63,930 nucleotides of DNA from Drouetiella hepatica Uher 2000/2452 (GTDB lineage: Bacteria > Cyanobacteriota > Cyanobacteriia > Elainellales > Elainellaceae): positions 1 to 63,930 of the forward strand of contig JAHHHD010000030.1 in the NCBI GenBank assembly GCA_019359505.1. The letters run 5' to 3'. This document shows positions 1-63,930 of the stretch, piece by piece. Each line of letters starts with the position of its first letter. Position 1 is the stretch's first letter. The notes beneath the pieces are model-generated. The model was not told the DNA's origin. It saw nothing but the letters and a program-made list of their open reading frames with translations, and ran no database searches. The translations under genes and the position numbers were made by a program.

Positions 1-85
1 AAAAACAAAAAAAAAAAAAAATTTCTTCCCTTTTTTTTTTTTTTTTCCCCCCCCCCCCCCCCCCCCCCCCCACTTCCAAAAAACT
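1..85. other. Low-complexity homopolymer runs at contig edge
   Basis: Successive runs of A, then T, then about 26 C, unlike anything else in the window and ending abruptly before ordinary sequence. This looks like an assembly or read-end artefact rather than genomic sequence. Confidence 0.75.
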
Positions 86-110
86 ATTGGGTTTTATTTC
101 GTACACGATC

Positions 111-1394
111 CTAAGCGCTGATAGTGGGCTTATACATGACTTCTCGCACGGCAGTCATTCCAGCCACCAGTTTATCCATTTCCTCGCGGGTATGTCTGGC
201 GTTGGCGGTGATCCGAATCCGCGGCTTAGCAATAAACCAGATCGGCGAAACCCAAATGCCATGATCGTAGATCAGCTTTCGGGCAAACAGTTTGGGATTG
301 AGATCGGGCGGCAGCAGCACCGGAACAACGTTAGTTTCACCGATCGCTTCAAAATCATGCTCCACCATGCGCGATCGCAAATATCGCGTATTCTCTTGCA
401 GCCGCTCCACCAGTTCAGGACGGCGGCGCACCTGGCGAATGCTTTCAAGTGCGGCGGCAGCCAACGGCGGCGCGAGTGAACAGGTGCCGATCGAGGTAGG
501 GGAGACGTTCAGCAGCGGTTTCAATTCCTCAATGTGAGTGCTGATGGACGCGCCCACCGATGCGCCAAACTTCGAGAAGGTGGTCATGATCAGCGGAATC
601 ACGCCCCGCTCGATTACCTGCTGCGGCAGAATACCGAAATGTTCGTAAATGCCGCGCCCGGTTGCGCCGATCGATCCGCTGGCGTGCGCCTCATCCATCA
701 GCAGAACGCTACCGGGATAATCTGACAAGATGTCAATCATCTGGGGCAGAGGAGCAATGTCGCCATCCATAGAGAACACTGCATCAGAAACCACCAGGAT
801 GCGATCGTCCGGGCGGGCATAGCGCTGAAGCTTGCGGGTCAAGTCTTCCATGTCGCAGTGGCGATAGGCGCGCACCCGTACTCGCGGGCTGTGACCGAAC
901 AATTTGCCCGATCGCGTTCCAGCATTGGCGATTGCCGAGACAATGCAGCCGTGATTCAAAACATCCGTCAAAATCAGCGTTTCGCGGGTGTGCTGAAAGC
1001 CAGGAACGGGAATCGCCAGATGGCAGAAGGCATCCATGAGCGCCTGCATTGCCATCCAGGCATTCAAAAAGAGCTGCGTATGGGGCAGGTGCTTAAAGGC
1101 TGAAATTTCTGCTTCAAGCTGTCGGTGCAGATCAATGCGACCGCTCAAAACCGACGTAGAGCTATTGGAAGTGCCGTATTGCAAAATGGCATCGATCGCT
1201 GCCTGCTGCACCGCTTTGTTTTGGACAAGTCCTAGAACATCATTGGTACAAAAAGTCAGAACGGTTCGACGAACACCCGTTTCTGCCTCTTCGATTTCAA
1301 CCAGATTTCCCTCTTTCATCCCATGGCAGAGATACTCATCGGGGGCTAGTCCGCTCTCATACCAGCGCTGAACATATTCCTTAACAACTTGCAC
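111..1394 (-). CDS. Alpha-oxoamine synthase family PLP enzyme
   Basis: A fold-type I PLP enzyme of 427 residues in the alpha-oxoamine synthase family (8-amino-7-oxononanoate synthase, serine palmitoyltransferase, CqsA). Family members condense an acyl thioester with an amino acid, losing CO2. Visible signatures are DVLNHG (His148 stacks on PLP), MDEAHASG (Asp234, His237) and TTFSKFGAS with Lys275 as the Schiff-base lysine. The start is a GTG with GAGGAG about ten bases upstream. Length is slightly above the ~390 of BioF, and FSKFG replaces the usual LGKA-type context, so biotin synthesis is not the obvious role. The Rieske gene upstream on the same strand and the nearby GH3 ligase suggest lipid or specialised metabolism (inference). 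Confidence 0.85.
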   Translation of the reverse strand: MQVVKEYVQRWYESGLAPDEYLCHGMKEGNLVEIEEAETGVRRTVLTFCTNDVLGLVQNKAVQQAAIDAILQYGTSNSSTSVLSGRIDLHRQLEAEISAFKHLPHTQLFLNAWMAMQALMDAFCHLAIPVPGFQHTRETLILTDVLNHGCIVSAIANAGTRSGKLFGHSPRVRVRAYRHCDMEDLTRKLQRYARPDDRILVVSDAVFSMDGDIAPLPQMIDILSDYPGSVLLMDEAHASGSIGATGRGIYEHFGILPQQVIERGVIPLIMTTFSKFGASVGASISTHIEELKPLLNVSPTSIGTCSLAPPLAAAALESIRQVRRRPELVERLQENTRYLRSRMVEHDFEAIGETNVVPVLLPPDLNPKLFARKLIYDHGIWVSPIWFIAKPRIRITANARHTREEMDKLVAGMTAVREVMYKPTISA

Positions 1395-1762
1395 AGTAAA
1401 CTACTCCTCTCACCTTCTTTTCAGGTCACTTAAAATGCTCTAGCTCAACAGCAGATGTCTCGGTAGGGTTAGATGCCCGATTGAGTTCAACGCCAGATGA
1501 GAGAGAGATGCACAACTGTGATTTCGTCCACAGCTACGATTTTGCTGCTGCGGCTTTTCCACTGAAACAGATAACTTCTGCAACCCCTGGCGCGAACCCA
1601 GCAAAAGCAGAAAATATATGCCCAACTCTCCCATGAATGAACCATCCCGAATGCCATTGCTGGTACAGTTACGCTACAGTCACACTCATAAAGATCGTGT
1701 TTTAACTTACGTTATTTCAGAAAAATAATCAAATTTAGAAATTACTTTAGACTGTTATTCGC
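1395..1762. other. Intergenic gap, 368 bp
   Basis: Lies between two minus-strand genes. It holds the GAGGAG ribosome site of the downstream gene. I see no convincing gene, RNA or repeat; a 64-codon minus-strand reading frame here has no recognisable features. Confidence 0.5.
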
Positions 1763-2947
1763 TCACCGTGTAACGCCTCCCACAGCTTGCTCTGACTTAA
1801 CCGCGGGCAGGTTTTCAGCTTGAGGTAGGTCTCCAGCGCTAGGAGCGTCTTCAGATGACTGAGAGCCTGTAGGGCGATGGGAGCTGGGCGACCCCCCCGG
1901 TTGTTGACTGAACTGCTCATATTGCCGAACGATCAGCCGCTGAAGCGCAATAATGGCAGGATTAATTTCCACATAGCGCCGCCGCGGATTCTTGAGATAG
2001 GTTTGCTGTTCGCTCTCCATCATGTCAACATCCTGATCGAGGAACCGTTGCAGCAAAAATTTGGGAATTGCCCAGCTCAAAATAGGTCTTAGCGATCGCA
2101 GCACCCACTTCGGCAGCCGCACCTTGAAGAAAAACAGCGCAAAAGATCGGCTTTCGACAGGGCTGATGGGCAGCCGCATCAGATACAGCGCCGAAATGCC
2201 CTGAAGAGAAGTCGCGTAGTGGGGATAGCTGTACTGAATGGCGATCGGCAAAGTTGTCACTTGGTCAGCGCGATCGGTCAGCCCCAAAAACTTCGCCATG
2301 TGACCCTTGTAGGAAACCTGATACTCGGCGCGAACCATAGATTCGGTTTCCTTCAGATCTGTCAAGACGGGATCAAACCAGCCTTGCAAATCCTCATGGA
2401 GGAAGCCGTGAAACACATCCATGGCGTTTTCATTGCAAATTGAGAAGTGTGCCTTGAAATGCGCCGTCACCGGAACCATCAGCCAGTCTGGATCTTCAAA
2501 CTCCCTCGCTTCAGGGAGTGGCTGAAGGTCAGACAAAGCCCGATCGCCCGGAAACACCCAAACTAAGCCATATTTTTCTTGAATGGGGAAGGTGCGCGCT
2601 TGGGCACAGGGCAGCTTTTGAGTCTTGGGTAGGTAAGGAATGTTGACGCATTCGCCTGTACTGCCGCTAAACTCCCAGCCGTGGTAGGGGCAGGCGAGGT
2701 GAGTGCCATGAACCTTCCCCTTGTGCAGCTCTACGCCTCGGTGGGGGCAGGCATTTTCTAGGGCGTGCAGGTGTCCTTCAGCATCGCGGTAGACAGCAAT
2801 TGCCTGATGCCAGATCACCACAGGCACAATTTTGTTGGGCTGAAAGCGATCGCTCCATCCTACGGGATACCAGTAGTTTGGGTTAATTCCCACCTCCCGG
2901 ATTTTATTTTGGACGGTTTGCCCCCTGAGTGCGGTTGCCAATTCCAT
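1763..2947 (-). CDS. Rieske non-heme iron oxygenase
   Basis: 394-residue oxygenase alpha-subunit-type protein. The Rieske [2Fe-2S] ligands are complete: CPHRG (Cys67, His69) and CPYHGW (Cys86, His89). The mononuclear iron site follows as NENAMDVFHGFLH (Asp177, His180, His184). The C-terminal segment with DVDMMESEQ resembles the PaO/chlorophyllide-oxygenase-like branch common in cyanobacteria more than classical aromatic dioxygenases. The last ~60 residues are a Pro/Ser/Gly-rich tail. It needs an electron donor such as ferredoxin; none is adjacent. Substrate unknown. It is divergent from the GH3 gene across a 500-bp gap. Confidence 0.88.
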   Translation of the reverse strand: MELATALRGQTVQNKIREVGINPNYWYPVGWSDRFQPNKIVPVVIWHQAIAVYRDAEGHLHALENACPHRGVELHKGKVHGTHLACPYHGWEFSGSTGECVNIPYLPKTQKLPCAQARTFPIQEKYGLVWVFPGDRALSDLQPLPEAREFEDPDWLMVPVTAHFKAHFSICNENAMDVFHGFLHEDLQGWFDPVLTDLKETESMVRAEYQVSYKGHMAKFLGLTDRADQVTTLPIAIQYSYPHYATSLQGISALYLMRLPISPVESRSFALFFFKVRLPKWVLRSLRPILSWAIPKFLLQRFLDQDVDMMESEQQTYLKNPRRRYVEINPAIIALQRLIVRQYEQFSQQPGGSPSSHRPTGSQSSEDAPSAGDLPQAENLPAVKSEQAVGGVTR

Positions 2948-3346
2948 GCTGTAGCCTGCTGCCGATAAATTTACTGCGATCTGCTGCGATCGATGGGTTC
3001 TATCTAAATGCCCTTGACGGTTTCATCCTTGACGGTTTTGCATTGAGCTAAGTTCCATACTGTAACGCAATCGTGGGTAATTCAGTTAGTGCCCTAACTT
3101 CCCAGGATGACCTGTTTTCTGGATGACTCAGCAACGCAATTGCCCAACTGTGTAAACAATTGCTAATGGGAGACACTTTACTATGAACAAGAGGAGTCTG
3201 AATAGAGGAATAAATCAAAAGCCGAACAGGCAGGCAGCCGAAAGACTGAATGAGCAACCATGGTACGGTTTTGAAAGTTTCGTAGTTTGAAATATTTTTC
3301 TAGGGTACTTGCCCTAAAACGCGGCATTGCTTAATCTGAGTACAAA

Positions 3347-3383
3347 TTTTTTGAGAGGGTCGCGGAGTGACCCTCTCAAAAAA
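3347..3383. repeat. Hairpin with GGA triloop
   Basis: Arms of 17 bp with one G-T pair, loop GGA closed by C-G. The T6 run is on the 5' side and the A6 run on the 3' side, which is the wrong order for an intrinsic terminator. Member of the dispersed GNA-loop hairpin family. Confidence 0.8.
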
Positions 3384-3417
3384 GTTTATATATGAGAACC
3401 AGCAAAGCCAAAACGCC

Positions 3418-3447
3418 AGGGATTGAAATTTTAGGGATTGAAATTTT
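3418..3447. repeat. 15-bp tandem duplication x2
   Basis: Two exact copies of agggattgaaatttt, ending two bases before the preferred ATG of the GH3 gene. Each copy carries an AGGGA that could serve as ribosome site, and the second copy creates an in-frame TTG at 3438. Confidence 0.9.
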
Positions 3448-3449
3448 GG

Positions 3450-5189
3450 ATGACTAATTTACTGCTGTCGGCAATGGCTACATTTGCCCAATATGCCAAA
3501 AATGATTTTGTTCGCAAAACGCGTCAGCCGATGGCAGTGCAGGAGCGATTTTTGCAAAAGCTGCTCCAAATTCAGCAGGGCACAGCATTAGGGCAGCAGT
3601 TTGGCTTGGGTGAGATTCGGACGATCGCCCAGTTTCAGGAGCAGGTGCCAATCTGGTCTTATGCCGAGTATGAGCCTTATACGCAGCGAGTCGTAAAGGG
3701 TGAACCGAACGTGCTGACTGCTGATCCGGTGGTCTTTATTAACCTGACAAGCGGCACGACGGGTAAGCAAAAAATGGTGCCTGTGACCCATCGGTTTAGT
3801 CGATCGCTGGGGAAGTCTAACACTGTGAGTTTGGGTTTTGCGGTGGAGGCGATGCGATCGCGTTCCATCGGCTCCAGCAAGGCTTCGCGGCTGGAATTTG
3901 GCAAGGTGCTGTCTACCAACTTTGTCGGCATAGAGGGAAAGACGGAAGCAGGCATTGATTTTGGTCCTGTGACGGTGGGCAGCTATCGCATCAACCGCTT
4001 TATCTGCGAACAGACCTTTGCGCAACCTTTTACAGCAATGGAAATTGCTAACATTGACAGCCGCCACTATGTTTGTCTGCTGTTTGCGCTCTGCAATCCT
4101 CAAATGCGGGGCATCAGCGCCAATTTCCCCATGCTGGTTTTGCGCACCTGTCAGTACCTAGAGCAGTATGCTGAAGCGCTAATTGAGGATATTGAGCGAG
4201 GAACGATCGCATCCTGGTTAACGATCGCTCCTGAGATCCGCGTACCGTTGGAGCGCCAATGGTCAGCTCACCCCAAACGCGCTCAAGAACTGCGGCAAAT
4301 CTTGCGATCGCAGGGCAAACTTACCCCAAAATTGGCGTGGTCAAAGCTGTCTTTTGTGGGCACGGCCAGAGGGGGCACGTCGGATTTTTATTTCGAGCGT
4401 TTCCCAGATTATTTTGGCGACACGCTGCAATTTGGCGGCGTTTACGGCACGGCTGAAGGCACTTTTGCCATCTGCCATGACTTCAATGCGGACGGCAGCA
4501 TTTTGTCGCTAGAGAGCGGCTTCTATGAGTTTATTCCTGAAGATCAGTGGGATGCAGAACACCCGAAAACGCTGTTACCCGAAGAGCTAAAGGTGGGCGA
4601 TCGCTATCGCATTCTCGTTACCAGCTACAGCGGCTTCTATCGCTATGACATTGGCGATGTGATCGAAGTAGTGGGCTTTTACGAGCAAACGCCGATGATT
4701 ATCTTCCGGCATCGACGAGGAGGGCTACTATCTTCCGTTACCGAGAAAACAACGGAGTTCCACGCCGTGCAGACCTTGCAAGCCCTGCAGCAAGAATTTG
4801 GTCTGAAGCTAGAGGATTTTTGCATTACGCTGGCGACGGATGAGTTTCCCTCTGGCTATTGGGTCAATATTGAACTGCCGACGGGCGAAACGCTGGATAA
4901 TTCGCAGGCTTTTCTCATGCGGTTTGATCACTGGATGGGCGAGTTCAACAGTCGCTATGCCGTGATGCGATCGTCTCAGATTCCAACTCCTCGTCTGCGG
5001 ATTTTGGCTCCCGGTAGCTTTGCGATCGTCCGGCAGCGACAGCTGCAGCGGGGAACCTCTGAGTCGCAGCTCAAGATTCCCCACATCAGCGAAGATCGGC
5101 GTTTTCTAGAAGGGCTAGAGGTTGTAACAGAGGTGCAGCTACCCGCAGATTTAGCAGGTCGTCTAAGCCAGATTAGAACATCTGGATAA
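3450..5189 (+). CDS. GH3 family acyl-acid-amido synthetase-like protein
   Basis: 579-residue protein of the GH3 (JAR1/FIN219) superfamily. In plants these adenylate jasmonate, auxin or benzoate and conjugate them to amino acids; bacterial members have mostly unknown substrates. Visible motifs are the ATP loop NLTSGTTGKQKMVP (about residues 98-111), GGVYGTAEG near the middle and YRYDIGDVIEV (the Y-x-x-D-hinge type). The ATG at 3450 is preferred because MTNLLL matches how family members begin and because the in-frame TTG at 3438 lies in a duplicated stretch. The 3' end overlaps the convergent cupin gene by 17 bp. Together with the alpha-oxoamine synthase, Rieske and cupin genes it suggests an amide-type metabolite (inference). 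Confidence 0.88.
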   Translation: MTNLLLSAMATFAQYAKNDFVRKTRQPMAVQERFLQKLLQIQQGTALGQQFGLGEIRTIAQFQEQVPIWSYAEYEPYTQRVVKGEPNVLTADPVVFINLTSGTTGKQKMVPVTHRFSRSLGKSNTVSLGFAVEAMRSRSIGSSKASRLEFGKVLSTNFVGIEGKTEAGIDFGPVTVGSYRINRFICEQTFAQPFTAMEIANIDSRHYVCLLFALCNPQMRGISANFPMLVLRTCQYLEQYAEALIEDIERGTIASWLTIAPEIRVPLERQWSAHPKRAQELRQILRSQGKLTPKLAWSKLSFVGTARGGTSDFYFERFPDYFGDTLQFGGVYGTAEGTFAICHDFNADGSILSLESGFYEFIPEDQWDAEHPKTLLPEELKVGDRYRILVTSYSGFYRYDIGDVIEVVGFYEQTPMIIFRHRRGGLLSSVTEKTTEFHAVQTLQALQQEFGLKLEDFCITLATDEFPSGYWVNIELPTGETLDNSQAFLMRFDHWMGEFNSRYAVMRSSQIPTPRLRILAPGSFAIVRQRQLQRGTSESQLKIPHISEDRRFLEGLEVVTEVQLPADLAGRLSQIRTSG

Positions 5190-6165
5190 TCTCCTTGATT
5201 TTTTGCTGGCGATCGCGGCTCAAAAACGCCATTACCAGGCTAAATCCTACGTTTGGCAAGGCGCAGGTGCTGCCCAAAAACGCTCGCCATCGCGGCCAGG
5301 ATAGCAGGGCGCGACGCGGCGGAACTTGCCAAAAGCGGTTGAGGGAGCAAACCATCTCGTCGCCTAATGCTGTCACCTCGTGCCACCAGCCAGCAGGAAT
5401 ATAGAGAACTTCTCCCGGCTCCAGCACTAGGTCATAGCGATCGCCCATGGCATGGCGCAGCTTCGGAAACGCCTCAAAATCTGGGTGATTGGGATAGACG
5501 CGACTAAACCACGATCGCACCCGCATCCCGTGCCGCAGATGCACATAAAACGGAAAAGGATAGAGATTTGCGGTCTGGGCAGGTGGAAACAGCACAATTT
5601 GCTTAGAGCCGTGGAGCTGGATTAGCGTGCCATCTGTCGGGTCGTAGTGCAGGCATTCCGTATGTCCGCCAGGACCTACCCACAGGTTTAGGGCGCTAGC
5701 GGGTTGCTGCAACCCCAAGGTTTCAAAATGAGCCGCGATTGCCTCTACCGCTTCCGTGTTTGCTAATGGCGTATTGTGAATGGGGCACTTGGCTAAATAA
5801 ATATCCTGTGCCTGTGCTTCTCCCGATCGCAACAGCTCAGCATAGTCGAGAAACGATCGGCTCTCTGGCGGTACGCCACTGCCGATATTCGTCCAAGTGC
5901 GCTTGTCTTGCTGATAGCGTTGTTTTCCGTAGCGCCGCAGCAGAAATTCTTGTTGATTGAGCTTTTCAGACAGGTAGTTTAGCGTCCAGTCTTGCTCTGA
6001 CGAAATCATGCCCGTGAGGATGACCGGAACTCCGGGTTTTCGGTAGCGTCGAATAAACAGGTCAGGCGTGAGAGCCGCGATCGAGATCTTGGAAATCTCA
6101 GAGGATGACCGGGGTAAAGGCAGCTCTGAAAGCTGATTGGGAGAATGAATAGGCTCTGGTCTCAT
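5173..6165 (-). CDS. JmjC-like cupin (Cupin_8) 2-oxoglutarate oxygenase
   Basis: 330 residues with a C-terminal half typical of Cupin_8/JmjC-like Fe(II)/2-oxoglutarate hydroxylases. The iron triad is visible as HYD (His173, Asp175) and GWWHEV (His262); Lys188 in HGSKQIVLFPP is in the position that binds 2-oxoglutarate. The N-terminal segment KPGVPVILTGM is also typical. Family members hydroxylate proteins, RNA or small molecules; the target here cannot be read from sequence. Convergent with, and overlapping by 17 bp, the GH3 gene, so the two transcripts are complementary at their ends. Confidence 0.87.
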   Translation of the reverse strand: MRPEPIHSPNQLSELPLPRSSSEISKISIAALTPDLFIRRYRKPGVPVILTGMISSEQDWTLNYLSEKLNQQEFLLRRYGKQRYQQDKRTWTNIGSGVPPESRSFLDYAELLRSGEAQAQDIYLAKCPIHNTPLANTEAVEAIAAHFETLGLQQPASALNLWVGPGGHTECLHYDPTDGTLIQLHGSKQIVLFPPAQTANLYPFPFYVHLRHGMRVRSWFSRVYPNHPDFEAFPKLRHAMGDRYDLVLEPGEVLYIPAGWWHEVTALGDEMVCSLNRFWQVPPRRALLSWPRWRAFLGSTCALPNVGFSLVMAFLSRDRQQKIKEIIQMF

Positions 6166-6346
6166 AGATTGACAGATTGGCGATCGGGGAGCTTTTTGTT
6201 CGATACCAAAATATTAGAAAACCCCTCTCAATTTATGAGACTGACCTGAGAAAGATTTAACTAGGACACCGCTCACCACTGTCCTAAGCCGCCTGTTCTA
6301 AAGTCACCAAATCGCGTATTTTTGAGATTCACTCTTAGGATGTTCT

Positions 6347-7555
6347 ATGTCTTCTGTCAGTAGGGGATTTTCAGCTCAAATGATGAAATTTGCTTCGCAA
6401 GAGCGGTTTCACCAATTTTTAATCCTGCTGGCAGCAGGCTGCCTCACCACCATGACAGGTGGCATTGTCTCGCCTATCTTGCCCGAAATGGTGCAAGAGC
6501 TATCGCTAGATCCCAAGTGGGCAGGCATCTTGGTCAGCATCCATGCCCTAACGAGCGCGATCATGACGCCTGTGATGGGTATTGTTGCCGATCGCATTGG
6601 CAAGCTTAAGGTGTTAATTCCCTGCCTTCTGCTCTACGCGCTGTTCGGGATTGCCACTGCCTTTGTCACGACGTTTCCTCTGCTTTTAGTAAGCCGTGGG
6701 CTGCTGGGTATGGCAAGCGGCGGCGTTGCGGCTGCCACGATCGGCTTGCTGGGCAGCATGTATGACGGAGAGCAGCGATCGCGCATCTTGGGCTATGCCA
6801 CTAGCGTGATGACGACCTCGGCGGTTTTCTTTCCTCTACTTGGGGGATGGGTGGGCGGTTATAACTGGCACTACGCCTTCTACTTGTATGGGTTAGCGAT
6901 TCCTTTAATCGCGTTCGCTTTACTGGTTTTGAGAGAGCCTCAGACCCCATCAGATTCTCTGTTAAAGATGAATCAAGCCAGTTTAGGCAAAGTTCTGCTC
7001 AAGCCCGATATCTTGCAAATCTATTTGTACATTGCGATCGCTGCCGTTACGGTCTACGCTGTTGTCATTTACACGCCGCTGTATCTCAAAAGTGCCATCA
7101 ATGCTGATCCGGTGCTCAATGGCTTTGTATTAGCGGTGCGTCTAGTGGGCGCGGCTCTGGTTTCGGCAATTGGAGCCAGCCGCCTTGCCCGCAGGATGGG
7201 AGCCAACTGGGCGATCGCCTTTGGCTTTAGCCTGATGGGGATGACAGTCGCCACTATTCCTTTACTCACAGATATCTATCTAATTGTGGTGACTGCCATT
7301 CTGTTTGGCATTGGTTTTGGCATCATCACACCCAACCTCTACGATGCCCTGGCAGAGCGATCGCCTAACGAGCTAAGAGCCAGCGTGTTGGCGATCGGCA
7401 CTGGGTTCAATTCCTTAGGGCAGTTTCTCTCGCCTGTGGCACTGGGGCCAATTTGGAAGTTTGCGGGTTTGCCCAGCGTATTTTATATTGCGGGTGGGTT
7501 TGCCATGATTGCCAGTGTGCTTAGCCTGATGCAGGGAAAGAGGCGATCGGCGTAG
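6347..7555 (+). CDS. MFS transporter
   Basis: 402-residue hydrophobic protein with about twelve predicted membrane segments. The loop between TM2 and TM3 carries GIVADRIGKLKVL, the major-facilitator A-motif. It resembles drug/metabolite efflux members (DHA type). It could export the product of the neighbouring oxygenase/ligase genes, but that is positional inference only. The 5' region of 181 bp separates it from the divergent cupin gene. Confidence 0.87.
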   Translation: MSSVSRGFSAQMMKFASQERFHQFLILLAAGCLTTMTGGIVSPILPEMVQELSLDPKWAGILVSIHALTSAIMTPVMGIVADRIGKLKVLIPCLLLYALFGIATAFVTTFPLLLVSRGLLGMASGGVAAATIGLLGSMYDGEQRSRILGYATSVMTTSAVFFPLLGGWVGGYNWHYAFYLYGLAIPLIAFALLVLREPQTPSDSLLKMNQASLGKVLLKPDILQIYLYIAIAAVTVYAVVIYTPLYLKSAINADPVLNGFVLAVRLVGAALVSAIGASRLARRMGANWAIAFGFSLMGMTVATIPLLTDIYLIVVTAILFGIGFGIITPNLYDALAERSPNELRASVLAIGTGFNSLGQFLSPVALGPIWKFAGLPSVFYIAGGFAMIASVLSLMQGKRRSA

Positions 7556-7566
7556 GCTCTGGCATT

Positions 7567-7663
7567 ATGGCATTACGTAATTGAGTTGGGACGAGTTATT
7601 TTTTGAGAGCCGCGCGGAGCGCGGCTCTCAAAAAATAACTTATTAGAAAAAATAACTTATTAG
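7567..7663. repeat. Leader plus 22-bp GGA-loop hairpin plus 17-bp duplication
   Basis: A 28-bp leader (7567-7594) recurs at 24062-24089. A perfect 22-bp stem (7594-7615 with 7619-7640) follows, with loop GGA closed by C-G. The end of the right arm and what follows is tandemly duplicated: 7630-7646 is identical to 7647-7663. Located between convergent genes. Confidence 0.9.
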
Positions 7664-7687
7664 ATCTGGCGCTACGCGCTCAGATCT
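7662..7687. repeat. Short hairpin with TAC/GTA loop
   Basis: agatctg-gcgc and gcgc-t-cagatct pair around TAC, which is GTA on the minus strand, closed by C-G. A single unpaired t lies in the right arm. It abuts the larger hairpin just upstream. Confidence 0.7.
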
Positions 7688-7693
7688 CTGGAT

Positions 7694-8281
7694 TTAATCC
7701 TCAGACTTTAATCCCCAAACCTTGCTGAGCTGCAATTCAAATCCGGGAAGAAGATTTTCACCTGAAAGCGTTACAGGTAATTCTAGAATCTCAGCGGGTT
7801 GATCCATCCGATAAATTTCTACCCTTCGCTGTTGCGGATCAATTAGCCAGCCAAGCTGGACTCCGTTGTCCAAATACTCCTGCATCTTGACTTGCAATAT
7901 TGCCAGATCGTCGCTACTAGAACGTAGCTCTACTACAAAATCAGGCGCAATGGATGAAAACGCGTAGCGCTGCTGTTCTTCAGTGAGATTATTCCAACGT
8001 TCTTTGACAATCCAGGCCGCATCGGGCGATCGCACTGCACCGTTCGGTAAAGTAAAGCCCGCAGAGGAGTCAAAAACAATGCCTAGTTCTGTGCGATCGT
8101 TCCAATTCCAAAGCTGCGCGGTTAGCCCAGAGTTTTGCTTTCCTGTCCAGAAGTAAGTGGGCGACATGGCAATGACTTCTCCATTAGCCGTCAATTCCAG
8201 ACGTAAGTTTGGGTTGGCTTGGCAAATTTCCTGAAACTTCTCAGCGGTGATCCGAGGAATTCTGATGCCTAGAGTCGTCAT
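7694..8281 (-). CDS. Uma2 family (DUF820) putative endonuclease
   Basis: 195-residue protein of the Uma2 family, a PD-(D/E)xK-fold group strongly expanded in cyanobacteria. Visible core: RSPDAAWI (Asp near residue 99), PDFVVELRSSSDDLA and the following LGWLIDP strand. Function in the cell is unproven; many copies are scattered per genome and are thought to be selfish or accessory nucleases. The start has GAGGA about eight bases upstream, inside a duplicated 16-bp unit shared with the 3' end of the upstream gene. Confidence 0.88.
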   Translation of the reverse strand: MTTLGIRIPRITAEKFQEICQANPNLRLELTANGEVIAMSPTYFWTGKQNSGLTAQLWNWNDRTELGIVFDSSAGFTLPNGAVRSPDAAWIVKERWNNLTEEQQRYAFSSIAPDFVVELRSSSDDLAILQVKMQEYLDNGVQLGWLIDPQQRRVEIYRMDQPAEILELPVTLSGENLLPGFELQLSKVWGLKSED

Positions 8282-8285
8282 ATCA

Positions 8286-8317
8286 ATGTCCTCATCGCGT
8301 CATGTCCTCATCGCGTC
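8286..8317. repeat. 16-bp tandem duplication x2 over a stop codon
   Basis: atgtcctcatcgcgtc occurs twice in exact tandem. The TGA stop of the minus-strand AspH-like gene lies in one copy and the ribosome site of the Uma2 gene in the other. Confidence 0.9.
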
Positions 8318-9048
8318 AAGGCTTCAAACTGCTTTTCCCAGGATTCATGATTGCCTTTGGCAACCTGGATAATGGGTGACACAGAGATCAGTGTACAAAC
8401 CAGCCAGTTTACAAGATTCATGGGGAACCGCATTGGACGGGCGATATCCAGAAACAGCACAACTCGGTAATCTTCCGTCTCGTTCCAGACTTCGTGATAG
8501 AAAGTGTCATCAAAAATCAGGCTCTTGCCCTCTTCCCAATAGGCAATTTGATTATTAACGCGAATCCGGCATTTCTCTCTCGGTTCCGGCACCTTCAAGC
8601 CTAGGTGATAGCGAATTAAGCCCTTGTGTTTGCCCCGATGCTCTGGGATATGCTTGCCCGGAGCCAAGATGGAGAAAAACGCCACCTTCATGCCGGGAAT
8701 TTTCTGGAGGAGGCGAGTGGTTTTGGGGCAGCGATCGCAGTTTGCTTGCGCCTTGAAGCCAAACGCCTGGAAAAAGTAGGTCTTCCAGAGGTTATCATTG
8801 GCAAGGTTTTTCTGCCGGGGTGAAATGTCCTGAAAGTTGGGCAATGCCTCTGCGTGCTGCATAACCTGATCTAGCTCTTGGCGAATCACCTGCCAGTTTG
8901 CCTCTAGTTCTTCAGCCCAAGGAAACTGCTCCTTACTAAAAAATACAGAGTCTCCCACTTTGGAATACTGGGGTACTAGACTCTCAATTTTTTTAACCCA
9001 GGACTGGCTAGGACTAAAATTCTCAATGCTTTTGACCAAACCTTTCAT
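8308..9048 (-). CDS. Aspartyl/asparaginyl beta-hydroxylase-like protein
   Basis: 246 residues matching the AspH/LpxO-type Fe(II)/2-oxoglutarate hydroxylase domain. Visible landmarks are IPEHRGKHKGLIRYHLGL (His137 iron ligand, Arg/His for 2-oxoglutarate) and FDDTFYHEVWN (His185 second ligand), followed by RVVLFLDIARP. A C-terminal hydrophobic segment around residues 215-232 may anchor it. Eukaryotic AspH hydroxylates EGF-like domains and bacterial LpxO hydroxylates lipid A acyl chains; the cyanobacterial substrate is unknown. It is the third mononuclear-iron oxygenase in this 9-kb block. It and Uma2 are same-strand neighbours with a 26-bp gap. Confidence 0.87.
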   Translation of the reverse strand: MKGLVKSIENFSPSQSWVKKIESLVPQYSKVGDSVFFSKEQFPWAEELEANWQVIRQELDQVMQHAEALPNFQDISPRQKNLANDNLWKTYFFQAFGFKAQANCDRCPKTTRLLQKIPGMKVAFFSILAPGKHIPEHRGKHKGLIRYHLGLKVPEPREKCRIRVNNQIAYWEEGKSLIFDDTFYHEVWNETEDYRVVLFLDIARPMRFPMNLVNWLVCTLISVSPIIQVAKGNHESWEKQFEALTR

Positions 9049-9130
9049 GCCCTGCCCAATTGTGAACGTCAGGAGCCTAGTCTAATTGGGTTTTGCAGTC
9101 AAAATCAAGAGCGATGGCTTGCTGATTTTT

Positions 9131-9189
9131 GGGATAATTTTTTGTGTAAGAGGGGCGCGGAGCGCCCCTCTTACACAAAAAATTATCCC
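9131..9189. repeat. 28-bp perfect hairpin with GGA triloop
   Basis: 9131-9158 pairs without mismatch with 9162-9189 around loop GGA. T6 lies on the 5' side and A6 on the 3' side. It sits between divergent genes, so terminator function is unlikely. Confidence 0.92.
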
Positions 9190-9260
9190 TCGATTAAGCC
9201 GTGCCGCGTATCTTGCCGATGTGTCAAGATGGGAAAATGTTTCTTTTAAGCGATCGGTTC

Positions 9261-9680
9261 ATGGCTTTAGATTCTTCTCTTGATGCTGCCCTTCAACAAC
9301 TCCGCGAGGTGCGCCTTAAGCTGCTGCGCTTGCATAAAGCGCTCTTGGAGTCAGAACGAGTCACTTACGAACAGTCTTATGGGCGAATTGCGTCTAGCGG
9401 CGAATTTTTTCGCTTAGTTGTCGATCACGAATGGTTTAGCTGGCTGCGCCCCATATCTCAGTTCATTATCCAAATGGATGACGTTATCCACGCTAAAGAG
9501 CCTGTGGAATTGCAGCAGGTCAATAGTTTGCTGGAGCAGGCGAAAATGATGCTTCAGCCTGTTGAAGAGGGTACGTCAATGGAAAAACGCTATTACCAAG
9601 CCATTCAGCGTGATCCTGATATTGCTCTGATGCATGGAGAAATTTCTTATCTATTGCACCGCTCAAAGCCGTTAAATTAG
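9261..9680 (+). CDS. Conserved-looking hypothetical protein, helical
   Basis: 139 residues if it starts at the ATG at 9261 (MALDSSLDAALQQL); an in-frame ATG at 9237 and a GTG at 9201 are alternatives. The protein is predicted mainly helical: a leucine-rich amphipathic stretch (residues 5-30), the segment WFSWLRPISQFIIQMDD, then a Gln/Glu-rich stretch and HGEISYLLHR. No catalytic motif or membrane segment is seen. The family looks familiar from bacterial hypothetical proteins, but I cannot name a function. Confidence 0.7.
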   Translation: MALDSSLDAALQQLREVRLKLLRLHKALLESERVTYEQSYGRIASSGEFFRLVVDHEWFSWLRPISQFIIQMDDVIHAKEPVELQQVNSLLEQAKMMLQPVEEGTSMEKRYYQAIQRDPDIALMHGEISYLLHRSKPLN

Positions 9681-9886
9681 CTTCAGGGATTTCACTGAAA
9701 TAACTTCATTGATTTGTATGGAAGGACTTAGGGGTTTTGACCCATTACCCCATGTCTAAATTCTGCAATAGTTTGTGAAGCCCCGATAAAATTTTCCGAA
9801 GTGGATGAATTGGGCAGTCTCTATACTTAGCGGTTTAGGCGATTGTCCTATCGTGGTTTTCCCGGTATTTCCCCAAAGCTTCTGTT

Positions 9887-11530
9887 ATGAACCTTGAAGA
9901 TCTAGAGCAATTACGGGACTGTTGCCGCGATCAGGAAGCCTTTGAACGGATCAGGAAAACTTGGGTCGCTAAGCATCTGGCTCGGACAGCGCAGCTTGAG
10001 CAAAAAAATGAGCGACAAAAGTCACTGCTTCGCGTCATCACTAAGATTCGTGAAACGCTTGAACTGGAGGCTGTCTTTAAAACGACTGCGACCGAAGTTC
10101 GACAGCTTTTGAATGCCGATCGGGTAGGGGTATTTCGTTTTTACCCAAATTCAGGTTGGAATGATGGAGAGTTTGTCTCAGAAGATTTGTTGCCGCAGTA
10201 TAGCTCAGCCTTGGCTGCTCGCATCCATGATCACTGCTTTGGAGAACACTATGCGGCTGATTATCATCGGGGGCGAGTTCAGGCGATCGCAGATATTCAT
10301 GCAGGACAGTTGAGCGCTTGCTATGTTGAGGTACTCAACAGCTTTCAGATTCGAGCTAATTTGGTGGTGCCTCTGCTGCTGGGCAGCCATCTCTGGGGGC
10401 TGCTGTGTGTGCATCAGTGTGCTGCACCGCGTCAGTGGCAGCCTGATGAAGTTGAGTTTGCCCAGCAGATTGCCCTACAGCTTGGAGTAGCCCTGCAACA
10501 GGCAGAATTGCTAGAGCAAACTCAACGCCGAGCAACAGAAGCTGCTGAAGCGCTAGAAATGCTGCAAAAAAGTCAGAGCCAGCTCATTCAAAACGAGAGG
10601 ATGTCTAGCCTGGGTCAGTTGGTGGCAGGAATTGCCCATGAAATTAACAACCCGGTCAATTTTATCCACGGCAATTTAACCCATGCCAGCCGCTACGCCC
10701 AAAATCTGATTGACTTATTGGCGCTTTACCAGATGGAACATCCTCGGCCCAGTCAGGGCTTGAGCGATCGCCTTGAGGAAGTTGACCTAGACTTTTTGCG
10801 GGTAGATTTCCCAAAAATTCTGTCTTCTATGCAGCTTGGAGCCGATCGCATCCGTCAAATTGTGCTGTCGCTGCGTAATTTTTCTCGGCTAGATGAAGCC
10901 GAAATGAAGGCTGTCGATATCCATGAGGGGATCGACAGCACTTTGATGATCTTGCAGCATCGGCTGAAGCTGAGAAACGACAGCACAGGAATTGTCGTAG
11001 TCAAAAACTATGGCAATTTGCCGCCTGTGGAATGTTATCCCGGTCAACTCAATCAGGTTTTTATGAATTTGTTGAGTAACGCGATCGATGCCCTAGAGGA
11101 GTCGGAAGGAAACAGATCGCAAGGCAGTGATTTGCTAGAAGGTAATCCGCCCAAAAGCAATTCGCCCAAAAACAATTCGCTAGACGCGCCGCTCCAAATC
11201 ACAATTTGTACTTTAATCATTCCAGGAAATGATCAAGGGAGCCTCTCGCGAGCCGTGATTCAGATTAAAGACAATGGTTTGGGCATTCCACACGCTTTGC
11301 AGTCTCGTCTTTTCACTCCGTTTTTTACGACTAAGCCTATAGGTAAAGGAACAGGATTGGGCTTATCCATTAGCCATCAAATTGTAGTAGAACGGCACGG
11401 TGGCGATCTCCAGTGCTATTCTCAGCCCGGTCAAGGAACAGAGTTTTGGATTGATATTCCGGTTCAGCAGAGCGTTCATTCAGTGCTGAAGGCAGATGTT
11501 GCAGCCAGTTCAGTAGAACGGTGTCCCTAG
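9887..11530 (+). CDS. GAF-domain sensor histidine kinase, candidate DXCF cyanobacteriochrome
   Basis: 547 residues. A short N-terminal helical part leads to a GAF domain (about 58-206) and a histidine kinase. The GAF has a DHCF motif (Cys117) and a second Cys145 in SACYVEVL, 28 residues apart, the same spacing as the two bilin-linking cysteines of DXCF cyanobacteriochromes. The residue after Cys145 is Tyr instead of the usual His. The kinase has the H-box GIAHEINNPVNF (His251), the N-box MNLLSNAIDALEE, DNGLGIP and GKGTGLGLS. A Ser/Asn-rich insert (about 405-430) follows the N-box. No response regulator is adjacent. Kinase identity is sure; bilin binding is inference. Confidence 0.9.
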   Translation: MNLEDLEQLRDCCRDQEAFERIRKTWVAKHLARTAQLEQKNERQKSLLRVITKIRETLELEAVFKTTATEVRQLLNADRVGVFRFYPNSGWNDGEFVSEDLLPQYSSALAARIHDHCFGEHYAADYHRGRVQAIADIHAGQLSACYVEVLNSFQIRANLVVPLLLGSHLWGLLCVHQCAAPRQWQPDEVEFAQQIALQLGVALQQAELLEQTQRRATEAAEALEMLQKSQSQLIQNERMSSLGQLVAGIAHEINNPVNFIHGNLTHASRYAQNLIDLLALYQMEHPRPSQGLSDRLEEVDLDFLRVDFPKILSSMQLGADRIRQIVLSLRNFSRLDEAEMKAVDIHEGIDSTLMILQHRLKLRNDSTGIVVVKNYGNLPPVECYPGQLNQVFMNLLSNAIDALEESEGNRSQGSDLLEGNPPKSNSPKNNSLDAPLQITICTLIIPGNDQGSLSRAVIQIKDNGLGIPHALQSRLFTPFFTTKPIGKGTGLGLSISHQIVVERHGGDLQCYSQPGQGTEFWIDIPVQQSVHSVLKADVAASSVERCP

Positions 11531-11588
11531 AGGGATTTGTCTCTGAAGATTAGCTCAGGTGCTCTAGAATTGCCTGTACGATCGAAAG

Positions 11589-12455
11589 ATGAGTTTTCGA
11601 TTGGGCTGCGCCATTTGGGCATACAAAGAATGGGTGGGGGAATCGGCTGGATCTCTGTTTCCGGTGGGAAGTCGCGCTACCGATTTTTTGCACCTCTACA
11701 GCCGCCGTTTCTCCACGGTAGAAGGCAACACGACATTTTATTCTATTCCTGATGCTGCTACAGTGCAGCGCTGGGTTGCAGAGACTCCGGCAAGCTTCAA
11801 GTTTTGCCTAAAGCTGCCGCGAGATGTGACGCATCAGGGCTTACTGACGCCCGCTATTCCCCAGGCGATCGCTTTCCTAGAGCAGGTGCAGGGATTAGGC
11901 GATCGGTTAGGGCCGTTCTTCGCTCAGTTGCCGCCTAGCTACAGTCCCGACCGTCTAGATGACTTACGCTGCTTTTTGACGGCTTTACCCCGTCGGCGCT
12001 TTCAGTTTGCCCTAGAAGTTCGCCATCTGGATTGGTTCAAAGAGCCTCACGTTCGTGAACTCAACGCCATGCTGACAGACTTGGGTGTGGGACGTGTCCT
12101 GCTGGATACGCGCCCGATCTACGATTGCCCGGATAATCCTCAGATTGCTTCCGAGCGCAGAAAGCCGCAGTTGCCCTTACAGCCTGTTGTGACCGCAAGC
12201 TTCAGCCTGGTTCGCTACATCAGCCATCCCAATCAGGATCTAAACCAGCGGTATCTTCTAGAATGGACTCAGCAGATTGACCTATGGATACAGCAGGGAA
12301 TCCAGATTTACTTCTTCGTGCATTGCCCGATCGAAGTCCATTCCCCTGGAAATGCTCGATATTTGCAGCTGCTGCTGGAGGAGCAGGGCGTTTCTGTGCC
12401 GCCGCTACCTTGGAACGCGCTAGAATCTCCCCCGACTCAGCTCAGCCTCTTCTAG
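11589..12455 (+). CDS. DUF72 family protein
   Basis: 288 residues of the DUF72 (YecE-like) TIM-barrel family. Characteristic elements are the opening RLGCAIWAYKEWVG, the NTTFYSIP motif (about residues 49-56), FKFCLKLPRDVTH and the C-terminal IYFFVHCPIEVHSPGNA. Biochemical function is not established. The gene starts 58 bp after the histidine kinase and may be read with it. Confidence 0.9.
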   Translation: MSFRLGCAIWAYKEWVGESAGSLFPVGSRATDFLHLYSRRFSTVEGNTTFYSIPDAATVQRWVAETPASFKFCLKLPRDVTHQGLLTPAIPQAIAFLEQVQGLGDRLGPFFAQLPPSYSPDRLDDLRCFLTALPRRRFQFALEVRHLDWFKEPHVRELNAMLTDLGVGRVLLDTRPIYDCPDNPQIASERRKPQLPLQPVVTASFSLVRYISHPNQDLNQRYLLEWTQQIDLWIQQGIQIYFFVHCPIEVHSPGNARYLQLLLEEQGVSVPPLPWNALESPPTQLSLF

Positions 12456-12472
12456 ACTCGTATCTAGACTTA

Positions 12473-12564
12473 TAGCTGTCGCCAGTTTGCTGGGGACATT
12501 TAGGGTGGGGCGCGAAGCGCCCCACCCTAAATGTTTCCGTCCTAACCGCCTTGGCAGTTGCCAT
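12473..12564 (+). mobile_element. MITE-like family A, copy 1
   Basis: About 92 bp starting tagctgtcgccagtttgct and ending ccgccttggcagttgcca, with imperfect terminal inverted repeats. It contains a perfect 18-bp hairpin (12496-12513 with 12517-12534) with loop GAA. Other copies are at 14914-15008, 49924-50018 and 60604-60663. No coding capacity. Confidence 0.8.
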
Positions 12565-12566
12565 GA

Positions 12567-12650
12567 ACGGTAGTGTTTTAAATGTGTTATTGATGTTTTT
12601 GAAAGAGGCGTGGAGCACCCCTTTCAAAAACATCTCTAGAGCATTACCCA
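12567..12650 (+). mobile_element. MITE-like family B, copy 1
   Basis: Starts with cggtagtgtttt and ends tctagagcattaccca; the ends are imperfect inverted repeats of each other. The centre is a 19-bp hairpin with two mismatches (12592-12610 with 12616-12634). It follows family A copy 1 directly and ends one base before the DUF2470 stop codon. The ends recur at 17973-18230. Confidence 0.65.
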
Positions 12651-12651
12651 C

Positions 12652-12945
12652 TTAAACAGCTTCCGCAGATTGCTTGCGGGCTTGCTTCACCATGCCGATG
12701 AGCGTCTGATGCGCATCTTCTGAGTCTGCTAGCTCGTGATCAAAGGCGATTCGTACGGGCAGGGTGGCTTGCTCGGTTTGTGCCAACAGATCCATGCCTT
12801 GAGCATCAATCTTTAGCATCTGAGCGGCAAGCGCTTCGGCTACTCCACCAAAGACTTTGGCATAGAGGGCGATCGCCTCACTATGGTCTTCATTCATGTG
12901 TTTGCAGATGCGATCGCTTACTTCAGGAGAAATTACATCAGCCAT
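12652..12945 (-). CDS. DUF2470 domain protein
   Basis: 97-residue stand-alone DUF2470 domain. The signature KHMNEDHSEAIALYAK (residues 16-31) and the following hydrophobic strand are typical of this domain, which also forms the C-terminal part of HugZ-like heme-utilisation proteins and occurs in plastid proteins. A role in heme or tetrapyrrole handling is plausible but not shown. A 36-codon membrane ORF lies just upstream on the same strand, separated by three 18-bp repeats. Confidence 0.88.
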   Translation of the reverse strand: MADVISPEVSDRICKHMNEDHSEAIALYAKVFGGVAEALAAQMLKIDAQGMDLLAQTEQATLPVRIAFDHELADSEDAHQTLIGMVKQARKQSAEAV

Positions 12946-12962
12946 GATAGTCCTACACTCTT

Positions 12963-13016
12963 ACTCAAACGCTTAGGGGTACTCAAACGCTTAGGGGTAT
13001 TCAAACGCTTAGGGGT
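12963..13016. repeat. 18-bp tandem repeat x3
   Basis: Three head-to-tail copies of actcaaacgcttaggggt (the third starts att). They lie between the small membrane ORF and the DUF2470 start; the stop codon of the small ORF is inside the third copy. Confidence 0.93.
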
Positions 13017-13119
13017 TGCCATTGATATAAAACAGCGCCAGCTTGATTAAGCTAGTAGCGATAAAAGCAATCAAGATGAAGCTGATCAGAACATTAATAA
13101 CATCCTGTAATTTTTTCAT
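13009..13119 (-). CDS. Candidate 36-residue single-span membrane protein
   Basis: ATG at 13119 opens a frame of 36 codons: a charged start MKKLQDVIN, then about 20 strongly hydrophobic residues (VLISFILIAFIATSLIKLAL) and a short polar tail FYINGNP. This is the size and shape of small thylakoid or respiratory subunits, but I do not recognise it as any known Psb, Pet, Psa or Ndh subunit. There is no strong Shine-Dalgarno sequence. It is upstream of and co-directional with DUF2470. Confidence 0.5.
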   Translation of the reverse strand: MKKLQDVINVLISFILIAFIATSLIKLALFYINGNP

Positions 13120-13240
13120 CTTAATAAAAAACGGTTAAAAAAAGCGGTGTCTGACCTGTTTGATCTCATCTGTCTATCCCCACTGTATCAGGGTTTTGGG
13201 GCGCTGCGGCAAGCCGTCGTGAAAACCCCCAAAAAGTTAT

Positions 13241-14902
13241 CTACTGTTGCAATCGCCAAAGTCGTCCCGGCTTGGAAACCATCTCTAGCCGCCAGCCTTT
13301 TTGTAGGATTGCCTGTCTCATGACAACAGAGGGACGGAAGACCAGCACATGAGTTTCGTTGGTTAATGGCTCCAAATCTGGGGGTTGCTTGACCAAATAC
13401 AATCGCACCGCGTCTTGAAGACGGTAGCTGAGGGAAATTAGATCACCCGTGTTGGTGTAATCATCGCCAATGTCGCTCATTACGAGGGTTGAAGCGCCAC
13501 CGGGCGTTTCGGTATTGATGAATTGCGCCACCTCGGCATTGGAATAGCTGAGATCTTTGCTCCACCAGGTTTCTGCAATAGCGCTGGTACCGCAGGAAAT
13601 AATGCTTGCCGTGAAGAGGAGCGCCAGCGCCCAGCGTCCAATCTGTCTACCGCTGCCCAAACCGATCGCCAGCAAAAACGCCACCGCAAGCTGAATGCCT
13701 GGAAAGGATGATATGAGGTAGCGACTGACTGCCGATCGCTTGCCGCCCATAATGAGGTCAGGTAACGCCAAAAGCAGGAAGGGCACAAGAATAGACTTCA
13801 ACACCACAATCCAGGTGGCGCGAGGCGTAAGCTGATAAAGGATTATCATGGCAACCCAGATCAGCGCCACAAACGGCAGTCGCGCTAGGTAGGTCAGCGG
13901 ATTGTCAAACCCAAAATCTAGATCAAAAAACAGCGACGTAAAGGTCAATGTCCAGAGCTTTAACAAATAGTCTATGCCGACGATCACTCTTGCCCAATCG
14001 GTCGTAGACATTGCCCGATCGGTGTTGTTTTTCAACACTTCGATCCAGGGACTATAGAGCAACAGTGCCGCAATATTGGCAACTCCATAGCCCAGCAGCC
14101 ATTGCCAGCGCAGCGCGGGGGACAAAGTTTCGGCAGCGATCGGAGAGCTAGTTAGCTGAATTTTCGGTAGCCCCGTTTTGTCATCTATCGCATTGACCTG
14201 CTTGCCGCACCCAAAAATGCTGAACAGCACTACACAGAAGCCGTGAGTCACCATCGTCAGCGCATAAAACGGATGGGTGTAAAGACCGATCGCCACGCTC
14301 AAGCTATATAGCCCCCAAGCTAGGAGCGATCGCCGCCGCAATGCCCGCAGCAGCAGCCAAGTGCTGCCTATAACGGCAGTTGCCAGCAGCCCATACTGCC
14401 GCTCGGTTTGGGCAAACAGGACATCAAAAGGCGATAGAGCCAGCAATGCTGTTGCCAACAGCGCCACCAGCCGCGCCGCAAATAGCTCTATTGCCAGCAG
14501 ATACATTAGCGGCAGACTCAGCAAACTCAATAGGGCAGGCAGCAGCCGCGCCGCAAAGATTGAGTTGCCGAAGGTTCCCATCCAGAATCGCGCCATCAGA
14601 AAGTACAGCGGCGGATGCTGAGGATCTTCAGCCTTCAGCGATTGCACCGTATCGGCGGGTGTACTTCCGGGCTTGATCTGCTGAAACTTTTGCAGATCTG
14701 CCGCCACAAACACTTTATTTTGAAAAATCTCTTGGTCAATTTCGCCGCGTGTGTAGCCCGCCGCCCGCATGACGGTATAAACTTCGTCGTGCCAAAATAT
14801 CTTGCGATCGAGATTGACAAAGCGAAAGCATACCCCTAGGGCGATCGCCAGAATCAGCACCCAGTTCAGCCAGTTTGGGTAAGAGTAGCGGTTGATCTTC
14901 AT
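13241..14902 (-). CDS. GT39-type (PMT_2) membrane glycosyltransferase
   Basis: 553 residues from the ATG at 14902; further upstream in-frame codons lie inside a family A repeat and are rejected. The protein has the GT-C architecture: an N-terminal membrane helix, then a lumenal loop with FWHDEVYTVMRAAG (the Asp-Glu expected to be catalytic), about ten more membrane segments and a C-terminal soluble domain (roughly 450-553). Family members use polyprenyl-phosphate sugars to modify lipids or proteins (ArnT, PMT, mycobacterial arabinosyltransferase-like). Substrate unknown. No neighbouring glycan genes are seen. Confidence 0.82.
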   Translation of the reverse strand: MKINRYSYPNWLNWVLILAIALGVCFRFVNLDRKIFWHDEVYTVMRAAGYTRGEIDQEIFQNKVFVAADLQKFQQIKPGSTPADTVQSLKAEDPQHPPLYFLMARFWMGTFGNSIFAARLLPALLSLLSLPLMYLLAIELFAARLVALLATALLALSPFDVLFAQTERQYGLLATAVIGSTWLLLRALRRRSLLAWGLYSLSVAIGLYTHPFYALTMVTHGFCVVLFSIFGCGKQVNAIDDKTGLPKIQLTSSPIAAETLSPALRWQWLLGYGVANIAALLLYSPWIEVLKNNTDRAMSTTDWARVIVGIDYLLKLWTLTFTSLFFDLDFGFDNPLTYLARLPFVALIWVAMIILYQLTPRATWIVVLKSILVPFLLLALPDLIMGGKRSAVSRYLISSFPGIQLAVAFLLAIGLGSGRQIGRWALALLFTASIISCGTSAIAETWWSKDLSYSNAEVAQFINTETPGGASTLVMSDIGDDYTNTGDLISLSYRLQDAVRLYLVKQPPDLEPLTNETHVLVFRPSVVMRQAILQKGWRLEMVSKPGRLWRLQQ

Positions 14903-14913
14903 AGCCCTCGTGA

Positions 14914-15008
14914 TATGGCAACCGCCTTGGCGGTTAGGACGGGGACATTTTTGGTGGGGCGCGAAGCGCCCCACCAAAAATGTCCTAAGCAAACTGGCGA
15001 CAGCTGTA
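14914..15008 (-). mobile_element. MITE-like family A, copy 2
   Basis: About 95 bp in the opposite orientation to copy 1, with a perfect 20-bp hairpin (14943-14962 with 14966-14985), loop GAA. The hairpin arm differs from copy 1 (tttttggt versus tttagggt) on both sides, so pairing is kept. It lies just upstream of the glycosyltransferase start in a 314-bp divergent gap that otherwise shows nothing. Confidence 0.8.
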
Positions 15009-15216
15009 TCACAACTCTCATGTCATTGCGTAAACATCTACACTGAAAGGCAGGAGCGCTAAACCTAACAGCATTCTCTACTGAGCTTTCTATAGTAAAT
15101 CGCCTAGAGTAAAAGAGAAAACGGTATCGCCTAAGTACATATAGTTTGATTGTGCGCTGATTATGCTAGATAGCGCCATCTAGGAAAAGCAAAAAAGCAA
15201 AGATTAGAAGCCAGCC

Positions 15217-15549
15217 ATGAGAGCCAGAATTGAGAATCAGGTGCTGTTTATCCACAAAGACGATGCGCCAGAGTACAAGAAAAAAGGATCGGTAGTGCGA
15301 AATACCTACTTTTGGACGATGCGATCGATCGCCGATCGCGCACCCTTTGATCGAGATTGGGAGTTTGCCTCAGAAGTTTGGTTAGCGCTTAACCGCGTCC
15401 TGATTGCCTATGCCGAGTCAGGCTATCTCAACACTTCAGAAATTATTTTAGAATTCCCCCTCAGCCAGGGAGCAATTCCTGACGTGTTTCGCAATGTTGC
15501 CACCTGGGCACGTGAGGAAGAAGAAACTGAAGTTTGCCATGAGAAATGA
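15217..15549 (+). CDS. Hypothetical protein
   Basis: 110 residues, acidic at the C-terminus (REEEETEV). No signal peptide, membrane segment or known motif. Aromatic-rich centre (NTYFWTMRSI, DWEFASEVWLALNRV). I do not recognise the family. It is convergent with the MFS gene downstream, with an 11-bp gap. Codon use and HIP1 content look like the neighbours, which supports a real gene. Confidence 0.65.
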   Translation: MRARIENQVLFIHKDDAPEYKKKGSVVRNTYFWTMRSIADRAPFDRDWEFASEVWLALNRVLIAYAESGYLNTSEIILEFPLSQGAIPDVFRNVATWAREEEETEVCHEK

Positions 15550-15560
15550 GAGACGCGCCA

Positions 15561-16820
15561 TTAGCTAAAAAGTTCCTGTTGGTTTAGCAGCCGATCGAGC
15601 CACACCAAAATACCGATCGTGCCCACCACACTAAGCGCCACAGCCACCCAAAACCAGGTCGCAACTGATCGATGCTGATCCATCGCCCAACCGCCTGTAA
15701 CAGGTCCAATGAAATAACCTGCTGCCCAGCACAGAGAATTGAGCGAAAGATAAACCCCGCGCGTTGACTCCGGAGCCAACCCCACCACCAGCGATGAAGC
15801 CGCTGGAGTGTAGGACACTGTAGCAAGCGCCATCACCGCCAAACTGGACGCTGCCCAAGCGACATGATTTGTAGGAGCTGTGCCCGTCACCCAGACCAGC
15901 CCAAACCCGATCGCCCATAGCCCTGCCGATAGCATCAGCGCCCTAGGACGACTGAAGGGATTGAGCCAGCGTGCCATCGGCAACTGACACAATGCCGCCA
16001 AACCTACATGCCCAGCAAACAGGACGCTAATGACAACTGAATTGAATCCTTGGTCTGAGGAGGAGCCTGAAACGAAGTTAGCCAGGTAAAGCGGTAAGGT
16101 ACTGCTAACAAAGGCAAGGTAGGTAGTGAACAAAACGTTAGCTAAAAGATAAACCAGCAAGGGGCGATCGCGGAGTGCCATGGCCCATCCTCGCAAACCG
16201 CGTTCAGCTTGCTGCTTGGGATTCAGGGTTTCGGCAATAGCTTTGTAAACAATTCCCCAAAAGATAATAAACGAAAAGCTATCAATCACGAACAGGGCAC
16301 GAAAAGACCCAGTCATGGCAATCAGCGCCCCGCCAAATACTATGCCTAAGCTCAAGCCCAGGCTATCTGCTAAGCGATTAAGGGCAAAAGCTTCATTGCG
16401 ATGCTCTAAAGAGGCTAGATCTGCTACAACCGCCTCGGTTGCGGGCCAGTACAGCCCAATTCCCAAACCCATCAGCAGGCTACCCGTCAGGAATGTATTA
16501 AAACTATTGCTGAAAGCCAGCACCAATGCGGCTAAAGCGGAGATGGCGGCTGAGAGCAATAAGGTTTTGCGCCGTCCCCACTGAGGAGCGTCTGCCATAG
16601 ATCCGCCCACAATTCGCCCCACCACACCTGAAATTGACTCACAGCCAATGCCAATGCCGACCAGCGCTGCCGAAAGCCCAACTTGTTTTACAAAGAAAAT
16701 GGGCGCATAGAAGAGGACGAATCCTGAACCCATTTGTGAGAGCAGGCGACCCGCAATCAAGATCCAGATGCGGCGATCGAACTGAGGCAGTCCAGGAATC
16801 CATTTTGGGGGAGGGTTCAT
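15561..16820 (-). CDS. MFS transporter
   Basis: 419 residues with about twelve membrane segments. The A-motif-like loop appears as GGSMADAPQWGRRKTLLL. Pro/Gly-rich helices and a long central loop (around residues 205-215) fit efflux-type major facilitators. Substrate unknown. It starts 24 bp after the thioredoxin-like gene on the same strand, so the two are probably co-transcribed. Confidence 0.85.
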   Translation of the reverse strand: MNPPPKWIPGLPQFDRRIWILIAGRLLSQMGSGFVLFYAPIFFVKQVGLSAALVGIGIGCESISGVVGRIVGGSMADAPQWGRRKTLLLSAAISALAALVLAFSNSFNTFLTGSLLMGLGIGLYWPATEAVVADLASLEHRNEAFALNRLADSLGLSLGIVFGGALIAMTGSFRALFVIDSFSFIIFWGIVYKAIAETLNPKQQAERGLRGWAMALRDRPLLVYLLANVLFTTYLAFVSSTLPLYLANFVSGSSSDQGFNSVVISVLFAGHVGLAALCQLPMARWLNPFSRPRALMLSAGLWAIGFGLVWVTGTAPTNHVAWAASSLAVMALATVSYTPAASSLVVGLAPESTRGVYLSLNSLCWAAGYFIGPVTGGWAMDQHRSVATWFWVAVALSVVGTIGILVWLDRLLNQQELFS

Positions 16821-16844
16821 AAATAACTGGACTTTGGATTAAAG

Positions 16845-17444
16845 CTACTTTGCCACGCCACCGTGACTCCGAGGATCATCTTTGCTGGGCGCAACTGCCG
16901 GAGCCTCCACATCCGATACGCGACCTCGGCTGAGGGCAAAAGGCAACTCAGCGCCAGTGGTCATGGCCTCCAGGTTTGCCGCCATGACGGTACGAGGCTG
17001 CTCTCCTATCGTGCTGGCAATCGCCTCTCCTTCAGCATTTAAAAACACGAAGTGCGGAATGCCATCGACTCGGTAGTGCAGCATTTCTGGCAGCCACTTA
17101 GAGTTATCCACATTGAGCATGACAAAGTTGACGCGATCGCCATACGCTTGCTCTAGCTCACCCATATCTTTCGCCATCGCCTGACAGGAAGTACACCAGT
17201 CGGCATAAAACTCCATCAGCGAGGGCTTGGCGTTCGTTAGGGCAGTCTCTAGCGGCGTAGAGGCAGCCGCCATTGCCGCCAGCGTGCCTGAATCAGAGCC
17301 AGTTTGCAGCCCAAAGAACAGCGCAGTGCTAAGGACAATGGCAACGAGGGCGATCGCCAAATTACGGATCTGAGTCGCCAGATTTCGAGTGGGCGGCTGG
17401 GTTGGAGGGGGTTGAGGCGCAGGGTTCTGCAAGTTGGTAGTCAT
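16845..17444 (-). CDS. txlA: TxlA/HCF164-like membrane thioredoxin
   Basis: 199 residues: a Pro-rich N-terminus, one membrane segment (about 27-46) and a thioredoxin-fold domain with FYADWCTSCQAM (Cys84, Cys87) and a cis-Pro loop in DGIPHFVF. This is the architecture of cyanobacterial TxlA and plastid HCF164, thylakoid-anchored proteins passing reducing power to the lumen for cytochrome c maturation. It is the first gene of a pair with the MFS transporter. Confidence 0.87.
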   Translation of the reverse strand: MTTNLQNPAPQPPPTQPPTRNLATQIRNLAIALVAIVLSTALFFGLQTGSDSGTLAAMAAASTPLETALTNAKPSLMEFYADWCTSCQAMAKDMGELEQAYGDRVNFVMLNVDNSKWLPEMLHYRVDGIPHFVFLNAEGEAIASTIGEQPRTVMAANLEAMTTGAELPFALSRGRVSDVEAPAVAPSKDDPRSHGGVAK

Positions 17445-17555
17445 ATTACAAGCTATTTTTAACAGGCTTTCTTAGAATTGAGTGTCATTGGGAGTTCATC
17501 TTCAGTGTACAAACAGGATTTCCTCTAGAAGCGCTAATTTAAGGGACTTTGCATC

Positions 17556-17960
17556 GTGAAGAAACGAGTCACTCTCACTTTTCCTAAGCGATCGGTGCAT
17601 ATGCCCGTCACTTATCGACTGGCAAAAGACTTTAACGTGGCGGCAAACATCATTCGTGCTCAGGTGACGCCCAATCAGATTGGTACCTTAGTTGTGGAGC
17701 TATCGGGAGACATCGATCAGCTTGATGCAGCGCTCGACTGGATGCGATCGCAAGACATCGGCATTTCCCTCGCCAGCCGTGAAATCGTGATTGACGACGA
17801 TCTTTGCGTTCATTGCGGTCTTTGTACTGGAGTATGCCCAACAACAGCCCTGAGTCTCGATCCCCAGACCTTCAAGCTTAACTTTACGCGATCGCACTGC
17901 GTCGTTTGCGAACAGTGCATTCCCACTTGCCCCGTCCAGGCAATTTCTACCAATCTTTGA
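17556..17960 (+). CDS. NIL-domain 2x[4Fe-4S] ferredoxin
   Basis: 134 residues starting at a GTG. The N-terminal ~75 residues form an NIL domain (the ligand-binding domain also found after MetN-type ABC ATPases). The C-terminal part has two complete cluster motifs: CVHCGLCTGVCP (Cys84, 87, 90, 94) and CVVCEQCIPTCP (Cys115, 118, 121, 125). Such fusions are common in cyanobacteria and have been linked to sulfur amino acid metabolism; electron partner unknown. A composite repeat begins 13 bp after the stop. Confidence 0.9.
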   Translation: MKKRVTLTFPKRSVHMPVTYRLAKDFNVAANIIRAQVTPNQIGTLVVELSGDIDQLDAALDWMRSQDIGISLASREIVIDDDLCVHCGLCTGVCPTTALSLDPQTFKLNFTRSHCVVCEQCIPTCPVQAISTNL

Positions 17961-17972
17961 CATTAGCAAATG

Positions 17973-18230
17973 TCGGTAGTGTTTCATAATAGACCTCTTG
18001 CAAATTAGATTTAGTGGGGGCGCAGCCCCCACTAAATCTAATCCCAAAACTTTAATCTGCAAGGATCTAATGTGCTGTTGGTTTTTTCAGGTTTTGCTTA
18101 GGAAGTTCGCGCCCGCAGGGCGCGAACTTCCTGATATGAAATCCATCATGAGAACTTTTGCTGATTTTTTTGAAAGGGGCGCTCCGCGCCCCTTTCAAAA
18201 AAATCAGCAACGTGTCTAGAACATCACCCA
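17973..18230 (+). mobile_element. Family B composite element with three hairpins
   Basis: Begins cggtagtgtttcata and ends tctagaacatcaccca, matching the ends of the copy at 12567-12650, but is 258 bp long. Inside are three perfect hairpins: 18004-18042 (18 bp, loop GCA), 18100-18132 (15 bp, loop GCA) and 18158-18210 (25 bp, loop TCC, i.e. GGA on the minus strand). This looks like a family B element that received two extra hairpin units. No open reading frame of note. Confidence 0.75.
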
Positions 18231-18329
18231 AATGTCTGTGTGGGGCAGGTATAGAGATATGCTTACAGAAATGGTAAGGTGGTTAGCGCTGAGGGCAATG
18301 TAGAGAGTTTGTGAGTGCGATCGCTGAGC

Positions 18330-18343
18330 GTAGCCTAAGCTAC
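18330..18343 (+). promoter_or_regulatory. NtcA binding site upstream of glnB
   Basis: GTAgcctaagcTAC is a perfect GTA-N8-TAC match. A loose -10-like TAGAAA begins 23 bases after it, near the spacing of NtcA-activated (class II) promoters. It lies 85 bases before the glnB ATG. Activation under nitrogen limitation is the established pattern for cyanobacterial glnB. Confidence 0.8.
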
Positions 18344-18388
18344 AAAACCCTTTAGAGCAGCGGTGGTAGAAACATTCAGACTACTTAG

Positions 18389-18766
<378 letters not shown>

Positions 18767-19151
18767 GCTAGATTTATTCTTGCTCAGAGCATTAGCCTAC
18801 AGCCTTAAGACAATAGCCTTAACATCTAGCGTTTTAAAGCCCCAAGCCTTGAGAACCCCAAGCCTTGAGAACCTAAGTCGCTCCTGTGGCGATACTCTAC
18901 GCCGTAGATTAGGATCGAGGTATGGGTTCTCAACGGACTTGAACAGCACAATGTTCAGGTTAAAAGCATTTTTTTGCGCCAAGATTTCTACGCTCAAACT
19001 TTCCAAAACCTACCTCAACCTGTCGAGCGATCGCCCCTGGCTCTTCTTCAGATAGCTCTATCAGCCAAAAGCTTAGGCGCTTGCATTGTGCAGCGCCACT
19101 CGGTCTTGAGCATTCCCTCGAACGGCTAAACCTGTATGAGCTAAACCCTCG
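18767..19151. other. Intergenic gap, 385 bp, with 16-bp duplication
   Basis: Between glnB and the convergent ccmK. It contains two exact tandem copies of ccccaagccttgagaa at 18840-18871. No gene, RNA or clear terminator is seen. Confidence 0.6.
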
Positions 19152-19466
19152 TCACATCCACCGGAATTGTTCAACCTGCTCAGTGTAGTGAATAGGCAAA
19201 ACTGATTCAACGTTTTCTGGAGGATTGGGGACAACGTAGTAGGTCACCAATTTACCGTTAGGTGGAGCCTTATCTGCTGCCTCGATCCCAGCCTCCATGG
19301 CAGGACGAACTTCTGATATGGGCCCGCGAATCACCACAATCTGTTCACCGCTCTCGGCAATATCGTAATGGACGATCGTTACCCGTCCTGCTTTCACCAT
19401 GGCATCTGCTGCCGCCAGTACAGATGGAAACCCTAGCGTTTCAATGACTCCAACTGCCTCTGGCAT
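19152..19466 (-). CDS. ccmK: CcmK-type carboxysome shell protein (BMC-H)
   Basis: 104 residues, one BMC domain forming hexamers in the beta-carboxysome shell. Family hallmarks: AVGVIETLGFPSVLAAADAM, AGRVTIV, VIRGPISEV and VLPIHYTEQVEQF. The gene stands alone, away from any ccmKLMNO operon, like the satellite ccmK3-K6 loci of other cyanobacteria. The pore loop differs from CcmK2: the usual K-I-G-S-G becomes I-A-E-S-G (residues 36-40), adding a glutamate next to the pore serine. The subclass is uncertain; minor-shell CcmK is the likely role. Confidence 0.92.
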   Translation of the reverse strand: MPEAVGVIETLGFPSVLAAADAMVKAGRVTIVHYDIAESGEQIVVIRGPISEVRPAMEAGIEAADKAPPNGKLVTYYVVPNPPENVESVLPIHYTEQVEQFRWM

Positions 19467-19527
19467 GGGTGATTTTTCCTCGTCAGCAACTTACTCTTAA
19501 GAATTCTACGTCATTCTGTAGTTCGTT

Positions 19528-19568
19528 GTTTACTTTGAGAGGAGTACAGCGCTCCTCTCAAAGTAAAC
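19528..19568. repeat. 17-bp hairpin between ccmK and pdhC
   Basis: 19528-19544 pairs with 19552-19568 around a 7-base loop. The arms share TTTGAGAGG with other hairpins in the window, but the loop is not a GNA triloop. It overlaps no gene and follows pdhC. Confidence 0.75.
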
Positions 19569-19569
19569 G

Positions 19570-20832
19570 CTACAGCGTCAGCGATTGCGCATCCGTTTCA
19601 ATCAGCTTAGCGAGATCGCGCAAGAAAGCCGCCGCATCCGCTCCATAAATCGTGCGGTGATCGCAGGTGAGGTTGACCTGCATTTGGCTGCGCAACCCCA
19701 TCATGCCGTCAACGGCAACCACCTGTTGACGGGATGCACCCACTGCCAAAATCGCGCCTTGTCCGGGCGGCAAGATGGCATCAAAGCGATCGACCCCAAA
19801 CATCCCCAGATTAGAAATCGTGAATCCACCCGTACTGTATTCCTCCGGCTGAAGCTGCTTAGATCGGGCGCGATCGACCAAATCTTTCCAGGCGCGAGAC
19901 AGCGAGTAGAGATCCACCTGATCGGCATTTTGCAGCACAGGTGTAATCAAACCGCCATCGTCCATGGCTACGGCGATCGCCACGTTGATTGCACTCCGGT
20001 AATTAATCCCCTGCTCAGTGTAGAAGGCGTTAACTACTGGATGTTTTTGTAGGGTCAGCGCCACTGCCTTTGCCAGCAGTGCTGTCATGGTCACACCTTT
20101 GGGCTTTACCTGCTTATACAATTTGTCCAAACTATCAGTCGTAATGGTGTAGCCCACCCGGAAGACAGGCACCTGTAGACTGACCATCATGTTTCGCACC
20201 ACGGCGTTTTGCAGCGTGTTCAGTGCTACCACTTGACCGGGCTGTGCCGGAGCGATCGCGGGAGCCACCTTCGGTACAGCAGCAGGAACCGCAACGGGTG
20301 GCGGGGCGATCGCAGGAGTTGCGACTGGAGGTGCTACAGGTGAACTCATGCCTGCCGTTTTTTCGATATCTTCGGCAACGATGCGCCCGTAAGGTCCGCT
20401 CCCCTTCAGCGTGCTGATGTCTACTTTTAGCTCTTTGGCTAGTTTACGGGCACGCGGTGAAGCAATCGTCCGACCATTTTGAGGGGGGGCAGGCTCGGCA
20501 ACTGGAGCTGCTGCTACGGCAACGGGTGCTGAAACAGCAGGGGCAGAGGCAGCAGGGGCAGCAGCTTGCTGTTGAGCGATCTCGATCTCGGCTTCAGTTT
20601 CTGCAACGAGGGCGATCGCCGAGCCGACAGGTGCAGCTTCACCAGCCGGAACCAGAATCGTTGCCAGATACCCTTCATAAAATGACTCCACGTCCATATC
20701 TGCCTTATCAGATTCCACGATGACGACCGTTTCGCCTCGCTCAATCTTGTCTCCGGGCGATTTTACCCACGAGACAATTTTGCCTTCAGTCATAGTCGAA
20801 CTGAGGGCAGGCATGAAGACTTCGTTAATCAT
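19570..20832 (-). CDS. pdhC: Dihydrolipoamide acetyltransferase, pyruvate dehydrogenase E2
   Basis: 420 residues. Order: lipoyl domain (1-76) with lipoylation site VESDKADMDVE (Lys43); Ala/Pro-rich linker (~87-122); E3/E1-binding domain (about 123-160, ASPRARKLAKELKVD); second Ala/Pro linker; catalytic domain to the end. The active-site motif is DHRTIYGADAAAFL with His392; the IYGAD form (instead of HxxxDG) is normal for cyanobacterial and plastid E2. It transfers acetyl groups to CoA in the pyruvate dehydrogenase complex. It follows ylqD by 4 bp, so an operon is likely. Confidence 0.95.
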   Translation of the reverse strand: MINEVFMPALSSTMTEGKIVSWVKSPGDKIERGETVVIVESDKADMDVESFYEGYLATILVPAGEAAPVGSAIALVAETEAEIEIAQQQAAAPAASAPAVSAPVAVAAAPVAEPAPPQNGRTIASPRARKLAKELKVDISTLKGSGPYGRIVAEDIEKTAGMSSPVAPPVATPAIAPPPVAVPAAVPKVAPAIAPAQPGQVVALNTLQNAVVRNMMVSLQVPVFRVGYTITTDSLDKLYKQVKPKGVTMTALLAKAVALTLQKHPVVNAFYTEQGINYRSAINVAIAVAMDDGGLITPVLQNADQVDLYSLSRAWKDLVDRARSKQLQPEEYSTGGFTISNLGMFGVDRFDAILPPGQGAILAVGASRQQVVAVDGMMGLRSQMQVNLTCDHRTIYGADAAAFLRDLAKLIETDAQSLTL

Positions 20833-20836
20833 ATGG

Positions 20837-21286
20837 CTACAGGTCTCCGCGAATTTCTACGATTTCACCGTCTTTTAGTAAGATTTCTACCTGCATTTTG
20901 TTAACCAGGTTATCCCCAGTTTCAACCCGGAAGAAGCTCTCAATTTGTCCCTGATAAACTTCTTGATCCATTTCCAGAAGCTGAGCTTGCTGAAGCTGTT
21001 GCAAAGTCTGGTATCTTCTGTCTAAAATCTCGCTTTTCTTTTGATTGACCTGAGCTTCGATGTTGCCAATCTGTTGCGCCACCATAGGATTGATGGATTC
21101 ATGCCCCTGCCGACGGACATCGGCGATCGCTCGCTGCCCCTGGGTATCCAATTGCTCAATCTGACCATCAATTTGGTTGATTTGGGCTTGAAGCTGCTGC
21201 TGCGTCTCCTCTTTCCAGCGAGGAGTGACGATCGCTTTCACATTAACGGCTCGTTTTAAGAGCAAATTAGATTTAGAGGCTTCCAT
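20837..21286 (-). CDS. YlqD family protein
   Basis: 149 residues from the ATG at 21286 (a GTG two codons upstream is possible). The N-terminal LLLKRAVNVKAIVTPRWKEE and the central coiled-coil (about 35-115, rich in Gln/Glu/Arg) followed by a small beta domain (VNKMQVEILLKDGEIVEIRGD) match the YlqD family of cyanobacteria and firmicutes. Function unknown. It immediately precedes pdhC. Confidence 0.8.
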   Translation of the reverse strand: MEASKSNLLLKRAVNVKAIVTPRWKEETQQQLQAQINQIDGQIEQLDTQGQRAIADVRRQGHESINPMVAQQIGNIEAQVNQKKSEILDRRYQTLQQLQQAQLLEMDQEVYQGQIESFFRVETGDNLVNKMQVEILLKDGEIVEIRGDL

Positions 21287-21496
21287 GAACACGGTGGGGA
21301 AATTAAAGTGGGTTAAGAATGTTTATGCACTGCACTCAGCCGGACGAGCGCCTAGTCCATGCTAACCGCACACTGGGCACTTTACAGCGAAGAATTTGCA
21401 GCTTGAATGAGGGCACAGACGAGGTCAGTAATTTTGGAGGCTACGGGTCATCGTTCGTTGGGGACATATACCCTGCTTCCCGCGCCACGTTATGCC

Positions 21497-23449
21497 TTAT
21501 GTAAACATCTCGTCAATCATACCGCGATACCGCTCTGTTACCACGACACGGCGAATCTTGAGGGTTTGAGTCAACATACCGTTTTCTAGCGTAAACGGTT
21601 CAGCCAGCAGCCGGAAGAGATTAACGCGATCGTCTGCCCGGTAGCCCGGACGGTTCTTCACTTCACGGGTTAGCTCCTGCCGATACAATTCCTGCACAGG
21701 CTTGCTGTCAAAGGTGATCGCACCATTGCTCTCGATCGCGTTGCCGAGCACTTCATCGGGCATACGCAGCGTCAGATTTTGAGAAACCGCCCACTGCTTC
21801 AGCGCTTCCCGATTAGGAACAATCAGCGCTCCCAGCGACTTTTGATCCTGCCCCACCAGCATGATCTGATCAATATAGGGACTGCGCAGACAGGCATTCT
21901 CAATCGGCTGTGGCTCAATGTTTTCACCATTGGTCAAGACGATTGTATCTTTGGCGCGTCCGGTAATAATCAAATCTTTGGCGGCAGTCACCATGCCCAG
22001 ATCGCCAGAGTCAAACCAGCCTTGAGGATCGATCGCCTTCTGAGTCGCCACCGGATTGTTGAAGTAGCCCTGCATCACCTGAGAGCCGCGAATCAGCACT
22101 AGCCCTTGCTGACCGATCGCCAAAGGCTGGCGTGACTCCGGATCAACAATTTGGATTTCGACATCGCCAAAGGGCTGTCCATCGGCACCCCGTAAGTTGC
22201 GTGACGGTCGGCGGACGTTGGTAATCGGTGAGGTTTCAGTCAAGCCATAACCGCCCAAAAGCTGCACATCGACAATTTCAAAAAAGTCTTCCAGGTAGTC
22301 GGCGATCGATCCCCCGCCGCTAACCAGATACTTGATGGCGCCACCCATGCCTTCACGCACCTTCTGATACACCAGCTTTTTGCCCAAGAGATGAAACGGC
22401 AATAGCGCGGCGGACTGGAGACTGGCAAGCGATCGCTCCAAAGGCGATGGGTCGAGCTTCTTCAAATCCAGCCCTTGGGCAACACGACGCGCCTCAATAT
22501 AGCGCTGGCTCTGCTGAAATAAGAAACCAATCAGCTTTTGCTTACTGGCAGGCTGTTCTCTAAACTGCTTCTGGATGCCGTCATAAATCGACTCCCAGAG
22601 GCGCGGCACGGCAACCATATAGTGCGGCTGATATTGTTTTAGATCGCTTTTGACATGACGAATATTGGTGTAGATCTGGGTGCAGCCGTAGGAAAAAACG
22701 ATGTTCTCAAACGATCGCTCGTAGCTGTGCCAGATAGGTAAAATGCTAAGAACCCGCTCCCCAGGTTGGAGAATCAAAACCTCAGGGACAGCGATCACCT
22801 GCGCCAGCAGGTTGCCATGGCTCAGCATTACGCCCTTGGGCATCCCTGACGTGCCAGAGGTGTACATTAGCGTTGCCAGAGTATCGCGGGTTTGAGAGAC
22901 AGGCTGAAGCGTCCTCCCTTTGCCTAACTCAAGCACCTCAGAGAACTTGAAAACTTTCAGTGACTCCTCCGCAGCCTCTTCTTCCGAGAGCAGCACCACG
23001 AATTGCAGCGGCAGATCTTCTAAACCCGATCGCAATTTTTTGAATGCCGCCAGATTCTCAATCACCAAGGCGATCGCCCCGCTATCTCGCAAAATAAACA
23101 GCAGCTCTTCGGTATCTGCCTGTGCGCTCCGCACCACGTCCACCGCACCCGATCGCATGATGCCCTGATCTGCAATCAGCCAGCGCGGACTGTTATCGGC
23201 AATCAGACCGATGCGAGGCGGAAGTGATTCAGACGGTGCCAGAATACTCAGCGCCTGTAAGCCTCCAGCAAACTGCTGAAACTGCTCATACAGTTCACCA
23301 TAGGTAAACTTTACTTCTGGACTGGCATGGGGATCGTGAACCGCAGTCACCGAGGCAAAAGTCCGCGCGGCGATCGCCCACATCTCTGGTATGGATTGCA
23401 CTGAGCTATAGTCGGGTAAAGTGCCAGAATGCGATGCGGATGGGTTCAT
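21497..23449 (-). CDS. aas: Long-chain acyl-CoA/acyl-ACP synthetase
   Basis: 650-residue AMP-forming ligase of the ANL superfamily. Motifs: LMYTSGTSGMPKGVMLSH (ATP loop, near residue 193), GGYGLTETSP, GWFDSGDLG and GRAKDTIVLTNGENIEP. Cyanobacteria carry one such enzyme (acyl-ACP synthetase) that re-activates free fatty acids on ACP for membrane lipid recycling; length and motifs fit. It stands alone. It could also supply acyl groups to other pathways in the window (inference). Confidence 0.88.
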   Translation of the reverse strand: MNPSASHSGTLPDYSSVQSIPEMWAIAARTFASVTAVHDPHASPEVKFTYGELYEQFQQFAGGLQALSILAPSESLPPRIGLIADNSPRWLIADQGIMRSGAVDVVRSAQADTEELLFILRDSGAIALVIENLAAFKKLRSGLEDLPLQFVVLLSEEEAAEESLKVFKFSEVLELGKGRTLQPVSQTRDTLATLMYTSGTSGMPKGVMLSHGNLLAQVIAVPEVLILQPGERVLSILPIWHSYERSFENIVFSYGCTQIYTNIRHVKSDLKQYQPHYMVAVPRLWESIYDGIQKQFREQPASKQKLIGFLFQQSQRYIEARRVAQGLDLKKLDPSPLERSLASLQSAALLPFHLLGKKLVYQKVREGMGGAIKYLVSGGGSIADYLEDFFEIVDVQLLGGYGLTETSPITNVRRPSRNLRGADGQPFGDVEIQIVDPESRQPLAIGQQGLVLIRGSQVMQGYFNNPVATQKAIDPQGWFDSGDLGMVTAAKDLIITGRAKDTIVLTNGENIEPQPIENACLRSPYIDQIMLVGQDQKSLGALIVPNREALKQWAVSQNLTLRMPDEVLGNAIESNGAITFDSKPVQELYRQELTREVKNRPGYRADDRVNLFRLLAEPFTLENGMLTQTLKIRRVVVTERYRGMIDEMFT

Positions 23450-23752
23450 TAAATCTCTCCTGCGGCGGCTGTATTGTGCGGCTGTGCGGCTATATTATGC
23501 AAGCGCTATATTGTGCAAGCTGTGGTGCGGTAAATCCTCTTTTGCACAGTTTGGCACTAGATTGAAGGATTGGAACAGAATGTTATAAAAAATTGGCAAA
23601 GCGGGAAGAGCACGAATCTTTTCAGGAACGATCGCTCTCTGTCTTTTCTAAGCTTCTTCGCCTACACCCTAAAATAAAGAATTGAGGAGACAGAATTTCA
23701 TCTGTCTGCCTGTTAGATTCAGCTCGTCAGAAATAACCCGGAGAATTGATTT
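23450..23752. other. Divergent intergenic gap, 303 bp
   Basis: Between aas and DUF427. Near 23465-23525 there are degenerate repeats of the type ggctgtattgtgc. Nothing else is recognised. Confidence 0.45.
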
Positions 23753-24037
23753 ATGCCTAAGGCAGTTTGGAATGGCGCAGTGTTGGCCGAAAGCGATCAA
23801 TGCGAAGTCGTGGAAAACAACTATTACTTTCCCCCTAGCGCCATCAAGTCTGAGTACTTTAAGCCCAGCAATACCCACACAACCTGTCCCTGGAAAGGTA
23901 TTGCTAGCTATTACACGATCGCGGTAGATGGCAAAGAAAATGCAGATGCAGCCTGGTACTATCCTCAAGCCAAGGATGCAGCAAAAAATATTGAGAACTA
24001 TGTTGCCTTCTGGCGTGGTGTCAAGGTCGAAGCTTAA
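23753..24037 (+). CDS. DUF427 domain protein
   Basis: 94 residues, a single DUF427 domain. Hallmarks: AVWNGAVLAESDQCEVVE, NNYYFPPSAI, TTCPWKGIASYY and AAWYYPQAKDAAKNIENYVAFW. Small beta-rich proteins of this family are widespread; the biochemical role is not established. Start ATG at 23753. Downstream lies a long gap with several repeats. Confidence 0.9.
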   Translation: MPKAVWNGAVLAESDQCEVVENNYYFPPSAIKSEYFKPSNTHTTCPWKGIASYYTIAVDGKENADAAWYYPQAKDAAKNIENYVAFWRGVKVEA

Positions 24038-24061
24038 ACAATTCAGGCATGAAGTTTCTGA

Positions 24062-24130
24062 TATGGCGTTACCTAATTGAGTTAGGGCGATCTAATTTTT
24101 GAGAGGCGCGCGCCTCTCAAAAATTAGATC
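24062..24130. repeat. Leader plus 42-bp perfect palindrome
   Basis: The 28-bp leader tatggcgttacctaattgag (plus eight bases) matches 7567-7594. It is followed by a palindrome with no loop (24089-24130). The leader is conserved but the hairpin arms are different from those at 7594-7640. Confidence 0.9.
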
Positions 24131-24190
24131 CTTGGATCGAGGAGGATGTTTGAAAAGTGGTCGGCTGTGATTTTAGGCACCTGTTGATTC

Positions 24191-24283
24191 CCCCTCCCCC
24201 CTTAAAAGGGGGGAAATGAATTCAAAGTCCCCCTTTTTTCTAGCGCAGCGGCGCGATAGCGCGGGGACTGAGGGGGATCTGAA
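24191..24283. repeat. C/G-run dispersed repeat
   Basis: ccccccttaaaagggggg followed by aaagtcccccttttttc, then a GC hairpin region and ggggactgagggggatc. Similar C-run/G-run units are common between genes in cyanobacteria. Confidence 0.55.
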
Positions 24284-24650
24284 ACGTTTCGCTACCCATA
24301 GTTGGACTTTTCAAACATCTAGGCGCGTAGCGCCATGAACATAAATAAATGGACATTATCTGAGTTTTTCAGAAACTTCACGCCTAGAGTATTTACTTCA
24401 GAGCGCCCAGTATGTCCACTATGTTCTGAGATAAATTATTTTGAGGTGAATTGCTCTGAGGTGAATTCGTTGGATTTTGGGCACACTAAAGACATTAAAC
24501 CCGTCTCAGAATTAAGTATTAAGCCGCTGGCGTTGAGTGCAGACTCAACAAGTTGAGACTAAAGAAGTGCTAACATAAGGCGTTTGTCAAGCCTACGCTA
24601 GGCTTTAGTTCAGCAAAAGTTCACTTCCGTTGGTTTTCTCCATCAGGGAA

Positions 24651-25259
24651 ATGCAAGTAATTATCAGCAGTCCGCCCCCACAGCAAATGGCAGTTTCTCT
24701 CGATTCGCTCCTCAACCCCAATGTGCCTGATGGAGTCTGTCCACGTCGCGTTCGGCAGCAAATTGATCTCGTTCTTTTGGCGATCGAAGCCCTAGACTTA
24801 GGCGGCTCTGAGGCTATTTTGTGGTCGTCTAAAGAGCTAGGATTGCAGGATATCATTAAAAACCGAGTGGTAGCTTGGAAGCTTCGAGCCACAAACCCAA
24901 TGCGGCGCAATAGCCAGCGTCAGCCTTTGAGCTTGACTGAAGCAAAGGCGCTCGTCCTGATTATTTGCCATCTGGCAGAGCAGCTAGCAACGGTCGTCCG
25001 GCAGTTGCTTCTGGCCTACGAGCAGTTGACCGAAAAGCAGCTGAGTCTGGATCATTCGCCCCGGTTAGCCAATTACCTAGAGCGTTTTCGGGCACATTTT
25101 CGATCGCGCATGAACCCGAAGCGATCGACTGTCATGACTTACGATGACGAAAAGCTCAATCAGCTTGCGCTAAATTTGCTCAGCCAACTCCTGTTTTGCA
25201 CGGGCACGGCGGGCACTCAGCGTCTTTGGAACAGCCTGTTTGATGGAGAAGTAGCATGA
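24651..25259 (+). CDS. DUF3038 domain protein
   Basis: 202 residues from the ATG at 24651, which has AGGGA directly upstream; a TTG seven codons earlier is less likely. The protein is helical and contains RRVRQQIDLVLLAIEALDLGGSEA, typical of the cyanobacteria-specific DUF3038 family. No catalytic motif is visible. Its stop overlaps the start of the DUF4335 gene by 4 bp, and the same pairing is usual in cyanobacteria, so the two probably work together. Function unknown. Confidence 0.82.
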   Translation: MQVIISSPPPQQMAVSLDSLLNPNVPDGVCPRRVRQQIDLVLLAIEALDLGGSEAILWSSKELGLQDIIKNRVVAWKLRATNPMRRNSQRQPLSLTEAKALVLIICHLAEQLATVVRQLLLAYEQLTEKQLSLDHSPRLANYLERFRAHFRSRMNPKRSTVMTYDDEKLNQLALNLLSQLLFCTGTAGTQRLWNSLFDGEVA

Positions 25260-26404
25260 GCATTCAGCGTCAATACAGTCTGCCAAGCTGCAAGCTGATC
25301 TTGGAAGGGAAAAGCAGCGAAGGGCAAGATAGCTTCAGTCAGAATTTAGATAAGCAAGGTTTAGACCAGGAGGTTAGGTCGTTCGATCGCCCTCTAATCT
25401 CCGAAGTCGACACTATTGAGTGCTACTTTTCTGGATATGAAAAGCCCTTGAGAGGGGGCAGAGTTTTTCTTGAAAGTCTTGCCTCTACAGTCAGTACTTA
25501 TGTTCAGGGATTCTTGAGCGGTATTCCTCATGGGGCTTATGTCGATCGCCAACACTCTCACAAGCTCGTTGAGCTAGAGCGGATTGATCAGAACCTGCAT
25601 CGGCTAATGGTGCAGCCCCAAGTTGCAGATGGTGCTGCTCTAACCACCGCTCCCCAGCAGTTTGACCTAACGACCGTTCAGCTTTTTGACCTAGTCGAGG
25701 CAATCGATCGCTTTCATGCCGATGAGCAAACCCTACCCGACTTCAAGCTGAATCTAGCCCCCGTGCCCAAGCGCTATGTCATGGCTCAAGAGCCGATCGC
25801 CAAACGCGCTGCCGCTCCAGCTTTGGGCACTGCTGGGTTGGCGATCGCTGCCCTAGCGCTGTTTTTTATCCCGGCACCCCCAGTTCAGCGACCTGAGCCA
25901 GCAAGCGCCACCAGCTCGCAAACGGCTGTTTCCCCTTCTGTGTCTCCCAGCGCTGCCAGTCCGCCAAATCCTCCGCCCTCGCCTGCCGCTTCACCCGGTG
26001 CCGGAACCGCAGAAGAAGCGTCAGCGCTGCTGCTCACTACCGCTCCTGAAATCACTGACCCAGCCGAGCAAGAGCGCTTAAAAACGGTGCTGTATGAAAA
26101 AATTGATCCGGCATGGAAGATAACGCCCACTTTCCAAACTCCGTTGGAATACCAGGCTGGAGTTGCCGCGAACGGCGATCTGGTGGGCTACCAATTTCTC
26201 AACGATGAAGCGCTTCAATACAAGCAAGAGGTGCCGCTTTTAGACTTGCTGCGAATTCCAGCGGCGGCACCAAACGTAACTGGAGCAGAGAGTCAAGAAG
26301 CGATCGCTCGTTTCCGAGTTGTATTTAAGCCAGACGGCGTTTTGGAAGTCAGCCCCTGGTATGGGCAGCCTCCGACTGAACCTAGCCCTTCTCCATCGCC
26401 TTAA
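25256..26404 (+). CDS. DUF4335 domain protein, single membrane span
   Basis: 382 residues. The N-terminal ~175 residues are the DUF4335 domain (QRQYSLPSCKLILEG, LESLASTVSTYVQGFL). One membrane segment lies around residues 190-206 (TAGLAIAALALFFIP), followed by a Pro/Ser/Ala-rich linker (about 210-255) and a C-terminal domain that resembles the repeated segment of cyanobacterial DUF4335 proteins. The topology suggests a cytoplasmic N-domain and a periplasmic or lumenal C-domain. Translationally coupled to DUF3038. Function unknown. Confidence 0.82.
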   Translation: MSIQRQYSLPSCKLILEGKSSEGQDSFSQNLDKQGLDQEVRSFDRPLISEVDTIECYFSGYEKPLRGGRVFLESLASTVSTYVQGFLSGIPHGAYVDRQHSHKLVELERIDQNLHRLMVQPQVADGAALTTAPQQFDLTTVQLFDLVEAIDRFHADEQTLPDFKLNLAPVPKRYVMAQEPIAKRAAAPALGTAGLAIAALALFFIPAPPVQRPEPASATSSQTAVSPSVSPSAASPPNPPPSPAASPGAGTAEEASALLLTTAPEITDPAEQERLKTVLYEKIDPAWKITPTFQTPLEYQAGVAANGDLVGYQFLNDEALQYKQEVPLLDLLRIPAAAPNVTGAESQEAIARFRVVFKPDGVLEVSPWYGQPPTEPSPSPSP

Positions 26405-26420
26405 CAAGCCATCTTGAATG

Positions 26421-26467
26421 AGGCAATGTCAGAAATTAGGCAATGTCAGAAATTAGGCAATGTCAGA
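26421..26467. repeat. 17-bp tandem repeat, 2.8 copies, over a stop codon
   Basis: aggcaatgtcagaaatt twice plus a 13-base partial third copy. The stop codon of the minus-strand 157-residue gene lies at the junction of copies two and three. Confidence 0.92.
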
Positions 26468-26926
26468 GGGTAACCCAAAGGGCGATCGCTGGGTTTCCAC
26501 GAGCTGATGGATGGAATCTTGAAGATTCTTCCGGGAGATTTCGGTTCCCGATTGAAGATTGTCTGATGTCTCAAAGAAAACAATGCTATCGAGCGGCTTG
26601 ATTGCTAGCATTTGAAACAAGATGTGCGTAGCTGGCATAGGCAGCGCAATCACCTGCGGATCTTTCGGAACATGGGGACTAGCGGATACCGCCTTCAGGT
26701 TAGGAAACGCGTAAACCACGTTTTTGCTAAGCTCAGGCTGCGTCCGGTGAGTCAAGGTTGTCATCAGCCAGCCCTGTTCAGAAGTCTGAGGAATATAGTA
26801 TTGAGGGTGCTGAAGCTGTTGAGCCAAGGCTTTAAGAATAGGGGCGATTTTCTCCACTTCTGCCGCAGTGACTCCATACTGCGGAGCCTGGTCAACCAGG
26901 ATTTGAATTTGTTGATCGGTATCCAT
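26453..26926 (-). CDS. Conserved hypothetical protein
   Basis: 157 residues, no membrane segment or signal. The N-terminal half is helical (ILVDQAPQYGVTAAEVEKIAPILKAL) and the second half has short hydrophobic strands (NVVYAFPNLKAV, DSIVFFETSD). I do not recognise a named domain, but composition and HIP1 content are like the neighbours. It is divergent from hetZ with a 146-bp gap. Its last codons are part of a tandem repeat. Confidence 0.65.
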   Translation of the reverse strand: MDTDQQIQILVDQAPQYGVTAAEVEKIAPILKALAQQLQHPQYYIPQTSEQGWLMTTLTHRTQPELSKNVVYAFPNLKAVSASPHVPKDPQVIALPMPATHILFQMLAIKPLDSIVFFETSDNLQSGTEISRKNLQDSIHQLVETQRSPFGLPSDIA

Positions 26927-27072
26927 AATTTTGGAACCCGCTTGCGGGAATGCGGGAGTAGCCCGTGTAGAAGTAATCTGTCTTCATCAGTCTAGATCAG
27001 ACTCTGTGGATGCATTTGTCTTGAACACCTGCATGTTTCAGAATGACTCTGTTTTAGGTCATATGAAGGCTG

Positions 27073-28359
27073 ATGAGACAGAATAGGTGTTGGATATCAC
27101 ATAAGGGCGTGCAACTACCATCAGCGCTCGGATCGCCAACGGACAGGAAGGCGATCGCAGATGCGTGTGTTAGGTTGATAGCGGCAATTTACCATCGGGG
27201 GAGACTGGACGGAAGCGTGGAGGCAATTTTTCAGCTTTTGTTCAATGAGCTAAAACAGGCGGCCCGTGTCTCTGAGCAGGGGTCGAAAGATGTGGCGGCT
27301 CGAATTACAGAAGAAGTATCTCGTATTTGCACCGAGAGCAAGCGGATACAGGCATCTGGTGAGGTAGACACCTGGTCTACTGCTTTGGCAAGGCATCGAT
27401 TGAAGCAATGCCTGAAGTACTACCAGCTTGGTTCTCATCGCGGACGAGTAGAGCTACACAGCACGCTAAGCGCTGTTGTGTATCGCTATATTACGCCGCC
27501 TCAAGTTCAGTCGAGCTATCAGGCGCGCCTGACGTTGATTGAAGACTTTTTGCAGGGCTTTTACATTGAGTCACTAAATGCGTTTCGGCGCGAGTGCCAG
27601 ATGCCCGCTACCTATCGTCCTCGATCGCTGCTGGAGTTGGCAGAATACATGGCGTTTACCGAGCGATATGGCAAACGTCGGATTCCGTTACCGGGTCGCA
27701 GAAGCCAGCAGTTAATCATTCTGCGGGCGCAAACCTTCTCGCAGCAGCAGCCACCCGAAATGATGGTGGATATTGAGCAGGCGGTAGAAGGATATTCGGG
27801 CGACTCGGAGCATGGGCGCAGCAATGTGTCTATTCCGCAAGTTCGGGAGCAGATGATGGCGCAAGAGCCAGAACTGCCTGAAGATGCCCTGCGGCATACG
27901 GTGATTAGCGAACTGATGGACTATCTGGAGGAGCGAGAGCAAAAGGATTGCGCCGACTATTTCGCTTTGCGCCTCCAGGATTTGCCAGCCAATGAGATTG
28001 AGGCTATTCTGGGGCTAACGGCTCGGCAGCGAGATTATCTTCAGCAGCGGTTTAAGTATCACCTCATTCGATTTGCGTTGTCGAACCGATGGGAGTTGGT
28101 TCACCAATGGCTGGAGGCGGATCTGGAGCGCAATTTTGGTTTGACCCCGCAGCAATGGCAATCCTTTCAGTCAAAGCTGAATCCTACACAGTCAGAGCTA
28201 CTGAAACTGCGGCAGAGAAACATGACGGATGCGGCGATCGCTCAGGCGATCGGCTGTACGCCCACCCAGCTTCAGAAACATTGGACAAAGCTACTTGAAC
28301 AAGCTTGGGAAATTCGCAACAATTTAGTATCCGGAACAGGTGCATCGATCGATGAATAA
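27073..28359 (+). CDS. hetZ: HetZ-type regulator
   Basis: 428 residues resembling HetZ of filamentous cyanobacteria. The central region (about 95-230, HRLKQCLKYYQLGSHRGRVELHS and FLQGFYIESLNAFRRECQ) is the conserved block. The C-terminal third (about 270-415) looks like sigma-type helices ending in a helix-turn-helix (NMTDAAIAQAIGCTPTQLQK). In Anabaena HetZ is needed early in heterocyst commitment; homologues persist in non-heterocystous filamentous species where their role is unclear. The first ~25 residues are poorly supported and the true start may be downstream. It overlaps patU by 8 bp. Confidence 0.75.
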   Translation: MRQNRCWISHKGVQLPSALGSPTDRKAIADACVRLIAAIYHRGRLDGSVEAIFQLLFNELKQAARVSEQGSKDVAARITEEVSRICTESKRIQASGEVDTWSTALARHRLKQCLKYYQLGSHRGRVELHSTLSAVVYRYITPPQVQSSYQARLTLIEDFLQGFYIESLNAFRRECQMPATYRPRSLLELAEYMAFTERYGKRRIPLPGRRSQQLIILRAQTFSQQQPPEMMVDIEQAVEGYSGDSEHGRSNVSIPQVREQMMAQEPELPEDALRHTVISELMDYLEEREQKDCADYFALRLQDLPANEIEAILGLTARQRDYLQQRFKYHLIRFALSNRWELVHQWLEADLERNFGLTPQQWQSFQSKLNPTQSELLKLRQRNMTDAAIAQAIGCTPTQLQKHWTKLLEQAWEIRNNLVSGTGASIDE

Positions 28360-29383
28360 AGATACAGAAGCCATAAATAACTTTTTGGCTTGGCTGTTGC
28401 AAGAACCAGACCCGGCAATTACAGCACCATCAGGGGAGATTTCCAGTCAAATGACTGGCTCGGATCAGTCCGGGGCAGTGGGTTTGCAAACACCGTATAT
28501 TGATCCCCTCGATTCTGAGGAGACAGATGACCCATTGTCTGACTTCATGGAATCGGGTTCTCTTCCTTTTGAGGAAGTCTCGTTATTCAAACCGGGAGAA
28601 AACCCTGCTGTGCAAGACCGTTTTTATAGCTTGTTAAAACATCGGCTCCGTGCCGAAATTGAACAAAAGCCGCCTCGTTTCCCTTGGGAAACTGAGACTT
28701 GTGACTATGACTCTGAGCGATCGGAGCAAGCCGTACCCGATAAAGTTCCGCAATTTTGGGCGGCTCAACTGCAAAGCCTCAATTTGCCTGTGCCGATGTC
28801 AGATAGTCTGTTGACCCAGCTATTTGATCAGTGCCAGACCGTGATGCAACTGTCTTTGCGAGAGGGCGAAAAGTTGATTCAGGTCGTTAAGGATCTGTTT
28901 CCAGGACAGTCTGATACGCTCAATCAGCTTGCGGGCTTGGTGCTAGCATCTCCCAACCGGAGTGGGGCTGCTCAACCGCAAACTGGATTTCCTAGCCACT
29001 ATGACCAGGCAACTCCTGCTCAGCAAATGGCACTGTCGCTTCTTGCAGCCCGCACCATTTTGGATGCAACGACCTTGCGGCTATCGGCGGCTCAGCCTCT
29101 AATAGATCGCCCCTGGCAAACGGCAGCAGGTCTTCTGCGACTGTCGGCAGAGTATCAGCCTCAAGAAAACCGCATCCGAGTTCAGGCGCATCTGCCCTGT
29201 CAAGGTAGACTGAGCTTCCGCAGCTCGCTCGCTGAGGCGATCGCCCAAACTGACTGCGCAGGTCAACTTGATGTGAGTCTATCTCATCTGGAACCCAACC
29301 AAAGTTATCTCTTGAGTGTTTGGCTAGAAACCGATCGACCCCCCATTGAGTTTGCGGTTTGCCCAGTGACAGAAGAAGTGTAG
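28352..29383 (+). CDS. patU: PatU-like protein
   Basis: 343 residues from the ATG at 28352; a GTG four codons earlier is an alternative. The conserved block is PAVQDRFYSLLKHRLRAEIE followed by PPRFPWETE (about residues 85-115), then a central helical region and a C-terminal beta-rich domain (about 255-340). Position directly behind hetZ, with overlapping ends, is the arrangement of hetZ-patU in filamentous cyanobacteria, where the pair affects heterocyst pattern. In Anabaena PCC 7120 patU is broken into patU5 and patU3; here it is one frame. Confidence 0.72.
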   Translation: MNKDTEAINNFLAWLLQEPDPAITAPSGEISSQMTGSDQSGAVGLQTPYIDPLDSEETDDPLSDFMESGSLPFEEVSLFKPGENPAVQDRFYSLLKHRLRAEIEQKPPRFPWETETCDYDSERSEQAVPDKVPQFWAAQLQSLNLPVPMSDSLLTQLFDQCQTVMQLSLREGEKLIQVVKDLFPGQSDTLNQLAGLVLASPNRSGAAQPQTGFPSHYDQATPAQQMALSLLAARTILDATTLRLSAAQPLIDRPWQTAAGLLRLSAEYQPQENRIRVQAHLPCQGRLSFRSSLAEAIAQTDCAGQLDVSLSHLEPNQSYLLSVWLETDRPPIEFAVCPVTEEV

Positions 29384-29389
29384 AGCATT

Positions 29390-29419
29390 ATGAGGCTCCA
29401 CATTGGCTGCTTGCCTCAT
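29390..29419 (+). terminator. Possible weak hairpin after patU
   Basis: atgaggc and gcctcat pair around a 16-base loop just after the patU stop. There is no T tract, so termination is uncertain. Confidence 0.3.
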
Positions 29420-29676
29420 GTTTAGATAGATAAGGAATGTTGTTGAGGTAGGTCACAACTTCGCGCCGTGCAGCGAACCATCAGAGAATTCTACCGAGCT
29501 GAAGGCTCTACCTACCCAGAGTCCTTCAATTATTAAATCTACAGGATTGTTGATCTGTAGAGGTTTACGTAAATCTACCTGCCGTTTCGATCGATCGTCT
29601 GGTTAGCATAGGGTCTGATACTGATTTTTCAAGATTGCCCCGTCTTGATGTCCTGTTCGACCCTACTGCTACCTTT

Positions 29677-31980
29677 ATGTCCAGACGTTTAGCAGGGAAT
29701 CGCCCTTCATCTACTCAACTATCCAGTGCGTCTCTGCGGACTGGGTTAAATCCTACTGCGAAACTGTTTCAGCGATTGCGACAGCGGCTTACGCAATCGC
29801 CTCAGCCACTGCCAGAGGACTCGATTCCCTTGAGGGTCTTGGTGCAAGGCTTAGTGACTGTAGGCATTATTGCCACCGATGTGGCAGCGGCTGACAGCAT
29901 TGATTTTCAGGGTATTAGCCTCTGGGCAGTGCCGCTTAGCTTTGTCGGTGCAGCTTGGAGCGGATACCGCCGCCGTAACCGCAATATTCCAGTTAAGTTT
30001 TGTATTGCGATCGCTATGTTACTGGCTCTGGCGTTCTTTTTCGTGCGCCTCTGGACAGAGCGAAACGACACACGCCTTGCCTTAGCTACGTTACTGATTC
30101 ACCTACAGGTTCTCCATAGCTTTGATTTGCCGCGCCGTAAGGATCTCGGCTATTCAGCAGTAATTGGGCTGATTTTGTTAGGGGTTGCCGCTACCTTAAG
30201 CCAAACTTTGGCTTTTGCACCGCTGCTGCTCTTGTTTTTGGCGATCGCCCTTCCGGCTCTGGTTCTAGACTATCGCTCTCGACTGGGCTTAGCATCTCCC
30301 AGCGTTAAGAACGGCAGTTTTGACTTGTCTCCCAAGCGATTGGGGGCAGTTTTGCTGAGCGTCGTGGGGTTAGGGTTGGCAATATTCATGCTGCTCCCCC
30401 GAATGCCAGGATATCAGCTGCGATCGTTTCCTGTCAGCAGCCCTATTCAGGTGGGCGAGCAATTTAACAGTAGCACCATTGTCAATCCAGGCTATGTGCA
30501 AGAAGGCAAGCAGGGTACGGGCACAGGCACCGGAAATGAGCAAACAGGTGCAGGCAAGGTAGACGATGAGTTCTACTACGGATTTAACAGCAAAATCAAT
30601 CAAAACCTGCGGGGCGTAATGAAACCCAAAGTGGTGATGCGCGTGCGATCGCAGTCTCCCGGATTTTGGCGCGTCCTGGCATTCGATCGCTACACAGGTC
30701 AAGGCTGGGAAATTTCTCGGAACGCAGAAGACCAGATTCAAACCCTTCAGCGTCCAGACTGGTCATTTCGCTTTTATCTGCCTGATGCTGTGACCCTGAA
30801 CAAAACCCGCGAGGTGATTCAGTCGTACACTATTGTTGCCAATCTACCCAACCTGATTCCAGCCCTCTTTGAAGCCAAAGAGCTATACTTCCCGACCCAA
30901 AAGGCAGCGATCGATGCAGAAGGCGGCTTGCGATCGCCCGTGCCCCTGTCAGAAGGGCTAACTTACACCGTTGTTTCCAACGTGCCCTACCGCGATCGAA
31001 CGTTGCTACGTAAATCCTCGACAGCCTACCCGCCCTACATTCGTGACTATTACCTGTCGTCTGAAAACATTTTGCCGCGCATCCGCCAAAAAACTGAAGA
31101 GCTGATAGCAACTTCCCCCAAAGCTCTGACAACTCCCTCAGAAACGGCACTATATCTGGCGCAAGCCCTCAAGCAGCGGTATCGACTGCGCCAAGATTTG
31201 CCCTTCTTCTCGCCAGACGAAGACCTGGTTGAGGCATTCCTATTCAAATATGAAGGTGGCTACCCCGATCATTTTGCCACTGCTCTTACCGTCATGCTGC
31301 GTTCGATCGGCATTCCTGCCCGCCTAGTTATGGGCTTTGCGCCCGGTGAGTTCAACCCCTTCACGGGCTACTACCAGGTGAAAAATACCGATGCCTACGC
31401 CTTGGCTGAAGTTTACTTTCACAAGTACGGCTGGTTCGCCTTCGATGCCATACCGGGTCACGATCTCATCCCTCCCTCAATCGAAGAATCCCAAACTTTC
31501 GGAGTCCTCAAGCAGTTCTGGAGCTGGGTCGCCAGCTGGCTACCCTCGCCGCTGACCGGGGCATTCAATCAAATTTTTGAGCTGCTCGGCAGAGCGATCG
31601 CTACTCTACTTTCCCTCTTTACCCAAGGCTGGGTCGGCATCCTCACAGGCTTAGGTATCCTCACAGGAATCAGCTTTCTCAGCTGGCTTACTTGGAGTGG
31701 GTGGCAAACCTGGCGCTATCGGTACTGGCTAGCCAAACTGCCCCCCATGGAATCCCTCTACCAGCAAATGCTGCACAAGCTTGCCACCCAAGGCTTCCGC
31801 AAACCACCCTACCTCACGCCCCTAGAGTACGCCCAAGAACACAGCGATCGCCACCCTCCTGAACTGGCAAGAGCGATCGCCGAAATTTCCCAAGCCTACG
31901 TCACCTGGCGCTACAGCGGAGTCTCACCCAACATTCCACACCTTAAACAACGCCTCAAAAAAATGAGGTTCAAACTGTAG
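29677..31980 (+). CDS. TgpA-like transglutaminase-fold membrane protein, catalytic residues lost
   Basis: 767 residues from the ATG at 29677 (an in-frame TTG lies 14 codons upstream). Architecture: N-terminal membrane bundle (about 50-240), a large extracytoplasmic domain with the transglutaminase core (about 480-600), another membrane helix (about 640-665) and a cytoplasmic DUF4129-like tail. In active relatives the core reads G-F-C-E-H with catalytic Cys, then D-A-H-A-W with His. Here these are GGYPDH (Pro530 at the Cys position) and TDAYAL (Tyr574 at the His position); only the Asp (Asp590) remains. It is therefore probably a non-enzymatic member, perhaps a binding or scaffold protein. Confidence 0.85.
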   Translation: MSRRLAGNRPSSTQLSSASLRTGLNPTAKLFQRLRQRLTQSPQPLPEDSIPLRVLVQGLVTVGIIATDVAAADSIDFQGISLWAVPLSFVGAAWSGYRRRNRNIPVKFCIAIAMLLALAFFFVRLWTERNDTRLALATLLIHLQVLHSFDLPRRKDLGYSAVIGLILLGVAATLSQTLAFAPLLLLFLAIALPALVLDYRSRLGLASPSVKNGSFDLSPKRLGAVLLSVVGLGLAIFMLLPRMPGYQLRSFPVSSPIQVGEQFNSSTIVNPGYVQEGKQGTGTGTGNEQTGAGKVDDEFYYGFNSKINQNLRGVMKPKVVMRVRSQSPGFWRVLAFDRYTGQGWEISRNAEDQIQTLQRPDWSFRFYLPDAVTLNKTREVIQSYTIVANLPNLIPALFEAKELYFPTQKAAIDAEGGLRSPVPLSEGLTYTVVSNVPYRDRTLLRKSSTAYPPYIRDYYLSSENILPRIRQKTEELIATSPKALTTPSETALYLAQALKQRYRLRQDLPFFSPDEDLVEAFLFKYEGGYPDHFATALTVMLRSIGIPARLVMGFAPGEFNPFTGYYQVKNTDAYALAEVYFHKYGWFAFDAIPGHDLIPPSIEESQTFGVLKQFWSWVASWLPSPLTGAFNQIFELLGRAIATLLSLFTQGWVGILTGLGILTGISFLSWLTWSGWQTWRYRYWLAKLPPMESLYQQMLHKLATQGFRKPPYLTPLEYAQEHSDRHPPELARAIAEISQAYVTWRYSGVSPNIPHLKQRLKKMRFKL

Positions 31981-32183
31981 GTCGAAACCCAGCTTAAACC
32001 TCACCCAATAAAACCCCGATCTTCCACCCCGATGCGAAGCGACTCATCCAACCCATAGACAAAATTACGCGGAGGGTGTGTGGGGGACGTGCTTCTTCCC
32101 CAGCAGGGGGTTTGGGGGAACCCCCCAAGGCTGTTGGATTTTCAGCAGCGCCTTTTCTTCAACCTTCCCCTGACTTCCAACCC

Positions 32184-32978
32184 CTAGCTACTCGCTCGCA
32201 AATTTTCCAACCCCGCCGTCACCTTAGCCGAAGTAATCCGATCGCCCTGCTGGATCTGCTGCACAGCTTCCATCCCCGAAGTTACATAACCAAACACCGC
32301 ATAATTGCCATCCAAAAAATTCAGATCTGCCAACGCAATGTAAAACTGTGCCGAAGCCGAATCCGGTGGATTCGATCGCGCCATTGCCACCGCCCCAGTT
32401 GTATGCCGCAGCTTAGGCGGCTGAGTCACCTGAGCTTCCTCCAGCGTTTTGCTATAAATCGGCTGACTCGCTCCATTCGGCTCAATTTCTAACGGCACAT
32501 AGCGAGGCAACCCCGTCTTCGGTTCAACAAAGCTGCCTGTACCCAGCCGATCGACCGGGAAGCTTGGATCTTTGCTCTGCGGGTCGCCCCCCTGGGCCAC
32601 AAACGGCTGCGGCTCACGAACCACACGATGAAACGCTAACCCGTCATACACGCCCCGATTCACCAAATCCACAAAATTTCCAGCCGTAATGGGCGCACTA
32701 GCTCCATCGACTTTAATAACGATCGGTGTGCCCTTGACTGTCATCTCAACCGTTGCTTCTCCCTCCAGATGAGGTAAACTCTTGAACTGACTGCTCAAGT
32801 CTGCCGGAAGAGAGGAAGATGCAGAAACAGAGGTAGGCACAGCAACACCAGTTGAGCTGCCGGAACCCGTGGCGGTCTCATTAGAGGTGGAACTCGCCGT
32901 ACAGGATGCTAAAAAAAGAACGCTCACTAAAAACAACGGCGTGAGCCAACGATAAAGTTTTGTCTGCATTTTTCTCAT
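32184..32978 (-). CDS. Cyclophilin-type peptidyl-prolyl isomerase, lipoprotein
   Basis: 264 residues. Lipoprotein signal with lipobox LASC (Cys26), a Ser/Thr-rich linker (to ~65), then a cyclophilin domain: [21 protein letters not shown] (with the key Arg), [24 protein letters not shown], and [18 protein letters not shown]. Expected to catalyse prolyl isomerisation of exported proteins in the periplasm or thylakoid lumen. It lies 42 bp downstream of ycf4 on the same strand. Confidence 0.92.
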
Positions 32979-33020
32979 ACTCGGTTTTTCGCACAGATTT
33001 TTGTAGAGTAAGCGTCCAGA

Positions 33021-33602
33021 TTAAAGCCCTTCCAGCGGCACACCCAGAAACCTTGCTAGCTCAGCTCCCCGATTCTCTAGATCTGAAAGAGACATCGGCT
33101 GCCCAACTCGCGTCAAAGGAACCTCGCCCCTCCCCTTGATTTTGAGGTAAAGCGATCGCTTAGGATTCAACCCCTCCTTCAGCGCTACTCGAATCGACTG
33201 AAGATCCTCTAGTGGATAGCTCAGCTCAATTTTACGGTCTGAACCTGGAAAGCCCCAGCGAAACACAGTTGCCTTTCCAGTGTTCTTATCAAACTCGTTA
33301 TAGCCGCCCCCAATATCCCAAGCCATGATTAGCCATAAGTAAAGCCCTAGTGTCAGACCTGCCACGCCATAGAATCCCATGGCAATACCCTGTGGGATAA
33401 AGATGAGCTGCGTTGGGTCAGCAAACGGCAGAAGATTAATTCTGAAGTAGCTCGACAAACCAGCAAGCAAAAACCCTGCTCCGCCCAACGTCGAAACTGC
33501 CGCCCATAGAAAATTGCTGAAGCGTCGAGAGCCAAGCACCTGCTGGCGTAAAACGAGATTGCTCTCTGGTCTGGATAAGTCGGAAGCGATCGGTGCAGCC
33601 AT
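33021..33602 (-). CDS. ycf4: Photosystem I assembly protein Ycf4
   Basis: 193 residues, near the usual 185-190. Two membrane segments in the N-terminal half (about 27-50 and 68-95) and a conserved soluble domain with AWDIGGGYNEFDKNTG, FRWGFPG and PLTRVGQPMSLSDLENRGAEL. Ycf4 scaffolds assembly of photosystem I in the thylakoid membrane. Divergent from psbD over a 446-bp gap and upstream of the cyclophilin gene. Confidence 0.96.
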   Translation of the reverse strand: MAAPIASDLSRPESNLVLRQQVLGSRRFSNFLWAAVSTLGGAGFLLAGLSSYFRINLLPFADPTQLIFIPQGIAMGFYGVAGLTLGLYLWLIMAWDIGGGYNEFDKNTGKATVFRWGFPGSDRKIELSYPLEDLQSIRVALKEGLNPKRSLYLKIKGRGEVPLTRVGQPMSLSDLENRGAELARFLGVPLEGL

Positions 33603-34048
33603 GAATCAAAAGTTAGAAGTGAATAGAGGTTGGATCGAGGCGCGTTTAAATAACTTGCTTGGACAACTTGCCCGGATGACTTAACAAGATCCTATCAATC
33701 CTCAGCGCTTCACAACCAAAAGTAGGTAAATCAGTAAAAATTCAGAATTTACTGAGTACATATACTTATTAGGAAGCGCAGTAGTCAGAAGATTTCTGAG
33801 AACGTTGCGTATCAGATTGTAAAATTTTTCAGATATCTCTATTATATAGAAACGTTAAATCTCTCTCAGTTAAGAGCCTAGTGCTTTACGCTCAGGTTTT
33901 TTCTGACTGAGGAGGTATGGTAATCTCCATATCCGCTAGCGTCTTGTTCGCAGATCCGGTTCCATCTCTAGGCTAAGCTTTCCGGCTCCGCTGGAGAAAA
34001 ACTTACTCAGCGATTAAGGATGCACTGTCATAATTAAGAGGTTTTGAA
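33603..34048. other. ycf4-psbD divergent promoter region, 446 bp
   Basis: Contains both promoters. AT-rich stretches (for example attatatag near 33840) are possible -10 elements but I cannot fix them. psbD has a ribosome site AAGAGG about eight bases before its ATG. A long psbD leader is likely. No gene is seen. Confidence 0.5.
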
Positions 34049-35107
34049 ATGACCATAGCAATGGGGCGATCGCAAGCCCAGCGAGGATGGTTTGATGTCC
34101 TCGATGACTGGCTGAAGCGCGATCGATTCGTATTTGTCGGGTGGTCAGGTCTGCTGCTGTTCCCTTGTGCATTCATGGCACTGGGCGGCTGGATGACTGG
34201 CACCACGTTCGTCTCCTCCTGGTACACCCACGGCATCGCTTCCTCCTACCTGGAAGGCTGCAACTTTCTGACCGCAGCAGTTTCTACTCCTGCTAACTCC
34301 CTAGGACACTCGCTGCTGTTTTTGTGGGGTCCCGAAGCTCAGTGGGACTTCACCCGCTGGTGCCAACTCGGCGGACTGTGGGCGTTTGTTGCCCTGCACG
34401 GCGCTTTTGGACTGATTGGCTTCATGCTGCGTCAGTTTGAAGTAGCTCGACTCGTCGGCATCCGTCCCTACAACGCGCTGGCGTTCTCTGGCCCGATTGC
34501 CGTCTTCGTTTCAGTGTTCCTGATTTACCCCTTGGGGCAGTCAGGCTGGTTCTTTGCCCCCAGCTTTGGAGTCGCGGCGATATTCCGCTTCATCCTGTTC
34601 ATCCAGGGCTTCCACAACTTCACGCTCAACCCCTTCCACATGATGGGTGTTGCAGGCATCTTGGGTGGAGCCTTGCTTTGTGCCATTCACGGTGCAACGG
34701 TGGAGAACACGCTGTACGAAGATGGGGACAAAGCGAACACCTTCCGCGCCTTCAACCCGACTCAGTCTGAAGAAACCTACTCGATGGTGACGGCAAACCG
34801 ATTCTGGTCGCAGATTTTCGGCATTGCCTTCTCCAACAAGCGGTGGCTGCATTTCTTCATGCTGTTTGTGCCTGTCACAGGGTTGTGGATGGCGAGCATT
34901 GGGATTGTGGGCTTGGCGCTGAACCTGCGGGCATATGACTTTGTGTCTCAGGAGCTACGTGCGGCTGAAGACCCAGAGTTTGAGACGTTCTACACCAAGA
35001 ACATTTTGTTGAACGAGGGCATCCGCGCTTGGATGGCACCTCAAGACCAGATTCACGAAAAATTTGTATTCCCCGAAGAGGTATTGCCACGTGGTAACGC
35101 TCTCTAA
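34049..35107 (+). CDS. psbD: Photosystem II D2 protein
   Basis: 352 residues, full length. Classical D2 sequence: start [24 protein letters not shown], five membrane helices and histidine ligands for P680 and the non-heme iron ([27 protein letters not shown]). D2 forms the PSII reaction-centre heterodimer with D1 and binds QA. It overlaps psbC by 17 bp, the standard arrangement in cyanobacteria and plastids. Confidence 0.99.
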
Positions 35108-36479
35108 TAATGGCTCGATGGTAGCGGGAAACCGCGACCAGGAATCCTCTGGATTTGCCTGGTGGTCGGGTAACGCGCGTTTGATTAATTTGTCTGGTAA
35201 GCTGCTGGGCGCCCATGTGGCTCATGCAGGTCTGATTGTGTTCTGGGCGGGTGCGATGACCTTGTTCGAGGTTTCTCACTTTGTCCCTGAGAAGCCTATG
35301 TATGAGCAGGGCTTGATTCTACTGCCTCACCTGGCAACGTTAGGTTGGGGTGTGGGTCCTGGTGGTGAAGTGATCAATACCTTCCCCTACTTTGTGGTAG
35401 GTGTATTGCACCTGATTTCTTCTGCGGTTCTGGGATTTGGTGGAATCTATCATGCCATCCGGGGTCCTGAAACTCTGGAGGAGTACTCTTCGTTCTTTGG
35501 CTACGACTGGAAAGATAAGAACCAGATGACTAACATCATCGGGTATCACCTGATCCTGCTGGGTGTAGGGGCTTTCTTGCTGGTCTTTAAGGCGATGTTC
35601 TTTGGCGGCGTTTATGACACTTGGGCACCAGGTGGTGGTGATGTTCGCGTCATCAACAACCCCACGCTCAATCCCATTGTTATCTTTGGCTACATCCTCA
35701 AATCTCCCTTTGGTGGAGAAGGCTGGATTGTCAGCGTCAATAGCATGGAAGACATCATTGGCGGTCACATCTGGGTAGGGTTTATCTGCATCGCAGGCGG
35801 CGTTTGGCACATTTTGACCAAGCCTTTTGGTTGGGTGCGCCGAGCTTTCATCTGGTCAGGTGAAGCTTACCTCTCCTACAGCTTGGGTGCATTATCCCTG
35901 ATGGGATTCATCGCCTCTTGCATGGTTTGGTATAATAACACGGCGTATCCTAGCGAATTTTATGGTCCTACAGGTCCTGAGGCGTCCCAAGCTCAAGCTT
36001 TGACCTTCTTGATCCGTGACCAGCGCTTGGGTGCAAACGTTGGTTCTGCTCAAGGTCCTACAGGTCTGGGCAAATACCTCATGCGATCGCCCTCTGGCGA
36101 AATCATCTTCGGTGGTGAAACCATGCGTTTCTGGGACTTCCAAGGTCCTTGGCTGGAGCCACTACGCGGACCTAATGGTCTGGATCTAGACAAGATCAAG
36201 AATGATATTCAGCCTTGGCAAGCTCGCCGTGCGGCTGAGTACATGACCCATGCACCTTTGGGTTCTTTGAACTCTGTGGGTGGCGTAGCGACCGAGATCA
36301 ACTCGGTGAACTTCGTGTCTCCTCGTGCGTGGCTGTCGACCTCTCACTTTGTGTTAGGCTTCTTCTTCTTGATTGGTCACTTGTGGCACGCAGGTCGCGC
36401 TCGTGCGGCGGCGGCTGGTTTTGAGAAGGGAATCGATCGCGAGAGCGAACCCGTATTGGCTATGCCAGATCTGGACTAA
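35091..36479 (+). CDS. psbC: Photosystem II CP43 protein
   Basis: 462 residues when started at the GTG at 35091 inside the psbD reading frame; this gives the usual N-terminus ([11 protein letters not shown]) and the typical 17-bp overlap. Six membrane helices with chlorophyll-binding histidines and the large lumenal loop containing [19 protein letters not shown] and [19 protein letters not shown], whose Glu and Arg take part in the Mn4CaO5 cluster environment. Co-transcribed with psbD. Followed by a 16-bp duplication and an intrinsic terminator. Confidence 0.98.
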
Positions 36480-36480
36480 C

Positions 36481-36512
36481 TTTAGTCAAGTTTGGCTTTA
36501 GTCAAGTTTGGC
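36481..36512. repeat. 16-bp tandem duplication after psbC
   Basis: tttagtcaagtttggc occurs twice exactly, starting two bases after the psbC stop codon. Confidence 0.93.
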
Positions 36513-36532
36513 GCAAGCGTTTTGAAATCAGA

Positions 36533-36563
36533 AAGCTCCTGCACAAGTGCAGGAGCTTTTTTT
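36533..36563 (+). terminator. Intrinsic terminator of psbDC
   Basis: aagctcctgcac and gtgcaggagctt form a perfect stem with a very small loop, followed by a T tract. A textbook Rho-independent terminator. Confidence 0.93.
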
Positions 36564-36649
36564 GTCGGGAAATCCAGGAGAACATAGCTTGTGTAAATGG
36601 CTCAAGTCCGTAAATTTGCTCCCGTCAATTGCCCAAAGGATTTTCTACA

Positions 36650-37045
36650 ATGAGCCATTACATCTATCTTTCTCCCTTTCGTCAGTCCAAACGGGCAATG
36701 AACAATACATCCCCAAAAGCATCCCATCCTACATTTCAACCGACTCGTATTTTGAGCGTTGCGAGTTCTGCATCATTGCTGAACTGGGTTAACCAGCGGA
36801 TCGAAGCAGGCGATCGCATCCTCATTATCGACTTTTGCCAGGTCATGTTTATGGATAGCACTGGATTAGGAACATTGGTGACTGCACTCAAAATTGTGCA
36901 GAGAGCAGAGGGCAGACTGATACTTTGTAGCCTTTGGGGACAGGCTCGCATGATGCTCGACATGGCAGGGATGGAATCTGTTTTTGAGATTTATGATGGC
37001 CCCGTTGAATTTGAAAACAGCCTATCCAGTCTCAAGTCAAATTAG
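36650..37045 (+). CDS. STAS-domain anti-sigma factor antagonist-like protein
   Basis: 131 residues from the ATG at 36650 (a TTG seven codons earlier is less likely). The STAS fold shows as ILIIDFCQVMFMDSTGLGTL, with Ser in the MDSTG motif at the position phosphorylated in SpoIIAA/RsbV, then LILCSLWGQARMMLDMAGM. Usually the sequence before it is V-DLSGV; here FCQV. No partner kinase or phosphatase is adjacent. Likely part of a partner-switching signalling route. Confidence 0.88.
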   Translation: MSHYIYLSPFRQSKRAMNNTSPKASHPTFQPTRILSVASSASLLNWVNQRIEAGDRILIIDFCQVMFMDSTGLGTLVTALKIVQRAEGRLILCSLWGQARMMLDMAGMESVFEIYDGPVEFENSLSSLKSN

Positions 37046-37071
37046 CCGTCATGCCGCTGGGATTTTCCTGT

Positions 37072-38616
37072 TTAAATCATGCCGAACACGCCACCCCGAC
37101 GGCGATCGCCTGCCCCATCTAGTTCTCCGGCGGCGCTACGCGTCACGGCATGAACGCCACCAAAGAACATATTTTGCTGTGCCCACAGCTCCACCTGTTC
37201 ATCAAAAGGAAAAGTCATGCGATCGGATGCTGGATTTCCCAACCCTGGCTCAATGTTAAACATCCCGGCCTCCCAGTGAATGCGGGAGCTATTGACGGCA
37301 TCTTCTACCGTCATGCCAAAATCTATCAGGTTAGAGACGACCTGCAAAATGGCGGTTCTGATGCGATTTGAGCCGCCAGAACCCAAAACAACTTCGGGTT
37401 GGCGATCGCGCAAAATGATTGTGGGAGCCATCATAGAGGAAATCCTGACATCTTCCTGCCACTGATGAAAGCCATTAGGGTGTAGATCAGCTTCTCCCAG
37501 CATATTGTTCGTCATGACTCCTGTGCCCGGAATGATGTAAGAGGAGCCTTCACCATTAGTTGTCGTGACGCTAGCGGCATTCCCCTCACTGTCGATCGCG
37601 CTCACATGGGTTGTGCTGCCCCACTTGTTAAGGGTATTGAGCGATCGGACGTAGGGTTCTAAGTGCGCCGCATCCAGAAATCTCGCCGCTACATCTGGCT
37701 GATAGAGGCGATCGTCATAGCCATCCTTCCGCGCCAAATTGCTAATCTGCATGACCTTTGCCAGCGATCGCACATGCTCAACTGATCCAAACGGTATTTT
37801 TGCCAGATCAAGGCTTTCCAACAGCCCTAGAGCAAAGGCAATCAGCGCTCCTCCAGAGCTAGGCGGCGGATTGGTGAGCATCGTGTTACCGCGATATTGG
37901 GTGATGAGAGGCTGCCGCTCAATCACCTGATACTGGTCTAAATCAGCCTGAGTTAGGTAGCCCCCCTGCTCCTGGCAATTTTGGACTAGCTGCCGCCCGA
38001 TGTCACCTTGATAAAATTCCCTGGCTCCTGCCTGCGCCAGGTACTCCAGCGTGTTTGCTAAGTCTGGTATTTTCAGGATCATGCCAGCCGTCAGCAAGGC
38101 TCCATCTTTTGTAAAGATCTGCCGAGTGGACGGATTGGCCGTCAGAATCGGCGTCAAAAGCTGAAAGCAATACTCCTGAAACGCAGTTACCTCCACACCC
38201 GATCGCCCATAGTGAATCGCAGGCTCCATCACCACGTTCATCGGCAGTTTCCCTAAACGCTGATGCACCTGAAATAGACCGCCGATCGCCCCAGGCACCG
38301 CGATCGAACCTAACCCAATATGAAACTCCTGCGTGACGCTGCCAAAGTTCACTTCAACGGGACGGAAATCAACAGAGGCTAGGTCGCGCTTCTGACGAGG
38401 CGTTTGGGTAAAGAAATCGAACAAGATATTTTCGTCATTTTGCGTGTGTGCCAGCAGAAAGCCGCCGCCCGCTGGAGAAGTCAGCGTTGGCTCCACCACA
38501 AACGATGCCATCACTGCCGCCACCACTGCATCAAACACATTGCCGCCTAAACGAAACATTTCAAGTCCGGCTTCTGCTGTTTTAGGATGACCAGCCGCGA
38601 TCGCACCGTGGGGCAT
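37072..38616 (-). CDS. ggt: Gamma-glutamyltransferase
   Basis: 514 residues without a signal peptide. The autoprocessing/catalytic threonine is in GSTTHVSAIDSEGNAAS (the Thr before His), followed by TTTNGEGSSYIIPGTGVMTNNML and the GSGGSNRI motif that binds the gamma-glutamyl group. The precursor cleaves itself into large and small subunits. Lack of a signal suggests a cytoplasmic role in glutathione or gamma-glutamyl peptide turnover. The 3' end lies 26 bp from the convergent STAS gene. Confidence 0.93.
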   Translation of the reverse strand: MPHGAIAAGHPKTAEAGLEMFRLGGNVFDAVVAAVMASFVVEPTLTSPAGGGFLLAHTQNDENILFDFFTQTPRQKRDLASVDFRPVEVNFGSVTQEFHIGLGSIAVPGAIGGLFQVHQRLGKLPMNVVMEPAIHYGRSGVEVTAFQEYCFQLLTPILTANPSTRQIFTKDGALLTAGMILKIPDLANTLEYLAQAGAREFYQGDIGRQLVQNCQEQGGYLTQADLDQYQVIERQPLITQYRGNTMLTNPPPSSGGALIAFALGLLESLDLAKIPFGSVEHVRSLAKVMQISNLARKDGYDDRLYQPDVAARFLDAAHLEPYVRSLNTLNKWGSTTHVSAIDSEGNAASVTTTNGEGSSYIIPGTGVMTNNMLGEADLHPNGFHQWQEDVRISSMMAPTIILRDRQPEVVLGSGGSNRIRTAILQVVSNLIDFGMTVEDAVNSSRIHWEAGMFNIEPGLGNPASDRMTFPFDEQVELWAQQNMFFGGVHAVTRSAAGELDGAGDRRRGGVFGMI

Positions 38617-38717
38617 AGGGAAAAAGAGGGTGGAGAGTAGGAAGTGGATAAGAGCGGGAGAGAGCCGATTCAGCGTTTAGGATGAAAGTAGCGCAATTTG
38701 AATGGATGCCAGTTTAG

Positions 38718-39581
38718 ATGAGTGTAAGTATGGAATGGCGGGAAGTTTACGGCAATTGGGTGATGGTTCCAGCTCGACCGAAAGCCATTATCCACTTTTT
38801 GGGAGGAGCTTTTGTGGCAACGGCTCCACAAGTCACCTATCGCAGCTTGCTGGAGCATTTTGCCCATCAGGGTTACGCCATTGTGGCTACGCCGTTTGTC
38901 AATACGCTCGATCATACCGCGATCGCTCAGCGGGTCTATCGTTTGTCTAATCTGGCGCTAGAGCATCTGCAAGATGAGATGACGCGATCGCTTCCCATCT
39001 ACGGCATGGGGCACAGTATGGGCTGCAAGCTGCATCTGCTGATTGGCAGCCTGTTTGCCGTTGAACGAGCTGGAAATATCCTGATCTCGTTCAATAACTA
39101 TCCGGCAAAGCGATCGATTCCTCTGCTGGAGCAGGTTTCGCAGTTTTCCAACTATACAGCTCAGTTTGCTGCTCAGTTTGCCTCCCAGCTCGCGGCGCAG
39201 TTAGGCAACTCATCGCAATTTGCTGTGCCCGCTTTTGATGTAGAGTTTACGCCCTCTCCCGAAGAGACTAACGATCTGATTGCCAAAAAATACCAAGTGC
39301 GCCGCAACCTGCTGATTAAGTTCACGCAAGATGATATTGACCAGACGCGATCGCTTAGCGAAGCCCTAGACTATCGCTTTCCAGAGATGACCAGCATCAA
39401 AATTCTCAAGGGCACTCACATCACGCCGTTGGGGCAAGAGGTAAGCTGGAAGGCCGGTGCAGAGTTTTCTCCCTTTGATGCGATCGGGCAATTTATGAAG
39501 CAAGAGGTTTCACGGGACATGACTCAGCTCAAGCAAACGATGCTGATGTGGCTGGAGCCATTGCGGATGGGACGAGGATAG
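38718..39581 (+). CDS. DUF1350 family alpha/beta-hydrolase-like protein
   Basis: 287 residues of the DUF1350 family found in cyanobacteria and plants. Visible: KAIIHFLGGAFVATAPQVTYRSLL at the N-terminus and GHSMGCKLH (residues 96-104), a nucleophile-elbow-like G-x-S-x-G with Ser98, plus KGTHITPLG near the C-terminus with a candidate catalytic His. A short internal repeat (QFAAQFASQLAAQLG) occurs near residue 150. Substrate unknown. Divergent from ggt. Confidence 0.87.
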   Translation: MSVSMEWREVYGNWVMVPARPKAIIHFLGGAFVATAPQVTYRSLLEHFAHQGYAIVATPFVNTLDHTAIAQRVYRLSNLALEHLQDEMTRSLPIYGMGHSMGCKLHLLIGSLFAVERAGNILISFNNYPAKRSIPLLEQVSQFSNYTAQFAAQFASQLAAQLGNSSQFAVPAFDVEFTPSPEETNDLIAKKYQVRRNLLIKFTQDDIDQTRSLSEALDYRFPEMTSIKILKGTHITPLGQEVSWKAGAEFSPFDAIGQFMKQEVSRDMTQLKQTMLMWLEPLRMGRG

Positions 39582-39588
39582 AGCTGAG

Positions 39589-40278
39589 CTACTTTGCCAA
39601 ACCATGCTCTAGGGCATAGCGCACTAGCTCAGTACGGCTATTGGTGCCCGTCTTGCTAAACAGACGGCTGACGTATTTCTCGACATTACGGACGCTAGTT
39701 TCCAAGCGACGCGCGATTTCTTTATTCATTAACCCTTGGGCAACGAGTTCCAAAACGCTTTGCTCGCGTGGCGTAAAGTCAATCTTAATTAGGGAGGGGG
39801 ATTGGGCGATCGTTCCGCGTTGAGTCAACATGGCGCGAATTTCGGCAATCTGTCTTGCCATATCGGCGATATCCGGCACTTCGCCATCCGCTGCTTTGGT
39901 GGTAATGCGGCGCTCCAAAAGATTAGAGACGATCGCCACCAGCTCGTCAGGATCAAATGGCTTCGAGAGATAGGCATCACAACCCGCGTTGTAACCCTGA
40001 ATGCGATCGGTGGTCATGCCGCGTGCCGTCAGGAAAACCACGGGCAACGACTGAAAGCGAACATCTTCTCGCAACTGCTTGAGAAACTGAAAGCCGTCTA
40101 CCTGGGGCATCATCACGTCTGAAATAACCAGATCGGGCGAGATTCGTTGCAGCAAATCCCAGCCCTCCTGAGCATTGCTAGCAGCATGTACGGTAAAGCC
40201 ATCATCTTCTAGATAAGCTTGGACAGCTTGCCGCAAGCCCGGTTCGTCATCCACCAACAACAACTGCCCTGTCGCCAT
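39589..40278 (-). CDS. NarL-family response regulator, Ycf29/Rre1-like
   Basis: 229 residues. Receiver domain (1-125) with phospho-acceptor Asp in PDLVISDVMMPQVDG, Thr in LTARG and Lys in LSKPFDP; C-terminal LuxR/NarL helix-turn-helix (about 168-225, FTPREQSVLELVAQGLMNKEIARRL). The receiver with EPGLRQAVQAYLEDDGF and MTTDRIQGYNAGCDAYL closely follows the cyanobacterial Rre1/Ycf29 regulators, which with Hik34/Hik2-type kinases control stress genes. No kinase is adjacent. Convergent with DUF1350, 7-bp gap. Confidence 0.9.
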   Translation of the reverse strand: MATGQLLLVDDEPGLRQAVQAYLEDDGFTVHAASNAQEGWDLLQRISPDLVISDVMMPQVDGFQFLKQLREDVRFQSLPVVFLTARGMTTDRIQGYNAGCDAYLSKPFDPDELVAIVSNLLERRITTKAADGEVPDIADMARQIAEIRAMLTQRGTIAQSPSLIKIDFTPREQSVLELVAQGLMNKEIARRLETSVRNVEKYVSRLFSKTGTNSRTELVRYALEHGLAK

Positions 40279-40618
40279 AATTTGCTCTCCGTCACTTTAG
40301 AAATTAGAAATACTAGAAATTAGAAACACTAGGAATTAGAAACACTAGGAATTAGAAACACTGGATTTTTTTATTGAGCTTTCCGAGGGAGCGCTCAGCC
40401 CCGTTCAAAAAAATAAACATAAAATGTGAAATCCAATTGAGAATAGTTACTTGAGGATTTCTTAAACCCCTTGTAGAGTTTAGACGAGTCTGGGAAGACC
40501 TTGATAGACTAGAGGAAAGACACTGGGATACTGACGGTAAGATACTAGACAATCCTCACAAACTTTCTAAATTCACTAAAACTGCTTTTATCCTACTCAT
40601 ATCGTTCATATACCGTTC
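40279..40618. other. Divergent intergenic gap, 340 bp
   Basis: Upstream of both the Rre1-like gene and the VOC gene. It contains a four-copy tandem repeat (40301-40364) and an imperfect hairpin around 40368-40412. No gene is seen. Confidence 0.5.
40301..40364. repeat. 16-bp tandem repeat x4
   Basis: Four head-to-tail units of (a/g)aattagaaa(t/c)acta/tgg type with one or two changes each. They start 22 bases upstream of the Rre1-like start codon. Confidence 0.93.
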
Positions 40619-41212
40619 ATGGTTATTGCCGATCGCGTGATTTCCCTAACTTCTCCCCTCTTCGGTGCGTTTTTGCCATCCCTGCCGCTGGATAGCCTTA
40701 TGTCTACCCAGGGCATTATGGTGCTGCTCTTGGTGGCCTACGCCGGGGCAATGTGGATGTTTCTAACCAGCGCTCCCAAGGTCTACACCGTGATGGTTTC
40801 TGATCTGGAGATGGCTCGACAGTTCTACGAAGGGCTGCTAGGTCTGCCTGTTGCTGACGTGCCACTGCACTATTACTACAATTATGAGCAGACGTTGGGC
40901 ACAGCTAGCATTGACCCACTGTACGGCTCAACGGCAAGCTTGGGTCGTCCAGTCAATCAAAGTTACCAGACTTCAGAAGGGCTATGGTATCAGCTCAAGA
41001 AGAACACCCAGCTCCACATTATTTCAGGGGCAAGCCTGGGGCAAAAGAGCCGTCAACGCCATGTCTGTTTTGACCATGATTGCCTAGAGCAAGTGCTGAT
41101 GCGCGTTCAGTCCTACGGCGTAAAATACAAGATCCGGCGTGACAAACCTCTCAATTTCTTGGTGAAAGATTTGGATGGTCGGGTGATTGAAATGGCGGAA
41201 GTCTCTAACTAG
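40619..41212 (+). CDS. Membrane-anchored VOC (glyoxalase-like) protein
   Basis: 197 residues. An N-terminal hydrophobic segment (about 32-50, GIMVLLLVAYAGAMWMFLT) is followed by a vicinal-oxygen-chelate domain: YTVMVSDLEMARQFYEGLLGLPVADV and the C-terminal FLVKDLDGRVIEMAEV. The metal ligands usual for glyoxalase I are not all evident, so enzyme activity is uncertain. Proteins of this kind are conserved in cyanobacteria. Confidence 0.82.
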   Translation: MVIADRVISLTSPLFGAFLPSLPLDSLMSTQGIMVLLLVAYAGAMWMFLTSAPKVYTVMVSDLEMARQFYEGLLGLPVADVPLHYYYNYEQTLGTASIDPLYGSTASLGRPVNQSYQTSEGLWYQLKKNTQLHIISGASLGQKSRQRHVCFDHDCLEQVLMRVQSYGVKYKIRRDKPLNFLVKDLDGRVIEMAEVSN

Positions 41213-41259
41213 CTCCTGTGTAAGCTAGGAGCCTTTAAAGTTCGCTCAATGGGGCAGGG

Positions 41260-41553
41260 TTAGACCTGCTCCACTTTTTCATCTGTGTTGCCCAGCAGCA
41301 GCTTGACCGCCATACCTGCAAACCCGATCGCCGCCACAATCTTCACCCAGCGCTCAGGCAAAAACTGCGATAGGCTACCCCCCAGCATTACGCCTAGAAA
41401 ACTTGCCAGTAAAAGCGCTGCACAGGTTCCCAGAAAGACGCCTCGCACAGACTTAGAGCTGCCGCAGAGGGCGATCGCTGCGATTTGGCTCTTATCTCCC
41501 AGCTCTGACAGAAAAACGGTGACGAAGCTTAGTCCCAACAAATGCCAGTCCAT
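41260..41553 (-). CDS. UPF0016/GDT1 half-size cation transporter, subunit 2
   Basis: 97 residues with three predicted membrane helices and one copy of the family signature E-x-G-D-K-S (ELGDKS, residues 17-22). Full-length UPF0016 proteins (GDT1, TMEM165, Mnx) have two such halves; here each half is a separate gene. The partner lies 28 bp upstream. Family members export Mn2+ or Ca2+ from the cytoplasm, so the pair is a probable heteromeric Mn2+ exporter in the plasma or thylakoid membrane. Confidence 0.9.
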   Translation of the reverse strand: MDWHLLGLSFVTVFLSELGDKSQIAAIALCGSSKSVRGVFLGTCAALLLASFLGVMLGGSLSQFLPERWVKIVAAIGFAGMAVKLLLGNTDEKVEQV

Positions 41554-41581
41554 TCTTGCTCTCTCTAAATGCTTGTTTTTC

Positions 41582-42025
41582 CTAACCCTGCACCACGTCC
41601 CACACCAGTAGAATGGAAATCAGGAGCAGCATTATTCCAGCCGATCGCTCTAAAGCCTTGGCAGAAACCCGTTTAGCTAGCCAGCAGCCCACCCAAACGC
41701 CCAGTAAACTCGTTAGAACTAAAGCCGCTCCAGCCCCCGCAAAGACTGTCCAGGGCGACTGAGACTCAGCGCTCATAAGCAAGGTCGTCACCTGAGTTTT
41801 GTCGCCTAGCTCAGCCAAAAAAATGGTTAGAAACGTTGAGGTGAATACCTTAATCTCAACTTGCCAGCGCTGCCAAAAAGATTGACGAGAGTTTTCCTGT
41901 AACCCTTCAACCGTAATGCCCTTGGCACCCTCAGCGTCAGAACTGTCTGACACTGAATCTGACACTAGATTCGAGGGAGAAGCCGTGATGTCTGAAGCAG
42001 CAGGAATGAATTCCACAGTCAGCAT
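41582..42025 (-). CDS. UPF0016/GDT1 half-size cation transporter, subunit 1
   Basis: 147 residues: an acidic, Ser/Asp-rich N-terminal extension of about 55 residues, then three membrane helices with the signature ELGDKT (residues 72-77). Together with the 97-residue neighbour it supplies both motifs that line the transport site. The N-terminal extension is absent from the partner and might regulate or anchor the complex. First gene of a two-gene operon. Confidence 0.9.
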   Translation of the reverse strand: MLTVEFIPAASDITASPSNLVSDSVSDSSDAEGAKGITVEGLQENSRQSFWQRWQVEIKVFTSTFLTIFLAELGDKTQVTTLLMSAESQSPWTVFAGAGAALVLTSLLGVWVGCWLAKRVSAKALERSAGIMLLLISILLVWDVVQG

Positions 42026-42152
42026 ATTAGAAATGACTAATTTTTCATATTTCTTTCATTTTATGCTTAACTGCGATCGGAATGGCAAGAGTGTCCTAAT
42101 TTTTCTCACAATTCTTGATGGACTCATCTTGATAGACTCAGACCCTGAACAG

Positions 42153-42503
42153 CTAGATCCCCACTTCCCGATCGAAACGCAGCATTTCTAAACTGCGATC
42201 GCCATAAACGCCTTCAATTTGCTCCTGACAGCAATCAATGGCGAAGTCGTTCAAATCCTCTAGATCAATGCCGTATAGATCCTGAAAAACATCGGGTTCG
42301 ACCCGACAAAAGCGAGGACGATCGGCATAGATCTTGCATTCTCGCGTCGTAGAGTCAAAGTGAATGCACCAGCCGCCTTCGCCTACCAGGCTAAGGTAGA
42401 GCTGAAGTTCTTGAGGGGTGAGGTACTGATCCAAGTCGGGGCGATCGCCTGGATCTAGATTGCAGCATGCCCCACACTGCTTCACACATTGCCAAGTTGC
42501 CAT
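42153..42503 (-). CDS. YkgJ family cysteine-cluster protein
   Basis: 116 residues. Cysteine pattern: CVKQCGACC near the N-terminus, WCIHFD, RECKIYADRPRFCRVEP and a C-terminal DCC, typical of the YkgJ (UPF0153) metal-binding family. A zinc or iron-sulfur site is probable; function is not established. Located 127 bp upstream of the exporter pair on the same strand. Confidence 0.9.
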   Translation of the reverse strand: MATWQCVKQCGACCNLDPGDRPDLDQYLTPQELQLYLSLVGEGGWCIHFDSTTRECKIYADRPRFCRVEPDVFQDLYGIDLEDLNDFAIDCCQEQIEGVYGDRSLEMLRFDREVGI

Positions 42504-42704
42504 ATCTGCTGTCTCTGATTCCTTTCTCTATACTCGACTACTTGCTTAGGCTTGTGCTTCAGGTAAGACGATTTTCTTGTAACAATTTATTACTAATTTT
42601 GGCAACTTCATGAGAAAGGTAGAGCCTTTAGCGCTTAAAATATGACTCAAGATTACTTAGCTTTGCTGATAAATTCGGGTTTTGGACTGATTCTGGGAGG
42701 CTCA

Positions 42705-42845
42705 ATGGATTTTTTGACAGGTCTTTTTGATGGGCTAGGCGGCATCAATTTTGAAGCGATCGCCCAGCTGACTATGCTGGCACTCATCGTCATCGCAGGT
42801 CCAGCCGTAATTTTTGTGCTTGCACTTCGGGGTGGCGACCTCTAG
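42705..42845 (+). CDS. psb30: Photosystem II protein Psb30 (Ycf12)
   Basis: 46 residues from the ATG at 42705, which has a strong GGGAGG ribosome site four bases upstream; a longer frame from 42642 is rejected because the conserved protein begins here. The sequence [19 protein letters not shown] then [12 protein letters not shown] is the Psb30 signature, one membrane span. Psb30 is a peripheral subunit of the PSII core that stabilises it. Confidence 0.95.
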
Positions 42846-43093
42846 AACGGCTGAAGATTAGCGGGTTTGTAGATTTGTAAATTATGGGGAGCAGTCGGAT
42901 GATTAGCAATGCGATCGTCTGCTGCTTCTTTTTTATGGAAAAATTTAGGGCTGGATAGAGCTTTTAGCTTGGGTCAAATCTTGGTCAAATTGTCTCGAAG
43001 CGGCTCATTTTCTTGGTATCCGAGAAAACACTTAGAGATGTTTTCCATAGGTAGATGCTAAGATTTCGGTGACTGTAGCGTCGAGGAACCGTC

Positions 43094-44086
43094 GTGATCC
43101 GCTCTGCCACTTTGGCTCTCCAGCCTCCTGTTTCCCCTGTTGCTGACAATAGTCGCCTTCGGCTGTTTTCCGGCTCTGCTAATGCACCTCTAACCCAAGA
43201 AGTGGGTCGATATCTGGGCATGGACTTAGGTCCTATGGTTCGCAAGCGGTTTGCAGATGGCGAAATTTATATTCAGATTCAAGAATCGATTCGAGGCTGT
43301 GACGTTTACCTGATGCAGCCTACCTGCTGCCCCGTCAACGATCACTTGATGGAATTGCTGATTATGATTGATGCCTGTCGGCGGGCTTCAGCACGTCAGA
43401 TTACTGCCGTGATGCCCTATTACGGATATGCCAGAGCCGATCGCAAAACGGCGGGTCGGGAGTCCATTACCGCTAAGCTCGTCGCCAACCTGATTACTCA
43501 GGCGGGGGCAAATCGTATTCTGGCGATGGATCTGCATTCGGCGCAGATTCAGGGCTATTTTGACATTCCTTTTGATCATGTTTACGGATCGCCTGTCGTG
43601 CTCGACTATCTTGAGAGCAAGCAGCTTGAGGACATTGTGGTTGTCTCTCCTGACGTGGGCGGCGTGGCGCGCGCTAGAGCCTTTGCCAAAAAGCTAAACG
43701 ATGCGCCTTTGGCAATTATTGACAAACGTCGTCAGGCTCACAACGTCGCTGAAGTGATGAACGTGATCGGCGATGTGAGAGGCAAAACGGCAGTCTTAGT
43801 CGATGACATGATCGACACTGCCGGAACCATTTGTGAAGGGGCACAGCTCCTGCGGAAGGAAGGCGCTCGTCAGGTTTATGCCTGCGCCACCCACGCCGTC
43901 TTCTCGCCTCCCGCGATCGCGCGTCTCTCTAGCGGTTTATTTGAAGAGGTGATCGTCACCAACACCATTCCGATCGCCGAGGATAAGTGTTTCGATCAGC
44001 TCACGATTCTTTCAGTCGCCAATCTTTTAGGTGAAACGATCTGGCGGATTCACGAAGATAGCTCTGTCAGCAGTATGTTCCGCTAG
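43094..44086 (+). CDS. prsA: Ribose-phosphate pyrophosphokinase
   Basis: 330 residues, GTG start. Makes PRPP from ribose 5-phosphate and ATP for purine, pyrimidine, His, Trp and NAD synthesis. Motifs: KRFADGEIYIQIQESIRGCDVYL, YYGYARADRKTAGRE (ATP-binding flexible loop), DLHSAQIQGYFDIPFDH and the PRPP loop VLVDDMIDTAGT. About 12 residues longer at the N-terminus than E. coli Prs, as in other cyanobacteria. Confidence 0.97.
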   Translation: MIRSATLALQPPVSPVADNSRLRLFSGSANAPLTQEVGRYLGMDLGPMVRKRFADGEIYIQIQESIRGCDVYLMQPTCCPVNDHLMELLIMIDACRRASARQITAVMPYYGYARADRKTAGRESITAKLVANLITQAGANRILAMDLHSAQIQGYFDIPFDHVYGSPVVLDYLESKQLEDIVVVSPDVGGVARARAFAKKLNDAPLAIIDKRRQAHNVAEVMNVIGDVRGKTAVLVDDMIDTAGTICEGAQLLRKEGARQVYACATHAVFSPPAIARLSSGLFEEVIVTNTIPIAEDKCFDQLTILSVANLLGETIWRIHEDSSVSSMFR

Positions 44087-44131
44087 GTTTCCTAGCTCCC
44101 CTTTCTCCAATTATTTCTGGAGGATAGAGCC

Positions 44132-46039
44132 ATGGTGCGATTGAAAGTGTGGCAATGGGTCATCTTGGCAGCGCCGATCGTCAGCATCATCGGGTTTTTG
44201 ATGATTGCCGCCGGGTTGCAGGTTCACGCTTGGGGGTTGAGCTGGATTTGGGCAGTGTTCACCCTAGTAATTGCAGGCTGGCAATGGCTGCTCGTCAAAT
44301 GGACTCGCCCCATGATGATGCAGGTAGAGATGGCAGTTGCGGAAGCCAGCAAGGAGCTAGAGGTCGCCGGAGAACCGATCGCCCCTGGAAGCGATGCAGA
44401 GCGAGCTGAAACCGCCCTGCAAGCCATCCTCAAAACCACACAAACCGATCGTCCGCTGTGGGAAGACTGGTCAACTTTCTGGATGCGTTGTCAGGAATTG
44501 GTGGTGGCGATCGCTCAGATCTACCATCCTGAAGTGAAGTATCCGCTGCTAAATATCTACATTCCTCAGGCTTATGGACTGATTCGAGGCACGGTAGATG
44601 ACCTCGACCAGTGGATGCAGAAGCTCTCGCCTGTCTTGGGTCAGGCAACGATCGCTCAAACGGTGCAAGCCTACGAGGTCTACCAAAAGCTAGAACCTTC
44701 TGCCCGTAGAGTCTTGCGGGTCTGGAGCTGGGCACAGTGGCTGCTCAATCCGGCGGCGGCAGTGGCAAGGCAAGCCAGCCAGCCCTACAGCAGTCGAGCC
44801 AGTCAACAGCTTTTGGCAAATCTTAGCCAAATGCTGCGGGAGGCGGCGTTGCGTAACTTGAGTCGGCAGGCGATCGCTCTCTACAGCGGCAGCACCTTAC
44901 CCGACTCTTTTACGTCTACAGCCCAGGCTGTAGCACTCTCTCGCGCCTCTTTGCCTAAAACTCAAACCCTGCGCGAGATCCTCGCCCAAGCCGAACCTGT
45001 CGAACAAGTTGAGCAACAGCCTATCAATATTCTGCTGGTGGGACGCACCGGGGCTGGGAAAAGCAGCCTGATCAATACGCTGTTTCAGGCAGATCGAGCC
45101 GCCGTTGACATGTTGCCCAGCACCGATCGAATCCAAAGCTACCAGTGGCAATTTGAAAATGCCGTCCTGACGCTCTGGGACACACCAGGATACGAACAGG
45201 CAAACCGCGAAGATTTTCGAGATTTGGTGCTGGATTATGCCGCCACTGCTGACCTGCTGTTGCTGGTCACACCTGCCCTCGATCCAGCGCTGCAAATGGA
45301 TGCCGATTTTCTCACCGATCTGAAGTCGGAAGCAGAGCTGCCGACGATCGCCATTGTCACCCAGGTCGATCGCCTACGCCCCATCCGCGAGTGGGAGCCT
45401 CCCTACGACTGGCAGTGGGGCGATCGCCCTAAGGAAAAAGCTATCCGAGAAGCAACTGAATATCGCGCTCAGATGTTAGGCGAGTTTTGCGATCGAGTTT
45501 TGCCGATAGTGCCAGGTAATTTCAGCGATGGGCGAGATGCCTGGGGTTCGGAGGCTTTATCCATTGCGCTTCTAGAAACGATCGCCCCTGCCAAGCAGCT
45601 CCGTCTGGCGCGATTTTTGCGCAACCTGGAAGCCCGTGCCCTTGCTGCCGCTCAGATCATCGATCGCTATACCTTTCAGATGACCACTACTCAGGGACTC
45701 ACGGCACTGCTGAAAAGCCCTGTGCTTCAGTTTATTTCAACCATCTCGACCGGATCGCCTGCCCTCGCCTACCTGCTAGCCGAACAGATCCCCGTAGAGC
45801 AACTGCCGATCGTCATTGGTAAACTCCAAATGGCATACGATTTGTCAGTGCTGTTGAATACAGAAGGATACGCAATTAGCTTTGATTTGCAATCGCTCTG
45901 GTCACTTCTTTTGGATAACTCTAGTTCGCCCGATCGGAATGCTTTTGCCTTTGGTCACGCTCTTGTAGAATACTGGACTCAAAACCTGAAAATAGAACAG
46001 CTTAGAGATCGATTTGAATATTATCTTAAACAGATCTAA
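44132..46039 (+). CDS. Membrane-anchored Era/HSR1-like GTPase
   Basis: 635 residues. Two N-terminal membrane helices (about 10-30 and 37-55), a helical middle (about 65-285) and a GTPase domain with G1 GRTGAGKSS (304-312), G3 DTPG (350-353) and G4 TQVD (410-413). The C-terminal ~150 residues contain hydrophobic helices (FISTISTGSPALAYLL). Similar proteins are common in cyanobacteria and may act in membrane remodelling or ion-channel control; no experimental role is known to me. It follows prsA by 45 bp. Confidence 0.83.
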   Translation: MVRLKVWQWVILAAPIVSIIGFLMIAAGLQVHAWGLSWIWAVFTLVIAGWQWLLVKWTRPMMMQVEMAVAEASKELEVAGEPIAPGSDAERAETALQAILKTTQTDRPLWEDWSTFWMRCQELVVAIAQIYHPEVKYPLLNIYIPQAYGLIRGTVDDLDQWMQKLSPVLGQATIAQTVQAYEVYQKLEPSARRVLRVWSWAQWLLNPAAAVARQASQPYSSRASQQLLANLSQMLREAALRNLSRQAIALYSGSTLPDSFTSTAQAVALSRASLPKTQTLREILAQAEPVEQVEQQPINILLVGRTGAGKSSLINTLFQADRAAVDMLPSTDRIQSYQWQFENAVLTLWDTPGYEQANREDFRDLVLDYAATADLLLLVTPALDPALQMDADFLTDLKSEAELPTIAIVTQVDRLRPIREWEPPYDWQWGDRPKEKAIREATEYRAQMLGEFCDRVLPIVPGNFSDGRDAWGSEALSIALLETIAPAKQLRLARFLRNLEARALAAAQIIDRYTFQMTTTQGLTALLKSPVLQFISTISTGSPALAYLLAEQIPVEQLPIVIGKLQMAYDLSVLLNTEGYAISFDLQSLWSLLLDNSSSPDRNAFAFGHALVEYWTQNLKIEQLRDRFEYYLKQI

Positions 46040-46173
46040 GCTGCTTATTTCGCTGCTGCAAGATCTGAATATCTTCCCAAAGGCGAATCCCTGTTGTAAC
46101 TTTAGGATTAGCTCCAACGACAGAATATCTTGATAGCGTTAGGAAGCGATCTAGACTGGGGAAGCTTCTGACG

Positions 46174-47427
46174 GTGAACACATATATTTTAGACCTGCTG
46201 GTGATTGGCATCCTGCTGTTCACCGTAACGCTAGGCTCAGGCTGGATCACGCGATCGCCCTTCTCCTTTGCCTTCATCTACCTAATTGCCGGAATTGGTC
46301 TTAGCCCCTATGGATTTAACCTGATTCAGATCAGACCAGGTGCTGGATTTTTAGAGAAAGTTACCGAGATTGTGGTGCTCATTTCTCTGTTTAGTTGCGG
46401 ACTTAAGATGAACCGCCCCCTAAATTTTCATGCTTGGGGTTCAACTGTGCGGTTGATTGGTCTACTGATGCCCATCTCTATCTTTGCGGTAGCGGCGCTA
46501 GGGCATTGGGTATTAAAACTTTCTTGGGGAGAAGCGACTTTATTGGGCGCAATTCTGGCTCCTACCGATCCAGTTCTAGCTTCAGAAAGTCAGCTTAATC
46601 ATCCTGATGATCAAGACGGACTGCGATTTGGTCTTACTTCCGAAGGGGGACTGAATGATGCGTTGGCATTTCCGTTCATTTATTTTGGCTTGCACTGGCT
46701 AGAAGACGACAATTGGCAAGACTGGTTTGTGCAGTGGGTGGCGATCGATCTCATTTGGGCGATCGCCGCAGGTATCGGCATGGGCATTCTTATCGCTAGA
46801 GGTTCTGTCTGGGTTGATCGACATGTTCAAAAGCGCCTTCCTGTGAGTGAGGCAATGGAAGACTTCGTGGCGCTGAGCATTATCCTGATTACCTACGCCG
46901 CGACTGAGCTGGTGAATGGGTACGGATTTCTGGCAGTCTTTGTGGCAGGGATTGCGACTCAGCATTTCTACCGCAACCGTGAAAAGCGGTTAGCCCAGCT
47001 AGAATTCATTGAGCAATTTGAAAAATTAGCTGAGCTGGGCATGATTCTGCTGCTAGGCTCGATGCTCCGCGTTGAGCCGATGCTGCGCTTTGCAGCTCCT
47101 ACGCTAATGGTGGGTGGACTGCTGTTACTTGTGATTCGTCCGATCGGCGCATGGATTAGCACGATTGGCGCAGGCTATGAACCTGACAAACGCTGGCTAT
47201 TCGGCTGGTTTGGCATTCGTGGCGTAGGTTCGTTATACTATTTATTCTATGCAATGGGCGGAGGGCTTCAGGGCGATGTGGCAGAGATGATTGCCTGGAT
47301 TACGCTAGGAACTGTTGTTCTTTCAATCCTCATTCATGGTACCAGCGCCACGCCTGTGATGAAATGGTACGAGCGGCGGATTGAAAGGAAGCGCGATCGC
47401 CTCAAGCAAGCGCTAACACAGGAATAG
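46174..47427 (+). CDS. NhaP-type cation/proton antiporter
   Basis: 417 residues with about twelve membrane helices (CPA1 family). Conserved features: GAILAPTDPVLAS (the T-D-P ion-binding region) and EGGLNDALAFPF (the N-D pair), with GIRGVGSLYYL near the C-terminus. Exchanges Na+ or K+ for H+ across the plasma membrane. GTG start at 46174. No long C-terminal cytoplasmic regulatory domain is present. Confidence 0.92.
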   Translation: MNTYILDLLVIGILLFTVTLGSGWITRSPFSFAFIYLIAGIGLSPYGFNLIQIRPGAGFLEKVTEIVVLISLFSCGLKMNRPLNFHAWGSTVRLIGLLMPISIFAVAALGHWVLKLSWGEATLLGAILAPTDPVLASESQLNHPDDQDGLRFGLTSEGGLNDALAFPFIYFGLHWLEDDNWQDWFVQWVAIDLIWAIAAGIGMGILIARGSVWVDRHVQKRLPVSEAMEDFVALSIILITYAATELVNGYGFLAVFVAGIATQHFYRNREKRLAQLEFIEQFEKLAELGMILLLGSMLRVEPMLRFAAPTLMVGGLLLLVIRPIGAWISTIGAGYEPDKRWLFGWFGIRGVGSLYYLFYAMGGGLQGDVAEMIAWITLGTVVLSILIHGTSATPVMKWYERRIERKRDRLKQALTQE

Positions 47428-47755
47428 TCCTCTGAAGGTTACTGACTAGAGGTTACTGATTGGGGGATAACCGAACAGGCTTCCAGCGCTGTAACTTTCA
47501 TGATTGGAGCGAATTTTACGCTCCTGCATTTTACTGATTTTCGTAATATTGCCCAAATCATTGCTGATTTCCCTTCTACATTTACATCCCAACACTTTAC
47601 AATTGGCAATGTTGCCGTGAGAGTGGAGAAGGGTTCCATAAATATTTTTGGGGTTCTGAAATCCAGCCTGCATGGGTTGCAAAAGCAACGCTAACTGCCT
47701 TCAGATGGCGTTTGCAGGAGGTCACCAGCGGTCACATTTAATTTAGAGAGCAACT
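47428..47755. other. Intergenic gap upstream of fusA, 328 bp
   Basis: Contains a short imperfect duplication (aggttactga at 47436 and 47450). A 64-codon frame at 47500-47694 shows no convincing features. The fusA promoter and leader must lie here. Confidence 0.45.
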
Positions 47756-49843
47756 ATGAAAGACCTGACTCGTTATCGAAACATCGGCATCTTCGCCCAC
47801 GTGGATGCAGGTAAGACGACCACAACTGAAAGAATTCTAAAACTTACCGGAAAGATCCACAAGATTGGTGAGGTGCATGAAGGTGCGGCAACGACGGACT
47901 TCATGGAGCAAGAGCAAGAGCGGGGGATCACCATCCAATCGGCTGCGACTACCTGTTTCTGGAACGAGCATCAGCTCAACATTATTGACACTCCGGGTCA
48001 CGTCGATTTCACCATTGAGGTTTACCGTTCTCTCAAGGTGTTGGATGGCGGCATTGGCGTGTTCTGTGGTTCAGGTGGCGTAGAGCCACAGTCTGAAACC
48101 AACTGGCGCTATGCTAACGACTCCAAGGTGGCGCGGATTATCTACGTCAACAAGCTCGATCGCACGGGTGCAGATTTCTATCGCGTCGTTAAGCAGGTTG
48201 ATCAGGTGCTTGGGGCAAAGCCCATGGTGATGGTGCTGCCGATCGGCGTTGAGGAAAAGTTCACGGGCGCAGTCGATTTGCTGACGCGCAAAGCCTGGAT
48301 TTGGGATGACTCAGGCGACCCGATGGGCTACGAGATCACCGACGTGCCTGCCGATATGGTTGATCAGGTTGAGAAGTATCGCGAACAGCTTGTCGAGCTT
48401 GCCGTTGAGCAGGACGACGTGCTGATGGAGCAATATCTGGAAGGAGAAGAACCTAGCATTGAAGACCTGAAGCGATGCATTCGCAAAGGTACGCGCGATC
48501 TGGCGTTTTTCCCCACCTATTGTGGCTCGTCCTTCAAGAACAAGTGCGTGCAGCTGGTGCTGGATGCTGTTGTGGATTACCTGCCTAACCCAATGGAAGT
48601 CACGCCTCAGCCTGAGGTAGACCTAGAGGGCAATGAAACGGGCGCGTTTGCCATCGTTGACCCAGAGAAGCCTCTACGGGCGCTGGCGTTCAAAATCATG
48701 GACGATCGCTTTGGGGCGTTGACCTTTACACGCCTCTACTCCGGCAAATTGTCCAAGGGCGATACTATCCTCAACACCTATACAGGTAAAACTGAGCGGA
48801 TCAGCCGTCTGGTGGAAATGCACGCCAACTCTCGCGAAGAGATTGACTCGGCTCAGGCGGGCGATATCATTGCGATCGTCGGCATGAAGAACGTGCGCAC
48901 TGGACACACCCTTTGTGACCCTAAGCACCCGGCAACTTTAGAACCCATGGTATTCCCTGATCCCGTCATTTCCATCTCGGTGAAGCCGAAGGTGAAGGGA
49001 GGCGAGGAGAAAATGGGCGCGGCGCTGAGCAAGATGGTGCAGGAAGATCCGTCTTTCCACATGGTGACGGATGAGGAAAGCGGCGAGACCATTCTCAAGG
49101 GCATGGGCGAACTTCACCTAGATATTAAGGTGGACATTCTCAAGCGGACTCACGGAGTCGAAGTCGAAGTGGGCGAACCTCAAGTCGCCTATCGCGAGTC
49201 GATTACGAAGCGGCTGGAAGATGGCTACGTTCACAAGAAGCAGTCGGGCGGATCGGGTCAATATGCCAAGATCAACTACATCATTGAGCCAGGTGAAGTT
49301 GGTAGCGGTTTCGTGTTTGAGTCCAAGGTGACGGGGGGCAGCGTGCCCAGAGAATACTGGCCAGCCGTTCAAAAAGGCTTTGAGAGCTGTATTGATAAAG
49401 GTGTGCTGGCGGGTTTCCCCTGCATGGACTTGAAGTTTACCTTGACAGAAGGAGGCTTCCACCCTGTGGATTCATCGGCGATCGCCTTTGAAATCGCCGC
49501 TAAAGCTGCCTATCGTCAGTCGCTTCCCAAAGCAGGGCCTCAGTTGCTTGAGCCGATCATGGCGGTCGATGTCTTTACCCCAGATAGCTATATGGGCGAT
49601 GTCATCGGCGACTTGAATCGTCGTCGCGGCATGATGAAATCTCAGGAGACTGGGCAGACAGGCGCGCGCATCAAGGCTGATGTGCCGTTGAGTGAAATGT
49701 TTGGCTACATTGGCGACCTGCGCACCATGACTTCTGGACGCGGACAGTTCTCAATGTCGTTCTCGCACTACTCACCTTGCCCTAGCAACATTGCGACAGA
49801 GGTGATTGAGGAAGCGAAAGCGCGTCAGGCTGCCGCTTCGTAG
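47756..49843 (+). CDS. fusA: Elongation factor G, redox-cysteine type
   Basis: 695 residues. GTPase motifs [23 protein letters not shown] and [10 protein letters not shown], then domains II to V. It belongs to the cyanobacterial group of Synechocystis Slr1463, not the EF-G encoded in the str operon; no rps12/rps7/tuf neighbours are present. Cys104 (GVFCGSGG) and Cys241 (KRCIRKG) match the two cysteines (105 and 242) reported to form the inactivating disulfide in Slr1463. It translocates tRNA-mRNA on the ribosome; activity may be thioredoxin-controlled. Confidence 0.95.
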
Positions 49844-49869
49844 CTGTGGCTGAGATCACATAGAACCCT

Positions 49870-49908
49870 AAAGCTTCCTGATTGGCTGACAGCCAATCAG
49901 GAAGCTTT
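49870..49908 (+). terminator. Hairpin terminator after fusA
   Basis: A perfect 18-bp stem (49870-49887 with 49891-49908) with a three-base loop, starting 26 bases after the fusA stop. The T tract is short (ttt gcattt), so efficiency is uncertain. Confidence 0.8.
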
Positions 49909-49923
49909 GCATTTATGGGCTTC

Positions 49924-50018
49924 ATAGCAACCACCAAGGCGGATAAGACGGGGACATTTAGGGTGAGGGCACGAAGCGCCCCACCCTAAATGTCCTAAGC
50001 AAACTAGCGACGGCTACA
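49924..50018 (-). mobile_element. MITE-like family A, copy 3
   Basis: About 95 bp, same orientation as the copy at 14914-15008. The hairpin (49952-49994, loop GAA) has one inserted base and a few mismatches, so this copy looks older. It ends 15 bp before the DUF6464 start codon. Confidence 0.8.
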
Positions 50019-50033
50019 TAATCAAAATCTAAA

Positions 50034-50408
50034 ATGCCACACGCTATGGAGTTGAATTCTCTACCCACTGAAGTGATTCTGGGCGATCGGTCAACTTTGG
50101 GACATCTTCATCTGAATTGGAATCCTCAGCCTGGGGCCTACCTGGAAGTTGAAGGACAGACCTACCTGGTTTTAGAACGGAGGCATCGCTACAGACTAAG
50201 TGCTGGACATTATCATCTGCATCAGATTGTGCTTCAGGTTCAGAAATTTGATGCTCCTACAGAGAGCAGCTTGCTGAACGGGCGCTGGGTCGTGGGCGAT
50301 ATTTCCTGCTTATACAATGCCCGATCTGAACTGTTGCGCTGTACTGTTAATCCTAGCGGCCCCTGCGATCGATGCCCTGACTATCAGCCTTTGCTGAACG
50401 AAGCCTGA
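50034..50408 (+). CDS. DUF6464-like protein
   Basis: 124 residues (or 120 from the second Met). Beta-rich protein with YLVLERRHRYRL and a C-terminal cysteine cluster SCLYNARSELLRCTVNPSGPCDRCPDY (in two parts: Cys at SCLY and RCTV, then CDRC), typical of the cyanobacterial DUF6464 family as I recall it. The Cys-x2-Cys could bind metal. Function unknown. Confidence 0.7.
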   Translation: MPHAMELNSLPTEVILGDRSTLGHLHLNWNPQPGAYLEVEGQTYLVLERRHRYRLSAGHYHLHQIVLQVQKFDAPTESSLLNGRWVVGDISCLYNARSELLRCTVNPSGPCDRCPDYQPLLNEA

Positions 50409-50459
50409 CTCATGGCTCTATGTAAGAGGCGAACCAAAGCAGAAAAATTTGAATCTAAA

Positions 50460-51452
50460 TTAAGCCCACAGGCTCTCTCTAAAGCGCTGCCAGAGATGGT
50501 TGTCAGGTGAAATTTGCATAGCCTTCTCTAGGTCAAGGACAGCAGCCTCGATTTGTTCAAGCTGTACCAGGGTTGCGGCTCGATTGGCGTAGGCATCTGC
50601 CAGATTGGGGTTACACTCGATCGCATGAGAGAAATCTAGTAGCGCTCCCGAAAAATCTGTGGATCGATAATACGCAACGCCGCGATTTGTCCATAGCGTT
50701 GCATGTTTGGGGGCAAAATTAATCGCTTGGCTTAAGTCTGCGATCGCCTTAGCAAACTGCTGCGTTTCCAAAAATAGGAAACTTCGATCCCAGTAAAAGA
50801 ACATATTTTGAGGATTTCTGGCGATTGCTCGTTCATAAAAAAGCAGCGCCAATGCCAGCGCGTCGCTTTGAGTTTCACGCACTTTAGAAGCATTGAGCTG
50901 CATATCTAGGGCATGGCTAAAATCACAAACTGCGACATGTAGCTTTAGCAAATTTTTGTACAATTTACCGCGAGGGATAAAGGTAGGAACATAGAGAAGC
51001 TGTAGAGGGGCTGCGGTTGAAGCCATCGAATGTGGCTGCCATTGAGGCTGTGGACTTTCGGGCTGTGATTCCGGCTGTGAATCCAGCGTCAACAAGATCA
51101 TTGACTGATTAAAGTAAGACCAAAAGCCAGAGGGATTGAGCCGAATAGCTTTGCCAAAATCAGCGATCGATCGCTCCATTTCACCTAGCTTGTTGTACAA
51201 CATACCTCGGTTGAAATATAGGGCAAAGTGAGCGGGAGATAGCTCTAGCGCTCGGCTCAGATCGTCTAGCGCGTGAGGATAGTTGCCTCTAATGGAGTGG
51301 GCAATCGATCGATTGGCGTAGGCGCAAACCGAGTTGGAGTCATGCAGCAACGCCTGCGTAAATGCGGTAATAGCAGAATCCAAAGATTTCTGCTGTAGAT
51401 TCATAATTCCTTTCTGAATTAAGGAATCGGCCATTATGGGTTGATTCATCAT
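50460..51452 (-). CDS. TPR repeat protein
   Basis: 330 residues made of tetratricopeptide repeats: units such as YANRSIAHSIRGNYPHALDD, YFNRGMLYNKLGEMERSIAD, WTNRGVAYYRSTDFSGALLD and YANRAATLVQLEQIEAAVLD. A Pro/Gln/Ser-rich insert near residues 125-145 separates two blocks. A protein-binding scaffold. It is the last gene of the MacAB-like operon (11-bp gap), which suggests a role with the exporter. Confidence 0.88.
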   Translation of the reverse strand: MMNQPIMADSLIQKGIMNLQQKSLDSAITAFTQALLHDSNSVCAYANRSIAHSIRGNYPHALDDLSRALELSPAHFALYFNRGMLYNKLGEMERSIADFGKAIRLNPSGFWSYFNQSMILLTLDSQPESQPESPQPQWQPHSMASTAAPLQLLYVPTFIPRGKLYKNLLKLHVAVCDFSHALDMQLNASKVRETQSDALALALLFYERAIARNPQNMFFYWDRSFLFLETQQFAKAIADLSQAINFAPKHATLWTNRGVAYYRSTDFSGALLDFSHAIECNPNLADAYANRAATLVQLEQIEAAVLDLEKAMQISPDNHLWQRFRESLWA

Positions 51453-51463
51453 GCCGTACTCCT

Positions 51464-52147
51464 TTAAGAAACTAAATTATGACTTCGGTTGAGCACTAAG
51501 CCATCCTGCACATAAATAATTCTTTGTGCCTGATGAGCAATATCGGGTTCATGGGTGACGATCGCAATTGTGATTCCCTGCTGGCTTAACTCTGCCAGCA
51601 GACCCATTACTTCCTGGGAGGTTTTTTGATCGAGCGCCCCTGTAGGTTCATCTGCCAGGATGAGCGCTGGGTCGTTGACTAACGCACGGGCAATTGCCAC
51701 TCGCTGCTGCTGACCGCCTGAGAGCTGGCTGGGACGGTTTAACAGGCGATCGCCCAATCCCACCTTGAATAGCACTTCGGTCGCGCGATCGCGGCGTTGG
51801 GCAAGGGGCAAACCTCCATAGACCATGGGCAGCATGACGTTTTCTAGTGCAGTAGAGCGGGTTAACAGATTGAATTGTTGAAAGACAAAGCCAATCTGCT
51901 GATTGCGGATATACGCTAGCTGATCGTCGTCTAGGGTCGTCAGGTCAACACCGTTGAGCGTGTAGTTGCCGCTTGTGGCGCGATCGAGACAGCCGATGAT
52001 ATTCATCAGCGTAGACTTCCCCGAACCCGACATGCCCATGATGGCAACATATTCACCTGGGGCGATCGATAGATCAATGCCTTTAAGTACAGGAACATCC
52101 AGTTCTCCCAGGCGGTAATTTTTAGTAATTCTCTGCATCTGAATCAT
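51464..52147 (-). CDS. MacB-type ABC transporter ATPase
   Basis: 227 residues. Walker A GMSGSGKST, Q-loop FVFQQFNLL, signature LSGGQQQRVAIARAL, Walker B LILADEPTGALD and H-loop VTHEP. The close match to the LolD/MacB group (including GQQQRVAIARAL) and the following partner genes place it in a tripartite exporter acting with the periplasmic adaptor. It starts 9 bp after the permease gene. Confidence 0.95.
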   Translation of the reverse strand: MIQMQRITKNYRLGELDVPVLKGIDLSIAPGEYVAIMGMSGSGKSTLMNIIGCLDRATSGNYTLNGVDLTTLDDDQLAYIRNQQIGFVFQQFNLLTRSTALENVMLPMVYGGLPLAQRRDRATEVLFKVGLGDRLLNRPSQLSGGQQQRVAIARALVNDPALILADEPTGALDQKTSQEVMGLLAELSQQGITIAIVTHEPDIAHQAQRIIYVQDGLVLNRSHNLVS

Positions 52148-52156
52148 GGGTCTAAC

Positions 52157-53422
52157 CTATTCACTTCTTAGCGCTACAATTGGGTCAAGCTTTGCTGCAC
52201 TTTGTGCCGGAATCACACCTGCCAGTACGCCAATGCCCACCGAGAGCGCCAGCCCAGCCACGATTGAATCCGCTGAAATCACTAGGGGAATACTCAGTGC
52301 CAGGGAAGCTCCGACGGAAACTCCGATGCCAAATACCACACCAATCCCCCCCCCGATCGCTGAAACCACCACTGCCTCTACCAAAAACTGGCTCAGAATA
52401 GCGCTGCGGGTGGCTCCTAACGCCTTACGAATCCCGATCTCGCGGGTGCGTTCCACCACCGAAACCAGCATAATATTGGCAATGCCAATGCCGCCCACGA
52501 CCAGAGAAATACCGGCGATCGCTGTCACCATTACTGTAAACAGGCTAATGATGGTTCCCAAAGTGCTAATTAAATTGACCTGATTGATGATATTAAAATC
52601 ATCGGCTTGAGGGGGATAAATGTCATGCCGCAATCGCAGTAAATTGCTTACCTGAAATTGTGCAGCATCAAGCTGATCGGTTGCCTGAGTAGACAGAACA
52701 AACCCCGTAATGGCGATACCAGATAGAGCATTATTTCCTACCAGTTCTGCCGACATCGTGCTTAAAGGAATGTAAACCGAGTCATCTTGATCCTGAATAC
52801 CGCCAGCCCCCTTTGACTCCATCACGCCCACAACCCGGTATCGCTTGCCCTGAATTCGAATATCCAGACCGATCGCATTCTCTTGGCTAAAAAGCTGGTC
52901 GCGTACTTTCGATCCCAAAACTGCAACAGACAGGGCAGCATCGAGTTCATCTTGAGTGAAGAACTGTCCCTGCTGAGGATAAATATTTTTGACTTTAGAA
53001 TAATTGAGATCCGTTCCAATAATGGTGGTTGTTGTATTTTTTGAGTCATACACGACCTGCGTATTTACCTTTTGCAGATAGGCAGACACCGCATCCGCCA
53101 TCGTTACCTGCTCCGCGACAACTTTGGCATCTTCCCAAGTTAAGGTTGATGCTGAACCTGTTCCCTGACTGATGCCTCCTCGGCTGCTTGCTCCAGCCAT
53201 AACGGTGAGAACATTTGATCCCAATGACTCAATTTGCTGCTCAACAGATTTCTGCGCGCCGCGTCCTACCGAAGTCACTGTGATGACTGCACCAATGCCA
53301 ATAATCATTCCCAGCATCGTTAGTCCAGTGCGTAAGCGATTGCTCCGTAATGAATCGATCGCCATGCCAAAAACTTCAATCATTGAAGGGGAATAGGCAT
53401 GATTAGAGGAAGGGATTGACAT
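52157..53422 (-). CDS. MacB-type ABC permease
   Basis: 421 residues. N-terminal membrane helix (about 33-52), a large periplasmic MacB_PCD domain (about 55-285) and three C-terminal helices with the FtsX motif (ANIMLVSVVERTREIGIRKALGA). The architecture is that of MacB-like mechanotransmission permeases that drive export through an outer membrane channel. Substrate (macrolide, peptide, lipid) cannot be told. It lies 34 bp after the adaptor gene. Confidence 0.94.
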   Translation of the reverse strand: MSIPSSNHAYSPSMIEVFGMAIDSLRSNRLRTGLTMLGMIIGIGAVITVTSVGRGAQKSVEQQIESLGSNVLTVMAGASSRGGISQGTGSASTLTWEDAKVVAEQVTMADAVSAYLQKVNTQVVYDSKNTTTTIIGTDLNYSKVKNIYPQQGQFFTQDELDAALSVAVLGSKVRDQLFSQENAIGLDIRIQGKRYRVVGVMESKGAGGIQDQDDSVYIPLSTMSAELVGNNALSGIAITGFVLSTQATDQLDAAQFQVSNLLRLRHDIYPPQADDFNIINQVNLISTLGTIISLFTVMVTAIAGISLVVGGIGIANIMLVSVVERTREIGIRKALGATRSAILSQFLVEAVVVSAIGGGIGVVFGIGVSVGASLALSIPLVISADSIVAGLALSVGIGVLAGVIPAQSAAKLDPIVALRSE

Positions 53423-53456
53423 GAGATTTTCCTGTAGATTTCACCCGTAAATTTCA

Positions 53457-54842
53457 CTAGAAGCGCGGCGGCATAAGTCCGCCTGATGTCGATTTAGCGC
53501 TAGGCGGTGGGCTAACCAACACGTTCTCTCCTGCCTCCAAACCAGAACGAGCTTCGGTCTGTGTTTCCACAGTTGCCCCTGTCTCAATCGGCTTAAAAAT
53601 TACCTGACGATCGCTCGTTTCAACATAAACACCTGTGCTGCTATCTTGGCGAACGATCGCCACGGTCGGAACAAGCAGCACGTTATTTAGCTGACCCACG
53701 GCAAAGGAGACATCGACATTCATCCCCGATCGCAGTAAGTTTTGCGGATCAGATAGAGAAACCTTGACTTCAAAACTGGTGACGTTTTGCTCGACAGTAG
53801 ACTGGGGAGAAATTTCTGTAATGCTTCCGGCAAAAGTTTTGTCTGGATAGGCATCTGCCCGAATTACCGCCCGTTGCCCGATTCGCATTCGGGCAATATT
53901 GGTTTCTGCCACATTTGCCACCACTTGGTTCTTAGAAGCCAACGACAGAATGGAAGATGAGGTCGCAGAAAATTCTGAGCTTGCCGCCGTTGTCGGCGCA
54001 ACAAAAGCTCCCGGATCAGCATATTTCCGAATCACCGTGCCGCTAAAAGGCGCACGAATCACCGTTTCATCGACCTGGATCTGGATATTTTGCAGCGAAC
54101 CTTTCGCAGAAACTACGTCTGCCTCAGCTGCCGCAATGTCTTCTGAGCGAGATCCAGCCTGCTGCAATGCCAAAGACTGCTGGGCTTGCTTCACTTGAGC
54201 TTGGGCACTGTCTCGATTGGCACGAGAGCTTTCTAAATCTCGGAGGGCGATCGCACGAGCATCATACAGGTCTTGATCCTGCTGCATGGTTAATTCCGCT
54301 TGCCTCAGCTTAGCCTCTGCCTCGTCGAGTTGGGCTTGGGCGCTGGCAATATCCTCTGGACGATTTCCCGCCCTTATTTTCTGTCGGTTGGCTTCCGAGG
54401 AGGCAAGCTGTCCCTGCGCCTGGGCGAGCTGACCTTGGAGGCTAGAGTCATCCATATAAGCAAGAATCTGCCCCTCTTGGACGGTATCGCCCACGTTCAC
54501 CAGCAGGGTTTTAAGGGTACCAGAAGACTTGGGGCTGACATTAATCGATCGCTCCGGATCAACGCTGCCATTGGCAGTAATCGTGAGGGGAACGCTTTGC
54601 CGTTTTACAGGCACCGTTTTCACCTCCTGCTGACTTGCCAACTGAGGCGCTAGCACCCACTGCCGATAGACCATGGCTCCCCCTGTCAGTAGAGCTAGGA
54701 GAATGAGCGATCGAGTGAGCCAAGGTGTCACCCTAAAGGATTTTCTAAAACCTTGAGCTAATGTTTTGTTCTCTAATTTCTCGCTCTCTAGCTTGTTGCT
54801 TTCTAAGGGTGTGATACCTGAATGCGGTTTGTCGAAGGTCAT
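53457..54842 (-). CDS. MacA-like periplasmic adaptor (HlyD/RND family)
   Basis: 461 residues. One N-terminal membrane anchor (about 43-65), then a biotinyl-lipoyl-like half (ANGSVDPERSINVSPKSSG), a long coiled-coil hairpin (about 140-235, Ala/Gln-rich), second lipoyl half (VIRAPFSGTVIRKY) and beta-barrel with membrane-proximal domain (NVDVSFAVGQLNNVLLVPT). Bridges the inner-membrane ABC unit and an outer membrane channel. First gene of a four-gene operon with permease, ATPase and TPR. Confidence 0.93.
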   Translation of the reverse strand: MTFDKPHSGITPLESNKLESEKLENKTLAQGFRKSFRVTPWLTRSLILLALLTGGAMVYRQWVLAPQLASQQEVKTVPVKRQSVPLTITANGSVDPERSINVSPKSSGTLKTLLVNVGDTVQEGQILAYMDDSSLQGQLAQAQGQLASSEANRQKIRAGNRPEDIASAQAQLDEAEAKLRQAELTMQQDQDLYDARAIALRDLESSRANRDSAQAQVKQAQQSLALQQAGSRSEDIAAAEADVVSAKGSLQNIQIQVDETVIRAPFSGTVIRKYADPGAFVAPTTAASSEFSATSSSILSLASKNQVVANVAETNIARMRIGQRAVIRADAYPDKTFAGSITEISPQSTVEQNVTSFEVKVSLSDPQNLLRSGMNVDVSFAVGQLNNVLLVPTVAIVRQDSSTGVYVETSDRQVIFKPIETGATVETQTEARSGLEAGENVLVSPPPSAKSTSGGLMPPRF

Positions 54843-55032
54843 AATGACTCTGCTGAAGTTGAAATAAACCTACTGGTGCAGGTCAGGTCATTCATAGCCC
54901 CCATGAATTCCGTCGCTGCACGAGTAGGCTAAGTATCTCTTGGTTGTGATGTCACATCTCTGCAACACTCACATCCTAGGAGTCCATACCGTTAAACCAC
55001 ATGAACCAAATCTCCTAAATCTAGTAGGACTA

Positions 55033-55071
55033 AAGTCCTAGATCACAACGGGACTTTAGTCCTAAGTCTTC
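55033..55071. repeat. AGGACTAAAGTCC inverted repeat
   Basis: aggactaaagtcc and ggactttagtcct face each other across a short spacer; each arm is itself nearly palindromic. Units of this kind are dispersed between genes in many cyanobacteria. Confidence 0.8.
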
Positions 55072-55129
55072 AGTGAAAAGATAGGCATTTCAACCCTAGA
55101 ACGCACTGGTCTGTCTGGCATACACTGTG

Positions 55130-55159
55130 AATAGGCAAAAGCTTAATAGGCAAAAGAAT
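55130..55159. repeat. 15-bp-period tandem duplication
   Basis: aataggcaaaag recurs after 15 bases, with a degenerate third occurrence (aattaggcaag). Confidence 0.75.
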
Positions 55160-55320
55160 TAGGCAAGTCGTGTTTCCTCATCTCATCTGCTAATGGATTG
55201 TTGATGGCTTAAAGGCTGTGTGAATCTTTCAAGCCATCAACAACCAACGTGTTATTCGTACTCTCGCTACAGTATTTCCCGATCGCCTCTCTTCCCTATG
55301 ACATCCTGCCGATCACTTTC

Positions 55321-56583
55321 ATGCTGCCTAAAGTCTTAAAACCGCTCGTTTCACAGCCTCTCAATCATCCATTTCGCCTGTTGCTTTATTTGGAGTGGCT
55401 GTTGCTGGGATTTGCGAGCTTATCCCAAATTTTACCTGTTCCGTTTGATGTAGCTTTACGGTTACCGGGGCTACCTTTGCTGTGGATTTTTATCTTTGGG
55501 CTAATGGGTCTGAGGTTACCAACTGAGCGATCGCGTCATCAGGCTCTGTATATTGGAGCAGAGTTTGGCTTAATTTGGCTAACGATTGTGACAGGGGGAG
55601 CCTTTGTCACTCTACCCATACTGATAGCGATCATCATGATCCGAAGCTGTCAAATGTTTCAGCGGTCAGGGCGGTTAGGCGTTGCGATCTTAACTTTCGT
55701 AGGGCTTCTGTTGGTCACTGCCCAACAGAGTCAGATGCAAGATCCAATGTTGGAAGCCTTCAAGAATATGCAGACTAAAGCGTTGCCCAGCGACGCTGAG
55801 ATTTTACCGCTTAAGTTCACTGTAGCTTTCTCCTTTGGGCTGTTGATATTTGCCCTGTTGCTACTGGTCAATAGCCTATTGGCAGAGCATGATAGCCGCA
55901 CACAATTGACGATCGTCAATGATAAACTGCGTCAGTACGCCCAAAGCGCTCAAGACCAGGCGACCTTGCAAGAGCGCAACCGCATTGCCCGCGAAATTCA
56001 TGACACGCTGGGACATGCGCTGACCGCCCAGAGCATCCAGCTTGAAAATGCGCTCATGTTTTGCCCAACCGATGCCGAAAAAACTCAGGCTTTTCTGATC
56101 GAAGCCAAACAGCTCTGTTCTCAGGCCCTACATGATGTGCGGCAGTCGGTGGCAACATTGCGATCGAATCCGTTGCTCGGTCGTCCATTGCAGGAGGCAA
56201 TTGCCCTTGCCATTCAAGAATTTCATCAAACGACAGGTATTACTCCTACCCATACTCTTCATCTCTCCAGCCCTTTGTCCGCCGACATCAGCACGACGCT
56301 CTACCGCATCATTCAGGAGGCGCTGATGAATATCTACAAGCACAGCAGCGCAACGCAAGTCGCTATTCATCTGCAAGAGAGTGAGAAGGAAATTACGCTA
56401 TGGATTGAGGATAACGGCTGCGGGTTTCATCCTGACCAAAACACAACTGGATTTGGCATCCAGGTTATGCACGAGCGAATTTTGGCAATGAATGGCGAGT
56501 TTCATCTGGTCAGCCAGCCCGGTGCCGGATGTTTGATTACCGCGCAGGTTCCTCTCGATCGCCGATCGCGGAGGACGCTATGA
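55321..56583 (+). CDS. NarX/LiaS-type sensor histidine kinase
   Basis: 420 residues from the ATG at 55321; an in-frame GTG at 55249 would add 24 residues. Five or six N-terminal membrane helices without a large sensory domain (to about 190), a short coiled coil, then a HisKA_3 domain ([20 protein letters not shown], phospho-His in REIHDTLGH) and HATPase ([22 protein letters not shown]). It probably senses membrane state. Its stop overlaps the ATG of the response regulator by 4 bp. Confidence 0.92.
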
Positions 56584-57257
56584 TTCGGGTGCTGTTGGTA
56601 GACGATCAGCAAATCATTCGGCAAGGACTGCGAAGCTTGCTAGATGCCAAGCCCGATCTTCAGGTCGTGGGCGAAGCCGAAAATGGGCAGGCGGCAATTT
56701 CTCTGCTAGAACGTTGGGCGATCGATCCTGGTTCAACGCCCCCGCCTGATTTAGTGCTGATGGATATCCGGATGCCCGTCATGGATGGAGTCACCGCCAC
56801 TCGGCTAATCGGTGAACAGTTTCCTGAGATTAAAGTTTTGGTGCTCACCACATTTGATGATGATGAATATGTGCTGCAAGCTATGCGATTTGGAGCAAAG
56901 GGCTATCTACTCAAAGACACCCATTCTGAAGAGCTGGCTCAGGCGATTCGATCGATCCACAAAGGCTGCACCCACATGGGTCCTGGCTTGTTTGAAAAAG
57001 TGATCGCCATGTCTGCGCCTGCTTCTCAGCCGATCGCCCAACCCCCCGAAATTATGGCGCTAACCCTGCGAGAACGGGAGGTGCTACGGCAAATTGTCTC
57101 AGGAGCCAGCAACCGAGAAATTGCCGAAGCGCTATACATCTCTGAGCGCACCGTCAAAAATCACGTGACCAGCATTCTCAGCCGATTAAACCTGCGCGAT
57201 CGCACCCAGGCCGCCCTTTTTGCCAGCGCTTTTTTGCCCCACAAAAACCCCCATTAA
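56580..57257 (+). CDS. NarL-family response regulator
   Basis: 225 residues starting at the ATG that overlaps the kinase stop (ATGA). Receiver with [13 protein letters not shown], phospho-acceptor in [15 protein letters not shown], and LLKDT; C-terminal LuxR-type helix-turn-helix ([20 protein letters not shown]). Partner of the kinase. The flanking MacAB-like and DevBCA operons are candidate targets (inference from position). Confidence 0.94.
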
Positions 57258-57285
57258 CTTAGCAATAGTTGAGAGTCCGTTGTTG

Positions 57286-57338
57286 GAAGATTTTATGTTG
57301 TGAGGCGAGCGAAGCTCGCCTCACAACATAAAATCTTC
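57286..57338. repeat. 25-bp perfect hairpin with GAA triloop
   Basis: 57286-57310 pairs with 57314-57338 around GAA closed by C-G. It sits between the convergent response regulator and devA genes. Confidence 0.93.
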
Positions 57339-57348
57339 AATTGCCGAG

Positions 57349-58074
57349 TTAATAACTCACTGCTGTCGCCGAAGTATTTTGTGGGGCATTTTGTGGAGTA
57401 TTTTGCTTGAGTATTCCATCTTCCATGTACACAATACGATCGGCAATATCCAAAATCCGGTTGTCGTGAGTCACCATGAGAATAGTGCAGTTCTGCTCCT
57501 TCGCCAGTTTCTGCATCAAAGTCACTACTTCTCGACCTGATTTGCTATCAAGAGCAGCAGTTGGTTCATCGGCTAAAACCATTTGAGGATGGCTCACAAG
57601 GGCACGCGCGATTGCCACACGCTGTTTTTGTCCGCCAGATAAATTATCGGGATAATAATTTAGGCGATCGCTCAGCCCTACCTGTTCTAGCATCTCGGCT
57701 GAACGAGTCTGCATCTCTGCGGTCGAAAGATCGAGGTGAAGTTCTAAGCCCATCTTGACATTCTGAAGAGCAGTCAGGCTGCTATGCAAATTGTGTGCCT
57801 GAAAAATGTAGCCATGGTGTCGTCTTGCCTCGGTGAGCTGTTTAGCCGTTGCGCCGCAGAGTTCTTGACCCAACACCTGTAGGCTGCCAGACTGCGCCGA
57901 TCGCAAGCCCCCCACTAGCGTCAGCAAAGTGGTTTTGCCTGAACCTGATGGCCCCGTCATAATGACGATTTCACCGCTATTGATTTCGAGGTTGATATCA
58001 AACAGAACCTGTCTCTGCAATTGACCTTGACCAAAATAGTGATCGAGATGTTGAACGGAAATAGCGATCGCCAT
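57349..58074 (-). CDS. devA: DevA-family ABC exporter ATPase
   Basis: 241 residues. Walker A GPSGSGKTT, signature LSGGQKQRVAIARAL, Walker B MVLADEPTAALD, H-loop VTHDN. The DevA features GLRSAQSGSLQVLG and RRHHGYIFQAHNLHSSLTA fit the family. The C-terminus has a short Asn/Thr/Pro-rich repeat tail (QNTPQNAPQNTSAT). Energises export with DevC and DevB. DevBCA exports heterocyst glycolipids in Anabaena, but paralogues occur widely in cyanobacteria. Confidence 0.92.
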   Translation of the reverse strand: MAIAISVQHLDHYFGQGQLQRQVLFDINLEINSGEIVIMTGPSGSGKTTLLTLVGGLRSAQSGSLQVLGQELCGATAKQLTEARRHHGYIFQAHNLHSSLTALQNVKMGLELHLDLSTAEMQTRSAEMLEQVGLSDRLNYYPDNLSGGQKQRVAIARALVSHPQMVLADEPTAALDSKSGREVVTLMQKLAKEQNCTILMVTHDNRILDIADRIVYMEDGILKQNTPQNAPQNTSATAVSY

Positions 58075-58120
58075 GATGTTTTCTCCTGAACTCTTCTAGA
58101 AGCCTCCTGCAACAATTCCT

Positions 58121-59302
58121 CTAAAACATGTCAGCCGGATCAGCCGATTGCAGCTTGCGGGTGGCGATCGCGCCAGATACCATACACATGACGATCGTGA
58201 GTATTAGAACCAGCACCGCTCTGGCGAATGTCATATAGATGGGTAACGCAGTGGCTTTGGCGGCTAGGGCATAAAGACCGATCGGCAGCACAACGCCAGG
58301 AATAAATCCTAGAACTGCCAGAATAATCGCTTCCTCAAATACGATGCTCAGCAGATAGGCATTGTGATAGCCCATTGCTTTGAAGGTCGCGTATTCTTTG
58401 AGATGGGAGTTCACGTCGGTTGACAGCACTTGATAGGCAACCACGACTCCAACCACAAATGCCATTGCAGTCCCTAGACCGAAAATGAATCCAACGGGGC
58501 TGGCTGTTTTCCAGTAGTTTTCCTCGAACTGCACAAATTCCTGAGCCGTTAACACGCGAACATCTTCTGGCAGATGAGACTTCAGAGCCAAGGCGACCTG
58601 CTGTGGATCGGAGCCAGGTTTTAGTCGAATCAGTCCGAGGCTGACGCTAGCCGCATCTCGGCGGGGAAACAGGCGTAGAAAAGTCTGATCGCTCGCCATC
58701 AGGCTAGCATCTGCTCCAAAGGATGCGCCTAAGGTAAACAAACCCCCGATCGTCAGAGTCCGGCGCTCAACTTCAGTCGTAACTGTCTTTCCCTGGTCAA
58801 TTTGGGCAATCGCTTCTGCATACTCGCCTCTGGCACCGCGATCGAAGAGCACAACGTCAGGGAGCTTGATTTTGTCAAGCTGTTGGTTGACTTCTGGCAA
58901 GTCGAAGGCAGGGCGATCGGGGTCAAAGCCCAGCACCTGTACGGTGGCATTGAGACGAGTTTGAGGGTTTTTCCAGGTCAGGCTGTTGATATACAGTGCC
59001 CCTGCGGACTGTACGCCTGGAACATCCATGGACTGGAGCAGCCGCCGCCGCGAAAAAGTGGATAGATTTTGCAGGTTAAGAGCCTTGGGGCTGAGCAAAA
59101 CAATGTCTGCTAACATGGCGCGATCGACGCGAGTATTACTGTCATACAGAGCGTTTTGAAAGCCAAGCTGCATAAACATCAGCACATCGGCAAACGCAAT
59201 TCCGGCTAGTGCCACCAGAAGGCGACCTTTTTCGTGCCTGAGCTGTAGCCATCCCAACGGAGTGCGGCGCTGAAGCTGTTGAATCAATTTCATTTTCATC
59301 AT
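58121..59302 (-). CDS. devC: DevC-family ABC exporter permease
   Basis: 393 residues. N-terminal RRTPLGWLQLRHEKGRLLVALAGIAFADVLMFMQLG is the DevC signature; it is followed by a periplasmic domain (about 60-265) and three membrane helices with FKAMGYHNAYL. MacB-like topology. The start codon overlaps the devB stop by 4 bp, so translation is coupled. Confidence 0.92.
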   Translation of the reverse strand: MMKMKLIQQLQRRTPLGWLQLRHEKGRLLVALAGIAFADVLMFMQLGFQNALYDSNTRVDRAMLADIVLLSPKALNLQNLSTFSRRRLLQSMDVPGVQSAGALYINSLTWKNPQTRLNATVQVLGFDPDRPAFDLPEVNQQLDKIKLPDVVLFDRGARGEYAEAIAQIDQGKTVTTEVERRTLTIGGLFTLGASFGADASLMASDQTFLRLFPRRDAASVSLGLIRLKPGSDPQQVALALKSHLPEDVRVLTAQEFVQFEENYWKTASPVGFIFGLGTAMAFVVGVVVAYQVLSTDVNSHLKEYATFKAMGYHNAYLLSIVFEEAIILAVLGFIPGVVLPIGLYALAAKATALPIYMTFARAVLVLILTIVMCMVSGAIATRKLQSADPADMF

Positions 59303-60516
59303 GGCTCAATCACTACCTGGATTTGCAGATTGGTGAACTTGGCGGCTTTTTGGCTGGAGGCGTTGTCTAGCGTTGCGTGAACTTCAATCACTCTGGCATC
59401 AATGTTGCTGCTGGGGTCGGTATTGACGATCGTCTGTCGGCGCACCTGCGAACCGACTCGCTCAACAGTTCCTGTTAATTCCCCCGGAATGGCATCGCTT
59501 GTGATCCGGACGCGTTGCCCAGGACGCACTTTTCCGATATCGCTTTGATACACTTCGGCAATCACCTGCATCTGCTGAGTCTGCCCAATTTCTACAATGC
59601 CGTCTGTCGAGACAACTTCGCCCGATCGCGTGTGGATATACAGCACTTCGCCATCTATGGGCGATCGCACAAAGGTTTGATCGAGGCTTGCCTTTGCCTG
59701 ATTACGAGCGGCGATCGTCCGATTCACCTCAGCTTGAGCCGAACGAATATCTACAGGGCGCACCTCGGCAATTTGAGACAGCGTGCCTTCTGCTTTACTC
59801 AGCTCTTGTGGACTCGTAGAACGAATGCGATCGAGGGTGGCTTCAGCCTCTTGTAAAGACTTTTGGGCGGTATCCAGCGTCAATCGCTTGCTGTCGCGTT
59901 GAGAAGCCGCAGTCGCCCCCTCCTGATACAGCGATTGGTAGCGCTCATATTCAGTCTGAGCATTTTGCACCTCGGACTGCAACCGAGCCACGGTTGCTGC
60001 CTGAGCCTCAATGCTGCCCTGATTTTCTGCTCTCAGTCGAGCAATTTCGGCACGCTGGGCTGCAATCTCGCCCTGTTTGGCTCCGGCTTGGGTCACGTCA
60101 AGTTTCGCCTGAGCCACGTTCACTTGCTCTTGAGCTTCTGCTAGGGCAGCCTCCAGCCGATCGTTTGAGTCTAAAATCGCGATCACCTGACCTGCTTTGA
60201 CGCGATCGCCTTCCTTCACCAGCAGACGATCAACCCGATTTTCTTGACTTGATGTTGGCGCTGAAAGTTTAATCACTTCGCCGCGAGGTGCCAGTCGCCC
60301 CAGCGCTGTCACGGTTTTAATTGCCGACTCGTTTACCGCCATGGCTTCAGGGGGAGCGGATGAAATGGAATAGCGCCATGCCACGCCGCCAACGCATAGC
60401 GCGATCGCTGCAACGATGATCCAGAAGGAGTTTTGAGTTTTTGAGAGTTGAACCTTTGAAAGTGAATTTCCCTGAATAGTGGCATTTTGTACAGTATTTT
60501 TCATGGCATTTTGCAC
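59299..60516 (-). CDS. devB: DevB-family membrane fusion protein
   Basis: 405 residues from a GTG at 60516, chosen because AAGGAGG lies five bases upstream. One membrane anchor (about 32-50), lipoyl half (TALGRLAPRGEVIKLSAP), a long coiled-coil hairpin (about 120-245), second lipoyl half (VRSPIDGEVLYIHTRSGEVV) and barrel. Periplasmic adaptor of the DevBCA exporter. Its promoter region overlaps a large operator-like palindrome shared with the divergent tetR gene. Confidence 0.92.
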   Translation of the reverse strand: MQNAMKNTVQNATIQGNSLSKVQLSKTQNSFWIIVAAIALCVGGVAWRYSISSAPPEAMAVNESAIKTVTALGRLAPRGEVIKLSAPTSSQENRVDRLLVKEGDRVKAGQVIAILDSNDRLEAALAEAQEQVNVAQAKLDVTQAGAKQGEIAAQRAEIARLRAENQGSIEAQAATVARLQSEVQNAQTEYERYQSLYQEGATAASQRDSKRLTLDTAQKSLQEAEATLDRIRSTSPQELSKAEGTLSQIAEVRPVDIRSAQAEVNRTIAARNQAKASLDQTFVRSPIDGEVLYIHTRSGEVVSTDGIVEIGQTQQMQVIAEVYQSDIGKVRPGQRVRITSDAIPGELTGTVERVGSQVRRQTIVNTDPSSNIDARVIEVHATLDNASSQKAAKFTNLQIQVVIEP

Positions 60517-60540
60517 AGCGCCTCCTTGCTGAAGTGTTAA

Positions 60541-60588
60541 ACTACTCGGTTTAGTCTAAAAGCATAACACTAAACTAGACCGAGTAGT
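60541..60588. promoter_or_regulatory. Operator-like inverted repeat between devB and tetR
   Basis: Two 18-base arms (60541-60558, 60571-60588) match in 16 of 18 positions as an inverted repeat around a 12-base spacer. Each arm contains ACT-N6-AGT. A TTGACA on the minus strand (60596-60601) and TATAGT on the plus strand (60588-60593) lie at its edge. This fits a TetR operator controlling both directions. Confidence 0.8.
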
Positions 60589-60603
60589 ATAGTATTGTCA
60601 AGG

Positions 60604-60663
60604 TATAGCTATCGCCAGTTTGCTAAAAATGTCCCCGCCTCAATCGCCAAGGCAGTTGCTATA
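60604..60663 (+). mobile_element. MITE-like family A, short copy 4
   Basis: 60 bp with both family A ends but without one arm of the central hairpin. It lies between the operator palindrome and the tetR start, so it is probably in the tetR leader or promoter. Confidence 0.75.
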
Positions 60664-60673
60664 AAATTTATTG

Positions 60674-60699
60674 TTCAGCTTTAAGATTCAGCTTTAAGA
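60674..60699. repeat. 13-bp tandem duplication before tetR
   Basis: ttcagctttaaga twice exactly, ending two bases before the tetR ATG. Confidence 0.9.
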
Positions 60700-60701
60700 A
60701 A

Positions 60702-61346
60702 ATGGACTCAAAATACGACACCATGAAACAGTCAAAACCTAAGCGCACGGACAGACAGCTCTCGTCAGAGAAAACTGAAGCCATTCTAGAAGGGGGAATG
60801 CAGGAGTTTTTGACCTATGGCTATGCGGCAACCAGCATGGATCGGGTCGCGATCGCTGCAAAAGTCTCGAAAGCCACGGTGTACAGCCACTTCCAGGACA
60901 AAGAAAGTCTGTTTGTGGGGCTGATTCAGCGTCTAGTTGAGCAAAAATTTCAATCTATTTTTGGTGCTAGTGAGGCTCAAGTTTTGCAAGCTGCGCCTCA
61001 AATTGTGCTCAGAGAGTTTGCCAACCGAGCCTTGGATATTGGCGTAAATGAGCCACAATTCCTGAACTTCATGCGGCTAATTTTGGGGGAATCGGCAAGA
61101 TTTCCACAGTTGGCTCGCGCGTTTGTGAGCAATATTGAGCAGACTGCGTTTAGGAAGCTATGCCAATACTTCACAAACTGTCCTCATTTAAAGTTGTCTG
61201 ACCCCGAAGCAACGGCACGTATTTTTGTGGGAGCGATCGTACATTTTTTGATCGTTCAAGAGATGCTGCACGGCAAGGATATTGTGCCGATGGAACGCGA
61301 TCGCCTGATCACTAACCTGATCGAGTTAATCACAGGACAACCCTAA
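60702..61346 (+). CDS. TetR/AcrR family regulator
   Basis: 214 residues (207 if the second ATG is used). N-terminal helix-turn-helix: AILEGGMQEFLTYGYAATSMDRVAIAAKVSKATVYSHFQDKE spans the three DNA-binding helices (about residues 28-70). The C-terminal ligand domain ends with HFLIVQEMLHGKDIVPMERDRLI, like AcrR-type C-domains. Divergent from devBCA across the operator palindrome, so it probably represses that exporter and itself. Confidence 0.93.
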   Translation: MDSKYDTMKQSKPKRTDRQLSSEKTEAILEGGMQEFLTYGYAATSMDRVAIAAKVSKATVYSHFQDKESLFVGLIQRLVEQKFQSIFGASEAQVLQAAPQIVLREFANRALDIGVNEPQFLNFMRLILGESARFPQLARAFVSNIEQTAFRKLCQYFTNCPHLKLSDPEATARIFVGAIVHFLIVQEMLHGKDIVPMERDRLITNLIELITGQP

Positions 61347-61371
61347 ATTTCCTTCACCCTAAATTTCTCTC
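61340..61371. repeat. 16-bp duplication covering two stop codons
   Basis: accctaaatttccttc and accctaaatttctctc. The tetR stop (taa) is in the first copy and the glgX stop lies in the second, so the convergent ends derive from the same duplicated unit. Confidence 0.85.
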
Positions 61372-63461
61372 ACAGTTAGCACAACCGCCGATCGGGCCTC
61401 TGTTCGATACTTATTCGATCTGATGACAGGGGATTCTGTTAGAGTAATGTCCTCTGGACTTGCCAACGCGGTGTCAATTACCCGAAACCAAGCCTCTCCG
61501 CGATCGAGGGGAGGCAGCTCAAACGTCAGCGATTCCCAGTAGGCATTCAAAATCACATGGAGATGTTCTCCTGCTTCAGGATGGCGCAGGGTAAATGCCA
61601 AACTGTGAGAACCTTCGCCCCAATCTGGTTCTCCTAACTCGATCCCGTGCCAAACAATATGAGGCTTTGAGCTAGCAAATGTGACAGCTAAAATTTCCTC
61701 ACAGCGAAAGATTTTCAGCGACTGGACGAAGTGAATCAACAGTCGAGTAAACCGATGGAAATCAGACTGTTTTTTGAGGTCATCCCAGTTGAACCAGCTT
61801 AGCTCACTGTCCTGACAGTAAGCGTTGTTGTTGCCCTGTTGCGATCGCCTCACCTCATCCCCCATCAGCAGCATGGGTGTACCCTGCGACATCATCAGAA
61901 TTGTTAGCAGATTTTTCATCTGACGGTTTCGCAGTCGCTCTATTTCTGGATTTTGCGTTTCTCCTTCCTGTCCACAGTTCCAGCTATGGTTGTCGTTACT
62001 GCCATCCCGACTTTCTTCTTTATTGGCTTCGTTGTGCTTTTGATTATAGGACACCAAATCATTCAGCGTGAAACCATCGTGACAGGTGATAAAGTTAATG
62101 CTGCGATTGGGTTCGCGATCGAGTGCTGGGTAGATATCTGGACTGCCCATAATCCGTGCCGCCAGCTTGCTCACCATTCCTTCATCCCCTCTGACGAATC
62201 GCCGCACATCATCCCGAAAGGGACCATTCCACTCGGCAAAGCGATCGCCTGCAAACGAGCCGACCTGGTACAGCCCCGCCGCATCCCAGGCTTCGGCAAT
62301 CACCTTGGCATTCACCAAGATGGGATTAGAATCGATCGCCCACAGCAAAGGCGGATCTTCTAGAATATGTCCCGATCGACTCCGAGAGAGAACCGATGCC
62401 AGATCGAACCGAAACCCGTCTACATGCATTTCGGCAACCCAATATTGTAAGCAGTCGATGATGAGACGGGCTACGACTTCGTGATTGGTTTTGACGGTAT
62501 TTCCGCAACCGCTATAGTTGGCATAGAGCGCCAAATTATTTTCGTCAAGAATGTAATAGGACGTATTCGCTAACCCTCGAAAAGACAGCGTTGCACCCTC
62601 ATGATTTGCCTCTGCTGTATGGTTAAATACCACATCTAGGATGACTTCGATTCCGGCTTTGTGCAATGCCTTAACCATATCTCGGAACTCATCTACTGCC
62701 GCCAGCGGATCGCGGCAGGAGCTATACTGCATATGGGGAGCGAAAAAGGCGATCGTGCTGTATCCCCAGTAGTTTGTCAATCCAGGGCGCACGTCTTGTT
62801 CATCAAATTGGTGGATGGGCAGCAGCTCCACTGCGGTAACCCCTAACTCTTGAAGGTAAGGAATTTTTTCAATAAGTCCGGCATAGGTGCCACACTTGCT
62901 AGGCGTTACTCCAGAACTAGGATGCTTGGTAAACCCCCCCACATGCAGCTCATAAATCACGGTCTGGGAGTAGGGAGTGCGCAGAGGTTTATCTCCTTCC
63001 CAGTTATAGTGATGCTCTTCTAGCGGCTGATCTCCTTCCCAGTTGTAGAGGCTAGAATCTACGACAACGCCTCTGAGCGCAGAGGCACAGTTGTCTCCGG
63101 GAAGAATTGCTGCCTCTCGGCTGTAGTGTTCCCAGCCCACGATCGCCCTAGCATAGGGATCAAGCAGCACTTTTTGCGGATCAAAGCGCAAGCCCTGTTC
63201 GGGCGCATAGGCTCCGTATGCCCGATAGGCGTAAATTTGTCCCGATCGCACTCCTGTAATAAACACATGCCAGTAGTGAAATGTTCGGTTTACTTTAGGA
63301 TCGAGCCGTATCACTCGTGCGGGCTGTGGATCATTCGGTTCGTCAAACAATAGCAGTTCTAGATAGGCTGAATGCTTTGCGTAAATGCAAAAATTTGTTC
63401 CACCCAAGCGCACTGTTGCACCTAATGGAAAGCTGAGACCGGGTAAAACATCTTCAGTCAT
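61359..63461 (-). CDS. glgX: Glycogen debranching enzyme GlgX (isoamylase type)
   Basis: 700 residues. N-terminal CBM48-like domain (about 8-110), GH13_11 catalytic barrel with VDGFRFDLASVL (nucleophile Asp), VIAEAWDAAG (acid Glu) and NFITCHDGFTLNDL (third Asp), and a C-terminal beta domain. Hydrolyses alpha-1,6 branches of glycogen. An in-frame 13-residue tandem duplication lies just before the barrel: LYNWEGDQPLEEHH is followed by YNWEGDKPLRTPY (DNA period 39 bp, 62991 and 63030). The second copy matches the usual family sequence. Confidence 0.95.
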   Translation of the reverse strand: MTEDVLPGLSFPLGATVRLGGTNFCIYAKHSAYLELLLFDEPNDPQPARVIRLDPKVNRTFHYWHVFITGVRSGQIYAYRAYGAYAPEQGLRFDPQKVLLDPYARAIVGWEHYSREAAILPGDNCASALRGVVVDSSLYNWEGDQPLEEHHYNWEGDKPLRTPYSQTVIYELHVGGFTKHPSSGVTPSKCGTYAGLIEKIPYLQELGVTAVELLPIHQFDEQDVRPGLTNYWGYSTIAFFAPHMQYSSCRDPLAAVDEFRDMVKALHKAGIEVILDVVFNHTAEANHEGATLSFRGLANTSYYILDENNLALYANYSGCGNTVKTNHEVVARLIIDCLQYWVAEMHVDGFRFDLASVLSRSRSGHILEDPPLLWAIDSNPILVNAKVIAEAWDAAGLYQVGSFAGDRFAEWNGPFRDDVRRFVRGDEGMVSKLAARIMGSPDIYPALDREPNRSINFITCHDGFTLNDLVSYNQKHNEANKEESRDGSNDNHSWNCGQEGETQNPEIERLRNRQMKNLLTILMMSQGTPMLLMGDEVRRSQQGNNNAYCQDSELSWFNWDDLKKQSDFHRFTRLLIHFVQSLKIFRCEEILAVTFASSKPHIVWHGIELGEPDWGEGSHSLAFTLRHPEAGEHLHVILNAYWESLTFELPPLDRGEAWFRVIDTALASPEDITLTESPVIRSNKYRTEARSAVVLTVREI

Positions 63462-63817
63462 GCTGACTGCTCCTACAATGTCCAGGAATTTTTGAAGGGG
63501 TCGCGCTGAATTTCATCCAGTGTCACACACAGGTGAGCAGCCTCAGCGTCCGATCAATGGACAATACTGCCCTATTGTAAAGGATGGGGTGTCTCTATTT
63601 GATTGCAGAAATTGGTATTGACTTACATTAATAGTTGAAGGACTGAAAGGCGATCGCCTCCTGCAACCTCTCACCTCAGAGCCGATCGCGAAGAATCCTT
63701 GCCCTGACTCTGCATCACCTGAGAGAAGCGCGATCGCCTTTTAATCACTGCTAATCCTCAGATTCTCTGAAGGTGCAAGATAGTTAACCTAAGCGAAGGG
63801 ATCGCTCCCTCCGCTCG
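63462..63817. other. Intergenic region upstream of glgX
   Basis: No gene is seen. The glgX promoter must lie here. HIP1-rich sequence runs up to the predicted 3' end of a group II intron. Confidence 0.45.
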
Positions 63818-63930
63818 GTCGGGTAAGGTTCGAGCGTCACCGCTCTCCCCTCCCCTAAGAACGCAGCATGAGGGTTTCCCACTCACTGCGCTCAAGCCTT
63901 ACTTCAAGCCTGTTTCATTCAACTTGGACT
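63818..63930 (-). mobile_element. Group II intron 3' end (domains V and VI), cut by the window edge
   Basis: On the minus strand 63859-63893 folds like domain V: GAGCGCAG pairs with CTGCGTTC including the A-U, G-U, C-G catalytic triad (AGC at 63892-63890), and a GAAA tetraloop closes the helix (63878-63875). Domain VI follows and ends TTACCCGAC, with an A (63824) placed 7 bases from the predicted 3' splice end near 63818. Upstream, a short open frame ends in TAA just before domain V and may be the tail of an intron-encoded reverse transcriptase. The rest lies beyond the window. Confidence 0.65.

Follow-up and report, generated by a model that had tools for sequence, protein, structure and literature searches.

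The GAF domain of TePixJ (PDB 4glq, 4fof, 3vv4) is a blue/green, dual-cysteine cyanobacteriochrome domain whose cysteines, C494 and C522, are 28 residues apart (excerpt of PMC6955287). The dual-cysteine cycle is established for this protein: the second cysteine adds to C10 of the bilin, the conjugation is shortened and blue light is absorbed; on illumination ring D rotates and this bond is broken. The histidine H523 seems to shift, making room for the photoproduct, and Q526 is described as near the moving bilin (excerpt of PMC6955287).

The published work that we found on the replacement of this histidine by tyrosine concerns red/green domains, for which the term “CY motif” is used (excerpt of PMC9378818), and fluorescent tags. 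In crystallised miRFP670nano (PDB 6mgh), engineered from NpR3784, the H87Y residue stacks in parallel on a biliverdin covalently bound to Cys86, and N117H is given as the reason why ring D no longer rotates (excerpt of PMC6336887). The stacking of Y87 is described again for miRFP670nano3 (excerpt of PMC10357936). NpF2164g5, a natural cyanobacteriochrome of the red/green lineage known to us from its description, also carries the CY motif; it is highly fluorescent, and the photoconversion of both NpF2164g5 and miRFP670nano is given as undetectable (excerpt of PMC9378818). For SPI1085g3 C448S, the same excerpt reports that the His-to-Tyr change (C448S_CY) raised biliverdin binding to 65% and the fluorescence quantum yield to 0.14, blue-shifted the absorption by ∼14 nm and slowed dark reversion ∼12-fold, with photoconversion kept. 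The equivalent histidine of AnPixJg2_BV4, His322, forms hydrogen bonds to the propionate of ring B and to a water close to ring D, and heterogeneity has been connected with its protonation (excerpt of PMC8156171). Family, motif and substitution are already known; among the matches listed in our search of the open-access literature we saw no characterised DXCF domain with Cys-Tyr, and one may exist.

Kinase gene and photosensor domain

The gene described here lies at positions 9887–11530 of the forward strand of the window, i.e., the whole stretch of 63,930 nucleotides that was analysed. It starts with ATG and encodes a GAF sensor histidine kinase of 547 residues, and the antisense of 9887–11530 is riddled with stop codons. 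Residues 59–203 (10061–10495, + strand) form a GAF domain that is assigned as a DXCF-type cyanobacteriochrome photosensor from Pfam (PF01590, E 4.6e-24), PDB matches and an AlphaFold model. The DXCF motif, D115-H116-C117-F118 (10229–10240, + strand), holds the second cysteine, and the canonical bilin cysteine C145 is followed by Y146 (codons TGC TAT, 10319–10324, + strand), 28 residues separating C117 from C145. The segments GRVQAIADI and RANLVVPLL begin at residues 129 and 156 of the translation. The two cysteines, their spacing, Tyr146 and the two segments had been named in the original prediction and were found in the ORF translation. We also considered that the GAF domain could be a mere coincidence of motifs, which is ruled out by the Pfam match together with PDB matches down to E 7.5e-47.

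The HATPase_c domain (residues 387–527, 11045–11467, + strand) is over its Pfam cut-off and contains box motifs that we take to be N, G1 and G2. A HisKA dimerisation and phosphoacceptor stretch (residues 242–265, 10610–10681, + strand) includes HEINNP and scores 22.2 bits against a Pfam cut-off of 26.9; its His251 is likely to be the phosphorylated histidine. The assignment as a histidine kinase is thus made with HATPase_c over the cut-off, the box motifs present and HisKA under the cut-off.

The domain shares with TePixJ the DXCF motif, the 28-residue spacing of the cysteines and the predicted fold, and D115 to C117 correspond to TePixJ D492–C494 in an alignment made via a paralogue. The two differ in that H523, Q526 and DPCF of TePixJ are replaced by Y146, V149 and DHCF here, and in that the TePixJ chain is named a methyl-accepting chemotaxis protein, whereas the present one is a kinase. 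As V149 stands at the position of Q526, the pocket is not that of TePixJ; this, like the HisKA score under the cut-off, counts against the reading preferred below.

Among solved structures, the GAF domain is closest to cyanobacteriochromes and to proteins engineered from these. The top PDB match by sequence, 6oap (E 7.5e-47), has a title that refers to a green-light absorbing Pg state, and we take it to be a cyanobacteriochrome. AlphaFold2, with the GAF domain and 19 relatives as input, gave a model with a mean pLDDT of 87.2 and a pTM of 0.85. The model aligns to TePixJ (4glq) with Z 23.2 and rmsd 2.0 over 149 residues, and to miRFP670nano (6mgh) with Z 23.9 and rmsd 1.4 over 147 residues. By their titles, the 50 PDB structures among the fold matches listed are cyanobacteriochromes, phytochromes and derived fluorescent proteins. 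An alignment to characterised DXCF domains and a structure prediction had been proposed as checks of the original prediction; the cysteine spacing agrees with that of TePixJ, and the model matches both 4glq and 6mgh.

In the sequence alignment the pocket residues D115, F118, Y126, R130, C145 and H176 correspond to D56, F59, Y67, R71, C86 and H117 of miRFP670nano, and D56, F59, Y67, R71 and H117 are described as holding the bilin in miRFPnano proteins (excerpt of PMC10357936). The canonical cysteine lies in the helix that follows the GR.QAI.DI segment. Cys86-Tyr87 of miRFP670nano is shared at the aligned place, whereas the protein differs in its red/green lineage, in a Tyr replacing the DXCF cysteine, in binding biliverdin and in being engineered and not photoswitching. 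Among the DXCF-type domains sampled (see below), D115 is kept in 43/43 domains with Tyr after the bilin cysteine and 128/129 with His, Y126 in 40/43 and 124/129, R130 in 31/43 and 88/129, and H176 in 39/43 and 124/129. The pocket residues are about as well kept in Tyr domains as in His domains.

The host genome contains one heme oxygenase match and three bilin reductases, which are over the curated NCBIfam cut-offs for 15,16-dihydrobiliverdin, phycoerythrobilin and phycocyanobilin:ferredoxin oxidoreductase; we take these to be PebA, PebB and PcyA, respectively. The PebA-kind and PebB-kind genes are adjacent (L183, G000:C85:27499-28943) and the PcyA gene is elsewhere. The same contig carries, at C85:15021-16091, a gene for a pair of GAF domains, of which one is DSCF.

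Sequence, predicted fold and context are in good agreement with the dual-cysteine DXCF cyanobacteriochrome kinase that had been predicted. The gene product is most likely a soluble histidine kinase of this type, which would attach a bilin and undergo a photocycle.

Candidate role of Tyr146

We consider it probable that the dual-cysteine kinase keeps its bilin at Cys145 and that Tyr146 stacks on the bilin and stabilises it. Cys145 would hold, at ring A, phycocyanobilin or the phycoviolobilin formed from it, and Cys117 would reversibly attack C10 to give a blue-absorbing and a green-to-orange-absorbing state, the two photostates setting the activity of the HisKA/HATPase kinase. The ring of Tyr146 would most likely lie flat on rings B and C, in place of a titratable, hydrogen-bonding histidine; a tyrosine should be incapable of His-like titration near neutral pH, but can stack. 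As the tyrosine would stack and the histidine is removed, the pigment would be kept, but with slower dark reversion, more fluorescence or less photoconversion. The motif, the fold match, the conservation, the ancestry of the change and the bilin supply genes are computed, while the attachment of the bilin, its photocycle, the direction of kinase control and the effect of the tyrosine are what we infer.

Because of the Cys-Tyr precedents we expect, by analogy, that the pigment is covalently bound, that a photostate is stabilised and that the light response of the kinase is longer-lived or weaker than in orthologues with His. The transfer to a DXCF domain is an extrapolation, since the precedents are red/green and mostly bind biliverdin, and are not DXCF domains with phycoviolobilin. 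As all eight loci with the same gene pair (see below) keep His, the tyrosine could also be a recent allele of slightly harmful effect, which counts against our reading. The suggestion that the tyrosine could alter tuning fits what has been published on this substitution in red/green cyanobacteriochromes.

It is also conceivable, though we think it unlikely, that the tyrosine locks the dark state. The bilin would then be covalently bound as in NpF2164g5, and, as the domain would hardly photoconvert, the kinase would no longer be light-switched but be constitutively on or off. The CY motif, high fluorescence and undetected photoconversion of NpF2164g5, likewise undetected in miRFP670nano, point in this direction, but C448S_CY still photoconverts (excerpt of PMC9378818), and miRFP670nano has other changes, such as the N117H that is blamed for its lost ring D rotation (excerpt of PMC6336887). 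A locked state overlaps with the end of our preferred reading at which Tyr146 makes the domain photoconvert less, and the probabilities that we attach to the readings overlap as well.

Cys-Tyr among DXCF-type domains and origin of Tyr146

GAF domains were gathered from 182 loci by means of a profile built on 11 DXCF domains. Of 567 confirmed matches, the best 80 make up the named loci, which are biased to this group, and the search patterns were written without the Cys+1 site. Before counting we excluded rows shorter than 130 aa, duplicates and those with an E-value above 1e-10. This gave 182 distinct DXCF-type rows, with Cys-His in 130, Cys-Tyr in 44, Cys-Leu in two, Cys-Phe and Cys-Gln in one each and the canonical cysteine absent from four. 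Removal of rows at least 97% alike left 180, with 129 Cys-His, 43 Cys-Tyr, four with another residue and four without the canonical cysteine. A histidine in this place is usual for DXCF cyanobacteriochromes but does not define them. As three of the 43 Cys-Tyr rows are of a DTYL type in the MAFFT alignment, Tyr-Leu replacing Cys-Phe, the strict count is 40. The canonical cysteine is present in 43/43 Tyr rows as compared with 129/133 His rows; the four domains that lack it have His in 4/4 cases and Tyr in 0/4.

On a maximum-likelihood tree built without the Cys+1 column (“quick” search, ∼170 columns, DXCF-type rows only), at least 19 changes between His and Tyr are needed. This number is the minimum on one best tree, and 200 shuffles of the labels gave 33–43 interchanges with a mean of 38.5. 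Among the domains sampled, the genome that holds the window has five Cys-Tyr and five Cys-His DXCF-type domains and two without the cysteine (30 of its 38 GAF matches), genome G003 has three Cys-Tyr, 12 Cys-His and one Cys-Leu (part of 60 GAF matches), and the incomplete genomes G001 and G002 together have one Cys-Tyr, five Cys-His and one without the cysteine. With 43 of 180 domains, at least 19 interchanges and several cases in each of two genomes, Cys-Tyr is a common and recurrent state of the DXCF-type class in our sample, which suggests that nature uses His-to-Tyr often in these domains. The rarity of Cys-Tyr implied by the original prediction was thus wrong, and its frequent recurrence, absent from that prediction, is the more interesting part.

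We tentatively raise the idea that Cys-Tyr DXCF domains may represent a large, repeatedly evolved functional state, in which the His/Tyr site would dial the lifetime of the photostate or the signalling threshold, not colour, and of which the window kinase would be a fresh single-base example. If so, this state would cover about a quarter of the sampled dual-cysteine domains, and the Cys-His sister orthologues would be ready controls for the window kinase. A comparison of independent pairs on the tree, made to detect residues covarying with Tyr, gave only three pairs on supported branches; it has no power and we claim nothing from it.

Several loci (L108, L112, L114, L115, L118, L133 and others) contain GAF spans of ∼190 aa that are labelled SECV, SKCS, HECS or QECS in the DXCF position and have Cys-Tyr in the bilin position, and the proteins concerned often also carry a DHCF Cys-Tyr domain. 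These labels are probably an alignment artefact. One such row has an insert with a cysteine followed by DTYL and resembles the insert-Cys cyanobacteriochromes (PMC5240096).

A Cys-Tyr paralogue (L025/L064, G000:C51 and G003:C11) is 93% identical between two species, and 96.5% in the GAF domain, with a dN/dS of 0.101 and a dS of 0.34. As two other gene pairs have a dS of 1.28 and 1.56, a recent exchange between the lineages is likely. The 96.5% identity was considered as a sign of strong conservation of Cys-Tyr, but this is undercut by the low dS, and we retain the dN/dS alone.

The window domain is the sole Cys-Tyr member of a clade of 38, the other 37 being Cys-His (SH-aLRT 93; some inner branches weakly supported). 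The original prediction had named a placement among non-binding GAF domains as a refutation; the domain lies inside this Cys-His clade, on a tree that consists of DXCF-type rows only and contains no spectrally characterised reference by name. Its nearest relatives, from the same genus (G002 and G003), both have His; the whole kinases of these orthologues (L032 and L033) are 84% and 75% identical to the window kinase and share its DUF72 neighbour, but differ in being Cys-His. They form with the window kinase a natural set with which to ask for the role of the residue in a sensor kinase. In all eight loci that pair a related kinase with an adjacent DUF72 gene (L032, L033, L034, L035, L036, L039, L041 and L058; 57 loci searched for neighbour genes) the matching GAF domains are Cys-His, L039 having two such domains. 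The codon for Tyr146 is TAT, whereas the four orthologues in which this codon was read have CAT or CAC. Since the clade and all eight gene pairs otherwise have His and the codons are CAT or CAC, we conclude that Tyr146 is a derived and recent one-base change. A plasmid collection of 72,556 records yielded nine relatives, the best with 44.8% identity.

By a plain Nei-Gojobori count the GAF domain has a dN/dS of 0.109 against G002 and 0.078 against G003, at high dS (0.62 and 1.30, respectively), and the kinase half has 0.096 and 0.120. The GAF domain is thus under purifying selection with a dN/dS of about 0.1, much like the kinase half, which speaks against relaxed constraint.

It is doubtful that Tyr146 is neutral or sporadic variation, or a one-base assembly error, with the domain behaving like its Cys-His orthologues. 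Such an origin would be consistent with a single CAT to TAT transition seen only in this genome among the 38 clade members and with a draft assembly of 87 contigs. However, Cys-Tyr recurs in 43/180 domains, and two species have both kept it in the L025/L064 paralogue, at a dN/dS of 0.101; Tyr is therefore at least an allowed state. The loss of the chromophore that had been offered as the other outcome, leaving an apo-GAF domain whose kinase answers to something else, is very improbable and we reject it: although the histidine at this position is listed for AnPixJg2 as one of five residues critical for keeping the cofactor stable (excerpt of PMC8156171), Cys145 and the checked pocket residues are kept, the GAF domain is under purifying selection, all 43 sampled Tyr domains keep the bilin cysteine while the four DXCF-type domains without it all have His, and a crystallised Cys-Tyr protein is still bonded to its bilin (excerpt of PMC6336887).

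Neighbouring genes

A gene for a DUF72 protein (11589–12455, + strand; Pfam PF01904, E 2.1e-56) begins 58 bases downstream of the kinase. Kinase and DUF72 gene (9887–12455) form a conserved pair: of the 57 loci searched, 8 have both, with 65–91% identity of the DUF72 proteins. Among the literature matches listed, titles and the starts of abstracts held nothing useful on DUF72 with cyanobacterial kinases. Upstream of the kinase, an ORF of 159 aa (9201–9680) has no Pfam match and was found, among the 57 loci, only in the same-genus loci L032 and L033, with 81–83% identity. Further along the window, at 55249–57257, the mechanically called ORFs of a HisKA_3 histidine kinase and of a GerE-type response regulator have 55 bases in common.
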